A stretch of 60,619 bases of DNA from a virus. Below the pieces are notes generated by a model that saw only the letters and a list, made by a program, of their open reading frames with translations, was not told where the DNA came from and did no database searches. This document shows, in pieces, positions 1-60,619 of the stretch. Both the position numbers and the translations under genes were made by a program. How positions within the stretch are numbered: the stretch's first letter is position 1; the number at the start of each line of letters is the position of its first letter. Where the stretch lies: the IMG/VR virus record IMGVR_UViG_3300008262_000057, positions 1 to 60,619 of that record. The stretch is one strand, 5' to 3'.

Positions 1-348
1 CCGTATGGACGTGTACGACGGGGCGACGAGGCAGACCAGTGTATAGATGCTAGTAGACACCCAGATCCGAGGCAGACTTGTGTGGCAAAGTGGTAAGAAG
101 TGGGGAAAAGTGTCAAAAAACCCCTGTACGCCTAGGAAATCCCCAAATCCCTATCCTTAAGAGAGTAGTAGAGGATACCCGTGAGAAGACCCCAGAAAAG
201 GACCCTAAAGTGCTCTCCACTAACCCCCTCCTCTGCGTGTGTTTTGGAGTGGGGGGGTCTCCGGGGGGACCTCATCCCCCTTGATATCCATGCCTTCCCA
301 GAATTCTCGGGGAATTTCCCCAGCCAATCCTAGAAGTTTCTCTGCAGA

Positions 349-984
349 GGCGCCCCGAGTTCTTTCCACTATACTCCCAGTCCATTGGGAGATTTGCGGG
401 ATTTTTTCCAAGATAACCCCGGTTTTTGGGAAATTTTTTCCAGTAAGATAGGGGAAAGTTTTGCTTATACCTCGGCAGAGGCGCCCCAGACTTTCATGAA
501 AAAATCCTCAAAGTGCAAAGTGTCTGCAGAGGCGCCCCGAGACCATAAGTGCACCACCCCTCTAGGATTGCTCTTAGAGGATCTTGGAGTGGGGCTGAGG
601 AGAGGGGTTAAGATTCCCTATGCTAGCCAAGCTGGCCGGGGGACTAAGACCCCCCTCCCCCCATTTCACTGGCGGCTGGGGATATTCACTAGAATTCCTA
701 AGAGGCAAAAAATTAAAGTTTCCTCGGCGAGGCGCCCCTGCTGTTGGAGATCCGAGAAAGTTTCTGAGGCCGGGGAAGTCTTGGAATTACCCCTCCAAAA
801 AAGTTTCGGAACCGGGGACTATCCTGGAATCCTCCCCGCAGCTGAGATGCTGCTGGAGGATTCCTCTGAGGCGCCCCTGCCCAAAATAGGGTGGTCCTAG
901 CATCGGGAGTTTCTTAGAGAAATCCCCGTAGAAGCATGCAAATTCCCCACCTAGTAGGCTAGCTGTGGATTTTGCATGGGCGCC
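349..984 (+). repeat. GGCGCC repeat cluster, six copies
   Basis: Cores at 349, 480, 531, 731, 870 and 979 within GAGGCGCCCCTGC-like contexts. CAGAGGCGCCCC is shared by the first three. Copies at 480 and 531 are 51 bases apart. Confidence 0.8.
826..864. repeat. Strong hairpin before a GGCGCC copy
   Basis: GGAATCCTCC (826-835) pairs with GGAGGATTCC (855-864); inside, GCAGC pairs with GCTGC around a TGAGAT loop. Confidence 0.75.
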
Positions 985-1029
985 CCTGCAAAGCCTCCTC
1001 CAGACCTCCTCCCGAGATTTGGGTGGAGG

Positions 1030-1064
1030 ACATTTTTCTGTGAGAGGGAGAAGGCTTAGATTTG
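1030..1064 (+). promoter_or_regulatory. Early promoter for 1069
   Basis: CATTTTT box and TAGATTTG -7 element 26 bases apart (C to T). Start codon 4 bases beyond, unusually close. Confidence 0.6.
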
Positions 1065-1068
1065 CCTT

Positions 1069-1254
1069 ATGAATAAAGGAGATGTCTTAAATGAAATAGC
1101 CGCTCTGGAAGAGAAGATAGTCAAGATCAAAGAGGACAAGACAGTATGGAGGATGATCTGGGCTGGGAGCACATATAATCATGGTCCTTATCTTAGAAGA
1201 CTAGCCATTAATAGAATGCGGGCTAAGATTCGAAGGCTACAGGCTAAACTTTGA
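1069..1254 (+). CDS. Small charged helical protein, unknown
   Basis: A 61-residue protein rich in Lys, Glu and Arg, with heptad-like spacing in the first 25 residues and a basic C-terminus, so probably helical and possibly nucleic-acid binding. Its ATG lies only four bases after the -7 element TAGATTTG, so the mRNA may be leaderless. No other in-frame ATG precedes residue 28. Family not recognised. Confidence 0.55.
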   Translation: MNKGDVLNEIAALEEKIVKIKEDKTVWRMIWAGSTYNHGPYLRRLAINRMRAKIRRLQAKL

Positions 1255-1256
1255 AA

Positions 1257-1290
1257 CATTTTTTTCTTCCGAGGAGTTTGATTAAATTTG
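1257..1290 (+). promoter_or_regulatory. Early promoter for 1316/1342
   Basis: CATTTTTTT box, CCGAGGA centre and TAAATTTG -7 element; an ACACACACGAT leader follows. Confidence 0.7.
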
Positions 1291-1341
1291 CCTTATCATT
1301 AAAAACACACACGATATGGAATTAGATCCTTTTTACGAGAG

Positions 1342-1557
1342 TTGCTGGAAACAAGTTGTACAGTTTCTGATTATGAAGATTATCAAGGGGTAGATGCCTT
1401 AGTGGCTATGGCCGGATTTCTTCAATATGCCAAGGATGAAGGTCTAGATAAAGACATTATCACTATCACCCTGGCGCACGACCTGGGAGGTCGCAAAGAC
1501 AAGCTCATGCTTCCTCGCACTAGTGATTATTCTCAATATGCAAAAGAACTAGCATGA
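1342..1557 (+). CDS. Unknown small protein, start uncertain or frameshifted
   Basis: This frame encodes an acidic protein of about 71 residues. Only a TTG is available at 1342. The expected start, an ATG at 1316 right after the promoter and the ACACACACGAT leader, is in another frame and stops after 25 codons. Joining MELDPFYES from the ATG frame to LLETSC in this frame would give a normal-looking N-terminus, so a one-base indel or programmed frameshift near 1340 is possible. It overlaps the next gene by ATGA. Function unknown. Confidence 0.5.
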   Translation: MLETSCTVSDYEDYQGVDALVAMAGFLQYAKDEGLDKDIITITLAHDLGGRKDKLMLPRTSDYSQYAKELA

Positions 1558-1958
1558 CACCTAAGCCCAAGATCAGTGACACCCTTCAGTCTCTAGGCAA
1601 GAAGGTATTATATGTCCACACCTTCACTCCAAAGAATCCGCCTGGGATGGATTTTGTGGGAGAGCCCATTTCTTTCTCGGCCTTTTATAAGGCTGAGGAT
1701 TGGCTCAAGAAGCTAGGCTATATTACTGGCAGTATGGAGATGAGCCATCCTATCGGCTTCGGTCCTGCCAGCTACTGGGACTATATTTCCAAATGGACAA
1801 ACATGAATAGTGTGGAGCGTAGACAACTACACGGAGTGATGCTCTCGGATAATTTCCGGAGCGGAGAGGTACATGTGGTCTTCTGTGAGAGTCCATTAAA
1901 GAGCCTAGTGAAGGTAGTTCAGTTCAAAAATGTGACAATAAAGAAGAAGTCTGTTTAA
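1554..1958 (+). CDS. Unknown 134-aa protein
   Basis: Starts on an ATGA overlap with the upstream frame, so it is probably translationally coupled. The soluble product of mixed alpha/beta character is rich in aromatic residues and has a basic C-terminus. It is followed by an inverted repeat with a T run at 1968-1996. Family not recognised. Confidence 0.65.
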   Translation: MTPKPKISDTLQSLGKKVLYVHTFTPKNPPGMDFVGEPISFSAFYKAEDWLKKLGYITGSMEMSHPIGFGPASYWDYISKWTNMNSVERRQLHGVMLSDNFRSGEVHVVFCESPLKSLVKVVQFKNVTIKKKSV

Positions 1959-1967
1959 ACGAAACCC

Positions 1968-1996
1968 AAAAAGTTTAAACAGTTCTAAACTTTTTT
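1968..1996 (+). terminator. Terminator after 1554-1958
   Basis: AAAAAGTTTA / TAAACTTTTTT inverted repeat. Confidence 0.6.
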
Positions 1997-2026
1997 GTTA
2001 CGTTTTAATTATTATGATTATATTTG
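1990..2026 (+). promoter_or_regulatory. Host-type promoter for 2079
   Basis: TTTTTTG followed by TATATTTG; no CATTTTT box. The T run is shared with the terminator before it. Confidence 0.55.
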
Positions 2027-2078
2027 CGACATAATACATTAACGCAATGATTTTATCTTTCACTAAAATTTAAAGGTT

Positions 2079-2330
2079 ATGACACCAAGTGAACTCAGAA
2101 ACAGATTAATGAAACACGGACGACGTCCGCTCGGCAAACTGATTCAGTTCCCAACAAGACAAGAAGGCAAAATTCTTTTTGCTGACATTAAGAATGACAG
2201 AGCTTATTCTTATTTTCTTGTGGACATGATTACCAACAGTATCAGAGAAGGACATATCTACGAGCGATACCGTAAGAAAGTCTTTGGAGCATTTGATGTT
2301 CCAGCAATTCCTGTAGAGGAAGCCTGCTAA
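2079..2330 (+). CDS. Unknown 83-aa basic protein
   Basis: Begins about 50 bases after a host-type -7 element (TATATTTG, 2019-2026), a longer leader than in the other cassettes. The N-terminal half is basic (RNRLMKHGRRPLGK), which would suit nucleic-acid binding. A terminator follows at 2361-2388. Function unknown. Confidence 0.65.
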   Translation: MTPSELRNRLMKHGRRPLGKLIQFPTRQEGKILFADIKNDRAYSYFLVDMITNSIREGHIYERYRKKVFGAFDVPAIPVEEAC

Positions 2331-2360
2331 GGAGTTTGCCATCTGAATTAAATACGAGGG

Positions 2361-2388
2361 AAATGCGAAGACACACTTCGCATTTTTT
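2361..2388 (+). terminator. Terminator after 2079-2330
   Basis: AAATGCGAAG / CTTCGCATTTTTT; shared with the next promoter. Confidence 0.75.
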
Positions 2389-2414
2389 CTTGTGAGGAGG
2401 TTTTCATAAATTTA
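2381..2414 (+). promoter_or_regulatory. Early promoter for 2438, fused to terminator
   Basis: CATTTTTTC is also the T run of the hairpin at 2361-2388; -7 element TAAATTTA. Confidence 0.7.
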
Positions 2415-2437
2415 CCCTATCATTAAAACACACGACA

Positions 2438-2755
2438 ATGACAAGAGAAATTTACACCTTCCAGAGTAAGTATAAAGCTTACCAAGTCTATCTTCGCTTC
2501 AACAAATACCGAAGCAACAATCGTACCTGTATTGAATTAAGAGAAGCTCAGAACCATGAGCCTATCCTAGTAGCTAGTGTTAACCTAGAGGACGCACCAC
2601 TAGAGCCAGGAGAAATGCTTATCAAAGACTATTCAGAGAATGAAGGGGTATTAGACTTCCTAGTTTCTAATGGAATAGTTGGAAGACCTAAGCGTTGGTT
2701 CTCTAGCGGTTGGGTCACAGTTCCTGTTGTTGATTTACTTGTTAAACCCATTTAA
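2438..2755 (+). CDS. Conserved phage protein, DUF4313-like
   Basis: 105 residues. The central part (ASVNLEDAPLEPGEMLIKDY then SENEG) and the following LDFLVSNGIV resemble a small protein family common in phages and plasmids, DUF4313-like from memory. Molecular role unknown. The start is fixed by the ACACACGACA leader just before the ATG and by the early promoter at 2381-2414. Confidence 0.7.
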   Translation: MTREIYTFQSKYKAYQVYLRFNKYRSNNRTCIELREAQNHEPILVASVNLEDAPLEPGEMLIKDYSENEGVLDFLVSNGIVGRPKRWFSSGWVTVPVVDLLVKPI

Positions 2756-2756
2756 T

Positions 2757-3017
2757 ATGTACATGATATTTAACTTGGATCCTGATGGAGATTGCTATAG
2801 TCTCCACGGCAAATTGGAAGATGCCCAATATGTGTTTCACCAAAAGGAGGAAGCCTTCAGAGAAGCGGTGAACAATAATCGTGGCGGAGTTGGTTGGGAT
2901 GACTTCAAAACCATCCTTTGTAAAATCACTACTCCTGGTGACTTTGGCTTCGGTAGCTATGGAGATGTATATGGAATGGAAATTATTGATTCACTTAACT
3001 GGGACGACGAAATATGA
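2757..3017 (+). CDS. Unknown 86-aa protein
   Basis: Starts 2 bases after the preceding stop and shares a 4-base ATGA overlap with the next gene, so it sits in a three- to four-gene unit driven by the promoter at 2381. A longer in-frame extension exists upstream but lies inside the preceding gene. Glycine- and aspartate-rich C-terminal half; no known motif. Confidence 0.6.
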   Translation: MYMIFNLDPDGDCYSLHGKLEDAQYVFHQKEEAFREAVNNNRGGVGWDDFKTILCKITTPGDFGFGSYGDVYGMEIIDSLNWDDEI

Positions 3018-3196
3018 CAATCACAGACGCATTAAATGATCTGACCAAGGCTGGCGCAGACATCACACAAACAGGGGAAAACACTTTCCTGGTAAGGGAT
3101 AATGGATTCCATGGATTCTTGGAAGAGGAAGATCCTTTCGAGGTTGATGGAGAAGAGCTACTCGAGATGTGGGAGCAATACGTAAACGACAAATAA
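3014..3196 (+). CDS. Small acidic protein, unknown
   Basis: 60 residues, with an ATGA overlap with the preceding gene. The C-terminal half is strongly acidic (EEEDPFEVDGEELLEMWE), a feature of DNA-mimic or protein-binding phage products, but no family is recognised. Confidence 0.6.
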   Translation: MTITDALNDLTKAGADITQTGENTFLVRDNGFHGFLEEEDPFEVDGEELLEMWEQYVNDK

Positions 3197-3202
3197 TTTC
3201 AT

Positions 3203-3436
3203 ATGACACTCACAGAATACTTAGCACAGACAGATCCGGTCCGCATGCCTCATGTGAGTCTGCAACCCCATGAGTATGTGCAAGGACATTCCTTTGGAGC
3301 AATCGGTAGTCGAATATCTGAGGTCTTCATTCATGCTGTGGGATATTCCTACTGTGTGAAGGAAGGAGACAGTCGACTTTATACTATTGACCGAGATGGC
3401 AATCCCAAATCGCCTTCCTGTTTCTATCTGAGTTAG
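3203..3436 (+). CDS. Unknown 77-aa protein
   Basis: Last gene of the 2438-3436 unit, starting 6 bases after the preceding stop and followed by a terminator at 3464-3492. No motif recognised. Confidence 0.55.
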   Translation: MTLTEYLAQTDPVRMPHVSLQPHEYVQGHSFGAIGSRISEVFIHAVGYSYCVKEGDSRLYTIDRDGNPKSPSCFYLS

Positions 3437-3463
3437 AAAAACCAAACATAGATCCCAACCCAA

Positions 3464-3492
3464 AAAATCCGAACTAATCCTTCGGATTTTTT
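3464..3492 (+). terminator. Terminator after 3203-3436
   Basis: ATCCGAA / TTCGGAT then seven T and GTGG. Confidence 0.75.
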
Positions 3493-3583
3493 TGTGGACT
3501 CACCTACAGAAAATCCGCGGAACAGCCGCAGAGACGCAGGGGCGCCTCGCCCCGGCCAGATCGGGAAGATTTCTTTCTTCCGG

Positions 3584-3617
3584 CATTTTTTCTTTTCGCC
3601 CGGATTAGGTATATTTA
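3584..3617 (+). promoter_or_regulatory. Early promoter for 3641
   Basis: CATTTTTTC and TATATTTA, 26-base spacing. Confidence 0.7.
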
Positions 3618-3640
3618 CATATAAATTAAAACACACGACT

Positions 3641-4240
3641 ATGCACAAAGCAGTTATTCTTCTCACCAAAGCAAATGACTCTAAGATTGAGGCTTTGGAA
3701 AATGTCCGCAAATTTCTAAGGGGCTATGAAAACGATGTTTGGGATTGGTATGCTATCGGAGGTAGATGGAACAATCACTTAGCACCAGAGTTTGAAACCT
3801 GGCGAAAGATCGCACACGAAAAAATTCTCACACCGTTGAAAGGTGGAGGTATTGCTCACAACAACATCAAGGAAAAGCATGGAGATCTTCAAGCTGCTTG
3901 GAGAGCTTTAGGAATGGCAGGTCAACATCCTTATTGCGACCACTATCACTTACCCGAGGATGGAAACGTTTATGATGTGATGCCTTTAAAAGATTGTCTT
4001 TCATTTGTGAGCTCTTGGGTGCAAGATCCCAAGAAGGTGGAAGAGAAGCTCAATCACGACAAAGAGTATTGGAAAGATGATCCTAGTATGTTGGAATACT
4101 TGGATGGTTTATATCTGTCATATAAGGATGGTGAATTCAGTTTTGAATCTAATGTTTACAACATTGATACAGGTGAAGCTGAATCTCTCCCCAAGAATAT
4201 CACCAACTATTGGGCGGTGATGGTAGACATGCACAATTAG
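3641..4240 (+). CDS. Conserved phage protein with DWYxIGGRW motif
   Basis: 199 residues. The stretch WDWYAIGGRWNNHLAP near residue 30-45 is the hallmark of a family seen in many phages and actinobacteria, whose biochemical role is not known to me. The start is set by the ACACACGACT leader directly before the ATG; longer in-frame extensions would cross the promoter (3584-3617) and a GGCGCC repeat. Single-gene cassette with its own terminator at 4259-4291. Confidence 0.75.
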   Translation: MHKAVILLTKANDSKIEALENVRKFLRGYENDVWDWYAIGGRWNNHLAPEFETWRKIAHEKILTPLKGGGIAHNNIKEKHGDLQAAWRALGMAGQHPYCDHYHLPEDGNVYDVMPLKDCLSFVSSWVQDPKKVEEKLNHDKEYWKDDPSMLEYLDGLYLSYKDGEFSFESNVYNIDTGEAESLPKNITNYWAVMVDMHN

Positions 4241-4258
4241 ATTTAGGTTGTTCGTTGT

Positions 4259-4291
4259 AAACCCAAGACTTTTTAAGTCTTGGGTTTTTTG
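4259..4291 (+). terminator. Terminator after 3641-4240
   Basis: AACCCAAGAC / GTCTTGGGTTTTTT. Confidence 0.85.
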
Positions 4292-4405
4292 TTGGGATAG
4301 GGTTTGGAAATCTGAATCGTCATATGTGTTTTTCTCCGGGGCGCCTCCGCGGATGTGGGACTTGTGGAACATCAGGAACATCTGGGACTTGTGGGACTTG
4401 TGGAA

Positions 4406-4439
4406 CATTTTTTCTTACGGGGAGATTTTATTAGTTTTA
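4406..4439 (+). promoter_or_regulatory. Early promoter for 4466
   Basis: CATTTTTTC, GGGGA centre, TAGTTTTA. Confidence 0.6.
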
Positions 4440-4465
4440 CACTATCACAATTAATGTCTCACACG

Positions 4466-4963
4466 ATGAAAAAATTCCCCGAATTCCCACAGGATCCTCA
4501 AAGCATCGGATTGCTTAAAGGACTACAAAAACTTTCCCAAATGATTGGCTATCACAACGAGGATACCGATCTTAGTAACTGCGCTCGATATCTGCTACTC
4601 ATTAGTACAGCACCTGAGAGACATCCAGAATTTTATTTCTCACTCCATCAGAAACTGCAAGATCCAATTCAGGACATCAGCGAGTTCTATAATAAGGCAG
4701 TATACAGTAGAGGCGAGAAATACATGCTTAAGGTTCTCAATGAAGAGATAGGAAGTTTTGCACACTTCTTTGATCAGTTTCAATTACTCATGTATTCGAT
4801 TAACGAAAGAGCTAACTGGGACGAAAGGTTAGCACCATTCAATAGCCTGCTTTGGGGTTTCTATTGTTCTCTATTTGATGCTGAAATGAGACAGGATTTC
4901 TTTATGGGTACCTTTGCATTCACTCAAGGATATTACTTAGAAGAAAAATCTCAGTTTAACTAA
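4466..4963 (+). CDS. Unknown 165-aa helical protein
   Basis: Predicted largely helical and soluble. Two ATGs are possible, 4454 and 4466; the second is preferred because TCACACG sits right before it, matching the leader used throughout this region. Promoter at 4406-4439. The TAATG overlap with the next gene suggests coupled translation. Family not recognised. Confidence 0.65.
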   Translation: MKKFPEFPQDPQSIGLLKGLQKLSQMIGYHNEDTDLSNCARYLLLISTAPERHPEFYFSLHQKLQDPIQDISEFYNKAVYSRGEKYMLKVLNEEIGSFAHFFDQFQLLMYSINERANWDERLAPFNSLLWGFYCSLFDAEMRQDFFMGTFAFTQGYYLEEKSQFN

Positions 4964-5289
4964 TGCCACCCAGAGGAAGAATAGACAGACTGCTCATATA
5001 TTATTACTATGAGACCATGAAGTTCTTTTGCGAGGCAACTGATATCCGTGGTGGGCAAACCCACATGGATAGAATGATGCTGAAGAGGAAGAGGATAAAG
5101 GGATGGACTATTCTTATGAATATGGATGCCTTGGGAAACGTCACAGAGTTTAGCAAGGAAGACCTGGCTAATTTCATTCTGGATGTTCTCAAAGACCCTG
5201 AGATAGATGATAGAGAACTTCACAGGTTTCTGAATGCAAATTTCCACGGGTCTGTAAAAGAAGTGACATTTGAAAAAATTTCCCCTTAA
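4963..5289 (+). CDS. Unknown 108-aa basic protein
   Basis: Begins inside the stop of the previous gene (TAATG). The N-terminal third is arginine/lysine-rich, the C-terminal part acidic and helical. The next promoter's CATTTTT box (5291) begins directly after the stop, so there is no separate terminator. Function unknown. Confidence 0.6.
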   Translation: MPPRGRIDRLLIYYYYETMKFFCEATDIRGGQTHMDRMMLKRKRIKGWTILMNMDALGNVTEFSKEDLANFILDVLKDPEIDDRELHRFLNANFHGSVKEVTFEKISP

Positions 5290-5290
5290 A

Positions 5291-5324
5291 CATTTTTCTA
5301 TATGGGGGATAATTCATAAATTAG
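5291..5324 (+). promoter_or_regulatory. Early promoter for 5363
   Basis: CATTTTTC, GGGGGA centre, TAAATTAG. Confidence 0.6.
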
Positions 5325-5362
5325 CATTGTTATTAATTTCAAAACCATAAATTTTAACTCAC

Positions 5363-5914
5363 ATGGCAAAAAATCTCACATTTTCCAAAAACGGCGTTCC
5401 AATGGGACGCAACAAGTCCACAGCAGAAAACAACTCTAGCCGTTGGACAGCTCAAGAAGACAACTACCTTAAAATGGCTTTGGCAGAAAGTCTTCCTTCG
5501 GTAGAAGTAGCAGCCAAGCTTGGTCGTAGTATTGCTTCTGTTGCAACTCGTAAATGGACTTTAAAGCTTGAAGGACGTTTCGGTAATTCACCTAAAGGTT
5601 CTACAGGAAACTTTAAGTCAACCGCTCGTACTCGTAACAAAGCAAACCAAACTGCTACCCCTCCACAAGGTATTCAGCTTTTCAAAATTGAAACCGGCGT
5701 GCCTTTACCAGCTCGCAACGGTCGCAACGAGCAAGCTCGCAGTCAAGTCCGTAACATCTTTAATCAAATTCAGATTGGTCAATCATTTGTGGTTCCCAAG
5801 AACATGGTTCATGTGGCACAATATATTGTCAACAAGGAATTCCAATCCTACAAGATTCGCACTTCTGCTACTTCAGCAGACAAGAAATTCTTTAGAATTT
5901 ACAGAGTGGCTTAA
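5363..5914 (+). CDS. Myb/SANT-like DNA-binding protein
   Basis: 183 residues. Residues about 25-70 (SRWTAQEDNYLKMAL, then VEVAAKLGRSIASVATRKW) fit a SANT/Myb-like helix-turn-helix as found in small phage DNA-binding proteins. The C-terminal half (about 115-183) resembles a short globular module that recurs in phages, ending KKFFRIYRVA. Likely a regulator acting on phage or host DNA. The 5' leader is longer than usual; promoter 5291-5324, terminator 5937-5967. Confidence 0.65.
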   Translation: MAKNLTFSKNGVPMGRNKSTAENNSSRWTAQEDNYLKMALAESLPSVEVAAKLGRSIASVATRKWTLKLEGRFGNSPKGSTGNFKSTARTRNKANQTATPPQGIQLFKIETGVPLPARNGRNEQARSQVRNIFNQIQIGQSFVVPKNMVHVAQYIVNKEFQSYKIRTSATSADKKFFRIYRVA

Positions 5915-5936
5915 TATAGGTTTTGAATTCCCCCTA

Positions 5937-5967
5937 AAGGGCCTGGAATTTTTCCGGGCCTTTTTTT
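5937..5967 (+). terminator. Terminator after 5363-5914
   Basis: AAGGGCCTGG / CCGGGCCTTTTTTT, then GTGGGGTAAAG. Confidence 0.8.
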
Positions 5968-6182
5968 GTGGGGTAAAGTAACGTATGAGAAAAAATCCTT
6001 TCCCGATCGTTGCGGGATGAGGCGCCCCTGCCGATAATCCGAGACGGTCAATTTTTGGGTTTAAAATTTCCGGATTTTAATTCCCGAAATTTTCGAAGGA
6101 TATAAAGCTATTATGATTATATTTGAGGTATTAAACCATTTGCCTTGGTTTAGAGCTTAAAATTTAATGGGTTAGTAAGTAC

Positions 6183-6211
6183 AAAAAAGTCAGGTGGTTC
6201 CTGACTTTTTT
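6183..6211 (+). terminator. Terminator before 6286, no clear gene ahead
   Basis: AAAAAAGTCAGG / CCTGACTTTTTT. The TATATTTG promoter at 6118-6125 would give an RNA of about 75 nt ending here; no ORF lies between. Confidence 0.75.
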
Positions 6212-6227
6212 ACTGTGTATGGGTTCG

Positions 6228-6261
6228 CATTTTTTACTCTGAATCTGAATCTTTAGATTTA
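6228..6261 (+). promoter_or_regulatory. Early promoter for 6286
   Basis: CATTTTTTAC and TAGATTTA, 26-base spacing. Confidence 0.65.
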
Positions 6262-6285
6262 CGCTATCACACAAAACGTACTTTT

Positions 6286-6627
6286 ATGTATTCAAATTTT
6301 GAACCAACTAAACGTCCACCTACCGCTAGAGAAAAGTCTATCCGATTCAAATACGGATCATTGTTTATTTTCTCAGCACTCTGTGCAATCGCCCTGGGAG
6401 TTTTATATAACAACCAGAAAATAAACTATAAAGAGCAAGTAACAGAAATTGGTGTTTTAAGAAAACAAGTTGATAGCTTACAGCATCTTTCCGATTCTCT
6501 ATATGCTGAAAATTTTCCATGCCAAGTTGAACTGGGAAGATATCAAATAGCATATGAGATATTCCTAGAAAGGAATAGAAAAGCTGCAGAGCAGTACGGA
6601 ACTATCATATCGGAGGAAACAGAGTAA
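6286..6627 (+). CDS. Membrane-anchored coiled-coil protein
   Basis: 113 residues: a basic N-terminus, one transmembrane helix (about 28-46, SLFIFSALCAIALGVLY), then a coiled coil with heptads. The arrangement is that of an inner-membrane protein with a periplasmic coil, as in inner spanins, though the early-type promoter (6228-6261) argues for an early envelope function. A similar layout occurs at 30172-30480 on the other strand. Confidence 0.6.
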   Translation: MYSNFEPTKRPPTAREKSIRFKYGSLFIFSALCAIALGVLYNNQKINYKEQVTEIGVLRKQVDSLQHLSDSLYAENFPCQVELGRYQIAYEIFLERNRKAAEQYGTIISEETE

Positions 6628-6649
6628 TCACTTTTTAAATCATAGAACT

Positions 6650-6730
6650 ATGGGATACTACGAAATTGTTAGAAGCACTCCTGGAGGCACCGTTAAGAAG
6701 CCAAAGCCAAAACCTAAAAATAAGAAGTAG
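6650..6730 (+). CDS. Tiny basic peptide
   Basis: 26 residues, MGYYEIVRSTPGG then a run of alternating Lys-Pro ending NKK. It lies between two clear small genes with 22- and 2-base gaps, in the same unit as 6286. Too short for family assignment; real only if translated. Confidence 0.4.
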   Translation: MGYYEIVRSTPGGTVKKPKPKPKNKK

Positions 6731-6732
6731 TT

Positions 6733-6861
6733 ATGAGTAAGCGATGGGAACATTACAGAGAGAAGTATAAGGACTATGAAAGAGAGAATACTCTGAAAGG
6801 ATGGATCAAACACATCTATCTCGTTTTCTTGTCATTATTAATTAAGCCTCCAAGAGTTTAA
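6733..6861 (+). CDS. Small membrane-associated peptide
   Basis: 42 residues: a charged N-terminal half (MSKRWEHYREKYKDYERE) followed by a short hydrophobic helix (HIYLVFLSLLI) and a basic tail. Probably the end of the 6286 unit; terminator at 6896-6920. Function unknown. Confidence 0.45.
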   Translation: MSKRWEHYREKYKDYERENTLKGWIKHIYLVFLSLLIKPPRV

Positions 6862-6895
6862 AGAAAGTCGTGTGTGAGTGTCCAATTGGACGCGG

Positions 6896-6920
6896 GCCTG
6901 CAGAGATGCAGGCTTTTTTT
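6896..6920 (+). terminator. Terminator after 6733-6861
   Basis: GCCTGCA / TGCAGGCTTTTTTT. Confidence 0.8.
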
Positions 6921-6956
6921 GTTGGAATACATAACGATGTAACAACTATAATCGTT

Positions 6957-7457
6957 ATGAAACAATACTATGAACTTGGAGAGATATTCTCACTGGATGA
7001 ATGTCATAAATTAGCAGAGGAGGTTCTATCTTATAGAACTGCCGGAGCAATCACGGAAGAGACCGATACAAGGTTCTATCGCAACTCCTTTGGTGGTAAT
7101 ACCCCAGGTTCATGGGAAGTGCTTAGAAGACTAACACCACAGATAGAAGAGATCACTGGTGTGAAGTTAAAAGAAGCTAATCCCTATTGTCGCATCTACA
7201 ATAACGGATCTACCCTACATAATCATGTGGATAGAGAAGGTTTAGATTGGACTATCTCTGTTTGTCTTTTCACTAGTCTCAAACATGATTGGCCTCTCTA
7301 TGCAATAGAAGGAGAAGAGATTTTATCTTTCCCTACAAAATTGAATCAAGCGTGTCTAATGAATGGACGCAAACTTGAACATTGGCGGGCGCCCCTGCAA
7401 TGCTCACCTGACGAGTTTGTGATTCAGATGTTTCTACACTGGACAGAGGTTCCGTAA
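6957..7457 (+). CDS. 2OG-Fe(II) oxygenase-like protein
   Basis: 166 residues with the double-stranded beta-helix layout of 2-oxoglutarate/Fe(II) dioxygenases. The H-x-D pair is in LHNHVDREGLDWTISVCL near residue 80-95; a later His (EHWRAPL) is the candidate third iron ligand. Such phage enzymes hydroxylate proteins or modified nucleotides; substrate unknown. Start chosen at the ATG before KQYYELGEIF. The GGCGCC repeat (7388-7393) lies inside the coding region and encodes RAPL, immediately after the candidate distal His, which is unusual because nearly all other copies are intergenic. Confidence 0.65.
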   Translation: MKQYYELGEIFSLDECHKLAEEVLSYRTAGAITEETDTRFYRNSFGGNTPGSWEVLRRLTPQIEEITGVKLKEANPYCRIYNNGSTLHNHVDREGLDWTISVCLFTSLKHDWPLYAIEGEEILSFPTKLNQACLMNGRKLEHWRAPLQCSPDEFVIQMFLHWTEVP

Positions 7458-7491
7458 CATTTTTATCTACCGAGTCGTTTTCGTAAATTTG
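7458..7491 (+). promoter_or_regulatory. Early promoter for 7517
   Basis: CATTTTTATC and TAAATTTG. The distance to the ATG decides between 7496 and 7517. Confidence 0.65.
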
Positions 7492-7516
7492 TATCATGAA
7501 CGAAGAAGGATCGAGT

Positions 7517-7735
7517 ATGAGTTATGCAAAAGTAAATACCACAATTTGTTTAAGGGGACTTATCTTCCCAGCAGGTACTTTGGTTAGAGTTTGGGAAACA
7601 GGAAGAGTAACTTCTATCCAACCTGTTGCAACTAATCACGAAGTGCTATGGTATTCTTTACCTAAGATTCACTTAAATCATATCATCCCATTGGAGAAGT
7701 GGTGGTGCAAAGGAATTGATTACGGATTACTTTAA
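7517..7735 (+). CDS. Unknown 72-aa protein, SH3-like?
   Basis: An upstream ATG (7496) is only 5 bases from the -7 element TAAATTTG (7484-7491), so it would be at or before the transcript start. The ATG at 7517 lies about 25 bases from the -7 element, the spacing of other cassettes, and is preferred. The short beta-rich sequence (LRGLIFPAGTLVRVWETG) suggests a small barrel. First gene of the chain 7517-8796. Confidence 0.5.
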   Translation: MSYAKVNTTICLRGLIFPAGTLVRVWETGRVTSIQPVATNHEVLWYSLPKIHLNHIIPLEKWWCKGIDYGLL

Positions 7736-7753
7736 TTTCAAAAAACACACGAC

Positions 7754-7972
7754 ATGAAAAAAGAAGCATTAGAATTAGTTCGCAGAGTCTATCACCTTTT
7801 GAAGTGGGATATACCACATCCAAATCTAGAAGAGATTTTTGAAGCATCTAGAAATCAAGCAAGGATGATTGCCAATTATATGGCGGAGAAAAATCCAGAG
7901 ATGCAGGAAAAGTATGACATGCTTAAAGCTGAGATCGATAAAATAGAAGCTACAGCTTTCTTAAAATTTTAA
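7754..7972 (+). CDS. Unknown 72-aa helical protein
   Basis: Helical, charged. The full leader AAAAACACACGAC stands directly before the ATG although no promoter lies in the 18-base gap from the previous gene. This shows that the leader is kept for translation rather than as part of a promoter. Confidence 0.6.
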   Translation: MKKEALELVRRVYHLLKWDIPHPNLEEIFEASRNQARMIANYMAEKNPEMQEKYDMLKAEIDKIEATAFLKF

Positions 7973-7974
7973 TC

Positions 7975-8205
7975 ATGAGTCAATTCCAAGAAGCAAGAAT
8001 GTATGGCGTTGTCGATGTCCCTAGATATTGTCAATGGTGTTTCAGAGTTTTTGTCAATCAGTATAACCCAATTCTCATTCAAACCTCGGGACAGCCTATG
8101 GATGTTTATTGGAGTGGTGCATCTCTCATAGTTGAAATGCAGAATGGACAACTCCGTAGATACTTCGGATTGGGTTCAGAAGATTTTGAAATCGTTTACA
8201 TATGA
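7975..8205 (+). CDS. Unknown 76-aa protein
   Basis: Follows the previous stop by 2 bases and overlaps the next gene by 4 (ATGA). Beta-rich, contains a CQWCF pair of cysteines. Part of the co-transcribed 7517-8796 unit. Function unknown. Confidence 0.55.
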   Translation: MSQFQEARMYGVVDVPRYCQWCFRVFVNQYNPILIQTSGQPMDVYWSGASLIVEMQNGQLRRYFGLGSEDFEIVYI

Positions 8206-8390
8206 TACGTAGAGACTTTCCCAAAGACAATATCAGTCCAAGAAACCACGAGGGCAAAGTAATTGGAGGTGGCATGTACTTCATAATACACATTATAAGA
8301 ATGCTATTACTTCTTGTAACCTTTCCTATTCGTGCATTTATATACATGCTCAATCCCTTCGCCTCTAAGAACGTCAGAATAAAAGATTAG
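8202..8390 (+). CDS. Small membrane protein
   Basis: 62 residues with a central hydrophobic helix (about 24-45, MYFIIHIIRMLLLLVTFPI) and basic flanks. Overlaps the previous gene by ATGA. Probably an inner-membrane peptide; role unknown. Confidence 0.55.
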   Translation: MIRRDFPKDNISPRNHEGKVIGGGMYFIIHIIRMLLLLVTFPIRAFIYMLNPFASKNVRIKD

Positions 8391-8391
8391 G

Positions 8392-8562
8392 ATGGACTTG
8401 ACGCTAGCTTTAGTATCCGGTATATTAGGAGTTATTGTAATTAGAACAATAGCATTGGAGATCTTAGTATTGAAACTCAAAGGCAAAAACAAGCTATTAT
8501 GTAGAGAGAATCACAGATTAAGAATTAAACTCCAAGAGCATGAAAACAGTACAAAAGGGTGA
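8392..8562 (+). CDS. Small membrane protein with basic tail
   Basis: 56 residues: an N-terminal hydrophobic helix (ALVSGILGVIVIRTIALEIL) followed by a Lys/Arg-rich tail. Starts one base after the previous stop and overlaps the next gene by 23 bases. Topology resembles small bitopic peptides; function unknown. Confidence 0.5.
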   Translation: MDLTLALVSGILGVIVIRTIALEILVLKLKGKNKLLCRENHRLRIKLQEHENSTKG

Positions 8563-8722
8563 AGACATTAAAAGAGTAAAAGATGAAGAAGCGGAATTAT
8601 TCGTAAAATCCCGTGGCTATCAATACGTTCCTAAATCAGTTTGGAAAGAATTTAAAAATGGACCGAAACAATCTGAAGACTCAGAACTAAAAGATAAGAA
8701 GTCCAAAGGAAAGAAAGACTAA
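8540..8722 (+). CDS. Small charged protein, unknown
   Basis: 60 residues, about one third Lys/Glu, with a lysine-rich C-terminus (KDKKSKGKKD). No hydrophobic core segment, so possibly disordered and nucleic-acid binding. Overlaps both neighbours. Confidence 0.5.
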   Translation: MKTVQKGEDIKRVKDEEAELFVKSRGYQYVPKSVWKEFKNGPKQSEDSELKDKKSKGKKD

Positions 8723-8796
8723 TGAAAAACCAACATAAAGATCTTCAGTACCGAATGCCAACATTAGGTGCTGATGTAGCAGACGTCACGGAATGA
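8722..8796 (+). CDS. Tiny peptide at the end of the unit
   Basis: 24 residues, MKNQHKDLQYRMPTLGADVA then DVTE, starting on a TAATG overlap. Reported because of the coupling; it may be a non-functional remnant. Terminator follows at 8862-8889. Confidence 0.3.
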   Translation: MKNQHKDLQYRMPTLGADVADVTE

Positions 8797-8861
8797 GGAT
8801 TCTAAGTAGTCTTGCTAGGGAGAACGGTTTAGTCGTGTGAATCGATTTTCCCAAAAAAGAG

Positions 8862-8889
8862 AAGGTCCAGCTTAAAAACTGGACCTTTT
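8862..8889 (+). terminator. Terminator of the 7517-8796 unit
   Basis: AAGGTCCAG / CTGGACCTTTT. Confidence 0.75.
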
Positions 8890-8897
8890 CCCTTGTA

Positions 8898-8932
8898 GGG
8901 GCCATGGTTAGGACCCCGCCCGCGTACGTGCG
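8898..8932 (+). repeat. Two-hairpin GACCCCGC element, copy 1
   Basis: GGGGCC...GGACCCCGCCCGCGTACGTGCG layout. Confidence 0.6.
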
Positions 8933-8938
8933 TATTTG

Positions 8939-8972
8939 CATTTTTTTCTCTTGAGGATTATTCATAAATTTA
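8939..8972 (+). promoter_or_regulatory. Early promoter for 8997
   Basis: CATTTTTTTC, TTGAGGA centre, TAAATTTA. Confidence 0.7.
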
Positions 8973-8996
8973 CCTATCACTAAAAAATCACACGAT

Positions 8997-9320
8997 ATGC
9001 AATTAGAAATGGAAGACTACCACAAAGTAGCAGAAATGGAGTTCATTAAATATGGTAACTCTATGGTTTTTGGAACTCTTACACAAGAAAATATCTCTCA
9101 TATTGTTCAAGTTGGCGCTTCAGTCATGATGACTAGGGACAAATTTTTACAGGGAGGTAGCTTTGTACAATCGGTAGTAGATAACGATCTTCAGGGTGCA
9201 GTAAATAGAGCAGATGCTGTTATCCGCAGAGCACTTGTATTTATGGTATATCTAAACTCACACGTGAGGGCAGAGCTAGAAATAGAAAATATGAAATCAC
9301 CATCTTTTGAAACAATCTAA
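8997..9320 (+). CDS. Unknown 107-aa helical protein
   Basis: Mostly helical soluble protein without a known motif, in a cassette with the promoter at 8939-8972 and the leader AATCACACGAT before the ATG. Followed 14 bases later by a small membrane peptide. Confidence 0.6.
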   Translation: MQLEMEDYHKVAEMEFIKYGNSMVFGTLTQENISHIVQVGASVMMTRDKFLQGGSFVQSVVDNDLQGAVNRADAVIRRALVFMVYLNSHVRAELEIENMKSPSFETI

Positions 9321-9334
9321 AGGATAGATAGATT

Positions 9335-9469
9335 ATGGAAAACGAAAAATTTCAAAAGGTAGCAAAGGCAGTTTTTTTAATAGCCGCTTTTGCGTTTGGA
9401 TTTTGGATTCTCTCATTTGGATTCAGACTCATTTGGGAAGCAGCTAAATCCATGTATCTGAACTGGTAA
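9335..9469 (+). CDS. Small membrane peptide
   Basis: 44 residues with one strong hydrophobic helix (AVFLIAAFAFGFWILSFGF) and aromatic flanks. Shares the 8997 promoter; terminator at 9489-9518. Role unknown; possibly targets the host inner membrane. Confidence 0.5.
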   Translation: MENEKFQKVAKAVFLIAAFAFGFWILSFGFRLIWEAAKSMYLNW

Positions 9470-9488
9470 AAATCTGTCCCGGATTTTT

Positions 9489-9518
9489 AGAGATGCTCCA
9501 ACGGAGCATCTTTTTTTG
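9489..9518 (+). terminator. Terminator after 9335-9469
   Basis: AGATGCTCC / GGAGCATCTTTTTTT then GTGGG. Confidence 0.85.
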
Positions 9519-9603
9519 TGGGCATCCGCAGAAGTTGCTGCACGATGCTGCAATTTCCTGAGGCGCCCCTGCGTTACGAATCGGATCAACTTTCTTTTTT
9601 CTG

Positions 9604-9636
9604 CATTTTTTGTAACAAGAGTTTTTTCTTAATTTG
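9604..9636 (+). promoter_or_regulatory. Early promoter for 9657
   Basis: CATTTTTTG and TTAATTTG, 25-base spacing. Confidence 0.7.
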
Positions 9637-9656
9637 CCCCATAAACACACGACACC

Positions 9657-10097
9657 ATGAATCTAATCTATCAACTCGGGGAAAACCTATTCATCAAAGG
9701 AGATAAGGTTATCAGCTACGAAACGCACGTAGCATCTATTAAGGATAACATCATTTACGAGTTTGGAAAGTTCTCTAGAACAACTAGCAAACACATTTCA
9801 AGAGTGGCAAACATCCTTAAACTGCCTGTTAAGACTGTTAACAAGAACGTTGCATTTTTCAAGTATGAAATGGGAATCGAACCTTTTAAAATGGAAGGTG
9901 CACTTTCACCCAAGACAGCAATTCCTTTTTTACTGGAAGGTATATCCACTAAGGCACAGGTACTTAGTTATGTTGTTAGAAACACGGAGACACTTCCAAA
10001 TAAAGATTGGTCGCTTATAAAAGAGATACTAGAGATTGATCCAAAGACACCACATCCCAGATTAGGTGGGAAACCTCAATGGACTAAAATCATTTAA
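9657..10097 (+). CDS. Conserved phage protein with YETHVA motif
   Basis: 146 residues. The N-terminal half (SYETHVASIKDNIIYEFGKF, then TTSKHISRVA) matches a short conserved family seen in many phage genomes, of unknown biochemical role. The C-terminal part is family-variable. Start fixed by the ACACACGACACC leader; promoter 9604-9636. Confidence 0.65.
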   Translation: MNLIYQLGENLFIKGDKVISYETHVASIKDNIIYEFGKFSRTTSKHISRVANILKLPVKTVNKNVAFFKYEMGIEPFKMEGALSPKTAIPFLLEGISTKAQVLSYVVRNTETLPNKDWSLIKEILEIDPKTPHPRLGGKPQWTKII

Positions 10098-10119
10098 TCA
10101 CCAATAAAATCACACGACA

Positions 10120-10413
10120 ATGCAAACTAAAGTCTATTATGAAATGTTCTCCAATGCTGGAGAAAAGGCATGTCAATCACTCGTTGATGGGATCTCAAAG
10201 AAGATTCAGGGCAAAGAGAGAATGACTAAAGAAAGAATCAAAGAACTCTATGATGCTGGGAGAAAGAAGATCTCAGAGAAACATGGAGAAGTTTATGACA
10301 CTGAACCACGTGGGCACATCGCACACCAAATTAGCAAAGCTCTAAGAGACTCTGGTTATGGATTCTATCTTAACTCTTGGGGTGATGTTGAAGATGGTCT
10401 ATACGACAGCTAA
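10120..10413 (+). CDS. Unknown 97-aa protein
   Basis: Charged helical protein in the same unit as 9657, with its own TCACACGACA leader 22 bases after the previous stop and no promoter between. Terminator at 10450-10475. No family recognised. Confidence 0.6.
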   Translation: MQTKVYYEMFSNAGEKACQSLVDGISKKIQGKERMTKERIKELYDAGRKKISEKHGEVYDTEPRGHIAHQISKALRDSGYGFYLNSWGDVEDGLYDS

Positions 10414-10449
10414 ATAAGTCTTTCCAATCTTTAGATTGGTTTAGGTAAG

Positions 10450-10475
10450 GCCTGGGTTTCTACCCGGGCTTTTTT
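10450..10475 (+). terminator. Terminator after 10120-10413
   Basis: GCCTGGGT-TTCT-ACCCGGGC with T run; the same hairpin recurs at 11994, 12428 and 12936. Confidence 0.85.
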
Positions 10476-10567
10476 GTGTGGATGGGTTTTGGGAAAAGTT
10501 GCAGCTGCATGCTTTTTTCGCTGGGGCGCCTCAACTGATTCACATCAGCGTGTGGTGTAATTCCAAA

Positions 10568-10606
10568 GGGGCCATAATCGGGACCCCGCCCGCGTAGGCA
10601 CGTGCG
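10568..10606 (+). repeat. Two-hairpin GACCCCGC element, copy 2
   Basis: GGGGCC...GGACCCCGCC then GCGTAGGCACGTGCG. Confidence 0.6.
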
Positions 10607-10624
10607 AGAGGGAATTTATGTGGA

Positions 10625-10658
10625 CATTTTTTCTTATCGAGGATTTTTTCTAATTTTA
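10625..10658 (+). promoter_or_regulatory. Early promoter for 10683
   Basis: CATTTTTTC, TCGAGGA centre, TAATTTTA. Confidence 0.65.
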
Positions 10659-10682
10659 TCCTATTAAATAAAAAGGTACATT

Positions 10683-11069
10683 ATGAAGTTATGGTTTTAC
10701 GGTTTAGCTGATTGTCACGGTGTGGAATCATTCGTACACGAGGTTAGTCCAATAGCCAGAGAGCTATTTTTTGCCCCAGAGGAATCTGAGGATGTGTTAG
10801 CTGGACAATATGCGATGTGCCTAAGAGCTCACGCAAATCCACAAAGGCATGCAGTAGCTTATCGTGTGAAAATGGAGGAGAGCAAATCAATCGAAGTACA
10901 AGAAATGTTAAAGAAGACTCAGTATGTTGAGGCATTGAGATTCATTAAAGAGAACATGGAAGAACTTCAATTGGGCACTCAATATACTACTAAAAAAGCA
11001 GCGGAGAAAAACTGGAATATGATACCAAATCCAGATTTGGATCCGTACCATGAAGATAATGATTCTTAA
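10683..11069 (+). CDS. Unknown 128-aa protein
   Basis: Mixed alpha/beta soluble protein beginning MKLWFYGLADCHGVESF. Promoter at 10625-10658. The 3' end overlaps the next start by 20 bases. No catalytic motif I can name. Confidence 0.6.
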   Translation: MKLWFYGLADCHGVESFVHEVSPIARELFFAPEESEDVLAGQYAMCLRAHANPQRHAVAYRVKMEESKSIEVQEMLKKTQYVEALRFIKENMEELQLGTQYTTKKAAEKNWNMIPNPDLDPYHEDNDS

Positions 11070-11280
11070 ATCTTTTATGGCTTGGATTTCGGGAGTGAAA
11101 GAAAAGCCGGTTGAAACCAAAGTCAAGAAAACCTTTCCACCTCGAGATGCTAGTCTTTGCTCATTCAACGAATGGACAGAGATCACCCAATTCTCCTCGC
11201 TCTATGAACCCAATTTCAGGAACCAAGAAAGATTAGATCCCATCAAAAAAGAAGTGAGAGAAGCCAACAAGCATTTTTAA
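11050..11280 (+). CDS. Unknown 76-aa protein
   Basis: Basic protein overlapping the previous gene by 20 bases; later ATGs at residues 4 and 10 are alternatives. Its last codons (HF-stop) are the CATTTTT box of the next promoter (11272-11305), so gene end and promoter share bases. Confidence 0.5.
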   Translation: MKIMILKSFMAWISGVKEKPVETKVKKTFPPRDASLCSFNEWTEITQFSSLYEPNFRNQERLDPIKKEVREANKHF

Positions 11281-11305
11281 CTTCAGCGGGGATTTATTAG
11301 ATTTG
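11272..11305 (+). promoter_or_regulatory. Early promoter for 11325, starts inside preceding gene
   Basis: CATTTTTAA is the last two codons and stop of 11050-11280; -7 element TAGATTTG. Confidence 0.7.
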
Positions 11306-11324
11306 CCTTATTTAACACACGACT

Positions 11325-11969
11325 ATGCACAACAAATCTCACAAACTCGATTCCGCTTCCTTCCGCACATTCATGTTTCAAGGTAAGGCATTCTTTACCC
11401 TGCACAACATCGAGAAGGACACCCACATCACATTCCGGATTCAAACACCCAAGCGTAAACGCGGCCAACCTGAAGAGACCCGTTACTTTGAGGTCTACGT
11501 CAAGGCTTTGAATGACAAGTACGCAGGCAACAAATATGTTGGACGCATTGACCGCAAGGAACGTTCCTTCAAACCATATGGTTATGTGGAGCGTGACCAT
11601 GTTGGTATTCAAACTATTGAATGGTTGATTCGCAATTGGAGTCACTTGGAGGAATATGAGAAAGGAGAGAAGCTAGCAATCTATCACTTGGGCACATGCT
11701 GTAAATGTGGATTACCTCTCACAGTCCCTGAAAGTATTCAAAATGGGATTGGACCACAATGCATGAAATATCGGGAGGGTAAATCCATTGACCTTCTTAA
11801 AGAGCTTGGCTTCTATAAGCCAGCAACCGAATATGCGGAGTTGGTCTATAATGCTCTTGAACTACGCCCGGATCTTTTCGATAAAATCTTTGTCCCTGAT
11901 GTTATCCGTAGAGCTAACAAATGGTACAAGCTCATGGATAAACTGAGCAACGATATAGGTCTTTTCTAA
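11325..11969 (+). CDS. DUF6011-like zinc-binding protein
   Basis: 214 residues. Around residues 124-146 a cysteine cluster (TCCKCGLPLTVPES, then GIGPQCMKY) matches the short DUF6011-type zinc module, found in phage and plasmid proteins and thought to bind nucleic acid or protein. The preceding 120 residues form a basic alpha/beta region; the C-terminal 70 are helical. Start set by the ACACACGACT leader; promoter 11272-11305, terminator 11994-12020. Confidence 0.7.
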   Translation: MHNKSHKLDSASFRTFMFQGKAFFTLHNIEKDTHITFRIQTPKRKRGQPEETRYFEVYVKALNDKYAGNKYVGRIDRKERSFKPYGYVERDHVGIQTIEWLIRNWSHLEEYEKGEKLAIYHLGTCCKCGLPLTVPESIQNGIGPQCMKYREGKSIDLLKELGFYKPATEYAELVYNALELRPDLFDKIFVPDVIRRANKWYKLMDKLSNDIGLF

Positions 11970-11993
11970 AAGACAGTTTTCATAGGTACAACG

Positions 11994-12020
11994 ACCCTGG
12001 GTTTCTACCCGGGGTTTTTT
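11994..12020 (+). terminator. Terminator after 11325-11969
   Basis: CCCTGGGT-TTCT-ACCCGGGG with T run. Confidence 0.8.
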
Positions 12021-12122
12021 GTGGAGTTAGGTAAAGTGAATTTTCTCGGACCGTCCGAGAATTCGGCGAGGCGCCCCGGCGAAGTTCAGGTGTTTTCAGG
12101 TGTTAACAGTCTTTACGGGTTG

Positions 12123-12156
12123 CATTTTTTTCCTCGAGGAAATTATTATAAATTGG
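12123..12156 (+). promoter_or_regulatory. Early promoter for 12191
   Basis: CATTTTTTTC, TCGAGGA centre, TAAATTGG. Confidence 0.65.
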
Positions 12157-12190
12157 ACTTATTAAATTACTTACTAAACCCATTATCAAA

Positions 12191-12397
12191 ATGACACACC
12201 AGTTTAACTTCTTTGAATCCCTAGATGGAAGGGAACTATTCCATTGGTTAGGTACACCATGTTTTATTTCAGATTACTACCAGAAAGAAAACGATAATCT
12301 AGTTCAGATTACATCTTATGATGGTAGAGTATATGATGATGTCCCAGAGAGGGATTTGGAAAGTATGTCCCCTGAAGACATGGTAGGATTAGTTTAG
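12191..12397 (+). CDS. Small acidic protein, unknown
   Basis: 68 residues, acidic, beta-rich. Preceded by the promoter at 12123-12156 but with a longer leader (TTACTAAACCCATTATCAAA) that lacks ACACGAC. Single-gene cassette with terminator at 12428-12454. Confidence 0.55.
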   Translation: MTHQFNFFESLDGRELFHWLGTPCFISDYYQKENDNLVQITSYDGRVYDDVPERDLESMSPEDMVGLV

Positions 12398-12427
12398 AAT
12401 TTTTTCATAGGTTAGATCAAATACACC

Positions 12428-12454
12428 GGCCTGGGTTTCTACCCGGGCCTTTTT
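12428..12454 (+). terminator. Terminator after 12191-12397
   Basis: GGCCTGGGT-TTCT-ACCCGGGCC with T run. Confidence 0.85.
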
Positions 12455-12587
12455 GTGTGGACCCATTTTGAACCAGGACTTTCACAGAGACTTCACAGAG
12501 ACTTCGCGGTGAGGCGCCCCTGCGGTTTTATTTGCATTCACACCCGGAACATAGCATAAGGTTTGGCGAGAAAAAAATTTTCAAAAA

Positions 12588-12620
12588 CATTTTTTAATTT
12601 GGAGGTTTATTATTAATTTA
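12588..12620 (+). promoter_or_regulatory. Early promoter for 12646
   Basis: CATTTTTTAA, TTGGAGG centre, TTAATTTA. Confidence 0.7.
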
Positions 12621-12645
12621 GCCTCGTACTTAAAAAAACACGACT

Positions 12646-12912
12646 ATGTTACAAACTTCAACCCCGGGACCATCAATCCCACAAGCTTCAATCGAAGCTC
12701 TCAAAGAAAACCTTAAGAAGGGACCAGTTCGTTTCGCATTCCGTAAAAAGGATGGATCACTCAGATTAGCCTATGGAACTTTGGACATTAACAAAATTCC
12801 TTCCGCTAACCATCCAAAGGGTAATTCAGCTTCTCCTAAAATTCTTCCATTCTATGATTTGGAAAAATTCGCTTGGAGAAGCATTCAAATTGGTCAACTC
12901 GTTTTCAGTTAA
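12646..12912 (+). CDS. WYL_2 / DUF2693-like SH3-fold protein
   Basis: 88 residues. GPVRFAFRKKDGSLRLAYGT, LDINKIP and FYDLEKFAWRSIQIGQLV are the landmarks of the Sm/SH3-like barrel family DUF2693 (WYL_2), common in phages and likely to bind nucleic acid. Start fixed by the AACACGACT leader; promoter 12588-12620, terminator 12936-12961. Confidence 0.7.
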   Translation: MLQTSTPGPSIPQASIEALKENLKKGPVRFAFRKKDGSLRLAYGTLDINKIPSANHPKGNSASPKILPFYDLEKFAWRSIQIGQLVFS

Positions 12913-12935
12913 AAAGAGGAGTTAATAAATCAAGA

Positions 12936-12961
12936 GCCTGGGTTTCTACCCGGGCTTTTTT
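12936..12961 (+). terminator. Terminator after 12646-12912
   Basis: GCCTGGGT-TTCT-ACCCGGGC with T run, then GTGGGGTAAGGTTTGGGAA. Confidence 0.85.
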
Positions 12962-13065
12962 GTGGGGTAAGGTTTGGGAATTTTGCTAGCGTATGTGAAT
13001 CGAGACGAGGCGCCCCTACCGATACACATACGGATCAGGAACTGGGTCGAAACTTTTTTCCGAAA

Positions 13066-13099
13066 CATTTTTGTCATTCGAGGATTTGTCATACATTAG
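13066..13099 (+). promoter_or_regulatory. Early promoter for 13136
   Basis: CATTTTTG, TTCGAGGA centre, TACATTAG. Confidence 0.65.
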
Positions 13100-13135
13100 C
13101 CTCATAAAACAATTTTTTAATCAAAAATCACACAC

Positions 13136-13570
13136 ATGAAATTAACTAAAGCGCAAGTTGAAGCTGTCGTTTCTGAAGTAAATGATCGTATCAACAGAGC
13201 AACACAAAGCCAAATTCATCTTTTCAAAGGCAAGGATGAATGGGAAAAAATCAAGACAATAGTTAAAGAGTATCAAAATCTTGAGAAGAGCTTAGAGAAG
13301 GCCAAAGAAGCGGTAGAGAAGTTGGAAAGCGATTATGAGGACTTTGAAAGTGATGTTGAAGCAAGGATCCAAAGGTTTGAAAAGAAGTTCGGTGTGGATG
13401 TAGATTGGAAGTGGATTGAGGATAATGAGGAGCCCACTTTCAAAATGGAATTCAAAGATCTCACCCAGAAAATCGAAAGAACAGTTACCTTGCTGGGGAT
13501 TGATAGTAAAGAAAAGATTACCAGTGATCTTCTAATTGAGAAGATGGTAGATAAGTTTTCAACTGTGTAG
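13136..13570 (+). CDS. Long coiled-coil protein
   Basis: 144 residues. Residues 35-85 form a clear coiled coil (repeated LEKSLEKAKEAVEKLE heptads), followed by a charged C-terminal module. Resembles small structural or scaffold coils, but the early cassette position favours a host-directed role. Promoter 13066-13099, terminator 13597-13622. Confidence 0.6.
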   Translation: MKLTKAQVEAVVSEVNDRINRATQSQIHLFKGKDEWEKIKTIVKEYQNLEKSLEKAKEAVEKLESDYEDFESDVEARIQRFEKKFGVDVDWKWIEDNEEPTFKMEFKDLTQKIERTVTLLGIDSKEKITSDLLIEKMVDKFSTV

Positions 13571-13596
13571 TAAATATAGATTTCAAAGATCCAAGG

Positions 13597-13622
13597 AGCC
13601 CAGATTTAGGTCTGGGTTTTTT
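13597..13622 (+). terminator. Terminator after 13136-13570
   Basis: AGCCCAGA / TCTGGGTTTTTT then GTGGGGTAAGG. Confidence 0.8.
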
Positions 13623-13724
13623 GTGGGGTAAGGTTTGGTTTTTTCGGAGACGGCGTGAAGTAATACGATGAGGCGCCCCTACCCGCAATATTGGGATTCG
13701 ATTCGTTAGATTTCTTTGAGGAAA

Positions 13725-13758
13725 CATTTTATTTTTCCGTATAACTTTTATAGATTTA
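13725..13758 (+). promoter_or_regulatory. Early promoter for 13777
   Basis: CATTTTATTTTTCC and TAGATTTA. Confidence 0.6.
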
Positions 13759-13776
13759 CGGCATAAAATAAAACAT

Positions 13777-14007
13777 ATGCTTACTGAAGAACAAAGAGTA
13801 ATCTTTAGAGAAATCTTAGATCTGAATTGGGAGTTTAGCCACACAGAAGAGAACTGGGGCGTTAAATGGGATATAGCCAGAAAACTCAATCAGAGAAAGA
13901 AAGATCTTAAAATGAGTATGGGTGAAGAAGCTTATGATCACTTCATGAACATGGGCAGGGAAATGTTCTCCCCGAGGAAAGAAGAAGTTGCCGAGGAGAT
14001 TTCATAA
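13777..14007 (+). CDS. Unknown 76-aa helical protein
   Basis: Charged helical protein. Short leader ending AAACAT before the ATG; promoter 13725-13758. No terminator before the next promoter, whose CATTTTT box starts 3 bases after the stop. Confidence 0.55.
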   Translation: MLTEEQRVIFREILDLNWEFSHTEENWGVKWDIARKLNQRKKDLKMSMGEEAYDHFMNMGREMFSPRKEEVAEEIS

Positions 14008-14010
14008 AAA

Positions 14011-14044
14011 CATTTTTAATTTCAAGAGTAGTAAACTAAATTTG
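14011..14044 (+). promoter_or_regulatory. Early promoter for 14065
   Basis: CATTTTTAATTTC and TAAATTTG. Confidence 0.7.
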
Positions 14045-14064
14045 CAAACTAAAACGTAAACAAT

Positions 14065-14373
14065 ATGCCAAGGAGACCAAAGAAAGGAAAATCATCAGAT
14101 CTGTTGTTAAGAAAACTAATTGGTAAACTTGATCCGATCGAGACAACCCTCTTAAGAGAACGTATAGTTAGAATCTGTGAAATGAGCAAGCAGGATATGT
14201 TAATGAATCCCGATAAGTATTCAAGGGGAATTATTGCTTCGCATTTGTTAGAAGCCTTTTATAATAAATGTTTAGCCCAGCTGAGTTATGAGAGCAGAGA
14301 TTCTGCAGAGCGTGCACCATCCACTGTAACTGAGCCTGTGGTTGAAGAAAAAGAAGAGTTAGTGATTTCTTAG
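14065..14373 (+). CDS. Unknown 102-aa basic protein
   Basis: Very basic N-terminus (MPRRPKKGKSS), a helical middle and an acidic tail (VVEEKEELVIS). The bipolar charge suggests nucleic-acid binding with a flexible acidic end. Promoter 14011-14044, terminator 14395-14420. Confidence 0.55.
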   Translation: MPRRPKKGKSSDLLLRKLIGKLDPIETTLLRERIVRICEMSKQDMLMNPDKYSRGIIASHLLEAFYNKCLAQLSYESRDSAERAPSTVTEPVVEEKEELVIS

Positions 14374-14394
14374 TTTGTTTTTTGATTACAAGGG

Positions 14395-14420
14395 AAGCCG
14401 GGTTATTCCGGCTTTTTTTG
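14395..14420 (+). terminator. Terminator after 14065-14373
   Basis: AGCCGG / CCGGCTTTTTTT. Confidence 0.8.
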
Positions 14421-14426
14421 TGGAGA

Positions 14427-14465
14427 GGGGTATCCCGGGAGACCCCGCACGCGTATGAGCGTGCG
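14427..14465 (+). repeat. Two-hairpin GACCCCGC element, copy 3
   Basis: GGGGTATCCCGGGAGACCCC forms one stem and GCACGC/GCGTGC the second, both perfect. Confidence 0.7.
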
Positions 14466-14510
14466 AAGTAGATATATAGTAACGACTCCTGAATCCTTAC
14501 CCTGACGAAA

Positions 14511-14546
14511 GCAAAAACCCGGACGTTTCTACGTTCGGGTTTTTTA
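14511..14546 (+). terminator. Extra terminator without a gene
   Basis: AAAAACCCGGACG / CGTTCGGGTTTTTT, 32 bases after a GATATATAG box. Confidence 0.75.
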
Positions 14547-14648
14547 TTGTCCCAAACTTTTGATGTTACAACATCTGTCTGCGGGATGAGGCGCCCCTGC
14601 TAGTTAGATTGTTTTAAAACAACTTAACTATGGTTTTAATTTGGATAA

Positions 14649-14681
14649 CATTTTTAATCCTTGAGGAATTTCGTTAATTTA
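14649..14681 (+). promoter_or_regulatory. Early promoter for clpS
   Basis: CATTTTTAATCC, TTGAGGA centre, TTAATTTA. Confidence 0.7.
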
Positions 14682-14702
14682 GCCCTTCTAAAATCAAAGA
14701 TT

Positions 14703-14990
14703 ATGTTATTAGATGAAGAACCAGTGATAACGGAAGAAGAATTATCAGATGTCTCGATTGAAGATCTGCTTGGTTCATCATTAGTTGTCTATAACGACGA
14801 TGTAAACACTTTTGAATGGGTAATTGAGTGCCTTTGTAGCTATCTAAAGCATTCACGTGAACAAGCAGAACAATGTGCTTGGCTTATTCACACCAAAGGG
14901 AAATGCAAGGTTAAAAGCGGAACTAAAGAGGAATTAGAACCCTATAAAGATGCTCTCCTCGATTCTGGCTTGTCAGCAACGATCGAGTAG
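14703..14990 (+). CDS. clpS: ClpS-like Clp protease adaptor
   Basis: 95 residues, the usual length of ClpS. The core LVVYNDDVNTFEWVIECL, the EQAEQCAWLIHTKGKCKV segment and the KEELEPYKDALLDSGLSATI end match the ClpS fold, including the N-end-degron pocket residues N-D-D and a TKGK in the place of the usual H-x-x-G-x region. ClpS delivers N-degron substrates to ClpAP/ClpCP or blocks other substrates. A phage copy could redirect host proteolysis early in infection. The N-terminal extension is short and acidic. Own promoter at 14649-14681; the next promoter starts directly after the stop. Confidence 0.85.
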   Translation: MLLDEEPVITEEELSDVSIEDLLGSSLVVYNDDVNTFEWVIECLCSYLKHSREQAEQCAWLIHTKGKCKVKSGTKEELEPYKDALLDSGLSATIE

Positions 14991-15024
14991 CATTTTTTTA
15001 TCCAGAGGCAATTTAATAAATTTG
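14991..15024 (+). promoter_or_regulatory. Early promoter for 15043
   Basis: CATTTTTTTA directly after the clpS stop, CAGAGGCA centre, TAAATTTG. Confidence 0.7.
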
Positions 15025-15042
15025 CCTCATAAAATCAAATGT

Positions 15043-15225
15043 ATGGGAACAATTTTCAAAAATCTACTTCACAAAATCTCAGGCGATTCTAACCTCAACA
15101 TTCCGTTGGTAGTTAGGGTTCGCAGGGTTCAAATGGAGCGCGAAGGCTTTAACACCGACCATATTAATTGGGAACATTACACCAAAGTATTGGAGGCCAA
15201 AGCTGAAGTGCTGAAACAACAATAA
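15043..15225 (+). CDS. Small basic protein, unknown
   Basis: 60 residues; basic N-terminus and helical C-terminus. The start is chosen about 20 bases after the -7 element (15017-15024); longer frames run back into clpS. Terminator 15252-15277. Confidence 0.55.
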   Translation: MGTIFKNLLHKISGDSNLNIPLVVRVRRVQMEREGFNTDHINWEHYTKVLEAKAEVLKQQ

Positions 15226-15251
15226 GTTTAAGTGGTTCTGGTTACATAAAG

Positions 15252-15277
15252 ACCCTGGGTTTTACCCAGGGTTTTTT
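15252..15277 (+). terminator. Terminator after 15043-15225
   Basis: ACCCTGGGT / ACCCAGGGT with T run. Confidence 0.85.
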
Positions 15278-15403
15278 GTTGGGTAAAGTCTGGGTAAAAC
15301 TGGATAAGCGCTGGGTAAAGTTGCTGCGGCGCCCCGGCAGAACCGCATGAACCCGATGTACCGGTTGTACCCGATGTACCGGATGTACCGGATGTTCAGT
15401 TCG

Positions 15404-15436
15404 CATTTTTTTATATCGGGGAGATTTCATAAATTG
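15404..15436 (+). promoter_or_regulatory. Early promoter for 15462
   Basis: CATTTTTTTA, TCGGGGA centre, TAAATTG. Confidence 0.65.
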
Positions 15437-15461
15437 CCTTATAATTAAAAATACACACGAC

Positions 15462-15758
15462 ATGGAAAAATCAGTCACACTCAATTTCAGCCACTTCATT
15501 TGTAAGGGCACTGCACAAATCACTCTTTGGGGTGGGGATCAAGGAACAATCACTATGGATTCATTCAGAATATCGGAAGGTTACACCGATGCGGATCTTA
15601 AAGCTTGCCTGAACGATGGCGGGTTTGGTTGTGAATCTATTGATGGTGCGGTCGTTGACATCTACGCAGTTTACAGTAACTATGAATCTCAAACAACCCG
15701 TTGGTATGAAACAAGAGTTATTGGTAGAGTTAATGAAGAGTTATTAATGGAAGCTTAG
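15462..15758 (+). CDS. Unknown 98-aa beta-rich protein
   Basis: Beta-rich soluble protein (VTLNFSHFICKGTAQITLWG...). ACACACGAC leader, promoter 15404-15436, terminator 15781-15808. No family recognised. Confidence 0.6.
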   Translation: MEKSVTLNFSHFICKGTAQITLWGGDQGTITMDSFRISEGYTDADLKACLNDGGFGCESIDGAVVDIYAVYSNYESQTTRWYETRVIGRVNEELLMEA

Positions 15759-15780
15759 GTTTGGTTATGGTTAGTTGATG

Positions 15781-15808
15781 AGCTTGGACTTAGGTCCAAG
15801 CTTTTTTT
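15781..15808 (+). terminator. Terminator after 15462-15758
   Basis: AGCTTGGA / TCCAAGCTTTTTTT. Confidence 0.85.
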
Positions 15809-15829
15809 GTGGGGTATTGAAGAAAGCCA

Positions 15830-15841
15830 CACGCTAGCGTG
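15830..15841. repeat. CACGCTAGCGTG palindrome
   Basis: Perfect 12-bp palindrome just before a GGCGCC copy. Related GCTAGC elements: 12984, 15878, 16638, 17153 (degenerate), 18316 and 18678. Confidence 0.65.
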
Positions 15842-15901
15842 CATCGGTTGCGGCGCCCCGACCAATAACAGCTACACGCTAGCTTTTGAATACATATAGT
15901 T

Positions 15902-16084
15902 ATGAAACACATCCGAATCTTTGAAGAGTTTGAAAATGAAGGTGAATACATTCCTCCGATACAAATAGAGTGTAATAAATGTGGATGGAATTGGAACTCC
16001 ACCGAAACCAATCCCAAAGACCTGTATATCTGTCACAAGTGTGGAGCGGATAATAAGGATTTTTACAAACCGGAAGAAGAGTAG
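15902..16084 (+). CDS. Tagged zinc-ribbon protein
   Basis: 60 residues. Begins MKHIRIFEEFENEGE, the same N-terminal tag carried by about ten otherwise unrelated proteins further right, here within the early region. The rest is a zinc ribbon with two CxxC pairs (CNKCGW and CHKCGA, 20 residues apart). Unlike its neighbours it has no CATTTTT promoter; an AATACATATAG sequence upstream is only a weak late-type match. Likely packed into the head if the tag works as a capsid-targeting signal. A GGCGCC copy follows directly after the stop. Confidence 0.65.
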   Translation: MKHIRIFEEFENEGEYIPPIQIECNKCGWNWNSTETNPKDLYICHKCGADNKDFYKPEEE

Positions 16085-16140
16085 TTGCGGCGCCCCGGCG
16101 GTTGGATACAGGACAATGCCCTATACTTTTTTTCTTGCGG

Positions 16141-16174
16141 CATTTTTTCTTTTCGCCTTTTTATATTACTTTTA
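16141..16174 (+). promoter_or_regulatory. Early promoter for 16197
   Basis: CATTTTTTCTTTTCGCC and TACTTTTA; the same subtype as 20563. Confidence 0.6.
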
Positions 16175-16196
16175 TGTCATACTAAACAACACGACT

Positions 16197-16571
16197 ATGA
16201 CAGATCAAGAACAATTCGAGCATCTCAAGAAAGAGATAAAGAACCTCAACGGAAAAATCTTTATCTCATTCGTTCATCCAGGACTTTATGGTCCACTCAG
16301 AAATCTCAACTTCATTTTAGAAAACCCAGATCCGGTAGAACTAAACAAGTATCTTAAGGAAGGCTGGCACAGAATAGTTGAAGATATTTGGAAAGAAACC
16401 CTGATGGCAACTCAACCTATGGTCATGCCTTGGGAAATGACTTTAACTGCTGAAAAAACCCCAAAGGTTTTCAAAACAATTAAAGATGCTGAAACCCATA
16501 TTAGGCATTTACTTAAGACCGGAATTAGTATGACTCAAGATCCTTTCTATTACAGATTAGGAATTCACTAA
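16197..16571 (+). CDS. Unknown 124-aa protein
   Basis: Soluble alpha/beta protein. Start set by the CAACACGACT leader; a longer frame would run through the promoter (16141-16174) and a GGCGCC copy. Terminator 16586-16613. Confidence 0.6.
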   Translation: MTDQEQFEHLKKEIKNLNGKIFISFVHPGLYGPLRNLNFILENPDPVELNKYLKEGWHRIVEDIWKETLMATQPMVMPWEMTLTAEKTPKVFKTIKDAETHIRHLLKTGISMTQDPFYYRLGIH

Positions 16572-16585
16572 CCTCAAAACTTTAA

Positions 16586-16613
16586 ACCCTTGGAAAAACA
16601 TCCAAGGGTTTTT
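16586..16613 (+). terminator. Terminator after 16197-16571
   Basis: AACCCTTGG / CCAAGGGTTTTTT. Confidence 0.8.
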
Positions 16614-16704
16614 TGTGGGGTAAGGTTTGGGAAATTCGCTAGCGGATGTGAAACGGGATGGGGCGCCTCAGCAAGTATACATCAGATCTACACATTTTCA
16701 GGAA

Positions 16705-16739
16705 GGGGTATCCGGGGAGACCCCGCCCGCGTACGTGCG
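16705..16739 (+). repeat. Two-hairpin GACCCCGC element, copy 4
   Basis: GGGGTATCCGGGGAGACCCC then CGCGTACGTGCG; a GGCGCC copy follows 7 bases later. Confidence 0.7.
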
Positions 16740-16799
16740 CTGCGAGGCGCCTCGGCAAAGTCAACCTATGGTTTACCTATGGTCTATTCCTTTTTGAGG

Positions 16800-16833
16800 C
16801 ATTTTTTTGTTTTACCCCAATTGATTATATTTG
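16800..16833 (+). promoter_or_regulatory. Early promoter for 16855
   Basis: CATTTTTTTG and TATATTTG. Confidence 0.7.
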
Positions 16834-16854
16834 GGATAACTAATACATCTTTAT

Positions 16855-17046
16855 ATGACACAAGAAAAAGACCCATTAATTGGAAAAAGAATTAAACTAA
16901 TTAGAATGGACGATCCTTTCCCGGTTGAACCAGGTTCCGAAGGAACTATAGAATCAATTGATGGGATGGGACAGATTTGGGTACATTGGGATAATGGAAG
17001 AGGTTTAGCCATTATACCGGGTACGGATGAGTATGAAATAGTTTAA
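16855..17046 (+). CDS. DUF4314-like small barrel protein
   Basis: 63 residues. GKRIKLIRMDDPFPVEPGSE, GTIESIDG and IWVHWDNGRGLAIIPGTDEY are the signature of DUF4314, a small SH3-like family common in phages and mobile elements; function unknown. Promoter 16800-16833 of the TATATTTG type. The terminator region holds two inverted repeats (17059-17084 and 17089-17117). Confidence 0.75.
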   Translation: MTQEKDPLIGKRIKLIRMDDPFPVEPGSEGTIESIDGMGQIWVHWDNGRGLAIIPGTDEYEIV

Positions 17047-17058
17047 GTGTGTTGAAGT

Positions 17059-17117
17059 CTTTTGTTTAAAAGTTTAAACAAAAGATTAAACGAGCCTGCA
17101 GAGGCTCGTTTTTTTTT
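17059..17117 (+). terminator. Double inverted repeat and terminator after 16855-17046
   Basis: CTTTTGTTTAAA / TTTAAACAAAAG, then AACGAGCC / GGCTCGTT with nine T. Confidence 0.8.
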
Positions 17118-17262
17118 GTGGGGTAGTATTCCAAACCTCAAAAAATAGCTACACGCTAGGTTTTGAAGCTGAGGCGCCCCGACTGGAAAAAACCAAAAAA
17201 CCCACTTTATCCAGAAAAGGCGCCCCTGCGGTATAGAGGCGGACAAAAACTTTTTTCGTGGG

Positions 17263-17296
17263 CATTTTTTTATTTCGCCTCTTTATAGTATATTTA
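17263..17296 (+). promoter_or_regulatory. Early promoter for 17320
   Basis: CATTTTTTTATTTCGCC and TATATTTA. Confidence 0.7.
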
Positions 17297-17319
17297 CACC
17301 ATAATCAAATATCACACAC

Positions 17320-17631
17320 ATGACAACATCAATTAAAAAAGCAAGCAACTCAGCTCTCTCAAACGGAACATCTTTTCACGGACACGTTTTCAGGGCAACA
17401 CCCCAACAACTCACTGACCTTTTTGGACCAGCCCATTATTCAGCTAATGATGGCGAGGACAAAAGCAATTTTGATTGGACAATGTTATTGGGCGAGGAAG
17501 TTCCGTTTACAATTTATGATTGGAAAGAATACCGCACATTAAAAATGAATGAAAAGGTGGAATGGCATATTGGGGCTAAAGACCCTTTTTTTGCAGGTTT
17601 GGCTTTATCTGAAGTAATCAAGCTTTTATAG
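17320..17631 (+). CDS. Conserved phage protein with IYDWK/WHIG motifs
   Basis: 103 residues. The order FHGHVFRATPQQLTDLFGP, then DKSNFDWTM, FTIYDWKEYR and EWHIGAK matches a family found widely in phages and some plasmids. Molecular role not known to me. TATCACACAC leader before ATG; promoter 17263-17296, terminator 17649-17678. Confidence 0.65.
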   Translation: MTTSIKKASNSALSNGTSFHGHVFRATPQQLTDLFGPAHYSANDGEDKSNFDWTMLLGEEVPFTIYDWKEYRTLKMNEKVEWHIGAKDPFFAGLALSEVIKLL

Positions 17632-17648
17632 GAACAGAGGAATTTAGA

Positions 17649-17678
17649 AACCCGGATCTTTTTAAGGTCCGGGTTTTT
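17649..17678 (+). terminator. Terminator after 17320-17631
   Basis: AACCCGGA / TCCGGGTTTTTT. Confidence 0.8.
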
Positions 17679-17772
17679 TGTGGGCTAAGGTTTGGGAATT
17701 TTCTCGGACCGTCCTAAAATCTGGCGAGGCGCCCCGGCCGGTATGCAAACTTTTTGCATACTTTCCAAATTG

Positions 17773-17805
17773 CATTTTTTTCTTTCGGGGAGATTTATTA
17801 ATTTA
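17773..17805 (+). promoter_or_regulatory. Early promoter for 17830
   Basis: CATTTTTTTCTTTCGGGGA and TTAATTTA, near the consensus. Confidence 0.75.
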
Positions 17806-17829
17806 GCCTCATAATCAAACACACACACT

Positions 17830-18234
17830 ATGTCACATTTTCAAGTTACCCTCGGACAACAAATTTCAGCTTTCATCAACGAAGGCAAGATCATTGGAGA
17901 TTACGAGCACTGCTCAGGCTTCTATGATTGGTTCTGTTCAGACCGCGCATTAGAGGCCAAAGCCAAATCACTAATGCCTAAGGTTATCAAATTCGTTAAG
18001 GCCAAAGGAATCGACCCTAACCGCCATTACGTGTGGTTCAAAAACAACTGTCCCATTAACGGACCTTTGTATGATGATTTCCGTATTGCCTCGCTAGAGA
18101 CCGGAGATAATGTGTTCTGTGTTACACCCAAATCCGGACACACCGACAGAGCAGAAGTTTACGGCCAGGAGAATCTTTGGAACGGGCCAATCCATCAGGC
18201 TAACACCTGGACAGAACTAATAAGAGCAATTTAA
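17830..18234 (+). CDS. Unknown 134-aa protein
   Basis: Soluble protein with several Cys and aromatic residues; no recognised motif. Classic cassette: promoter 17773-17805, ACACACACT leader, terminator 18265-18291. Confidence 0.6.
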   Translation: MSHFQVTLGQQISAFINEGKIIGDYEHCSGFYDWFCSDRALEAKAKSLMPKVIKFVKAKGIDPNRHYVWFKNNCPINGPLYDDFRIASLETGDNVFCVTPKSGHTDRAEVYGQENLWNGPIHQANTWTELIRAI

Positions 18235-18264
18235 TTTTTCATAGATAGGTTGATGTTTTTAAAG

Positions 18265-18291
18265 GCCTGGGATTTTATCCCAGGTTTTTTT
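18265..18291 (+). terminator. Terminator after 17830-18234
   Basis: CCTGGGAT / ATCCCAGGTTTTTTT. Confidence 0.85.
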
Positions 18292-18375
18292 GTGGGGTAA
18301 GGTTTAGGAAATTTGCTAGCGTATGTGAATCGAGACGAGGCGCCCCAGCATGTATGCATGTGAGCTGCACACTTG

Positions 18376-18409
18376 CATTTTTTATTATCGGGGAAATTTT
18401 ATAATTTTA
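18376..18409 (+). promoter_or_regulatory. Early promoter for 18433
   Basis: CATTTTTTATTATCGGGGA and TAATTTTA. Confidence 0.7.
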
Positions 18410-18432
18410 CCTCACACTTAAATCACACAAGC

Positions 18433-18618
18433 ATGCAAGCAAACTTAGAAATTGAAATCCCAGAGGATTTCATCACAGCAGGAAAAGAACTAGCTCTTTC
18501 AGATGCAAGGATCCAAGAGATCTTTGAAGGATGGTTACACCTTATAATTTATGAAAGGATTATTCCTGATTATCTAGAAGATATGATACAGGATTTACCT
18601 GAGGAAGTGAAGGAGTAA
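18433..18618 (+). CDS. Small acidic helical protein
   Basis: 61 residues, acidic and helical. Start chosen at the ATG after TCACACAAGC. Promoter 18376-18409, terminator 18628-18656. Function unknown. Confidence 0.55.
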   Translation: MQANLEIEIPEDFITAGKELALSDARIQEIFEGWLHLIIYERIIPDYLEDMIQDLPEEVKE

Positions 18619-18627
18619 GTATTTAAG

Positions 18628-18656
18628 ATCCCGGGATTCACATCTCGGGATTTTTT
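18628..18656 (+). terminator. Terminator after 18433-18618
   Basis: ATCCCGGGA / TCTCGGGATTTTTT. Confidence 0.8.
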
Positions 18657-18755
18657 GTGGGGTAAGGTTTGGAAAAAGCTAGCGTGTAGCTGAAAACTGT
18701 TGCGGCGCCCCAGCAAGTATGCATCAGGTTTGCATACTTAACTTCTCTTGCATTC

Positions 18756-18787
18756 GGGGGATACCCGGGAGACCCCGCGCTCGTGCG
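18756..18787 (+). repeat. Two-hairpin GACCCCGC element, copy 5
   Basis: GGGGATACCCGGGAGACCCC then GCGCTCGTGCG. Confidence 0.65.
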
Positions 18788-18903
18788 AGAGAAAAAAGAG
18801 TGAATCAACCAAAATCGATGATCGATCGATTCAAATCGTTGCGGCGCCCCTGCAGGTTAATCCATTTTTAGACATTATTATAACCTGAGGGTATTTCGGG
18901 GTA

Positions 18904-18937
18904 CATTTTTCTTTTTGCCCCGGATTTCATATATTTA
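18904..18937 (+). promoter_or_regulatory. Early promoter for 18961
   Basis: CATTTTTCTTTTTGCCCC and TATATTTA. Confidence 0.7.
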
Positions 18938-18960
18938 CATCATAATTAAAAACATACACC

Positions 18961-19140
18961 ATGAGCAAAAGGGATTTAATCGATCTAACCAAACAATTTC
19001 TCCGTCAAGAGGGCATCACAGATGACTCTTACATCATTTCATTACAAGGACCTACCTTTATCTTCACTTCAGGAATAAAGTTAGCTACGGGCATTAAAAA
19101 GAAGTTAAAAGAAGCTGGTGTGTTGGTTATGGGAGGATAA
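18961..19140 (+). CDS. Small protein, unknown
   Basis: 59 residues, MSKRDLIDLTKQFLRQEGIT then a beta-hairpin-like middle and a basic helix. ACATACACC leader, promoter 18904-18937, terminator 19162-19187, so the cassette layout supports a real gene. Confidence 0.6.
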   Translation: MSKRDLIDLTKQFLRQEGITDDSYIISLQGPTFIFTSGIKLATGIKKKLKEAGVLVMGG

Positions 19141-19161
19141 GTTTATCCTTCCGAAAAAGAA

Positions 19162-19187
19162 AAAACCTGGGAGACCAGGTTTTTTTG
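19162..19187 (+). terminator. Terminator after 18961-19140
   Basis: AAACCTGG / CCAGGTTTTTTT. Confidence 0.8.
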
Positions 19188-19233
19188 TGGGGTAAGGTTT
19201 GGGAAAGAATCAAAAAATGGATTATCATTCAGA

Positions 19234-19331
19234 GGCGCCCCGACTGGAAAAAACCAAAAATTGGGTTTTATCTAAATAAGGCGCCCCTGCGGTAAAAACC
19301 AAAAAAAACCAATTTTTCCAAATGAGGCGCC
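19234..19331 (+). repeat. Phased GGCGCC array, 46-base period
   Basis: Cores at 19234, 19280 and 19326. The spacers carry GGAAAAAACCAAAAA-type A tracts and short A/T inverted repeats. Confidence 0.75.
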
Positions 19332-19416
19332 CCGGCGGTTTGCAAATCCAAGGATTTCTGGGGTTATAATGTTGGAAAAGTTAAAGTCGTGTTAGAACGA
19401 ATAACAATTTCAATTG

Positions 19417-19449
19417 CATTTTTTTGTTTCGAGGAAAATCCCTAATTTA
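19417..19449 (+). promoter_or_regulatory. Early promoter for 19473
   Basis: CATTTTTTTGTTTCGAGGA and CTAATTTA. Confidence 0.7.
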
Positions 19450-19472
19450 GCCTCATTAAAACATCACACACC

Positions 19473-19703
19473 ATGAAAAAATTCTTACAAACCACAGCAT
19501 CTTGGTCATTCCTCTTATTTGGAATCCTTACCATTTTAATTCTTTGCGCCGAACCACCCACTGGCCCAGCAGATGAACCTTATATTGAGCATGCAATGTT
19601 TGTCAAAACCTGGGGTGGGATAATTCTCGGAACCTGGATTGGCTTAATAGTCACTGCTGTGACCTGTGGATCCATTTTAAGGTTTAAATATGAAGATGAC
19701 TAA
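19473..19703 (+). CDS. Small protein with two membrane helices
   Basis: 76 residues with hydrophobic segments at about 10-27 and 50-68 joined by an acidic loop rich in Pro. Inner-membrane, both ends probably cytoplasmic. Promoter 19417-19449, ATCACACACC leader. Confidence 0.55.
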   Translation: MKKFLQTTASWSFLLFGILTILILCAEPPTGPADEPYIEHAMFVKTWGGIILGTWIGLIVTAVTCGSILRFKYEDD

Positions 19704-19705
19704 AG

Positions 19706-19738
19706 CATTTTTTCCCTTCGGGGAAATTTATTAATTTA
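19706..19738 (+). promoter_or_regulatory. Early promoter for 19762
   Basis: CATTTTTTCCCTTCGGGGA and TTAATTTA. Confidence 0.7.
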
Positions 19739-19761
19739 GCCTCGTACTTAAACAACATCCC

Positions 19762-19890
19762 ATGAAAGCACCCTTTAGATTAACCTGTAAAGGAGGCGTC
19801 TACGAAGCAGACACCTTCTTCTCCCTCGTCATAGAAGTTCTTAAACACCGATTTTGGCATTTAAGAACTCACGGTAAATGGATAGACTAA
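19762..19890 (+). CDS. Tiny protein, unknown
   Basis: 42 residues, MKAPFRLTCKGGVYEADTFF then a basic His-rich tail. It has its own promoter (19706-19738) and terminator (19911-19937), which is why it is accepted despite its length. Confidence 0.5.
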   Translation: MKAPFRLTCKGGVYEADTFFSLVIEVLKHRFWHLRTHGKWID

Positions 19891-19910
19891 TTTCTTCCCC
19901 CCGTTTCTCA

Positions 19911-19937
19911 AACCAGACCTAGTGTCTGGTTTTTTTG
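19911..19937 (+). terminator. Terminator after 19762-19890
   Basis: ACCAGA / TCTGGTTTTTTT; the same CCTAGTGTCTGG core recurs at 22889 and 24780. Confidence 0.75.
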
Positions 19938-19943
19938 TGGGGT

Positions 19944-19977
19944 GGGGAACCCGGGGAGACCCCGCACGCGTACGAGG
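19944..19977 (+). repeat. Two-hairpin GACCCCGC element, copy 6
   Basis: GGGGAACCCGGGGAGACCCC then GCACGCGTACGAG; second stem degenerate. Confidence 0.6.
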
Positions 19978-19985
19978 GTTTTTGA

Positions 19986-20044
19986 GGCGCCCCAACCAAG
20001 AGAGCTAAAAAACCAAATTGCATGCATGCATAGGAATAGGCGCC
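19986..20044 (+). repeat. Pair of GGCGCC copies
   Basis: Cores at 19986 and 20039, 53 bases apart, with CATGCATGCAT in the spacer. Confidence 0.7.
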
Positions 20045-20085
20045 CCTGCCCGCTTGCACATCTTTCACACATCTTTTTTCCCCTG

Positions 20086-20118
20086 CATTTTTCTTTCTCG
20101 AGGAAAAGTCTTAATTTA
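20086..20118 (+). promoter_or_regulatory. Early promoter for 20143
   Basis: CATTTTTCTTTCTCGAGGA and TTAATTTA. Confidence 0.7.
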
Positions 20119-20142
20119 GCCTCATCATTAAATAACCACACT

Positions 20143-20319
20143 ATGTTAAAAGAACAATTCAACCGAGTAATCGAAATCTACCAATCTCTAGATGGAATCG
20201 AACAAGCCGCCTTCTCCTTTTGGAGTTTATGTGTAGCTGCATTTTATGGTACACTGGTTTACATTTTGTATTTAATAGGAAAAGAAGGGATAGAAAAATT
20301 AAGGAGAAGTAGAAGTTAA
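20143..20319 (+). CDS. Small membrane protein
   Basis: 58 residues: amphipathic N-terminus, one transmembrane helix (SLCVAAFYGTLVYILYLIG) and a basic tail. Start chosen after the ACCACACT leader; longer frames cross repeats. Promoter 20086-20118, terminator 20346-20369. Confidence 0.55.
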   Translation: MLKEQFNRVIEIYQSLDGIEQAAFSFWSLCVAAFYGTLVYILYLIGKEGIEKLRRSRS

Positions 20320-20345
20320 TTCACACAAGTATTCATTCATTTTAA

Positions 20346-20369
20346 AAAAGTCCCAATGGGACTTTTTTT
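20346..20369 (+). terminator. Terminator after 20143-20319
   Basis: AAAAGTCCC / GGGACTTTTTTT. Confidence 0.8.
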
Positions 20370-20416
20370 GTGGGGTAAGGTTTGGGAAAAGTGAAAAGTT
20401 AGGATTATCATTCCGA

Positions 20417-20514
20417 GGCGCCCCGACTGGAAAAAACCAAAAAACCAAGTTTAACTTGAAAAGGCGCCCCTGCTGGAAAAAACCAAAAAACCCAATTTTT
20501 CAAAATGAGGCGCC
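20417..20514 (+). repeat. Phased GGCGCC array, 46-base period
   Basis: Cores at 20417, 20463 and 20509. The spacer at 20440-20460 contains CAAGTTTAACTTG, a palindrome. Confidence 0.75.
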
Positions 20515-20562
20515 CCTGCCCGCTAGCCATTCGCTAATGGCACTTGTAACATTTTCTCTCGG

Positions 20563-20596
20563 CATTTTTTCTTTTCGCCTCTTTACATTACTTTTA
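20563..20596 (+). promoter_or_regulatory. Early promoter for 20622
   Basis: CATTTTTTCTTTTCGCC and TACTTTTA. Confidence 0.65.
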
Positions 20597-20621
20597 CCCT
20601 ATCAATCAAAAATCACACACA

Positions 20622-20840
20622 ATGAACACAGCACTTAAAATGATTCTCGCCGGAGTATCCACCGCCATCCTTCTTATTCTCATGCTTTGGAAGGGATTTG
20701 AAAACGCTCCCATTTTCGAAAGCGTAGCAGCTGAGATAACCTTCGCTTCCATTCTTTTCGTCGCCACCATGCTATTCACCCTTGGGGGTATTAGAGAGTT
20801 ATACCATAACTCCTATGGGAAGCGACCCCAAAAATTTTAA
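20622..20840 (+). CDS. Small two-helix membrane protein
   Basis: 72 residues with hydrophobic helices at about 6-22 and 40-58. TCACACACA leader. The next gene starts 2 bases after the stop, so the two are co-transcribed. Confidence 0.55.
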   Translation: MNTALKMILAGVSTAILLILMLWKGFENAPIFESVAAEITFASILFVATMLFTLGGIRELYHNSYGKRPQKF

Positions 20841-20842
20841 CC

Positions 20843-21142
20843 ATGGATTGTCAGTTGTGTAAGTATAAGAGAGATGAACCCGGCACGCCTTATGTGCGTT
20901 GCCGGGCCATCAAAGAACATCCCGCTTTCCACAAGCTCTCCATAGATGAAAAGGGAGCGTTAGAGTTAGGCGTGTCAGCCACAGGAAGGTTTCCTTATCT
21001 CACCAAAGACAACAAACCACTGATTGAGATTCATAAAGGTCCAGACTGCTTCTGGCCCACATCATATGATCCGGCAGATATTGGAGATTGCCACTTCATG
21101 AAGCTCCGCCCAGATGCTGTCTCTTGGGAGAGGATAAAATAA
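20843..21142 (+). CDS. Cysteine-containing protein, unknown
   Basis: 99 residues with CQLCKYK at the N-terminus and further Cys (VRCRAIK, DCFWPT, DCHFMK), probably binding one metal ion. No family recognised. Confidence 0.6.
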   Translation: MDCQLCKYKRDEPGTPYVRCRAIKEHPAFHKLSIDEKGALELGVSATGRFPYLTKDNKPLIEIHKGPDCFWPTSYDPADIGDCHFMKLRPDAVSWERIK

Positions 21143-21152
21143 TCCTCAATAA

Positions 21153-21185
21153 CATTTTTTTCTTTTGGAGGTGTTTATTAATTTA
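21153..21185 (+). promoter_or_regulatory. Early promoter for 21209
   Basis: CATTTTTTTCTTTTGGAGG and TTAATTTA. Confidence 0.65.
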
Positions 21186-21208
21186 CATGCACACTAAAAC
21201 ACTTTCCC

Positions 21209-21436
21209 ATGTTAATTCATCTTCCCTCTGTCGCTTCTTTCATCGACACCTCAGACGCCTTAGTTTACGCCGCTTACCAAAACGGTAACGTGGATCACGA
21301 TTCCGCCACCTCTATAGCAGACTGTTCAGAGGTCTGGTTTTCTTTGCTCTCTCACCGAGACGCTGAGATAGTGGAGATCGTGGAAAGATATCTACAGCTG
21401 AACATCAGCTTTCTAGTTAGAGGACTCGCAAATTAA
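21209..21436 (+). CDS. Unknown 75-aa protein
   Basis: Helical acidic protein behind a promoter at 21153-21185. Last gene of the early block before the non-coding boundary. Confidence 0.5.
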   Translation: MLIHLPSVASFIDTSDALVYAAYQNGNVDHDSATSIADCSEVWFSLLSHRDAEIVEIVERYLQLNISFLVRGLAN

Positions 21437-21538
21437 TGTCCAGTACAGCATAATCTTATGAACGGAATTTCTTACATTTGCCTCTCAATACAAACAAAAG
21501 ACTTTAAAGAATAGTTCATAGGTGTGTTAGTAAGTGTA

Positions 21539-21564
21539 ACTCTCCCTTCGGGGAGAGTTTTTTT
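21539..21564 (+). terminator. Terminator before the long GGCGCC array
   Basis: ACTCTCCC / GGGGAGAGTTTTTTT. Confidence 0.8.
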
Positions 21565-21617
21565 GTGGGGTGAACCAGAAGGGTCAAAAACGGTGACCGC
21601 TTTTGACTGCGCGGCGA

Positions 21618-29534: not shown

Positions 29535-30104
29535 TTATTTTTTCTTGTAAACGTAAACATGATCGTGGATTCCGTGCCAACTGGGAATGGAAGCACCAGT
29601 TTTTAAATGTTCAAATTGTTTTTCTAGGTATTTGAAAAAATCATCATTTCCTGTGCACCCGCCATAATCCTCCCCTACAAATACTAATAATTTTCCTCCA
29701 CTCATTCTTTGAGCGACATTAAAAGCCATTGGATCATCATAGGGAGGCCATGCCATAAAAACGTTTCGATCCCTATATTTAGATACTGCTTCCGCTGCTT
29801 CTAGCTGTTCGACTTTTAAACGGTATTCGCCTTCCCTACACCATTTATTAGAGATGTTTGGATTGAGATCAGTTGCTATGATGTCTCCACCTTGCTCTTT
29901 TACCAGGGATTCAGTGTAACCAAAACCCGATCCCACGCTTACCAGGGGTGATAGACTAATTAATAGATCTATTAAACTTTGTGTGGGTATGTGCCAAGAA
30001 ATCCCATGTCTGAAATGATCCCTTTTGGCCCAGGACTCCCCTGAAGGCCATCCGTACTCAGAAATTAATTTTTTGTATTCAGGGTCTACTAAAAAATCCT
30101 CCAT
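29535..30104 (-). CDS. Predicted SAM-dependent methyltransferase-like protein
   Basis: 189 residues. LVSVGSGFGYTESLV is a class I motif I; IIATDLNPN is the strand carrying the acidic ribose-binding residue; VFMAWPPYDDPMAF and LLVFVGEDYGGCTG follow as in a group of Rossmann methyltransferases of unknown target. Host-type TATATTTG promoter upstream on this strand. Confidence 0.65.
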   Translation of the reverse strand: MEDFLVDPEYKKLISEYGWPSGESWAKRDHFRHGISWHIPTQSLIDLLISLSPLVSVGSGFGYTESLVKEQGGDIIATDLNPNISNKWCREGEYRLKVEQLEAAEAVSKYRDRNVFMAWPPYDDPMAFNVAQRMSGGKLLVFVGEDYGGCTGNDDFFKYLEKQFEHLKTGASIPSWHGIHDHVYVYKKK

Positions 30105-30171
30105 ACTTTTTGAATTAGTAGGACAAATATAGGAAATATCCCCGATAAGATTTTGCTGTGGTGTGATCTAT

Positions 30172-30480
30172 TTAGTAATCCCAGGATGTACCCACGAGTT
30201 TTTGTGCTTCCTTCCTTCTGTTCTGTCTATACAGATCTGAGATGTTTATCCAGAATTCTATCTCCTCCTCTCTTAATTGCAATGTGGATAAAACAGCTTC
30301 TTGTGTTTCCTCCAGCTCTTGTATTTTTTCTCTTTGAGTTTTAATTATGGAGTCTCTATATGCAATTTCCTTTTCCATCTCGTTGTATGCTGAGTTCTTA
30401 TCGTCATTCAATTTATAGATCATCAGAACGATAAAAAGAACTATCAAAAATAAAACAATCTTATGTAACGGGTATTTCAT
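30172..30480 (-). CDS. Membrane-anchored coiled coil, inner-spanin-like
   Basis: 102 residues: one N-terminal transmembrane helix (IVLFLIVLFIVLMIYKL) and then a long coiled coil through residue 80. This is the topology of inner spanins (Rz), and it lies near the endolysin region. No overlapping outer-spanin lipoprotein was seen here; the lipoprotein at 54473 is a possible partner. Confidence 0.5.
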   Translation of the reverse strand: MKYPLHKIVLFLIVLFIVLMIYKLNDDKNSAYNEMEKEIAYRDSIIKTQREKIQELEETQEAVLSTLQLREEEIEFWINISDLYRQNRRKEAQKLVGTSWDY

Positions 30481-31208
30481 CAGAATCCAAAGGTATCATT
30501 AAATTTAATCACTGCCTTAGCAGTAGAAGGATCGTATCCTGCTGCTATCAAAATTTCTTCTTTGTCAAATCCTTTTGGAATTCCATTTATGATCGAAACA
30601 TCTTTTTTCACCATGTTTGCCAATGCCGAGAAAACATCATTTCCTTTCTCCTGTGAAATTTCTAGGAGATAGCTTTTCATCAAATCTAATCTAGCGTCAT
30701 TTTTTGGATTGTGAATTGCCATTTTTTTACGATCGTCAAAGAATTTAAGTAATTTTTTAGTATCAGAAAGCATTTTATCAACCACGCTCTTTCTCACATC
30801 TAGTGATCTAGCTATTGAATAAGCTCCAATTTCTATGAAAGCTGCATTCCAGTCTTCTAGTGAATTAAAATTAAGAGGGTATCCTTTATTTACCAGTTCC
30901 TGACCATAGTAAATAATTCCCCTGCATGGGCTGATTCTAAAATGGTAATATCCAATCGGAAAAAAAACTTCTCTGATTCCCTGTTTATAGCTTTTAGTGA
31001 TCTCCCATCTGAATTCTTTTGGTGCGCCTGGATCAATTATATAACGTCTGCTGACATCATAATATCGATCTTCTGGATATGCACGATGCAAATCCTTCAC
31101 CAGGCTAACTATTCTCTGAAATTCTGGTAATTTCTCCAGTTCTTCTTTTTCTGGAGCAGTGCATCCACCCTCCTCCTCGAAAACACTATATTCAAAAAGA
31201 TGTTTCAT
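30480..31208 (-). CDS. Tagged 242-aa protein
   Basis: Begins MKHLFEYSVFEEEGG, a variant of the shared tag. The body is helical with basic patches and no recognised motif. Divergent from the next tagged gene; the 30-base gap contains late promoters facing both ways (31214-31222 for this gene). Confidence 0.6.
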   Translation of the reverse strand: MKHLFEYSVFEEEGGCTAPEKEELEKLPEFQRIVSLVKDLHRAYPEDRYYDVSRRYIIDPGAPKEFRWEITKSYKQGIREVFFPIGYYHFRISPCRGIIYYGQELVNKGYPLNFNSLEDWNAAFIEIGAYSIARSLDVRKSVVDKMLSDTKKLLKFFDDRKKMAIHNPKNDARLDLMKSYLLEISQEKGNDVFSALANMVKKDVSIINGIPKGFDKEEILIAAGYDPSTAKAVIKFNDTFGF

Positions 31209-31213
31209 CACTG

Positions 31214-31222
31214 TTATATATC
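31214..31222 (-). promoter_or_regulatory. Late-type promoter for 31208 (minus)
   Basis: GATATATAA on the minus strand in a 31-base divergent gap. Confidence 0.5.
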
Positions 31223-31239
31223 ACTTAAATATATACAAG

Positions 31240-31686
31240 ATGAAGCATCTCGATACCTTTAAAATATTTGAATCTAGACAGTCTCAAACCTTGTGGGGAT
31301 TTTGGCTTCATAATTTTGAGGGAAGTTTAGTTGGACTTTTGGATAAGCCAACAGCAAAAATCATATCTAAGATTCTGGACGACCAATTAGATCCCAACGG
31401 GGATGACATGTACGGAATATCAGCCAATCCGATGGAAAGAAATGGTGGAGATATTTGGTTTGACGAATCGGAGTTTATAATTCAACAAGGTGACAACAGC
31501 GATTTAACGGATTTTGCAACCACCCTGCATGCTAAAGATCTTTTTGACCATCCGAATCAATTCATCAGTTTAGAAGGAGATTATGAGATCAACGGACCCT
31601 GGCTAAATGCCATAGATGCTATTTTAAGGGCATATCCGGATATTAAATTTCCTTTCCCTAAATGGGAAACAGTTTATAAAAAATAA
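31240..31686 (+). CDS. Tagged 148-aa protein
   Basis: Begins MKHLDTFKIFESRQSQ with an I-F-E-S possible cut site. Acidic alpha/beta body of unknown function. An AAATATATAC sequence lies just upstream. Confidence 0.6.
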   Translation: MKHLDTFKIFESRQSQTLWGFWLHNFEGSLVGLLDKPTAKIISKILDDQLDPNGDDMYGISANPMERNGGDIWFDESEFIIQQGDNSDLTDFATTLHAKDLFDHPNQFISLEGDYEINGPWLNAIDAILRAYPDIKFPFPKWETVYKK

Positions 31687-31691
31687 TTCTT

Positions 31692-32486
31692 TTGGAGATA
31701 TTAAAGCATTTCAATCCAGATTTTTTTGAACCATCTTGTGTGGAAAAATTAATAGCTGGGAGAAAGAATAAGTCATTTAATACAATTCCAGGTGAAAATT
31801 CTGGGAGGTGCACGTATACTTTTAACGAACTTGGATTCAGGGGTGATTCTATAAACAAGAAAGGATTTAGAATAATGTCTATCGGATGTTCAGTAACCGA
31901 AGGATATGGAGTAAGCGATAATGAAACATGGTCACACTATTTGTCCAGAATGATCCCGGGTGGGGTTGATCTGAATTTTGGGTTATCGTCTAGAAGCAAC
32001 GATTACATTTCCAGATGTCTTCTGACTTATTATGATTTGATTAAACCTGATTTAGTAATAATTTTCTATACGTTCACGACAAGAAGAGAATATATTGATG
32101 AAACCAACTCTATTTCATCAACGATGGTTAGAAAAAGCAAAGATAGCTTTTGGTCGTCTTTCAAAAATCCAGAAAATGATATCATATTAAATTCCCATAT
32201 TAATCTATCTAATGAACACCAGGATAAATATAACTGGTATAAAAATCACCTTCTGATTAAAAATTTTCTGGAAAATAAAGGATGCAATTGGATATGGAAT
32301 GGAGATTTGCTAATTGAAAAAAACTATCAGGAATCGAATAGGATAGATGGTGGATTTTTAAATGATCAAAATCAGTTTATGGATTATGCAGTAGATAATT
32401 TGCATCCTGGACCCAAAACAAATCTTAGATATGCTCAAAAACTTTTCTCATATATAAAAAAAATCCAGCGGGGGAGCCTTATTTAG
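31692..32486 (+). CDS. SGNH/GDSL-type hydrolase-like protein
   Basis: 264 residues. SIGCSVTEGYGV carries the nucleophile Ser of block I; NFGLSSRSNDY is block II; the D-x-x-H catalytic pair is in VDNLHPGPKTN near the C-terminus. These enzymes remove acetyl or other acyl groups from glycans or lipids. It could deacetylate host surface polysaccharide. TTG start 5 bases after the previous stop; no nearby ATG fits. Confidence 0.7.
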   Translation: MEILKHFNPDFFEPSCVEKLIAGRKNKSFNTIPGENSGRCTYTFNELGFRGDSINKKGFRIMSIGCSVTEGYGVSDNETWSHYLSRMIPGGVDLNFGLSSRSNDYISRCLLTYYDLIKPDLVIIFYTFTTRREYIDETNSISSTMVRKSKDSFWSSFKNPENDIILNSHINLSNEHQDKYNWYKNHLLIKNFLENKGCNWIWNGDLLIEKNYQESNRIDGGFLNDQNQFMDYAVDNLHPGPKTNLRYAQKLFSYIKKIQRGSLI

Positions 32487-32495
32487 ATATATAAA
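32486..32495 (+). promoter_or_regulatory. Late-type promoter for 32501
   Basis: GATATATAAA starting on the last base of the preceding gene's stop. Confidence 0.6.
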
Positions 32496-32500
32496 AAAGC

Positions 32501-32815
32501 ATGAAGCATTTAGAAATCTACGAATCTTATTCTGACGAAAGGACTATTATTCTGACATCCCGACAGGGAAGAGAAATAAAGTTTTCTACAAGAGGTGGAA
32601 GGATTACAGATATTCACAACGATTCTGATGTTAGATTTCCTTATTCAGTAGGTCAAACAGCAAATGCTTCTATGAAAACCTGGGCTTGTAATAATGGATT
32701 CAAATGGAACGGAGAGGATCCCTGCCCGGAGGAAAAAATATATGGCATAAGAAAAAAAGACATTCCTCAAGGACACGAACTAAGAATGTTATTCCCTCAT
32801 AAATTTAGAAATTAA
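32501..32815 (+). CDS. Tagged 104-aa protein
   Basis: Begins MKHLEIYESYSDE. Beta-rich body with a CNNGFKWNGEDPC segment. Late promoter GATATATAAA at 32486 overlaps the end of the previous gene. Function unknown. Confidence 0.6.
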   Translation: MKHLEIYESYSDERTIILTSRQGREIKFSTRGGRITDIHNDSDVRFPYSVGQTANASMKTWACNNGFKWNGEDPCPEEKIYGIRKKDIPQGHELRMLFPHKFRN

Positions 32816-32816
32816 A

Positions 32817-33740
32817 ATGAAACACCTTAAACAGTTTACAAGATTTATTAACGAACAGGAGGAAAAAAACCCAACACCTCCCCCACCCTCTGTTGGTTCA
32901 GGAATTGATACAACAGGACTGGGCGATATTTTTAAAGATGCTGCTAAGATTTTTAAGGATGCTGGATTTTTACCCGCTGACGCAGAAGGTGGAGGAATGA
33001 CCTGGGGTGATAGACTACAAGCTACAGGGGAATACAAGGTTCCAAGTGCAGAGGAAGTGCAAAAAGGAGTTGATGCAGTTAATGCAGCTATGGATAGACA
33101 TGGTATCACAGATAAAAATATGAGAGCTTCTATACAAGGAGTAATTGGTAAAGAATCTGGTTGGGTACCTAAAAATGAGCATCCTTACACCAACACCTCC
33201 AATGATAGAATCAGAAAAATCTTTGGAAAAAGAGTTGCTTCATTAAGCGATGCTGAATTAAATATGATAAAAGCAGATCCAAATAAATTCTGGGACAGAG
33301 TTTATGGTCCAGATGACATAACAGGTGCTTCACAGAAAATGGGTAACACCAATCCTGGAGACGGAGCTAAATATTTAGGTAGAGGATTCAACGGAATCAC
33401 ATTTAAATCCGGATATGAGAAAATGCAAAAACTCTATAACCAGGACGGTAAACTCGGAAAATCAATTGATTTTGTGTCGAATCCTGATGCTTTAAATGAT
33501 TTGGATGTTGCAGCGGAAGTTGCAGTACTTTATTTTGTTGACAATCTTAAAAATCCAAAGGTAAAATCCATGTATGGATCAAATGATCCTAATGATTTTC
33601 CTGATAAAGACTCCGCTCTTAAAGCTGTATTTCACGTGAATGCAGGATTGGGCAATAATTTATCCTCTCCGATTTTCCAAGAAACTTTAGCAAAGTCTGC
33701 AGATTTCAGAGACGACATGCTACAAAAAAATATGGTTTAA
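32817..33740 (+). CDS. Tagged GH19-like endolysin
   Basis: 307 residues. The tag MKHLKQFTRFINEQEE (I-N-E cut site) and a Pro-rich linker precede a lysozyme/chitinase-type domain: GVIGKESGWVPKNEHPYT holds the likely catalytic Glu, and GAKYLGRGFNGITFKSGYEK corresponds to the GRGxxQLTGxxNY block of GH19 enzymes. It would cut peptidoglycan. The tag suggests it is packaged in the virion, not only made for lysis. Confidence 0.7.
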   Translation: MKHLKQFTRFINEQEEKNPTPPPPSVGSGIDTTGLGDIFKDAAKIFKDAGFLPADAEGGGMTWGDRLQATGEYKVPSAEEVQKGVDAVNAAMDRHGITDKNMRASIQGVIGKESGWVPKNEHPYTNTSNDRIRKIFGKRVASLSDAELNMIKADPNKFWDRVYGPDDITGASQKMGNTNPGDGAKYLGRGFNGITFKSGYEKMQKLYNQDGKLGKSIDFVSNPDALNDLDVAAEVAVLYFVDNLKNPKVKSMYGSNDPNDFPDKDSALKAVFHVNAGLGNNLSSPIFQETLAKSADFRDDMLQKNMV

Positions 33741-33741
33741 A

Positions 33742-34272
33742 ATGGTAAACATTTCTGAGCATTTACAATATCATCTGGACCAAGGAGTCTGTATAGCAGA
33801 ATCTATTTTTAGACCAGGAAGTGAATCCCACATTTCTCTTCTCTCTGAATCCAGAAATTTATACCTGTCGGGTAATTTAACAGTTGATCCAGTTACTGCT
33901 CTACTATTCGAGGCAACAGATCTAGGTATGATCGCAGAATTTGAAGGAGTAATGGTTCCTCTAGATATGCCTTTAGAGATTTTAGATGAGGCAGAATATA
34001 GAGGTAGAAATGTTAAATTGGGATATCCTAAAAGAGGTGGATCCAAGAAGTTTTATGTTTATGTAAAAAACCAAAAGGGTAATGTCATAAGAGTAGAATT
34101 TGGAATTCCTGGGATGAAAGCTAAAGTTAGCGATCCTGAACGCAGAAGAAGTTTTGCAGCAAGGCATCAGTGTCACAAAAAGAAAGATAGAACTAAACCA
34201 GGATATTGGGCATGTAGAGCAAACAGATATGCTCATCTTTGGGGAGGTAAAACATATCCAGGATATTGGTAA
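33742..34272 (+). CDS. Conserved phage structural-type protein
   Basis: 176 residues. SEHLQYHLDQGVCIAESIFR at the start and PKRGGSKKFYVYVK, then RRRSFAARHQCHKKKDRTKP and GYWACR at the end, match a family I recall from marine T4-type and related phages, where it lies near head or packaging genes. The ARHxC and CR cysteines may bind metal. Exact role unknown. Confidence 0.6.
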   Translation: MVNISEHLQYHLDQGVCIAESIFRPGSESHISLLSESRNLYLSGNLTVDPVTALLFEATDLGMIAEFEGVMVPLDMPLEILDEAEYRGRNVKLGYPKRGGSKKFYVYVKNQKGNVIRVEFGIPGMKAKVSDPERRRSFAARHQCHKKKDRTKPGYWACRANRYAHLWGGKTYPGYW

Positions 34273-34529
34273 TGACTCCATACACAGAAAAAAAAGAACA
34301 GGATTTAATTATCAGAAGATTCTCCCATGATATAGATCCAACAGAATTATTATGGCATAGGGATCTTAAAAACCGAGAGATAAAAGTTATGGAAGGGAGA
34401 GGATGGAAAATTCAGATCGATAATCAGCTCCCGCAAGATATTGATTTAGTTACTATCCCAAAAAAGGTTTGGCACCGTGTGATTAAGGGGGAAAGCGACC
34501 TTGTTATCCGAATTAAGGAATGGGATTAG
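34272..34529 (+). CDS. Conserved small phage protein, cupin-like
   Basis: 85 residues. ELLWHRDLKNREIKVMEGRG, WKIQIDNQLPQDI and TIPKKVWHRVIKG are conserved in a phage family of unknown role; the paired His and beta-rich pattern suggest a cupin-like barrel. Overlaps the previous stop (TAATG). Terminator 34577-34601. Confidence 0.55.
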   Translation: MTPYTEKKEQDLIIRRFSHDIDPTELLWHRDLKNREIKVMEGRGWKIQIDNQLPQDIDLVTIPKKVWHRVIKGESDLVIRIKEWD

Positions 34530-34576
34530 CCACCACGTTATCTTCCGATTAACTTACTATTAACTTTCCGTGAAAT

Positions 34577-34601
34577 AAGTCCCAAAAGGGACTTTTTTAG
34601 T
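34577..34601 (+). terminator. Terminator before the TonB receptor
   Basis: AAGTCCC / GGGACTTTTTT. Confidence 0.75.
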
Positions 34602-34647
34602 GTTTTTTTAATCCATAAGTGGGTAGATAGTTCGACAAAAGACCCAC

Positions 34648-37128
34648 ATGAAAAAATATCTCATATTATTTTTTATACTGCTTCCTTTTTTATCTTTTTC
34701 TCAAATTAAGTTATCAGGAAAGACCTATTCAAAATCCGAAAAATTATATTTCGTTCATATAGTAATTAAGGACGCATCACAGAAAGTGATTTCAACGACA
34801 TCAGACCAAGATGGGAATTATAACATCTCGCTCTCTCAAGGAATATATGATATCTCAGCAACATATGTTGGATATAAAGATTTTAAAAAGCAAATAGATC
34901 TTAATACAGATTCTAATATGGATATCGTGATGGAAGAAAGCATCACAGGATTAAGCGAGGTTGTTGTCAGATCGGTTCCACAGAAAACAACAGAGATTTC
35001 TGTTATTAGAACTCTTAGAAATAGTAGCGTTGTTTCTGATGGAATTGCAATAGATTTTATTAAAAAAACCCCAGACAGAAATGTTGGAGATGCACTCAAA
35101 AGAGTAAGCGGGGTAACAATACAAAATGATAGATTTGTTTTGGTTAGGGGGTTGGCAGACAGATACAATTCAGCTTTATTAAATAAAACTCCTTTACCAT
35201 CAACCGAACCTGATAGGAGAGCATTTTCTTTTGATATTATTCCTACATCTCTTATCGATAATATTATTGTTTCCAAATCTGCAGCAGCGAATCTTCCCGG
35301 AGATTGGTCTGGTGGACTAGTACAAATCACAACTAAAGAGATCTCTGATAACTTTCTCAACATCTCATTTGGTGGAAGTGCAGGATTAGTGTCCTCGTTT
35401 AAAAATTTTAATGCCGTTGATCCTGTCAATTTTCCATCGTCTTTTCCTTCAACATATCGGTACAGAATAAGTGGAAATGGTGATAAAAGAGCATTCACGA
35501 AATTGATATCAAATCCATTAATGGAATCATTTACTTCAATCCCCAATTTAAATGGAGGGATGAGTGCTGGATTTAAATTGGATAAAATTAATGTTCTTCT
35601 AAGTTCTACAGTTCGTAACACATATTCTCTTAATTATATAGAAAGGACAGACTACCAATCTTCAACTGAATTAGCTTACGATTACAGGGACACTATGTAC
35701 TCTAAAAGATTTTCTGCAAATGGTCTCTTGAATCTTACCTATTTGGGGAAAAACAGATACAGCTGGAAAACCCTATTTAATTATCAAAGCGATGATAGTT
35801 ATCTTTCAAGAATTGGTCAAAACCTTGATAATGTTCAGGATGTTAGAAGCAATTCATCCAATCATATTAATAACATTGTAGTCAATTCTCAATTTGACGG
35901 AAAAATAAAAACCATAGATTTTAATCTTGGGTATAATTTTATCTTCAGAGAACAGCCAGATTACAGGGTAAACCCGATTACAAAATCTCTAGGTATAAAT
36001 GAACCATATGCAACTGCTTGGAGAGACACTTACAGATTTTGGAGTGTTATGGATGAGAATTCTTTCAATGGAAATTTAAATAAGGACTTTGGAAAAATCA
36101 GGGTTGGCGGAGGGTATCTCAAAAAAATAAGAGGATTCAATGCAAGGGTTTTTAGGTATCTTTCCACTGATATGCTAGACGAGATCACAAATAATACTGA
36201 CAGATATAATGCAGAATTTGATCTTGGTAGTTTATATAGCATGTATGAGAATGATTTTGGTAAATGGAAATTAAACACTGGATTAAGAGGGGAGTATAAC
36301 ACTTTTGATGTATTAACTGCAGATTTTAGTGGACAAAAGGTAAATGTAAATAGAGAGTATTTGGATATTTTGCCCTCTCTAAATCTTTCTTATAATCTTG
36401 AAAAAACAAAATATAGATTCTCGTTAAGTAAAACCCTTTCTAGACCGGAGTTTAGAGAGGTTGCTAATTTTGCTTATTATGATTTTATCAGAAATGCCCA
36501 ACTTTTGGGAAATCCCAAATTAGAAAAATCTGACATTTATAATTTGGATATTAAATATGAATTCTATCCAAAAACTGGAGAAAACTTTTTTGTATCATTT
36601 TTCGGAAAAAATTTTATAAGACCAATAGAACAGATAGTAGCTGATGGATCAGTACCTTCTAATCTATTACTTACTTATACAAATCCAGAGAATGCTATAC
36701 TCTATGGAATGGAGCTAGAGTTTAGAAAAAAAATAAACGAATGGTTTGATTTTTACACAAATGCTTCAATTATGAATTCCGAGGTAGAAATAAATGGCAG
36801 AAAGAGACAATTGCAGGGACAATCTAATTATGTTTTAAACGGAGGAATAAATTTGAACAGAAAAAATAACACACTAAATTTAACTTACAATAGAGTAGGA
36901 GACAGAATTTCCGCTGTTGGATTTCAAGGATATCCAGATATCTTTGAAAACAGCAGAGATGTTCTAGATGTTACATTTCTACATAAAATAAAATCTGGAG
37001 AGATCAAAATATCAGTTAGTGATGTGTTCTCCCAACCCTCTGTATACTATCAAAAGATTTCAAACAGAAATCTTATAAAAACAAATAATGAAAGTATAGT
37101 TTCGATATCAATGAATATAAATCTATAA
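34648..37128 (+). CDS. TonB-dependent outer-membrane receptor
   Basis: 826 residues. Signal peptide (MKKYLILFFILLPFLSFSQ), an N-terminal carboxypeptidase-regulatory-like beta domain (about 20-100, SGKTYSKSEKLYFVHIVIKD), a plug domain (about 125-235, with VGDALKRVSGVTIQNDRFVL and ISVRGLADRY-like RGL) and a beta-barrel to the C-terminus. This is the SusC-type layout of Bacteroidota, though shorter than SusC. It would import a ligand across the outer membrane using TonB. No late-type promoter was found; the upstream GGGTAGATAG...GACCCACATG is different from neighbours. Very unusual in a phage: possibly host-derived. Confidence 0.85.
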   Translation: MKKYLILFFILLPFLSFSQIKLSGKTYSKSEKLYFVHIVIKDASQKVISTTSDQDGNYNISLSQGIYDISATYVGYKDFKKQIDLNTDSNMDIVMEESITGLSEVVVRSVPQKTTEISVIRTLRNSSVVSDGIAIDFIKKTPDRNVGDALKRVSGVTIQNDRFVLVRGLADRYNSALLNKTPLPSTEPDRRAFSFDIIPTSLIDNIIVSKSAAANLPGDWSGGLVQITTKEISDNFLNISFGGSAGLVSSFKNFNAVDPVNFPSSFPSTYRYRISGNGDKRAFTKLISNPLMESFTSIPNLNGGMSAGFKLDKINVLLSSTVRNTYSLNYIERTDYQSSTELAYDYRDTMYSKRFSANGLLNLTYLGKNRYSWKTLFNYQSDDSYLSRIGQNLDNVQDVRSNSSNHINNIVVNSQFDGKIKTIDFNLGYNFIFREQPDYRVNPITKSLGINEPYATAWRDTYRFWSVMDENSFNGNLNKDFGKIRVGGGYLKKIRGFNARVFRYLSTDMLDEITNNTDRYNAEFDLGSLYSMYENDFGKWKLNTGLRGEYNTFDVLTADFSGQKVNVNREYLDILPSLNLSYNLEKTKYRFSLSKTLSRPEFREVANFAYYDFIRNAQLLGNPKLEKSDIYNLDIKYEFYPKTGENFFVSFFGKNFIRPIEQIVADGSVPSNLLLTYTNPENAILYGMELEFRKKINEWFDFYTNASIMNSEVEINGRKRQLQGQSNYVLNGGINLNRKNNTLNLTYNRVGDRISAVGFQGYPDIFENSRDVLDVTFLHKIKSGEIKISVSDVFSQPSVYYQKISNRNLIKTNNESIVSISMNINL

Positions 37129-37130
37129 AA

Positions 37131-38333
37131 ATGAAAAATTTACTGTTGCTATTTTTAGCTTTTCTATCGTTTGGATGCTCAAAAGATTTGGGTGGAATAG
37201 ACGACCCTATCAATGTTCCTCTTACAACTACTTTGAGCGGAACGTACAATGAAACGATAACCTTAACATCCGATAAGGTGTGGACTCTAAAAGGTTATGT
37301 TTACATCACAAACGGATCTAGGTTAGTAATTCAACCAGGAACAACGATCATCTCAGATGTTGCAGAAAAAGGAGCACTTTGTATAGAAAGGGGTGCACAA
37401 ATAATTGCGGACGGAACTCCATCAAAACCAATTGTATTTACATCAGGTAAACCGGAGGGGCAAAGAGCACCTGGTGACTGGGGAGGAATTGTTATACTAG
37501 GTATGGCAAGAACAAATCGTTCATCTGAACCAACTATAGAAGGAGGTATCGGAAGAGCTTATGGAGGAACTTTAGATAATGATAATAGTGGGATTCTTCG
37601 TTATGTAAGAATTGAATACGCAGGTATTGCAGCAATGCCAAATTCTGAAATTAATGCATTAACATTAGGCGGTGTTGGCAGCGGAACAATCATTGAAAAT
37701 GTTCAAACCATTTACGCCAATGATGATGCTTTTGAATTCTTCGGTGGAACTGTTTCACCTAAAAACCTATATGCATTTGCAACTGCGGATGATGATTATG
37801 ATTTTGATTTTGGATACACAGGTACAGTAACAAACGGTGTTTCAAAAAGAGACCCACAATTTGTGGACAATGGCGATGCTGGGAACGGTGTTGAATGTGA
37901 TAATGATGGCACGGGTTCTCCTGCTCAGCCCTTCACACACCCTAAATTAAATGGTATGATATTAATCGGACCGTTCGATGCAACTTCATTAGCAAATCAT
38001 AATCTGGGTTTAAGGTGGAGAAGAGCAACACAATTTACAATGACAAACTCTAAAGTATTGGGCTATCAAAAAGGAGGATTCTCCATTGAAAGCAACGAAA
38101 CTGCACAAGCATACAAAGACGGGGTTTCTAAATTCCAAAACAATGAAATTCAGTCTTTTGATCCACTTCAAAACTTTAGGTCAACCTCGACAGTATTTAC
38201 CGCAGTCCAAATGAAAGAAAAAGCATTAGGTGAAGGTAATGTTGAAAAAAATTACACAAAAGCGGAATTGGAAGCACTTTCCAAACCCGTGTGGAGCAAC
38301 GGGTGGACCAGATTCCCATCGAAGGGAAATTAA
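37131..38333 (+). CDS. Lipoprotein with beta-helix-like fold, receptor partner
   Basis: 400 residues. Lipoprotein signal peptide with Cys16 (LLLFLAFLSFGC). Repeating strands from residue 40 on (LVIQPGTTIISDVAEKGALC, IERGAQIIADGTPSKPIVFT) look like a right-handed beta-helix. Starts 2 bases after the receptor gene. Such lipoprotein-receptor pairs are standard in Bacteroidota, the lipoprotein capping or feeding the barrel. Ligand unknown. Confidence 0.75.
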   Translation: MKNLLLLFLAFLSFGCSKDLGGIDDPINVPLTTTLSGTYNETITLTSDKVWTLKGYVYITNGSRLVIQPGTTIISDVAEKGALCIERGAQIIADGTPSKPIVFTSGKPEGQRAPGDWGGIVILGMARTNRSSEPTIEGGIGRAYGGTLDNDNSGILRYVRIEYAGIAAMPNSEINALTLGGVGSGTIIENVQTIYANDDAFEFFGGTVSPKNLYAFATADDDYDFDFGYTGTVTNGVSKRDPQFVDNGDAGNGVECDNDGTGSPAQPFTHPKLNGMILIGPFDATSLANHNLGLRWRRATQFTMTNSKVLGYQKGGFSIESNETAQAYKDGVSKFQNNEIQSFDPLQNFRSTSTVFTAVQMKEKALGEGNVEKNYTKAELEALSKPVWSNGWTRFPSKGN

Positions 38334-38363
38334 TAAATATATAGACCATATAAAATTTTCTAT

Positions 38364-38528
38364 ATGAAATGGAGGGATCTTAAAAACCTATCTCCTGAGG
38401 AGAGAAAAGAAATGAGAAGAGCAGTTGCAAAAACAACAAGTGATCAAATTTCTTATCTAAAAAAAATTCAGGAAGCTAAAAAATTAGAGGAAGAAATCCA
38501 AGGATCCATCGAAGAGGAAGAGGAATAG
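38364..38528 (+). CDS. Small Lys/Glu-rich protein
   Basis: 54 residues, MKWRDLKNLSPEERKEMRRA then a charged coil ending in poly-Glu. AAATATATAG lies about 20 bases upstream. Function unknown. Confidence 0.5.
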   Translation: MKWRDLKNLSPEERKEMRRAVAKTTSDQISYLKKIQEAKKLEEEIQGSIEEEEE

Positions 38529-38546
38529 CGCGTATTCGCGAAGCTC

Positions 38547-38556
38547 GATATATAAG
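38547..38556 (+). promoter_or_regulatory. Late-type promoter for 38561
   Basis: GATATATAAG, preceded by GCGCGTATTCGCG. Confidence 0.55.
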
Positions 38557-38560
38557 GGAT

Positions 38561-38767
38561 ATGAAAGACGAAAAGTTTATCAATCCCTTTTTAAGTGGGG
38601 AAAAAAATCCAAATTCAAAATTAACGGAAGCAGAGGTCCAGGAAATTAGAAAGATTTACAAATCTGGATCAATCACTATGATTCAATTAGCTGAAAAATT
38701 CGGTGTTTCCCGAAGGAGCATTTCAGCAATTATCAATAAAGACAGATGGAAACATCTTGAATCCTAA
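38561..38767 (+). CDS. Stand-alone HTH of homing-endonuclease type
   Basis: 68 residues. GEKNPNSKLTEAEVQEIRKI, then TMIQLAEKFGVSRRSISAII and a Trp-containing end, match the DNA-binding tail of HNH/GIY homing endonucleases, without the nuclease domain. Could be a remnant or a regulator. Late promoter GATATATAAG at 38547. Confidence 0.7.
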   Translation: MKDEKFINPFLSGEKNPNSKLTEAEVQEIRKIYKSGSITMIQLAEKFGVSRRSISAIINKDRWKHLES

Positions 38768-38778
38768 AAAACAAGTTT

Positions 38779-40461
38779 ATGTATATTCTAGGGATATCTG
38801 CTTTTTATCACGATTCTGCAGCTTGTCTATACAAGAACTCTACCTTATTGGGAGCTGCTGAGGAGGAAAGATTCACAGGAATTAAAGGCGACAGTTCGTT
38901 TCCTGCGAGAACAATAGAATGGCTTCTTAAATCTAATGGCCTAAAAATCTCTGACATAGCAGTTGTTTGTTGGTACGAGAATCCAGATTTAAAAAGAAAA
39001 AGGGTTCTAGAAACATTTAAACGTAAACCACTTAAGAACGCGAAAAGAATTTTCAATTACATTCTTAACGATCAGAACTGGAACATAGAGAAAATTTTAA
39101 GAAGAGAAATAGGATTTAAAAAAAGAATCCATGTGGTGAATCACCATCTTTCTCACGCTTGCTTGGCATATTTTACCTCACCTTTTGATGAATGTACAGT
39201 GGTAACAGTGGATGGTGTAGGAGAGAAAGAAACCCTTACGATTTCTAAAGCTTTTCATAATGTCATAAAGAAACTTAAATCTATTGAATATCCACATTCC
39301 CTAGGATTGTTTTATTCAGCATTCACAGCATTTCTTGGATTCAAGCCAAATGAAGGAGAATATAAGGTTATGGGACTTGCTGCTTACGGAGACCCCGCGT
39401 TTTATTATGATATAATAAAGAACATGATCTCTTTTAATGGGGGTCAACTTGAAGTTGATATGGATCTTTTTTCCTGGGATTATTCGGACAAAACAATGTT
39501 TAGCTGGAAGTTAATCGAATCCTTGGGAATAGATCCAAGAAACCCTGATGATAAATCCATATCACCTCAATATAAGCACATAGCTGCTGCAGTTCAGGAT
39601 GTTTATGAACAAACATTATTTGAGATCATAAATCACAGCTACGAGCTTAATATGAGCAATAATTTATGTCTAGGCGGGGGTTGCGCCTATAACGGTTTGG
39701 CAAACGCCAAAATTTCTAAACACACTCCTTATAAGAAGGTGTGGATTCCACTTTCTCCCTCCGACGGGGGATCTTCTATCGGAGCGTGTCTCCATTACAT
39801 TAACGTGGTGAAGGGACAAAAAAGGAAAGGACCAATAGATCCGTATCAGGGTCCTTCGTTTAAGGGAACTGACACAATTAAAGTTTTAGAAAAATATAAA
39901 ATTCTAATTTCTTTTGAGCACTTAGAAACCCCTCAAATAATAGAATCCGCAGCAAAGCTTCTGAATCATGGTAAAGTTATTGGATGGTTTCAGGGAAGAA
40001 TGGAATTTGGATCAAGGGCTTTAGGAAATAGATCCATCCTAGCTTCTCCACTTGTCCCAGATATGCAAAATAGAATTAATTCGGTGATCAAGAAGAGGGA
40101 AATGTTTAGACCTTTTGCTCCTTCCGTAATATTGGAAGAGTCTAATAAATATTTTGAAATTGAGGACCCAATACCATATATGAATATGGTAGTAAAAGTT
40201 AAACCAGGACACACGCTTCCTGCAATAACCCACGTTGATGGAACGGCAAGGGTACAGACAGTTGTTCAATTTGATAATCCTAGATTTTATAGACTTCTAA
40301 AGAGATTTGGGGACCTTTCTGGAGTACCAATTTTACTTAACACCTCCTTTAATTTTAAAGATCAAACGATAACTCTAAGCCCAGAGGATGCCGTGATAAG
40401 ATTCCTGGATTCTGATATGGATCATCTGGTTATAGATAATTTTTTGATATCTAAAAAATAG
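38779..40461 (+). CDS. NodU/CmcH-family carbamoyltransferase
   Basis: 560 residues, the normal family length. N-terminal ASKHA-like domain: ISAFYHDSAACLYKNSTLLG, HHLSHACLAYF, VVTVDGVGE and NEGEYKVMGLAAYG; C-terminal domain: GWFQGRMEFGSRALGNRSIL, FRPFAPSV and LLNTSFNFKDQ. The enzyme transfers a carbamoyl group from carbamoyl phosphate, via carbamoyl-AMP, to a hydroxyl of a sugar or nucleoside. In phages related enzymes may decorate modified bases or glycans. Starts 11 bases after the HTH gene. Confidence 0.9.
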   Translation: MYILGISAFYHDSAACLYKNSTLLGAAEEERFTGIKGDSSFPARTIEWLLKSNGLKISDIAVVCWYENPDLKRKRVLETFKRKPLKNAKRIFNYILNDQNWNIEKILRREIGFKKRIHVVNHHLSHACLAYFTSPFDECTVVTVDGVGEKETLTISKAFHNVIKKLKSIEYPHSLGLFYSAFTAFLGFKPNEGEYKVMGLAAYGDPAFYYDIIKNMISFNGGQLEVDMDLFSWDYSDKTMFSWKLIESLGIDPRNPDDKSISPQYKHIAAAVQDVYEQTLFEIINHSYELNMSNNLCLGGGCAYNGLANAKISKHTPYKKVWIPLSPSDGGSSIGACLHYINVVKGQKRKGPIDPYQGPSFKGTDTIKVLEKYKILISFEHLETPQIIESAAKLLNHGKVIGWFQGRMEFGSRALGNRSILASPLVPDMQNRINSVIKKREMFRPFAPSVILEESNKYFEIEDPIPYMNMVVKVKPGHTLPAITHVDGTARVQTVVQFDNPRFYRLLKRFGDLSGVPILLNTSFNFKDQTITLSPEDAVIRFLDSDMDHLVIDNFLISKK

Positions 40462-40486
40462 AAACAATTTTTTAAAAATATACTAA

Positions 40487-40496
40487 ATAATATATA
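40487..40496 (+). promoter_or_regulatory. Late-type promoter for the bS21 gene
   Basis: TAATATATAC, a weaker match to GATATATAA. Confidence 0.4.
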
Positions 40497-40502
40497 CAGA
40501 TT

Positions 40503-40697
40503 ATGTTAATTATAGATTGTAGCAAATATAATTCGATAGATCAGGCTTTAAAAGTGCTGAAAAACAAGGTGTCTAAAACAAATCTTGTTAAGCAACTGAG
40601 GGACAGACAAACTTATACAAAGCCTTCCGTGGTTAGGAGAAAAGAAGTTCTTGATGCTATTTATAAGGAAAGCAAGATGAACTCTTTCGATAAATAA
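40503..40697 (+). CDS. rpsU: Ribosomal protein bS21 homologue
   Basis: 64 residues, the size of Bacteroidota bS21. IDQALKVLKNKVSKTNLVKQ, LRDRQTYTKPSVVRRKEVLD and AIYKESK follow the bS21 pattern (I-x-x-AL-x-x-x-K, RxRQxxxKPSxxRRKE). bS21 sits at the small-subunit platform; in flavobacterial ribosomes it helps hide the anti-Shine-Dalgarno end. A phage copy could join host ribosomes and favour phage mRNAs. Late-type TAATATATAC at 40487. Confidence 0.8.
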   Translation: MLIIDCSKYNSIDQALKVLKNKVSKTNLVKQLRDRQTYTKPSVVRRKEVLDAIYKESKMNSFDK

Positions 40698-40723
40698 TTT
40701 TTTTGACCACTAAAAATTGAAAA

Positions 40724-41011
40724 ATGAGCAGCGCCTCTACCAAGGAAAGATGTGTAATGTGCTCCAAATTAACCGACTATGACATTACAACGCATATAGA
40801 CCTGAGACATGGCTATGTGGAAGGGATGGGACAGCTTTGTTTCAGCTGTTATACAGGATCATCTAGGAACTCCATATCAGTTGACGAAAGAACAATAATG
40901 GATACTCCAAATGATATGGAGCTTGGAAGTAAGATAAGAAGGGTTTTTTATGAGGCAAAGGGAGTACCTATGCCTAAAGATCCCAAATGGGAAAAAATAT
41001 CCATCCGATAA
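40724..41011 (+). CDS. Small zinc-finger protein
   Basis: 95 residues with CVMCSK and CFSCYTG as two CxxC pairs about 35 residues apart, enough for one zinc site. Acidic helical C-terminus. Same orientation and close spacing to the bS21 gene suggest co-transcription. Confidence 0.6.
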   Translation: MSSASTKERCVMCSKLTDYDITTHIDLRHGYVEGMGQLCFSCYTGSSRNSISVDERTIMDTPNDMELGSKIRRVFYEAKGVPMPKDPKWEKISIR

Positions 41012-41022
41012 ATAGATCGATG

Positions 41023-42183
41023 GTAGATAAAAATTTGTCTAAACAAAATTCTGGATTCTTAAGTAAATTTGTCCGCGGACACTGGTTTATAAATGAATCA
41101 GGAACTGTGGATATAGAAGGGGATTTCGATTGTTCCAGCGGATTAACTGAGGATCAATTAAAACTGCCTAAAATAAAGATCAGGAGAGTGAGCGGAGATT
41201 TTAACTGCTCTAATAATAGTCTGGAGTCCTTAGAAAATTGTCCTCAAGAGATTGGGGGATCTTTTAGGTGTTATTCTAATAAGATAAAAAACCTAAAGCA
41301 TTCCCCAAAAAAAGTGGGATTAAATTTTGATTGTACTAGAAATCAGATAGATTCCCTACAAGGTTGCACTGAAATAATCTATGGTAACTTTTCGTGTGAT
41401 TTTAATCTTCTTAGGGATTTATCAGGGTCTCCACTTTTGGTCGATGGGGATTTTAGAGTTTCCAATAATTTAATAGAATCTCTTGAAGGATGTCCACAGG
41501 AAATAAAGGGATCTTTTTATTGTGACGGAAACAATCTCGACACTCTAGAGTGTGGGCCACAAACAGTTGGAAAAATTTATGATTGTTCAGGAAATAATTT
41601 AAAAGATCTCTCGGGATCTCCTGATGAAATCAATGGAAAATTTATTTGCTCAAATAACAAACTTGTTTCTCTCTCCGGTTCCCCTAGAAAAATCATAGGT
41701 GATTTTATATGTAGCAATAATTTCTTGGTTGACCTTGACGGATCACCTGAGATATTAGGTTCCGGATTTAATTTTTCAAATAACCTTGTAAACTCCTTGT
41801 ACGGTGTTCCTAAAATGAATTCTGAAATGGTTGTGTGTTCTGGAAATGTTGTTTCGGAAAGAACCCTTAATTCATTATTAAAAGAGGTTTGTTCTGGAAT
41901 CCCTTTCCATGTTTCTCTTGCTCTTTTTTGGGAATCGATAGATTATAGGGACCAGGAGCATTTAAGTCTTTATCTGGATCATATTAAAGTTTCTGAATAT
42001 ATTTTTAAAAATTTTTCAGGAGATCCTGCAAGGATAACTAAAATATACGACCACCTTCCAGTGCACATTAAAAGTAAAGTTATAAAAGAGATATCTAAAA
42101 TGGGGAATAAAAACGGATCTTTTGAAAGATCTCTTGAAAACATTTCATCCCTAGTAGACTCTGGTTTATTTGATGATATATAA
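41023..42183 (+). CDS. Leucine-rich-repeat-like protein
   Basis: 386 residues. From about residue 27 to 260 a repeat of 20-21 residues runs about a dozen times: a G-x-F-x-C-S-x-N-x-L strand/turn, then L-x-x-L-x-G-x-P (for example GDFICSNNFLVDLDGSPEIL). This is the short LRR type common in very large phages. The C-terminal 110 residues are helical. Probably a protein-binding scaffold. An earlier ATG at 40987 lies inside the preceding gene. Confidence 0.7.
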   Translation, partial: VDKNLSKQNSGFLSKFVRGHWFINESGTVDIEGDFDCSSGLTEDQLKLPKIKIRRVSGDFNCSNNSLESLENCPQEIGGSFRCYSNKIKNLKHSPKKVGLNFDCTRNQIDSLQGCTEIIYGNFSCDFNLLRDLSGSPLLVDGDFRVSNNLIESLEGCPQEIKGSFYCDGNNLDTLECGPQTVGKIYDCSGNNLKDLSGSPDEINGKFICSNNKLVSLSGSPRKIIGDFICSNNFLVDLDGSPEILGSGFNFSNNLVNSLYGVPKMNSEMVVCSGNVVSERTLNSLLKEVCSGIPFHVSLALFWESIDYRDQEHLSLYLDHIKVSEYIFKNFSGDPARITKIYDHLPVHIKSKVIKEISKMGNKNGSFERSLENISSLVDSGLFDDI

Positions 42184-42186
42184 TTC

Positions 42187-42780
42187 GTGAAGCATTTAAA
42201 AAATTTCTCCATTTTTGAGGGTGATAGCTCCGGATTCTCTAGGAAGACCCGGGACATTTTTGACATCTGGAACAATTACAGATTACAGGGTCCGCTTTTG
42301 GTAAATCTCGATAGATCTTATTTTGATACCCTTGATTGGGTGAAAGAAGATATAGTAGATAAACCCGACGATCATGTTGTAATTTGGTCCGTTACTGCAG
42401 AGGATGATGACGGATTTTTCTGGGGGTCTGATCAAGCAGTTATTGATGATCACTACGATGAAGACGTAGATTTTTCACAGGTTGAGGTTTTTGGTGACGA
42501 TTTTTTTATCAATCAAATAAAAAATGCATTCGAAGAAAAGGGATTTGTATTTGATTTAGACAAAAGAAATATTCTTAAAACCGATGCATCAGAAGAGGAG
42601 ATAGGGGAAATTTTTCCAAGAAGCTTGGAGTACCTCGGAATGGGCAAGCAAGGACAATTCATTATGGATGGTTATATTATCAATCCCGTCTATACCATTA
42701 GATTTGACATCCAGGGAGCGGATTTCAGTTATATCTACATTAAGAATGGGGATGGCAGCAGGTTCTGGTCAGTAATTTAA
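42187..42780 (+). CDS. Tagged acidic protein
   Basis: 197 residues. GTG start gives MKHLKNFSIFEGDSSG, again the shared tag with an I-F-E-G possible cut site; the next ATG would remove it. Acidic body, no motif. Convergent with 42777-42977 by 4 bases. Confidence 0.6.
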   Translation: MKHLKNFSIFEGDSSGFSRKTRDIFDIWNNYRLQGPLLVNLDRSYFDTLDWVKEDIVDKPDDHVVIWSVTAEDDDGFFWGSDQAVIDDHYDEDVDFSQVEVFGDDFFINQIKNAFEEKGFVFDLDKRNILKTDASEEEIGEIFPRSLEYLGMGKQGQFIMDGYIINPVYTIRFDIQGADFSYIYIKNGDGSRFWSVI

Positions 42781-42977
42781 GACCTTCTTTCCTCAATCAT
42801 AGAGCTTATTTTTAGAATCAATTCCTCGTTTTCTACAATTTCCTCATTATCGTCATAAACATCTATAGAGAAATATCCGCTATAAAAATCCTCTATCACC
42901 AGTGCTGTGTAGCACTTTCCATCATCCATCTCTACATTATAAGTCAGGTCGGTTTGCATTAATTGAACAAAGGCCAT
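42777..42977 (-). CDS. Small acidic protein, unknown
   Basis: 66 residues; a second ATG at 42959 is possible. Acidic, beta-rich. Upstream lies the terminator hairpin 42981-43007 of the next minus-strand gene. Confidence 0.5.
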   Translation of the reverse strand: MAFVQLMQTDLTYNVEMDDGKCYTALVIEDFYSGYFSIDVYDDNEEIVENEELILKISSMIEERRS

Positions 42978-42980
42978 AAA

Positions 42981-43007
42981 AAAACGATTAGTGTTTCTAA
43001 TCGTTTT
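42981..43007 (-). terminator. Terminator after 43351-43037 (minus)
   Basis: AAAACGATTAG / CTAATCGTTTT, T run on the minus strand. Confidence 0.75.
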
Positions 43008-43036
43008 AGTCTTTCTTGTAAAGAAGTGTCCGGAAA

Positions 43037-43351
43037 TTATTTCTTAGCCTTCTTTGCTTTTGTAGGAGGTACTTCTGCCTTAGCCTTTTTAGCAGCGGGC
43101 TTCTTTGCAACTTCCTTTTTTGTGCTTCTGGAAGCTTTCTTAGCAGCTACAACTTCAACTATAACATCGGATTTTAGAATCTCCGGGGCTACAGCATCTT
43201 GTGTAATTTCTACCTTTACTTCTTCTACGACAGGAAGTTCTGGAGCTTTTTCTGCAGGAAGCTTTAGTGAATCGGCTTTTACCTTTTTAAATTGCTTTAC
43301 TAAAAAGTAAACTCCGACAGCTACAGCAGCAAGTAATAATAATAATTTCAT
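43037..43351 (-). CDS. Membrane protein with histone-like basic tail
   Basis: 104 residues: an N-terminal transmembrane helix (LLLLLAAVAVGVYFLV), an acidic linker, then a Lys/Ala/Pro tail (KKEVAKKPAAKKAKAEV) like the tails of histone H1 or phage DNA-compaction proteins. Might tether DNA to the membrane. GATATATAAA on this strand at 43369-43378. Confidence 0.55.
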   Translation of the reverse strand: MKLLLLLAAVAVGVYFLVKQFKKVKADSLKLPAEKAPELPVVEEVKVEITQDAVAPEILKSDVIVEVVAAKKASRSTKKEVAKKPAAKKAKAEVPPTKAKKAKK

Positions 43352-43368
43352 GTTTTTTAATTATTTCC

Positions 43369-43378
43369 TTTATATATC
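43369..43378 (-). promoter_or_regulatory. Late-type promoter for 43351 (minus)
   Basis: GATATATAAA on the minus strand, about 18 bases before the ATG. Confidence 0.55.
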
Positions 43379-43447
43379 AGAAATTCCCTGCTTTTTTTGG
43401 GTACTTTTAAGTTTTTAGACTAAAATAAAAGAACCAAATAGTCTCAA

Positions 43448-44134
43448 ATGAAGCTAGATTATAAATTAATAAAGGGGAATCTTATCGAGGTTTATCCCAA
43501 AATATTTGCGGTTTCTATTAAAAATGACTATGATCGTGCCATGTTATTTTGCAGATACCAGGAGTTTTATGAATCTCCCTTCAAAGAAATACGGGGAAAG
43601 CATTTCTCTCTAGAGTATTATATGTGGGTTTACACAAAGCAGAGAAAAAGTGAACTGTTTACATATCCTAGGGATTGGTCAGGATACAACATTCCGTCAG
43701 GAATCGTGGAAAAAGCTTTGGATGTTTTTTACTACAGAAACACTCCCTCCCCCTACGATACAATCATGAAAGACATCTATTTCCAATGTGAAAATCATCC
43801 CCTAAAATCCGGAAATCCTAGATCCAAGTGGTACTTGTTAGGTGCAGATAGTTACAAATCCCAAACCATGGATCACGAGATTGCTCATGGGATGTATTAT
43901 ACAAATAAATCATATAAGAAATCAGTCAAAGAACTAATATCAACTATAAAATCCAAGGACTATACTTTTCTTTGCAAAAATCTAATCAAATTGGGATATG
44001 CAAATGATAAAAAAATACTGGATGATGAAATACAAGCATTTCTTTCAACTGGTCTTTATAAAACATTTGACACAAAGGAGATCAAAAAGTACTCCGATGA
44101 TTTTGTAAACAATTTTAATGAATATAAAAAATAA
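43448..44134 (+). CDS. HExxH putative metallopeptidase
   Basis: 228 residues. MDHEIAHGMYY near residue 142 is an HExxH zinc motif followed by Gly, as in gluzincins; a later Glu (LDDEIQAFLST) is a candidate third ligand. Soluble, no signal peptide. Substrate unknown. Confidence 0.6.
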   Translation: MKLDYKLIKGNLIEVYPKIFAVSIKNDYDRAMLFCRYQEFYESPFKEIRGKHFSLEYYMWVYTKQRKSELFTYPRDWSGYNIPSGIVEKALDVFYYRNTPSPYDTIMKDIYFQCENHPLKSGNPRSKWYLLGADSYKSQTMDHEIAHGMYYTNKSYKKSVKELISTIKSKDYTFLCKNLIKLGYANDKKILDDEIQAFLSTGLYKTFDTKEIKKYSDDFVNNFNEYKK

Positions 44135-44135
44135 A

Positions 44136-44819
44136 ATGCTACAAGAAAAATTTTATACGCTGGGAGGCAATCTAATGTCTTTTGAAAATGTAGATTTTGA
44201 CCAGACCCAATCAGATGTTGAATATAAATATGGTTGGGAAGCATGTATGTACTGGTGTGCTTTTAAGAACGAAGAACTTTCATTACATCCAGATTGCTCT
44301 GTGAAAGCTGGGGATGTATTTGTAGATCTTGGTGCCAACATAGGAATGTCATCTAGGTATGCGGAAAGAATCGGAGCCAAAGAAATCCATTGTTTCGAAC
44401 CCGATCCGAGAGTTTTCGGATGTCTTGAAAAAAATAAAGGTGATAATTGGAAAATCTACAACAAAGCAATTTCAGAGATTAAGGGAAAATTCGAAATAGG
44501 TTTATGGCCAGAAATAAAAGAATTTGTGGAAGTTGAATCAGTTAGTCTAAAAGATGTTTTTTCGATATGTGGATTGGAGAAGATTGATTTTCTTAAGGTT
44601 GATGTTGAGGGATGCGAAAGATCCATGTTCAATAGAGTAACTGATGAAGAATTAAGAAAGATAGATCGGATTTTTGTCGAATGGCATAAAATCGATGGAA
44701 TAACGGAAAATGCAAACGAGAAATTCAGAGATGCCTTTATGAATAGGTTTAATCAAGCAGGATATAATGCTTTTGTTTATCTCGGATACCAGGATTTAAT
44801 TTATTTCTGGAGGATTTAG
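44136..44819 (+). CDS. FkbM-family methyltransferase
   Basis: 227 residues. FVDLGANIGMSSRYAERIGA is motif I; IHCFEPDPRVF, IYNKAIS, IDFLKVDVEGCERSMF and IDRIFVEWH are the ordered FkbM landmarks. The family O-methylates sugars or small molecules. With the GT-D enzyme, the carbamoyltransferase and KdsB it points to glycan tailoring. Start at 44136 avoids overlap with the previous gene. Confidence 0.85.
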   Translation: MLQEKFYTLGGNLMSFENVDFDQTQSDVEYKYGWEACMYWCAFKNEELSLHPDCSVKAGDVFVDLGANIGMSSRYAERIGAKEIHCFEPDPRVFGCLEKNKGDNWKIYNKAISEIKGKFEIGLWPEIKEFVEVESVSLKDVFSICGLEKIDFLKVDVEGCERSMFNRVTDEELRKIDRIFVEWHKIDGITENANEKFRDAFMNRFNQAGYNAFVYLGYQDLIYFWRI

Positions 44820-44844
44820 AACCATCAAAAATGTGAGATTTTCT

Positions 44845-44854
44845 GAATATATAA
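44845..44854 (+). promoter_or_regulatory. Late-type promoter for 44870
   Basis: GAATATATAA, 15 bases before the ATG. Confidence 0.5.
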
Positions 44855-44869
44855 AAGAAAAACTCATAT

Positions 44870-45001
44870 ATGGCAAAGGGTAAAGGTTCTTCTGAAAAAA
44901 GAAACAAAGTAACGTTCGGAAAGAGAAAGGGCGGTAAGGCTCAAAAATCTTTTAACAAAAGTGATCGCAAAGAAAGAAACTATAGGGGTCAAGGAAGATA
45001 A
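44870..45001 (+). CDS. Small very basic protein
   Basis: 43 residues, MAKGKGSSEKRNKVTFGKRK then more Lys/Arg/Gly ending YRGQGR. About 40% basic and without acidic clusters, so it is likely an RNA- or DNA-binding peptide, perhaps ribosome-associated. Late promoter GAATATATAA at 44845. Confidence 0.55.
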   Translation: MAKGKGSSEKRNKVTFGKRKGGKAQKSFNKSDRKERNYRGQGR

Positions 45002-45010
45002 TTAAAATAT

Positions 45011-45397
45011 ATGGAAAAAATATTGTTTATAGTTAGAGGACTACCGGGTTCTGGTAAATCAACTTTTGCCTCTACACTTAGCGATGTTTATTTCGAAGCC
45101 GATCAATTTTTTATGCAAGAAGGATCTTACAAATTTGATCCTTCTAAATTAAGGGATGCACATGCATGGTGTCTTGCTCAGGTTGAATCTATGATGCAAA
45201 AATCTGAACCAAGAATTGCGGTATCTAATACTTTTACCCAAGAATGGGAGATGAATTCATATTTCGAAGCTGCAAAAAAATATGGATATCAAGTTTTTTC
45301 AATTATAGTAGAAAATCGTCACGGTGGAAAAAATGCTCATGGAGTTCCAGACGATAAAATTCAAATCATGAAAGATCGTTTTCAGATTTCACTATAA
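45011..45397 (+). CDS. P-loop kinase-like protein
   Basis: 128 residues. Walker A GLPGSGKST at residues 10-18; EADQFFMQ and AVSNTFTQEWEM follow as in the N4BP2-like/polynucleotide-kinase group of AAA-type kinases. Could phosphorylate nucleic-acid ends or nucleotides. Starts 9 bases after the small basic protein. Confidence 0.75.
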   Translation: MEKILFIVRGLPGSGKSTFASTLSDVYFEADQFFMQEGSYKFDPSKLRDAHAWCLAQVESMMQKSEPRIAVSNTFTQEWEMNSYFEAAKKYGYQVFSIIVENRHGGKNAHGVPDDKIQIMKDRFQISL

Positions 45398-45435
45398 AAA
45401 ATATTTAGCTGCATTAGATTTCTAGCACGATTGAG

Positions 45436-45445
45436 GATATATAAA
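45436..45445 (+). promoter_or_regulatory. Late-type promoter for structured RNA A
   Basis: GATATATAAA ending 5 bases before the RNA's closing stem. Confidence 0.6.
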
Positions 45446-45449
45446 TCAG

Positions 45450-45576
45450 AAAAAATCCTCATTCCGTGCGAAAGAATACACGACTTTCCACGTATACTTT
45501 TTGAGAGAGATCTCCGAAGCCACACGACCTTCGGGGCGCATTCTCCGTAAGCGAATTACAGATTCGAGGGTTTTTT
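45450..45576 (+). ncRNA. Structured RNA, copy A
   Basis: About 127 nt behind a late promoter. AAAAAATCCTC (45450-45460) closes with GAGGGTTTTTT (45566-45576). Inside: hairpin CGTG-C-GAAAG (45465-45474) with CTTTC-CACG (45484-45492), a conserved TATACTTT, a variable hairpin CCGAAG/CTTCGG (45514-45534) and hairpin CGAAT/ATTCG (45552-45566). The 3' T run could terminate it. The second copy at 52619 shares the conserved parts and keeps the pairing where the sequence differs. It could be a free small RNA or a 5' leader of 45597. Confidence 0.65.
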
Positions 45577-45596
45577 CTAGAATAAAACCAAAGACC

Positions 45597-46037
45597 ATGG
45601 GATTTCTAGAAAAGATTTTTAACCCAACCTCACAAACGCAGGTTCCAGACAAGCAGAACCGTTTCAACGCAATTCTACAGAGAATGATGGCCACGAGATG
45701 GTACATCACAGCATTAACACTTTTCACCTTTGTGATTATTGCTGGTGGTATTTTAGTGTCTATTGCTTCAGGTACCCAAGTAAATCAGGAATGGAAAGAG
45801 ATTCTCCTTCTAATGCTCGGCGCATTTATCGGATCTTACAACAGGGTTATTGATTATTGGTTCAATAACGATCAGAGAGATCAAGTACTTATTCAGAAAG
45901 TTGACGAGGAAGATGATGATCCAGGAACAGAAAAGAAAACCTTTGCATTCCAGGAAGAGATAAAAAATAACGATCCTCTATCTTCTTCTGCTTCTCAATC
46001 AAAAAATGAATCATCTTATGAAGAAGAATCTATTTAA
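45597..46037 (+). CDS. Membrane protein downstream of structured RNA
   Basis: 146 residues with two hydrophobic helices (about 40-60, WYITALTLFTFVIIAGGILV; and 70-88) and an acidic, disordered C-terminus. Longer frames run back through the structured RNA and are rejected. Could be a holin, by topology only. Its last 20 bases overlap the next gene. Confidence 0.55.
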   Translation: MGFLEKIFNPTSQTQVPDKQNRFNAILQRMMATRWYITALTLFTFVIIAGGILVSIASGTQVNQEWKEILLLMLGAFIGSYNRVIDYWFNNDQRDQVLIQKVDEEDDDPGTEKKTFAFQEEIKNNDPLSSSASQSKNESSYEEESI

Positions 46038-46524
46038 AATCCTGATTTCGGTTTTTTTACTGATGGTTTGCATTCCTGTATTTTCACAGGAAAAGAAGAT
46101 TACTGTAGGTGATATAAAAAATAAAATATCGATAGGCAATCTCACAGGGTCTAGACAATTGACCTTCGGATTTAAAAATATACTACTGGAATTTTTACAG
46201 GAAAAAGACTATCCAGTAGTTGAAGATGATGAGGCTTATGATATAAAAATAAGTCTAGATCTACTTTTCTTCGATGTTGAAACTACCAAATCTAACCTGT
46301 CTGTTTTTCATAGAGATAATGCAGAAACAGTATTAAGGGTTAAAGCTTATGCATATGATTCATCTGGCAAGAAAATTAAAGAGGTAGTTATCACAGAAAA
46401 ATCATCAGAGATCTCAGTTTCAACCCTCGTAATAGACGAAGGTGGCGGTATAAATCAACAATCTGTCTCTAATGTTATTAAAAAGGTTTGTGATTCCGCT
46501 ATAAAACAATTATTAACAAAATGA
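46018..46524 (+). CDS. Exported protein, LptE/CsgG-like size, unknown
   Basis: 168 residues. Signal peptide MKKNLFKILISVFLLMVCIPVFSQ. The mature part alternates strands and helices (IGNLTGSRQLTFGFKNILLE) and ends in a helix (VIKKVCDSAIKQLL). In order of elements it is reminiscent of CsgG-type periplasmic domains, but the match is weak. Overlaps the next gene by ATGA. Confidence 0.5.
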   Translation: MKKNLFKILISVFLLMVCIPVFSQEKKITVGDIKNKISIGNLTGSRQLTFGFKNILLEFLQEKDYPVVEDDEAYDIKISLDLLFFDVETTKSNLSVFHRDNAETVLRVKAYAYDSSGKKIKEVVITEKSSEISVSTLVIDEGGGINQQSVSNVIKKVCDSAIKQLLTK

Positions 46525-48170
46525 AAAAGCTAATTTTATTTTTTGGGATATTTTTAATATCTCTCACGACGTTTGGTCAATTAAGTGTTACGCAAACAAT
46601 TACCCCTACTACAGGACTGAAGGTTGGTGACACATTAACTGTAAAATATACAGTAACAAGGGGAACTACAACCCCTCGTTATTTTTGGTTGAGATACTCA
46701 TTTAACAATAAAGCTTTGGCTATGGTACCAAATAGTACTGTCTTTACACAGGGATCATCAACACAAACGTTCTTTACTCTTTGGAATAATTATGCATTTA
46801 CTCCATCCCAAACTGCGGCAGCAACTAGCTTGTATGCACAGTATCAAGCTACTCCTTGGGCTTACACTGCAAACAATGATTGGAATGTTGGGCAATTAAC
46901 AGTTCAAAGAACTGATGCATCGATCAATGGCGACATTGCAACTCAAAAATATGTATTAAAGGATCAAAACACGTATAACAATATACATAAACTGGATTTA
47001 GCATACGCCATTAATGATACGTCAGTAAACATTTCTCCAATCACAAAAAGCTCTACTGATCTATCATTAACAAACGTAACTGGTAATACTTCCCAATTCA
47101 AGGTTAAAGTGTTATTTCCTCAGGGATATACGATCACAGATCATAATGTTCAATTAATGAAATTAAAAAATGATGGAACGGGAGCAATTGATTGGTCTGT
47201 TCCGCCAATTGCCCAATTACCATTAGATGCTACAGGCGAAGCACTATTTACAACTCAGGTTAAAGTTGGGGATTCTGTTGGGGTGTTTGTATCTCCCGCT
47301 TCTCAGAAAGCTTGGATGAATAATGTCATTACTGTATCTGATGCGTACAAAGCATTCCTAGGACATTCTCAAACAGACATTAGTGGAAATCCAACCTATT
47401 TTACCTATCCTAACTTAGAAAAACTTGTTGGTAATGTATCAAAAAATGATGCAATTTTTAATGAAACAGATTCCTATTATCTATTTGCATACGTGATGGG
47501 TCAAGACGTTTCAGCGAATGCTTTTATTCCAACACAAACCGCAACCTCCTGGAGATGGAATAGTGGTTTATTAAACCAAAGCTGGTTGGATGGTAATATT
47601 AAGAACAAGGTAACTATTGATACCCCAATTAAAGAAGTGTATGCTGTATTTGCATGGGGTGGAGATTTAGATTGGTCACATTCATCTTCGACTGCAGAAA
47701 TTGTAAGCAGAATTAATGCAGGTCAATATACAAATTCAGTAAACTCGATTAATGCTAAAACGACGATGTCAACTCAATCCATGGCTTACAGAACAGAAGC
47801 ATTGGAAACAGCTAAATTAAGTGTATCGTCATCCTTAGAAGCTGGCAAAGTTGTTTTAAAAGCAACATTAACTAAAGAAGAATTAGCAGGACTACAAGTT
47901 ATTATGCAGTACGATAACACAAAACTAACTTTAGATAATGTAATATTTGATGCAGGAAGCACTATTACCAATTTCTCTACACACGACAATGGTAGATTAA
48001 CTTTCGGTTCTATCGATCAGCTAAAGACTGCTAGAATTAAAACCGGAACACCATACAAATTGGTGTTTACTCCAAAAGTAAATCTACAAAATACCGCAGG
48101 ATTATTCTATTTCGTGTTAGCAGATGCAGTAGATGCAAATGGTAACAAGGTCGACCTGACTATAGAATAA
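46521..48170 (+). CDS. Exported protein with dockerin- and cohesin-like modules
   Basis: 549 residues. Signal peptide MKKLILFFGIFLISLTTFGQ. An N-terminal beta region (about 20-130), a middle beta region, a degenerate dockerin-like helix pair near 305-325 (NDAIFNETDSYYLFAYVMG), and a C-terminal cohesin-like domain (about 430-549, LQVIMQYDNTKLTLDNVIFD). Secreted and probably held at the cell surface. Paralogous in layout to the next gene. Confidence 0.65.
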   Translation: MKKLILFFGIFLISLTTFGQLSVTQTITPTTGLKVGDTLTVKYTVTRGTTTPRYFWLRYSFNNKALAMVPNSTVFTQGSSTQTFFTLWNNYAFTPSQTAAATSLYAQYQATPWAYTANNDWNVGQLTVQRTDASINGDIATQKYVLKDQNTYNNIHKLDLAYAINDTSVNISPITKSSTDLSLTNVTGNTSQFKVKVLFPQGYTITDHNVQLMKLKNDGTGAIDWSVPPIAQLPLDATGEALFTTQVKVGDSVGVFVSPASQKAWMNNVITVSDAYKAFLGHSQTDISGNPTYFTYPNLEKLVGNVSKNDAIFNETDSYYLFAYVMGQDVSANAFIPTQTATSWRWNSGLLNQSWLDGNIKNKVTIDTPIKEVYAVFAWGGDLDWSHSSSTAEIVSRINAGQYTNSVNSINAKTTMSTQSMAYRTEALETAKLSVSSSLEAGKVVLKATLTKEELAGLQVIMQYDNTKLTLDNVIFDAGSTITNFSTHDNGRLTFGSIDQLKTARIKTGTPYKLVFTPKVNLQNTAGLFYFVLADAVDANGNKVDLTIE

Positions 48171-48173
48171 TTT

Positions 48174-50480
48174 ATGAAAAAACTCGTATTCATATTTTTA
48201 ATATTGTTGAATTCAGTCTTGGTTCTAGGGCAGCAAGTGAACTCCCCAGACCCAAAAACCTTTATTCAAGGCACAGTTTCTCAAGATGCTAGTGGATTCT
48301 CTCTTAGTGGATTTAATTCAACTGTAACCCTATTATGCGCTATCGGGTTACCACAAGCACCAACAGGAACAACTTTTAGTTTAACTACAGTTTCGGGTCT
48401 TACCCCTGCAAGCGGTTATACTATGAACGGTAATAAAACTCGTTTGGCATTTACTGGAACAATGGCTAATATTAATGCTGCCTTAGCAACATTAAAAATA
48501 AACACAACAGCAACTGCAGGTGCAATTAACATTTCAGTATCTGCAACAGTAAACCCTACTGGTTATTTTTACAATCCAACAAACGGACACTTTTATAGAC
48601 CTATATCAACCGGAGCAACTTATACAAATGCAAGAACATTATCATCTCAACAAACATTCAAAGGTCAACAAGGATATTTGGTAACGATAACATCAGCAGA
48701 TGAAGATGCTTTTATATTTGCTAATGTTCCACAAGCTAGTATTTGGTTTGCACTAACGGATGAAGCGGTTGAAGGTCAATGGAGAATTGATGCAGGACCG
48801 GAAGCAGGAACTTTAATAAAAACTGCAAACGGACAACTTAATGGAAACGTAGTAGGACAATATAATAACTGGGCCGGTGGTGAACCAAACAATTCTGGTA
48901 ATGAAGATTATGCTGTAACTAAATGGGGTGGTGGAAATCAATGGAATGATTTACCTAATAATTTTAGCTGTGCTTATGTAGTTGAATTTGGAACTTGGAC
49001 TAATCCTGATGACCAAACTTTTACCGAATTCTATTCCAATAGTGTAACACATTCAAATGGTGAAACCTTAAGGTTACAATTTACCTTCGATTTTGGTAAC
49101 AATATAGACGAGACCAAATTTAAAACCAAAATGTTTACATATACTGATTATGTGTCTGGACCTTACAATGAAGCGGTTACTGGAACTACCTATACATCTT
49201 TAAATGGATTAGGAAAAACAGATAAAACAAATGATATTGATCTAGTAAAAATAAATTCCGGACAAAAGGCAACTATATCAACAGGACAGGCTGAATTTTC
49301 TTATGTTAACATATCAAACAACACTACAACATTATACATTGATCTGTCCAGATTTGGTGGAGTAGATCCGTCAACAATAAGTAATGTCAGTATTTTAGAT
49401 GCATATAACGGTCCAGTAACATATCAGCAAACTTCAACATATTGGGCACATTATATAGTACCCTCAGCATTAACAAAAATCACTAACGGGACGTCTTCAT
49501 TTAATTCAAGTATAAGAAATGCTGGAAATAATAACTGGGCATTTATGTCCAATATATCATTTTCACAAAATCAAATTTTTAAAAATCATGCGATCTTTTT
49601 TCAATCTTATAATTCAAGCGAACTTCAGACTTTACTTTCGCAGATTGTAACAATTTCAGATGTTTATTTAGCATTTAAAGAATTTTCAGACAGGGGTATA
49701 TTTGGAAATTCAAATGGACAGTATTTTCAATCGGGTATTCAATTTCAAAATGCTGATGTTAATCATGATAATGTTTTTGACGAGACTGATTGCTTTAAGT
49801 TGCTTAAGTATTTGCAGGGAACAGAAAATCTTTGGGAAAGTGCAGCTCTTCCATATGTAATGAAAATAGTTCCAAAATCCACCTATGATGATATTAATAA
49901 GAATAACTGGAACACATTCGGGGCTTATGAATTTCTGAGATCCAAATATCCTATCACTTTAAATGATGGTGTGTTAAATTCCCATGTATTAAATGTTACA
50001 TGGAAAGGTGACGTAAATCTTTCGCACTCTCCTGCACAATCCGCGAGCGGATCTATAGCAAACCAATCTCTTTCTTTTTCTTCTGTTGCAATGCAGAATG
50101 TCGTTAATAGCGAGTCACCCACAGCTTATATTGTTTCACAAATTTCTGGAGATGTCTTGGATGTAATTATAAAATTCAATTCAAAATCCAATCCTATAGT
50201 CGGTACACAATTTCAAATTAATTACGATAACACTAGAATTAAATATGTTAGTACAGATTTTAAAATAAAGGGATCTCCATCAAATTTTGATGCTAACAGG
50301 GGATCTTTTATAAATCTTGGATCCTTAGTTACCAGCGGCGAACTTCTAGACCCGCTTGCAGAATACAGATTAACTTTTAAACTAAAAACAAACCTTTCAA
50401 ATTCTCTAGGATTGATTTCTATAGCATCTAACGAAGCGGTAAATCAAACTGGGCAATCAATAAAAATAAGAATAGAATGA
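48174..50480 (+). CDS. Exported C-type-lectin / dockerin / cohesin-like protein
   Basis: 768 residues. Signal peptide MKKLVFIFLILLNSVLVLGQ. A cadherin-like N-terminal beta region; a C-type lectin fold at about 139-276 (FKGQQGYLVTITSADEDAFI, NNWAGGEPNNSGNEDYAV, NQWNDLP); a good dockerin Ca-loop at about 526-550 (ADVNHDNVFDETDCFKLLKY); and a cohesin-like C-terminus (651-768, VGTQFQINYDNTRIKYV). The lectin EPN motif suggests binding of mannose-type sugars. Starts 3 bases after the previous stop. Confidence 0.7.
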   Translation: MKKLVFIFLILLNSVLVLGQQVNSPDPKTFIQGTVSQDASGFSLSGFNSTVTLLCAIGLPQAPTGTTFSLTTVSGLTPASGYTMNGNKTRLAFTGTMANINAALATLKINTTATAGAINISVSATVNPTGYFYNPTNGHFYRPISTGATYTNARTLSSQQTFKGQQGYLVTITSADEDAFIFANVPQASIWFALTDEAVEGQWRIDAGPEAGTLIKTANGQLNGNVVGQYNNWAGGEPNNSGNEDYAVTKWGGGNQWNDLPNNFSCAYVVEFGTWTNPDDQTFTEFYSNSVTHSNGETLRLQFTFDFGNNIDETKFKTKMFTYTDYVSGPYNEAVTGTTYTSLNGLGKTDKTNDIDLVKINSGQKATISTGQAEFSYVNISNNTTTLYIDLSRFGGVDPSTISNVSILDAYNGPVTYQQTSTYWAHYIVPSALTKITNGTSSFNSSIRNAGNNNWAFMSNISFSQNQIFKNHAIFFQSYNSSELQTLLSQIVTISDVYLAFKEFSDRGIFGNSNGQYFQSGIQFQNADVNHDNVFDETDCFKLLKYLQGTENLWESAALPYVMKIVPKSTYDDINKNNWNTFGAYEFLRSKYPITLNDGVLNSHVLNVTWKGDVNLSHSPAQSASGSIANQSLSFSSVAMQNVVNSESPTAYIVSQISGDVLDVIIKFNSKSNPIVGTQFQINYDNTRIKYVSTDFKIKGSPSNFDANRGSFINLGSLVTSGELLDPLAEYRLTFKLKTNLSNSLGLISIASNEAVNQTGQSIKIRIE

Positions 50481-50827
50481 CGAGGGTTTTACTAACTATA
50501 TTAATTGTTTCATCTCTTTGGGGGTGTCGAAAAATGGAAATAGAGCCAATTCCTCCATCAAGGAATGAGGACATTTTTTCTACCAAACAAGCATCTGTCT
50601 CCGACGATGCCCCCATAAATTTCAATTTAAAAATCGAAGGAATTTACACGTTAACTCTCTTTGATCCTGTGAGCCAGCAGGTAGTAACAAGAGAAAGAAT
50701 TTTTGGAATTACAGGAAATAACACATTCAAATTATACACGAAGGCGTTACCAACGAATCAAGTTTATTTATTGTTACAAGATGAAAACAATAATGAAATC
50801 GGAAAAACGCTTCTAGTGATAAAATAA
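50477..50827 (+). CDS. Small lipoprotein with T9SS-CTD-like Ig fold
   Basis: 116 residues. Lipoprotein signal with Cys17 (TILIVSSLWGC). The mature domain (YTLTLFDPVSQQVVTRERIF, then NTFKLYTKALPTNQVYLLLQ) has the strand order of type-A C-terminal domains of the Bacteroidota type IX secretion system. Overlaps the lectin gene by ATGA. Paralogue of the next gene. Confidence 0.55.
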   Translation: MTRVLLTILIVSSLWGCRKMEIEPIPPSRNEDIFSTKQASVSDDAPINFNLKIEGIYTLTLFDPVSQQVVTRERIFGITGNNTFKLYTKALPTNQVYLLLQDENNNEIGKTLLVIK

Positions 50828-50838
50828 AAAATAAAAAA

Positions 50839-51207
50839 ATGAAAAAAATAATTTTAGCAGCATTTATTTCATCCATTGTTATGGGATGTAACAAGATGGA
50901 CATTGAAATGCCTTCACCTCCAGCCCCGGATCGATTAGCTATTGAATCTTCTGTTGGTATCAAATTGGAATCACCTTTTGTTACCTCAGAAGTATCAATG
51001 AACGTTAAGAGTGATATAACTCAAACTGTAAGTATTAGGATCTATGATATCTCAAATAGAGTTGTTTCCAAAGAGACTGTAAACGTAAAGGCTGGAGATA
51101 ATATTTTAAAAGTTTATACCTCAGCTTTACCATCTTCAGCATATAGGATTGGCTTATATGATTCAAAAGGAAACGAGTTAGGTATTACCGATTTTAACAA
51201 GCTTTAA
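50839..51207 (+). CDS. Small lipoprotein with T9SS-CTD-like Ig fold
   Basis: 122 residues. Lipoprotein signal with Cys17 (AAFISSIVMGC) then MDIEMPSPPAP. The domain SIRIYDISNRVVSKETVNVK, GDNILKVYTSALPSSAYRIG and a final Lys-Leu closely follow the type-A sorting domain pattern (IYDxxGRxV ... GxN ... LxxGxY ... KL). Whether it sorts or just folds likewise is open. Confidence 0.6.
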   Translation: MKKIILAAFISSIVMGCNKMDIEMPSPPAPDRLAIESSVGIKLESPFVTSEVSMNVKSDITQTVSIRIYDISNRVVSKETVNVKAGDNILKVYTSALPSSAYRIGLYDSKGNELGITDFNKL

Positions 51208-51245
51208 ATCTAGAAGGAGGGAGCAATTTATGACACGACAAATTG

Positions 51246-52598
51246 ATGAAAAAATTAATAATATTTTTTTTATTGACAATAGCCCTCAAGGTAAATGGTC
51301 AAATCTTTACTCAGACTTATGTTGATAAATGTACAGGGGAAATAAAAACAGTAACTACAACACCCATGGGAAATGGTATGGTTGTAGTTGCTTTTTATAA
51401 TCAGATAAAAACATTTTCGAGCACTGACTTGACCAACGGAACGGTTCAGACGTGGCTTAATCAGGTTTATTCTGATTATAATTCGAGGCCCTGTCCTGTT
51501 ATCAGTGTGGTCCAGCAAACGGTAACCCAAGCAGTTGCCCAACAAGCAGCTGCAGCCGCAGCTTCTGCTGCATCCTCTGCAGCAAGTTCATCAGCTAGTG
51601 CTGCAGCAAGTTCTTCTGCCAGTGCTGCAGCAAGTTCTTCCGCTAGTAGTTCTGCAGCAACTTCATCGGCTAGCTCTCCACCACAGAGCAGCTCGTCGCA
51701 AAGCGGGGGTAGTTCCTCTTCAAATTCGTCGCAAAGCGGAGGTAGCTCATCATCTTCAGAATCAAAAAATGAAACTAAATCTGAGGGAACAAAATCGGAA
51801 AGTAAATCAGAGGAGAAGAAAGAAGAAAGTAAATCTGAATCTAACGAAGAGAAGAAGGAGGAAAAGAAAGAAGAATCCAAGGAGGAGAAAAAGGAGGAGG
51901 ACAAGAAAGAAGATAAAAAAGACGATAAAAAGAAGAAGCAACAAAATACGAATCCAACTTTAATTGCATCAGATCTTGCAGTTACCCAGAGTGCAGATGG
52001 CAGATACACCGCGATGATTTCAACCGGCATAAGTAAGTCTTCTATGACGGGAACGAGCTCGTGGGGTTTAACCTCTTTGATATGGGCAACTTTTGATCAG
52101 TTTGCTCTAAACGGGGGCTATACCAAAATGAATTTTGATAAGGGTAAACTAAATAATATAAAATCATATTCGATGACCGCTGCTTATTTGCAGGGAAATT
52201 TTATGATCATGCAGGGACACACATACATTAGGCCACATCCTAAGATTGGAACATATGGATACAATGTGGGTGTTATCAGTTTACTGATAAAGAATGGAAA
52301 CAGGTATGACTATTCTCTTTCGAGCTCTTTAGTTGGATTTTGGACCAAGCCATATCAGATGAACAAGAGACTTTCTATCTCACCGCAGGTTTTTATAACA
52401 TCTTCTCCCATAGCTTGGAACCCGTCAACAAACCAGACTGTAGTTAGCAAGGATTTTGGTTATATGGGAGGTGCTTCGTATGACTATAAATTAACCAAGA
52501 GATTTGGAATGAATTTTAGTTACAGATTTGCTGGATCGACAAAAGAAGGATCCAAGATACTTCACAATTTCATGATAGGATCAAGAATTTTGTTATAG
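51246..52598 (+). CDS. Exported protein with low-complexity linker and C-terminal barrel
   Basis: 450 residues. Signal peptide MKKLIIFFLLTIALKVNGQ; a short N-terminal domain (20-95); an Ala/Ser tract (about 100-150) and a Ser/Glu/Lys tract (150-220); then about 225 residues of alternating strands ending in a hydrophobic residue (IGSRILL), as in outer-membrane barrels. The long charged linker may span the periplasm or cell wall. The low-complexity DNA leaves all frames open here, giving false ORFs. Confidence 0.65.
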   Translation: MKKLIIFFLLTIALKVNGQIFTQTYVDKCTGEIKTVTTTPMGNGMVVVAFYNQIKTFSSTDLTNGTVQTWLNQVYSDYNSRPCPVISVVQQTVTQAVAQQAAAAAASAASSAASSSASAAASSSASAAASSSASSSAATSSASSPPQSSSSQSGGSSSSNSSQSGGSSSSSESKNETKSEGTKSESKSEEKKEESKSESNEEKKEEKKEESKEEKKEEDKKEDKKDDKKKKQQNTNPTLIASDLAVTQSADGRYTAMISTGISKSSMTGTSSWGLTSLIWATFDQFALNGGYTKMNFDKGKLNNIKSYSMTAAYLQGNFMIMQGHTYIRPHPKIGTYGYNVGVISLLIKNGNRYDYSLSSSLVGFWTKPYQMNKRLSISPQVFITSSPIAWNPSTNQTVVSKDFGYMGGASYDYKLTKRFGMNFSYRFAGSTKEGSKILHNFMIGSRILL

Positions 52599-52604
52599 AA
52601 AAAA

Positions 52605-52613
52605 GATATATAG
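52605..52613 (+). promoter_or_regulatory. Late-type promoter for structured RNA B
   Basis: GATATATAG ending 5 bases before the RNA's closing stem. Confidence 0.6.
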
Positions 52614-52618
52614 AAGTG

Positions 52619-52724
52619 AAAAAATCCTCATTCCGTGCGAAAGAACACAAAAGCCTTTCCACGTATACTTTAATGGTAGAGTTAGAAAACTCTCAAAAAA
52701 GCGAATTTAAGATTCGGATTTTTT
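52619..52724 (+). ncRNA. Structured RNA, copy B
   Basis: About 106 nt, homologous to copy A. AAAAAATCC (52619-52627) closes with GGATTTTTT (52716-52724). Hairpin CGTG-C-GAAAG (52634-52643) with CTTTC-CACG (52655-52663) has an identical stem and bulged C; the variable hairpin here is GAGTT-AGAA-AACTC (52679-52692); hairpin CGAAT/ATTCG (52702-52716) is the same. Precedes 52799. Confidence 0.65.
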
Positions 52725-52798
52725 CACATGAGAATAAAAAGAAGAACTGTATTAAATGTATATGTTTCTGATGACAAAAAAGAATATAATTTAAAATC

Positions 52799-53113
52799 AT
52801 GGCAGAAGAAATGCAAGAAACAGAAGGAACTTGGACTGGTCTGAAAAAAACAATTGTGGGAACGTTAGCTACAGTTGTAACAGCCGGTGGTGCTTGGCTC
52901 GGAACTACTCTTTTCGGGGGAGGTAGTGACAATGCTGCTCCAGCTGCTGCTCCAGCTCCGATTATTAACATTACCAATTCTAACCAGCAAGCTCAGCAAG
53001 CTGCAGGAGGTAAAACAGTAATAATCAAAGAAAAAGCTTCCTCTGAAAAACCAGCAGAAAAGAAAGAGGAAAAGAAAAAAGACGAATGGACCAAAGAGGA
53101 GCCTAAATGGTAA
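52799..53113 (+). CDS. Membrane-associated protein with Ala/Pro and Lys/Glu tail
   Basis: 104 residues: a Gly/Ala/Thr-rich hydrophobic segment (about 14-44, TIVGTLATVVTAGGAWLGTT), an Ala-Pro linker and a Lys/Glu tail. Follows the second structured RNA by about 75 bases. Function unknown. Confidence 0.55.
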   Translation: MAEEMQETEGTWTGLKKTIVGTLATVVTAGGAWLGTTLFGGGSDNAAPAAAPAPIINITNSNQQAQQAAGGKTVIIKEKASSEKPAEKKEEKKKDEWTKEEPKW

Positions 53114-53149
53114 ATCTCAATCCTTTTGCAGAATATAAAAACACACGAC

Positions 53150-53407
53150 ATGAAAAAATTCTTTTCACAGCTTTTTAGCGACGACAACAGTATTAACGAA
53201 AAATCCGTTGTTGGGTTCTTAGCTTTCGTAATGATGGCATTATTTGCTGTCGCCGACATTGTAACAGGTTACTTGGGTAAGGATTTAGTAATCAATGAGT
53301 TCATCTTTAACGCCTTCCTTTGGTTGGTACTTGGATCTTTTGGAATAGGATCCGTTGATAAGTACATCAATAAGAAGGGAAGTTCTAATGACGAAACTGT
53401 TGAGTAA
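53150..53407 (+). CDS. Holin-like membrane protein
   Basis: 85 residues with two transmembrane helices (VVGFLAFVMMALFAVADIV; FIFNAFLWLVLGSFGIGSV) and charged termini, the size and topology of class II holins. Also notable for carrying the full AAAAACACACGAC leader before the ATG, far from the early region. Perfect terminator hairpin follows at 53418-53445. Confidence 0.6.
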   Translation: MKKFFSQLFSDDNSINEKSVVGFLAFVMMALFAVADIVTGYLGKDLVINEFIFNAFLWLVLGSFGIGSVDKYINKKGSSNDETVE

Positions 53408-53417
53408 GAGTCAAAAA

Positions 53418-53445
53418 AAAGAGTGTAGGTAAATCCTACACTCTT
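53418..53445 (+). terminator. Terminator after the holin-like gene
   Basis: AAAGAGTGTAGG / CCTACACTCTTT, perfect 12-bp stem. Confidence 0.8.
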
Positions 53446-53464
53446 TAAAATATTATAAAATAAA

Positions 53465-53683
53465 ATGAAAATCTTACAACAAGTAGAAAAATTTCTATTC
53501 ACAACATTTGCTCTATCAGCTACAGCATTTGTTTTTTGTGCATTTTGTGTACAACTGGCTTTTGTTTATATGCACTTTACCAAGACCGAAGAGGAGCAAC
53601 TCAAAATCTCTAATGATATAACTTGGAAAATCGACGGAAGATGGGGTGATACACCAGGTAATATTTGGTACGAAGGAAAATAA
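53465..53683 (+). CDS. Small membrane protein
   Basis: 72 residues with one long hydrophobic helix (TFALSATAFVFCAFCVQLAF) and a soluble C-terminus ending YEGK. Starts just after the terminator hairpin. Role unknown. Confidence 0.5.
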   Translation: MKILQQVEKFLFTTFALSATAFVFCAFCVQLAFVYMHFTKTEEEQLKISNDITWKIDGRWGDTPGNIWYEGK

Positions 53684-53693
53684 TCTCATATAC

Positions 53694-54413
53694 ATGAAAA
53701 AGATTTTATTCACCCTAATATTGGGACTGATCTCTGCTGCATCATATGCTCAGGTAGTAGGACAAACTAAGACTGAAGATTATAAGGCTTCCTTCGAAAA
53801 AAAGATTAACATAGATTCATTAATGGATTATGATGGTCCAACAATACCAATTCAGCTATTGAATCTTGGTATTAACGAGGAGGTTTATGCCATGTATCCG
53901 GAACTCAAGGATAAAAGAGTAGGTCTAGGAGTGACTAATATCGTAATTGAATTCTTCGAAGAAATGGGGAGATTCACTTTCACTGAGGATAAAACGGAAA
54001 TTAAAAATAGAATGGTAAAGCAATTCCAAGCAAGCCAATCGGGATTTACTGAAAACAAATTAGACGGAAGAGGAAAGATAAAACTTGCTAGATACTTTGT
54101 TTACATTGAAGTTTATGATTTTTCAGTTTCTGAAGATGAAACCGTTAATCTAAAAAATGGAGTTAAAAACACTATGGTTACTAGACTTGGTATGCAAGTT
54201 AAATTTGTTGATGCAGAGACTGGAGAATTTTTTACAGGATCTGGATTGGGAGAAGCTAAAACCGTAAGGGAATTAACATTGATGAATGATGAAAATTTCT
54301 CAGAGGTTAAGTTTAACCAATCGACCATAGGAACTTCTACAAAGAAAGCTTTGGAAATTGCTTCTAGTAGAATTTTAGTAAGAATGATAAAGAAGGGTAT
54401 TTTCCAAAAATAA
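53694..54413 (+). CDS. Exported CsgG-like protein
   Basis: 239 residues. Signal peptide MKKILFTLILGLISAASYAQ. RLGMQVKFVDAETGEFFTGS, GLGEAKT and the closing helix TSTKKALEIASSRILVRMI fit the CsgG family domain, the subunit of the curli secretion channel. It lacks an obvious lipobox, so it is either a periplasmic relative or is anchored otherwise. Start set at the signal peptide; longer frame overlaps the previous gene. Confidence 0.6.
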   Translation: MKKILFTLILGLISAASYAQVVGQTKTEDYKASFEKKINIDSLMDYDGPTIPIQLLNLGINEEVYAMYPELKDKRVGLGVTNIVIEFFEEMGRFTFTEDKTEIKNRMVKQFQASQSGFTENKLDGRGKIKLARYFVYIEVYDFSVSEDETVNLKNGVKNTMVTRLGMQVKFVDAETGEFFTGSGLGEAKTVRELTLMNDENFSEVKFNQSTIGTSTKKALEIASSRILVRMIKKGIFQK

Positions 54414-54472
54414 TCCTAAATTATTTTTCTTAAGACTATTCTTTAGTCACGACCTAAAGTAAAAGTATTAAG

Positions 54473-55117
54473 ATGAAAAATAAAATCTATGAGGGAATAA
54501 TATTTACCCTCATATTACTAATCACACTGTCCGGAATTTCTGGATGTAAAAATTCTAAAGAACAGAAAATGCCTACAGTTGAGGCATCAATTCCTTCCAA
54601 GGATACAATTCCAGTCCATGATACAGTGTATGTTGAAACTGAGGTTGAGGTGCAAGTTCCTGTAGAAATAATCAAAGAAAGAATAGAATATAGAGAGGTA
54701 GAAGCTAAGGTCGACACTGCTGCTATACTTGCTATATTTTTACAGAAAAAAAGCGTTATTGACACGCTTAAGCTAGAATATGGATACATTTATTTAACCG
54801 ATACCCTATCAGGAAATTCCATAGTTTCTAGAAAATTCATCCCTAAAATTAAAGTTCCTTCCAAGGAAAAAATAGTTTACGAAGAAAAAGAGCCAGAACC
54901 ATCTTTTTATATTGGAATCAACTCTGGATTAGACAAACCAAATTATGTTTACAACTTGGGAACTTCTCTATTTTATCAAACACCAAGATCTGGGATGTAT
55001 CAAGTGGGTATTGGGGTTTGGAATCAAACCATAGATGGGATTAATGGTAAATTCGTTCCCTATATTACAGGGGGTTACTACTGGAGAATAAATTTAAAAG
55101 GTAGAAGGGAAAAATAA
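54473..55117 (+). CDS. Lipoprotein with coiled coil and C-terminal strands
   Basis: 214 residues. Lipoprotein signal with Cys25 (LLITLSGISGC), a Val/Glu-rich stalk (VETEVEVQVPVEIIKERIEY), then a beta-rich C-terminus. Could be an outer spanin-type protein or a surface lipoprotein. Confidence 0.5.
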   Translation: MKNKIYEGIIFTLILLITLSGISGCKNSKEQKMPTVEASIPSKDTIPVHDTVYVETEVEVQVPVEIIKERIEYREVEAKVDTAAILAIFLQKKSVIDTLKLEYGYIYLTDTLSGNSIVSRKFIPKIKVPSKEKIVYEEKEPEPSFYIGINSGLDKPNYVYNLGTSLFYQTPRSGMYQVGIGVWNQTIDGINGKFVPYITGGYYWRINLKGRREK

Positions 55118-55164
55118 CCAATATTTTTCGAATCATTTTTTGTCTTCCTGGATATAATCTGATA

Positions 55165-55440
55165 ATGAAGATTACAGCAAATCCAAGACTCTGCCTTCTT
55201 TATTTTGACTTTATCATTGGGGAATTTCAATATGATGTTGAAATAAAGCAATATCTAGATTCCCCTAAAGAGGTTGAAATCCGGGTTAAAAATAATTTGG
55301 GGAATATTGTAGAAGATCCCAATTTAATAGGAATCATTAAGAATTATTCAATGCAAAAATATTCCATTGGATACGAAGATTCAAAAATTAATTCTGGATA
55401 TTCATCCAGCCCTGATACTAGATTAGATCCTCCAATATAA
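55165..55440 (+). CDS. Unknown 91-aa protein
   Basis: Beta-rich, soluble, no motif. Precedes the oxygenase by 9 bases, so probably co-transcribed with it. Confidence 0.5.
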   Translation: MKITANPRLCLLYFDFIIGEFQYDVEIKQYLDSPKEVEIRVKNNLGNIVEDPNLIGIIKNYSMQKYSIGYEDSKINSGYSSSPDTRLDPPI

Positions 55441-55449
55441 TATTTAAAA

Positions 55450-56001
55450 ATGGTCATCGAGAAAGAAAATTTTCTAACTGCTGAAGAATGTGACGAATTT
55501 ATCCAAGAATCAAGTTCTCACTTTTTTAGAACTAGTACCCTAGGAAAAGAAATCGAAGGATATAGGGTTGCCGACGGAGCTTGGCTTTCAAACAGCCTTG
55601 ATATAGTTAAAAATCTCAAGGAAAAGGTAAACGAAGAATCAGGAATTCCAGTACCAAATATGGAGGGAACTCACATAGTAAAGTATGAAGTAGGAGGGGA
55701 ATATAAGGTCCACCATGATTTTTTCCATCCAAATGAATCCTATTTTCCGAATGAGATGAAAAGAGGTGGGCAGAGACTAAAGACTGCACTCGTATATTTA
55801 AACGATGAATTTACTGGGGGAGAGACAGAATTTCCAAAGATGTCGATAAAGGTTAAACCTAAAAAGGGCAAGCTTGTTTTATGGGATAACACAAATCCTG
55901 ATGGGTCCCCAGACTATGAAAGTTTACATGCTGGACTTCCGGTAGAAACTGGAACCAAATACATAGCAGTGGTTTGGATCAGAGAATCAACATTTTTCTA
56001 A
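55450..56001 (+). CDS. Prolyl-4-hydroxylase-like 2OG-Fe(II) oxygenase
   Basis: 183 residues. YEVGGEYKVHHDFFHP gives the H-x-D iron pair; LVYLNDEFTGGETEFPKM is the typical P4H strand; SLHAGLPVETGTKYIAVVWI holds the distal His and the Lys that binds 2-oxoglutarate. Hydroxylates proline in a protein or another substrate. Distinct from the oxygenase at 6957. Confidence 0.85.
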   Translation: MVIEKENFLTAEECDEFIQESSSHFFRTSTLGKEIEGYRVADGAWLSNSLDIVKNLKEKVNEESGIPVPNMEGTHIVKYEVGGEYKVHHDFFHPNESYFPNEMKRGGQRLKTALVYLNDEFTGGETEFPKMSIKVKPKKGKLVLWDNTNPDGSPDYESLHAGLPVETGTKYIAVVWIRESTFF

Positions 56002-56007
56002 GATAAC

Positions 56008-56040
56008 ATTTTTATTTTCAGTTTTCTGTAATTATTTTTG
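56008..56040 (+). promoter_or_regulatory. Early-type promoter in the right part, for 56054
   Basis: CATTTTTATTTTC and TATTTTTG at 25-base spacing. Confidence 0.6.
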
Positions 56041-56053
56041 ACAAAAAACAAAA

Positions 56054-56476
56054 GTGTCACACGATATCACTGCTTTTTCTAAGAATTCAGGAGAAAAACT
56101 CTCCTCCCTTTCGATTGGAGCATTCAATCAAGGTAAATCCTGGATTCTTTATGAGTCACTAGATTGTAATGAATGCAATTCTGGTGTTTCAGGATCGGGA
56201 ACTTCTAAAACCTTTACTGAGGATAAAATTAGAATCTCGATTTCAAAATTTAGATATCTTCTAGGTGAGCCAGAAAATGAGCTATATCATATAGTGAAAG
56301 ATTCAAAGCCGTGCAGATCCGCAACTGGTTTATTGCACAGGGTTTTAAGATCCATTGGAGCTAGACCTTCTGTGGCAGATGTAAAAATATCTTTAGATAG
56401 GGACTCCGCGGAAGATGTTGAGAGATTCCTCGAGGAAATTCAAAATTCTGGGGAGGTCTTAGTGGAATTTAATTAA
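56054..56476 (+). CDS. Unknown 140-aa protein, early-type promoter
   Basis: GTG start. Contains CNECNSG, a possible metal site, and a helical C-terminus. Behind a CATTTTT/TATTTTTG early-type promoter (56008-56040), one of few in the right part. Confidence 0.5.
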   Translation: MSHDITAFSKNSGEKLSSLSIGAFNQGKSWILYESLDCNECNSGVSGSGTSKTFTEDKIRISISKFRYLLGEPENELYHIVKDSKPCRSATGLLHRVLRSIGARPSVADVKISLDRDSAEDVERFLEEIQNSGEVLVEFN

Positions 56477-56570
56477 TTTCCGCATATCCTTAATTTTTTG
56501 GAACTTTTTGAGTGGTTTAGAGTATAAACTATGTATTTAATTAATGTTTAACTTTAAATTATTTAAAAAG

Positions 56571-56786
56571 ATGGCAAACAAAACAAGCCGCACAACTGGA
56601 AGCAGAAAGCCTGCTAATCCGACTGCAAAATCTGTTTATCAGATGACAATGGGTGGAAGAAAACTTAAAAAGTATGCTTCCATTCGCCAAGCTGGTGTAT
56701 CAACCAACGTTGATCCAAGTAGCATCTCTAAAGCAACTAGAGGGGTACTTAACACAGCTGGCGGATTCCGCTGGCAGACTGTTTAA
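56571..56786 (+). CDS. Stand-alone NUMOD1-like DNA-binding protein
   Basis: 71 residues. Basic N-terminus, then KYASIRQAGVSTNVDPSSIS and ATRGVLNTAGGFRWQ, the NUMOD1-type motif found next to homing endonuclease catalytic domains, here without one. An earlier in-frame ATG (56544) exists. Terminator 56805-56838. Confidence 0.7.
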   Translation: MANKTSRTTGSRKPANPTAKSVYQMTMGGRKLKKYASIRQAGVSTNVDPSSISKATRGVLNTAGGFRWQTV

Positions 56787-56804
56787 TCGGATTATCGATT
56801 AATT

Positions 56805-56838
56805 TTGGACTCCTCTTAATTGGGGAGTCCATTTTTTT
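56805..56838 (+). terminator. Terminator after 56571-56786
   Basis: GGACTCC / GGAGTCC then seven T. Confidence 0.8.
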
Positions 56839-56849
56839 ATCCCTTTTTT

Positions 56850-57554
56850 ATGGTTTACGACTTCTATGGAAAATTCTCTGAGATCTATCCAATTAATTTG
56901 GAAGATTTAAAGTCTCCAGAAAGAGACAAATGGGGATATTTTTGGGACATGGAAGATTATATGTTTAAGGATAAGAATGGCAGAGGATTACTATTGCAGG
57001 GTATACTTTTAAGCACACCAAAAGATTTTGATACATTTACTAAAATCTTTGATCATAATTTAAGAAAGACAACTTTTAATTCTTTATTAAAACTCACAGA
57101 ATCTTTAATAGAGAATGTATATGAAATAGGCCCACAAGATCCAGATTTTACAGAATCTGCTGAATATGGCGCATTTAAATATTTTTGCGATGAATCTCAT
57201 AAGGTTGGGGAACAAAGGAGGGAATACTTTGAAAGTCTCAATCTTTCCGTCAGAAGAGGTAAAATCTGGATCTCACTTAACCCCTACTGGACGGATTTAA
57301 TCAAAAAAGAAACAGAGGATTTTTGGGGTCCGGAAATAAGAGTTTTTAGACTTCCTGATCGTTATTTTGTTATGAACAGGAAAGATCTATGGGAGGAGAC
57401 AATTATAGAGGGGATGGAGAAATTAGACGAGAATAAAATTTGGGAGGATTTTTCATACAAATTTCCCACGCTTGTTAAGCACATAGACCCGGAAATTCGC
57501 CAAAAAATTGGGGTCAATTTTTTAACCAAGGCGACCGATTGGGGATTATTTTAA
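56850..57554 (+). CDS. Unknown 234-aa protein
   Basis: Soluble, rich in aromatic and acidic residues, no catalytic motif seen. The start at the ATG after the terminator is preferred over a TTG at 56820 inside the hairpin. Confidence 0.55.
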   Translation: MVYDFYGKFSEIYPINLEDLKSPERDKWGYFWDMEDYMFKDKNGRGLLLQGILLSTPKDFDTFTKIFDHNLRKTTFNSLLKLTESLIENVYEIGPQDPDFTESAEYGAFKYFCDESHKVGEQRREYFESLNLSVRRGKIWISLNPYWTDLIKKETEDFWGPEIRVFRLPDRYFVMNRKDLWEETIIEGMEKLDENKIWEDFSYKFPTLVKHIDPEIRQKIGVNFLTKATDWGLF

Positions 57555-57714
57555 AATCCTTCAAAGATTTAAAATGCCACCGAAGTATTATTTCTACCAG
57601 TTTCATTTCGTGTCTATAATTAAAAAATGGAATATCCTGCCCAGTTAAAAAAGGATCTCTACGAAAATTAAATAGATAGAGGTAGCACGATAACTAAATT
57701 TTATAAAAATGTAA

Positions 57715-58125
57715 ATGGAATCGGAAAAAAAAGAAAAAGAAATCAACAAAGAAGAAGCGAGCACAGAAACAACAAAAGGACCATTAACTGACCTAGAAGT
57801 AGCTAAAAAAATGCTTAATTTGAAACAGAGCGCAGACTCTCGGAATATAAAGTTCGATCTTTCTTTTGTCACATTAAAAGAATTAATGGAACAAAAAAAG
57901 TGCTTTTATACCGGGAGAGTTCTTGAACCTAAGGGAGATTTCTCCTTAAGCATTGATAGGATAGACAACAAACTAGGATACATTGAGGGTAATGTTGTTG
58001 CATGCACTGTTGATATAAACCGTAAGAAAACTGATATAACTATAGATGAGATTGAAATGATCCACAAGGCTATCCAAAAAGCAAAAAAAGGATCTTCAAT
58101 CTCAAAGGAAGAAAAAACTGATTAA
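57715..58125 (+). CDS. HNH-like endonuclease
   Basis: 136 residues. CFYTGRVL, LSIDRIDNKLGYIEGNVVAC and DINRKK follow the pattern of phage HNH nucleases (Y-C-x-x-x-G, S-I/L-D-R-I-D, G-Y-x-x-G-N-V-V-x-C, N-x-x-K). The usual first catalytic His is Asp in SIDRID, as in many of this group. The zinc cysteines are incomplete, so activity is uncertain. Confidence 0.65.
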   Translation: MESEKKEKEINKEEASTETTKGPLTDLEVAKKMLNLKQSADSRNIKFDLSFVTLKELMEQKKCFYTGRVLEPKGDFSLSIDRIDNKLGYIEGNVVACTVDINRKKTDITIDEIEMIHKAIQKAKKGSSISKEEKTD

Positions 58126-58140
58126 ATCTAGGATTTTTTG

Positions 58141-58512
58141 ATGAATACCTCGGATATAAATCTTAAAAATGCTAAGCTTATATTGAAGTGGTGTTACGAT
58201 AATCTGGGTAATTCTAAATATAGAAGTTTTTCTAAATTAAAGATTTCTATATCCAGAAGCATTAAAACACCAGGCCTTTATGAGGAGGATGGTGAGTGTA
58301 GCGTGATTTATGTCAATCCTGACAAGCATCGCAGTTTTAATGAGTTTATAGATACCATAATACACGAATACACGCATTTTCTTCAGGGCCTAAGATACTA
58401 TGATCAAATCATGGAAATAACAGGCTATGACAAGCATCCAATGGAGCATTCTTCGAACCTTTTAGCCATAATCCTCAAAAGAAAGTGCAGGAGGGAGGTT
58501 TTTTCCAATTAA
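58141..58512 (+). CDS. HExxH zinc metallopeptidase-like protein
   Basis: 123 residues. IIHEYTHFLQGL is an HExxH motif; HPMEHSSN about 25 residues later supplies Glu or His as third ligand, as in small SprT-like or IrrE-like peptidases. No signal peptide. Confidence 0.65.
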   Translation: MNTSDINLKNAKLILKWCYDNLGNSKYRSFSKLKISISRSIKTPGLYEEDGECSVIYVNPDKHRSFNEFIDTIIHEYTHFLQGLRYYDQIMEITGYDKHPMEHSSNLLAIILKRKCRREVFSN

Positions 58513-58548
58513 TTTAGTTTCCTTACATTTACCTATTAAACTAATACT

Positions 58549-58950
58549 ATGGACGGTAAACAATGGAAAAAAGAGGAGCTAGATTTTCTACTTTCCAATT
58601 ATGAAAAAATGAGTTTTAAAGAGCTTTCTGAATCCCTGGGAAGAGGTATAGAAGGAGTAAGATCTAAGCTCCATCGGATGGGCATCCGGAAAGGAAAAAA
58701 ACCGGATCAGAACAACAAAAACAATCTGATTAATAAATCTCCCGTCGGTAAAGCTAGTCAACGACCAGATCCCAGAATAAAAGAGAGAACCAGATTAAAA
58801 AGGAGCTATCCGAATATAGAGAGGGATTTCAATAAAATGATTCCTGTTATAATAGACAATAGGACTAGAATCTATATAAAAAGCGGGGAGGATCCTGAAA
58901 AAGCTCGGGAAAAGTATATGGAAAGAATGCTACAAAATCCCCGTTTCTAG
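58549..58950 (+). CDS. HTH (GcrA/Myb-like) DNA-binding protein
   Basis: 133 residues. KQWKKEELDFLLSNYEKMSF, then KELSESLGRGIEGVRSKLHR and GIRKG match a Myb-like/GcrA-type helix-turn-helix; the rest is basic. Probably a transcription regulator. A TACATTTA -7-like element lies upstream (58524-58531). Confidence 0.7.
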   Translation: MDGKQWKKEELDFLLSNYEKMSFKELSESLGRGIEGVRSKLHRMGIRKGKKPDQNNKNNLINKSPVGKASQRPDPRIKERTRLKRSYPNIERDFNKMIPVIIDNRTRIYIKSGEDPEKAREKYMERMLQNPRF

Positions 58951-58952
58951 TG

Positions 58953-58986
58953 CATTTTTAATATTTGTATCCATTTATTAAATTTG
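58953..58986 (+). promoter_or_regulatory. Early-type promoter in the right part, for 58994
   Basis: CATTTTTAATATTTG and TAAATTTG at 26-base spacing. Confidence 0.65.
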
Positions 58987-58993
58987 GGATAAT

Positions 58994-59326
58994 ATGAAAG
59001 CATTCCATATTTCGCCTAAGAAGAATCGTAAGAAAATACTGAACGAAGGATTAAAACCCACATTGGGTCCAAGATCTAAAAGATTTGGGGAGAGGGAGCC
59101 AAAACTCTTTTTGACACAGAATATAAAGGATTCAATTGACCTTATCAATATAAGATTCTTTAATTCCCATCCAGATTTTATCGACGGGATTGATATCTGG
59201 GAGGTTAATATAATAGAGCCTTTCGATGTGAATAAAGACGAAAGGTTTCCACGAGGATTTTATATAAAAGAGGAGACTAAAGTGGAGAACATAAAGCTAA
59301 AAAAATCATTTAAGTGGGTAGAATAA
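58994..59326 (+). CDS. ART-fold-like small protein
   Basis: 110 residues. MKAFHISPKKNRKKILNEGL then RSKRFGEREPKLFLTQNIKD resembles small ADP-ribosyltransferase-fold proteins (H-x-S/T strand, helix with I-x-x-x-G-L, then F-L-T). Catalytic residues cannot be confirmed. Early-type promoter 58953-58986 with the ATG 8 bases after it. Confidence 0.45.
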   Translation: MKAFHISPKKNRKKILNEGLKPTLGPRSKRFGEREPKLFLTQNIKDSIDLINIRFFNSHPDFIDGIDIWEVNIIEPFDVNKDERFPRGFYIKEETKVENIKLKKSFKWVE

Positions 59327-59346
59327 ATAAAAAAACAATTTTAATT

Positions 59347-59577
59347 ATGAAGTGGTTAAAGCATGAAAATCGTAGGGTAAATTTAGAAAATGTGGTTTAC
59401 TTCGAATCTGTGGATTTCAAAAGAAGGGAAGAAAACGGGGAAGTCAAGGCGATATTTGCAATAAGATTCGTCTATTCAACACCTAGGGATGAGGTGAATT
59501 TTGAATTTTTTAAATTTGAAGAGCGGGAGAATTTTATAAAATCTATTGACGATAGTTTGTTTTCACAAATGGTATAA
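59347..59577 (+). CDS. Unknown 76-aa protein
   Basis: Beta-rich, charged protein. A GTG at 59314 is an alternative start overlapping the previous gene. Function unknown. Confidence 0.5.
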   Translation: MKWLKHENRRVNLENVVYFESVDFKRREENGEVKAIFAIRFVYSTPRDEVNFEFFKFEERENFIKSIDDSLFSQMV

Positions 59578-59605
59578 GACAAGAGAAACTCCAGGTAACA
59601 CTTTC

Positions 59606-59615
59606 GATATAAATA
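59606..59615 (+). promoter_or_regulatory. Late promoter, exact T4 TATAAATA
   Basis: GATATAAATA contains TATAAATA, 16 bases before the TTG at 59632. Confidence 0.5.
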
Positions 59616-59631
59616 CAAATAACGTGTTACC

Positions 59632-60000
59632 TTGGAAAAATCCGTGCATTATGACGTGTATCCCAATTCTGTTTCAGAGCTTACTGAGAAGCTGCTAGAA
59701 GGTCTAGAAGAAGAGGGATTTTTTGAAAGAGAAGGTGCTGACTATAATATCACTTTCAAGAGGTTTGCAGATACAGTTTTTAGAAATTGGCTATCTGGTG
59801 AGGACCTAGAAAACATCTCAGAAAAAGAATTTTCACAAATTTTAAATCTTTCCATAATCCAATCTGATTTAGAAAGTCTCAGAGGTAGAGGTGTTTTAGA
59901 GACTATAGAGAATGAAGAGGGAGAACCTATGTATTTTTTAACAGAAAAGGGAAAGGGTGAAATGGAAAAATTTATAGGAAAAAATAAATCAGTTCTATGA
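59632..60000 (+). CDS. Winged-helix-like protein
   Basis: 122 residues. The C-terminal LNLSIIQSDLESLRGRGVLE then GEPMYFLTEKGKGEM looks like a winged helix (recognition helix, then two-strand wing), as in MarR- or ParR-like regulators. Starts at TTG 59632 or GTG 59644. Promoter TATAAATA at 59608, an exact T4 late box. Overlaps the next gene by ATGA. Confidence 0.55.
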   Translation: MEKSVHYDVYPNSVSELTEKLLEGLEEEGFFEREGADYNITFKRFADTVFRNWLSGEDLENISEKEFSQILNLSIIQSDLESLRGRGVLETIENEEGEPMYFLTEKGKGEMEKFIGKNKSVL

Positions 60001-60233
60001 ACAATCTTTCGTGGTCTAAAGAATCAACCCCTAAGAAGACAATAGAAAAAGAAGAACCCCCCAAACCAAAGAAGAAGATTTCATATAAAAAAGAGATCGA
60101 GGATTTGGAAAAGGTAAAATCTAGGTTGAAGGAAAAGTATGAAGTTTTTGCAATCAATAGGATTTCGAATGCTATATTAGAGGTAGAAACAGCAATTCAA
60201 AACCTTAAAAAACAAGAATATTATGATGCTTAA
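59997..60233 (+). CDS. Small coiled-coil basic protein
   Basis: 78 residues: Lys/Pro-rich N-terminus, then a coiled coil (KEIEDLEKVKSRLKEKYE). Coupled to both neighbours by overlaps. Confidence 0.5.
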   Translation: MNNLSWSKESTPKKTIEKEEPPKPKKKISYKKEIEDLEKVKSRLKEKYEVFAINRISNAILEVETAIQNLKKQEYYDA

Positions 60234-60451
60234 TGTTGAAAGAAATAAAGGAGAGCGAAATAAAAGCAGCATCATTAAAATTTGTAAAAGAGAGGTTTGG
60301 ATTTTCTAATTTAAAAGCAGGAGATGGATCTGATATAGATTTAAAATCGCACAGAATATCATTTGAGGCTGGTATGAAAATTTTATTAATCAATTCAGGC
60401 TTCGTAAAAGAGGGGAAGAAATATATCCTCAAAAAATCCCATCTTGTTTAA
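60233..60451 (+). CDS. Unknown 72-aa protein
   Basis: Charged helical protein beginning on the stop of the previous gene and overlapping the kdsB start by 8 bases. No motif. Confidence 0.5.
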   Translation: MLKEIKESEIKAASLKFVKERFGFSNLKAGDGSDIDLKSHRISFEAGMKILLINSGFVKEGKKYILKKSHLV

Positions 60452-60619
60452 AAGATCTGTAAATATTATAATTCCTGCCAGAATGTCTAGCACTAGACTT
60501 CCAGGAAAACCTTTGGAAAGAATAGGAGATAAAACTATGATTCAAAGAGTTTATGAAAATTGTAAAGATACAGATGCTTCTGATGTTTATGTTGCAACAG
60601 ATTCCCAAGAAATATACGA
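60444..60619 (+). CDS. kdsB: KdsB, CMP-Kdo synthetase, N-terminal part
   Basis: Cut by the window end; about 58 residues are visible. IIIPARMSSTRLPGKPLERI, DKTMIQRVYENC and DVYVATDSQEI are the KdsB nucleotide-binding motifs (PAR-x-x-STRLPGKPL, VYE, VATD). The enzyme activates Kdo with CTP for lipopolysaccharide core synthesis, or a related sugar acid. TTG at 60444 is chosen because the first ATG (60483) would delete the PAR motif. Last visible gene of a coupled run with 59632-60451. Confidence 0.85.
   Translation, partial: MFKRSVNIIIPARMSSTRLPGKPLERIGDKTMIQRVYENCKDTDASDVYVATDSQEIY

Follow-up and report, generated by a model that had tools for sequence, protein, structure and literature searches.

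A Structured RNA with Two Copies per Phage, in Two Constant Gene Neighbourhoods, in a Group of Giant Phages

Two Copies of an Uncatalogued RNA

The window, which is the whole stretch of 60,619 nucleotides that was analysed, belongs to a record representing 66 kb of a large phage. It contains two copies, W1 and W2, of a structured RNA whose fold is conserved across related phages while the letters change. This is a new clade-specific RNA family, although in general kind, as a structured leader or small RNA of a phage, it is familiar. The structure of the RNA is secure and its function is not. In our estimate there is an even chance that it constitutes the first ~105–140 nt of two transcripts, as a 5′-terminal cis leader for two operons of membrane and exported proteins. 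A computationally well supported RNA family absent from the catalogues is thereby added to a poorly known giant-phage group.

The two copies, their boxes and the genes that follow them are on the + strand. Copy 1 (129 nt, positions 45449–45577) was delimited by R1/R2 model matches, folds and covariation, and copy 2 (108 nt, positions 52618–52725) by model matches and folds. Two segments sharing blocks in the same order had been reported in an earlier note on this DNA, and both were found where it had placed them; the addition of a closing G-C pair widened them to the limits given here. A 26-base block, AAAAATCCTCATTCCGTGCGAAAGAA, occurred twice in the window and in none of 100 shuffles, so that its sharing by the two copies was far beyond chance.

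The MFE folds of both copies reproduced the closing stem and the three hairpins (bulged-C, variable and terminal) previously proposed. In copy 1, the 5′ strand of the closing stem, GAAAAAAUCCUC (45449–45460), is near-invariant in the relatives and pairs with GAGGGUUUUUUC at 45566–45577. The stem encloses hairpin 1 (45465–45492), with a bulged C at 45469 and an ACACGA motif at 45478–45483 in its loop, the variable hairpin 2 (45497–45551, from the folds), with a second ACACGA at 45522–45527 in the apical loop, and hairpin 3 (45553–45565, from the folds and pair counts). In copy 2, the fold pairs GAAAAAAUCC (52618–52627) with GGAUUUUUUC (52716–52725) around hairpin 1 (52634–52663, bulged C at 52638, also visible in the pair counts), the variable hairpin 2 (52668–52701) and hairpin 3 (52703–52715). 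The U-G pair in one closing stem and U-A in the other were correctly described. Compared with dinucleotide shuffles, the MFE folds had z values of -3.2 for copy 1 and -2.7 for copy 2, and of -4.4 and -3.3, respectively, once the closing G-C pair was included.

Distribution among Related Phages

A near-identical record of 132 kb (G001) overlaps the window record, and a 219-kb record (G010) starts within the same TROVE gene. When a model of the window copies was searched in the phages sharing TROVE, three phages that are more distant proved to have exactly two copies apiece, and a scan of viral contigs for the promoter and 5′ strand pattern yielded additional copies. The refined covariance model R2, of 115 positions, recognised two copies in G000, G001, G005, G007, G008, G013, G014, G016 and G017; the fragment G015 yielded a single copy. 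With the covariance model the pair recurs in seven further phages, within the same gene neighbourhoods, and 17 distinct sequences of about 105–140 nt were obtained across the clade. The R2 search of 19 sister records, with lengths reaching 321 kb, returned no copy. Two extra R2 matches with E of about 0.08–0.1 in G000 and G008 were discarded, one being a 25-base chance match and the other a genuine copy read on the wrong strand. The pattern matches L049, L050 and L051, with the duplicates of L051, were likewise chance matches.

Exact-sequence scans of the viral contigs with the hairpin-1 and hairpin-3 blocks detected near-identical phages only, and the promoter-plus-5′-strand pattern found nothing in the genome contigs. 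With copy 1 as the query, blastn found no match among 50,697 phage records, so that no isolate carrying the RNA is known here. The major capsid Gp23 (PF07068) had no match in three records, nor in the control genomes, which makes this comparison uninformative. Rfam 15 gave no match in the window at the gathering threshold, and chance-level matches only for both copies at E<=10, in agreement with the earlier opinion that the RNA belongs to no known class. ARAGORN called no tRNA or tmRNA gene in the window, and a limited literature search returned no description of the RNA family.

Evolutionary Evidence for the Fold

The covariance-model search proposed as a check of the earlier claim, namely a conserved phage non-coding RNA or leader, produced homologues with compensatory changes, and the claim is supported by the pair of copies and the double-sided changes in seven other phages. 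In the alignment of 14 sequences based on the covariance model, 92% of the cells were paired. Double-sided changes occurred at 10 of 27 pairs (24 cells), including four pairs of hairpin 1 (helix 2 of this alignment); 10 such pairs were reached by 2 of 500 shuffles. The covariation score was reached by none of 500 shuffles, and sliding the partners destroyed the signal. These pair statistics lean towards structure since the alignment was fitted to it. A cleaner test took the structure from one sequence alone and counted the pairs broken in a near relative. Broken pairs were well below the null for L045/L064, L053/L061, L048/L062 and W1/W2 (P 0.000–0.006), and pair conservation was not significant in L046/L057, L052/L058 and L062/L054.

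The first 13–15 bases were nearly invariant and the interior diverged almost completely. The 5′ invariance is partly by construction, as the pattern scan required those bases; the copies found with the model of the two window copies are independent of the pattern. The 5′ A-run and the 3′ U-run have matching lengths (5/5, 6/6 or 7/7) in most sequences, the exceptions being L045/L064 and L058/L060, where the U-run is interrupted. In G017 an A-to-G change, GAAAGAAUCC, is still paired, via G-U. Hairpin 1 was earlier described as constant with a bulged C, and this description applies to the window species only: the bulge is missing in the copies of G005, G007, G008 and G013.

The fold z value of the + strand was negative in all 17 sequences (-2.3 to -6.7). 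An RNA read from the minus strand is not favoured because the G-U-type changes are compatible with the + strand only, but minus-strand z values were similar in several copies. A coding function was rejected because relatives differ by indels whose lengths are not divisible by three.

Promoter-Like Box and Downstream Genes

Each copy is preceded by a GATATATA box with 5 bases in between, as was correctly noticed before. The promoter-like boxes are GATATATAA at 45436–45444 for copy 1 and GATATATA at 52605–52612 for copy 2. The window contained 12 occurrences of GATATATA versus 2.7 expected, and the + strand of G001 contained 15 occurrences of GATATATAA versus 1.2 expected. Most GATATATAA sites are located 12–69 nt 5′ of an ORF. 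Among those with a distant ORF, most precede a small RNA, the TROVE-adjacent RNA described below, the phage tmRNA or the tRNA cluster. In this distribution the box resembles a promoter that serves protein genes as well as stable RNAs. It may be a late promoter, given its likeness to the T4 TATAAATA and the genes found behind it. Several proteins encoded behind GATATATAA (window positions 24873, 26050, 28024, 32486, 42175 and others) have common N-termini of the form MKHLKxFExF or MKRIKLFEAW, somewhat reminiscent of the T4 capsid-targeting sequences.

An ORF follows the RNA, mostly within about 20–40 nt, and no second GATATATA box lies between them. The neighbourhood of copy 1 is constant, with an AAA_33 kinase-like gene on one side and an operon of exported proteins on the other, and so is that of copy 2, where an MSEET/MAEEM gene comes next. 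The same genes are thus found downstream across the relatives and the RNA is on the coding strand, as expected for a cis leader. The sister records possess the gene found downstream of copy 2, where it mostly comes directly after the previous gene, without the 5′ element. The claim that both copies precede membrane-protein genes stands, with one correction. The first ORF 3′ of copy 1 (45597–46037) encodes a product with two hydrophobic stretches and the conserved small membrane-protein gene 3′ of copy 2 (52799–53113; alignment A3, 338 viral relatives) a product with one, all seen by eye, but in the window species a 38-codon ORF starting at 52728 sits between copy 2 and the latter gene.

According to the protein encoded downstream of copy 2, the closest isolate is Flavobacterium phage immuto, in which annotated lectin and cohesin genes adjoin the homologue. 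Exported proteins are also encoded at 46521–50480 in the window, one of them with a C-type lectin match and weak cohesin matches. The region 34648–37128 encodes an outer-membrane protein of the TonB-dependent-receptor type (PF14905, PF07715, PF13715), an unusual cargo for a phage. The relationship to immuto and the presence of this protein point to a host that is probably a member of the Bacteroidota.

A Possible 5′-Terminal Leader or Terminator

The pairing of the two ends is the most conserved property of the RNA, and the element is found ahead of the same two operons, with two copies per phage in eight phages. For these reasons the cis leader is favoured. In this model, transcription from GATATATAA would start with the first G of the closing stem or no more than a few bases from it. 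The 5′ end would therefore be born double-stranded, GAAAAAAUCC being paired with GGAUUUUUUC shortly 5′ of the start codon. The stem should protect the mRNA against 5′-end-dependent decay and should prevent the A-rich region around the start from being covered.

An alternative partner for the U-run exists in five sequences of copy 1, where it can pair with the GGAAAAA(A) beside the AUG. Just after the RNA, an inverted repeat UUUUUUCC...GGAAAAA(A)-UG was observed in copy 1 of L046, L057, L053, L061 and G017, overlapping the U-run of the closing stem and the start codon. It belongs to two lineages, L046/L057/G017 and L053/L061, between which the sequence differs and the pairing is kept; the window copies lack it. 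The competing U6CC/GGA5-7-AUG hairpin was about 0.4–5 kcal/mol from the best fold in L046, L053, L061 and G017. As the U-run is shared by both pairings, formation of the closing stem and masking of the start site would be alternatives, constituting a switch.

Leaders of the ompA and T4 gene 32 type, which have 5′-terminal stems, stabilise bacterial and phage mRNAs. The likeness lies in a structured 5′ UTR with a helix that includes or adjoins the 5′ end; the difference is that here three further hairpins lie between the 5′ end and the bases, close to the start codon, to which the closing stem joins it. Because the letters change fast and the ends stay paired, this RNA makes it directly testable what pairing of the 5′ end with the start-codon region does in phage mRNAs.

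The closing stem with its U-run also looks like an intrinsic terminator, which speaks against the leader. One rival reading is an intrinsic terminator or attenuator that would control how far transcription reads through into the operon, its structured loop being unusually large. The order of A-run, stem and U-run is that of other terminators of this phage (for instance at about 14510–14545), and most copies have a U-run of 5–7. Yet the loop would measure about 85–115 nt, the operon has no other evident promoter, and the near-invariant 5′ strand would be left unexplained. In L058/L060 the U-run is broken up and the stem is kept, so that a role in sealing the ends fits better than termination. 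We regard this minor rival as improbable.

The ACACGA(C) Motif and a Possible Free RNA

The main rival to the leader is a free trans-acting non-coding RNA, starting at the closing stem, ending at the U-run and acting apart from the downstream gene. It may for instance be a CsrB-like decoy, presenting the loop ACACGA(C) to a factor that reads this motif before the start codons of other genes. The motif AACACACGAC was the most enriched just before the start codons of the window (25–30-fold, at 10–11 of 95 starts), and was also enriched in this position in G007 and G016. It is found right before the start codons at 2438, 3641, 7754, 8997, 9657, 10120, 11325, 12646, 15462 and 53150, that is, about ten genes, and may be an unusual translation-start or regulator-binding motif. 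The free RNA gains weight because the loop ACACGA(C) is this very motif. ACACGA was present in four of eight lineage representatives, with P 5e-6 by shuffles, a value which is optimistic because it was through the loops that the motif originally drew attention. It is mostly unpaired: W1 has two such loops, and L046, L057, L053 and copy 1 of G017 have one each. All copies have paired ends and a U-run at the 3′ end, and the tmRNA and tRNAs share the GATATATAA box. Two other RNAs of this phage that follow the box, the TROVE-adjacent RNA and the tmRNA (at a distance of 16 nt from an ORF), are likewise located just before an ORF, so that adjacency is not diagnostic of a leader.

On the other side, ACACGA(C) is missing from W2, L047, L048, L054, L062 and copy 2 of G013, and therefore cannot be the whole function. 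The U-run of L058/L060 is interrupted, and a role in cis accounts better for the strictness with which synteny with the downstream operons is kept. We consider a free RNA possible but doubtful. It is rather unlikely that the RNA is a novel type of phage regulator at the head of its transcript, with loops that copy the ACACGAC found before the start codons of many other genes; these would draw off the factor reading the motif and so move translation between gene sets, with the closing stem toggling the start of its own operon. Shine-Dalgarno pairing is little used in the Bacteroidota, and the occurrence of ACACGAC at both start sites and RNA loops offers a concrete regulatory hypothesis in such a setting.

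Sponge RNAs of the CsrB/CsrC type have several loops with a start-site motif. Some copies described here similarly show a translation-start-site motif in hairpin loops, but it is ACACGA(C), with one or two per RNA, and it is missing from several copies. The phage-derived sRNAs reviewed in PMC12197685 are also short structured phage-encoded RNAs.

The Phage Ro60/TROVE Protein and Its Adjacent RNA

The phages encode a Ro60/TROVE protein, so the reading of the small RNAs as Y RNAs, partners of this protein, was examined. The phage protein matched the TROVE proteins of the PDB at 1.9e-13 with a six-sequence profile and is 49% identical to gp540 of Bacillus phage G. TROVE was present in five of nine RNA-bearing records, the others being fragments of 21–53 kb, and in none of 19 sister records. 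This co-occurrence may be a single inherited event. Like bacterial and phage Y RNAs (Yrn, YrlA), the small RNAs measure about 100 nt, have paired ends and coexist with Ro60/TROVE in the phage, and the window copies show a helix in which a bulged C adjoins GAAAG, an arrangement shared with Y RNAs (PMC4030889). However, the bulged C is not conserved, being missing in relatives whose TROVE proteins are 79–83% identical; neither copy has a Y-RNA match in Rfam; and the small RNAs are not located beside the TROVE gene and have no recognised tRNA-like domain. The TROVE-adjacent RNA carries the TROVE-linked motif GAAGCGG-N-AGUUACUUC, which all 17 small RNAs lack. This indicates that the small RNAs are probably a different family and probably not Y RNAs. 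The Y-RNA reading, to which we give very little credence, was rejected on the motif and bulged-C tests.

A candidate conserved non-coding RNA of ~400 nt lies directly 5′ of TROVE, beyond the window end (L021:9538-9978; G001 about 61726-62166). Seven loci were aligned, and a conserved block was found on 10 contigs. This RNA is bounded by a GATATATAA box and an intrinsic terminator of its own, and has no match in Rfam. It contains GAAGCGG/GACGCGG...UUACUUC elements. Such elements form repeats in phage G, within the gap that precedes TROVE, and are found beside TROVE in other jumbo phages and in two Lachnospiraceae contigs. Many of them abut tRNA-like domains, which is the anatomy described for bacterial Y RNAs with the tRNA-like domain of YrlA (PMC7790460). 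The TROVE-adjacent RNA is probably the partner of the Ro60 protein that the phage encodes. In PMC12282133, Y RNAs of mycobacteriophages and proposed Y RNAs of Listeria phages are mentioned, citing Chen 2014.

Beside TROVE genes, GAAGCGG-N-CAGUUACUUC was observed in five near-copies in Bacillus phage G, 5′ of gp540 (L162:1442-2500), and also at L313, L315, L326, L332, L337, L294, L202 and L221, often abutting tRNA-like domains. These loci seem to be Y-RNA arrays of jumbo phages. The phage also encodes a tmRNA with the tag DVELSTMTFEDAMSFVGADYAIAA (L018:4810-5192; G001 104810-105192) and 21 tRNAs (L018/L019; G001 about 106856-129152).
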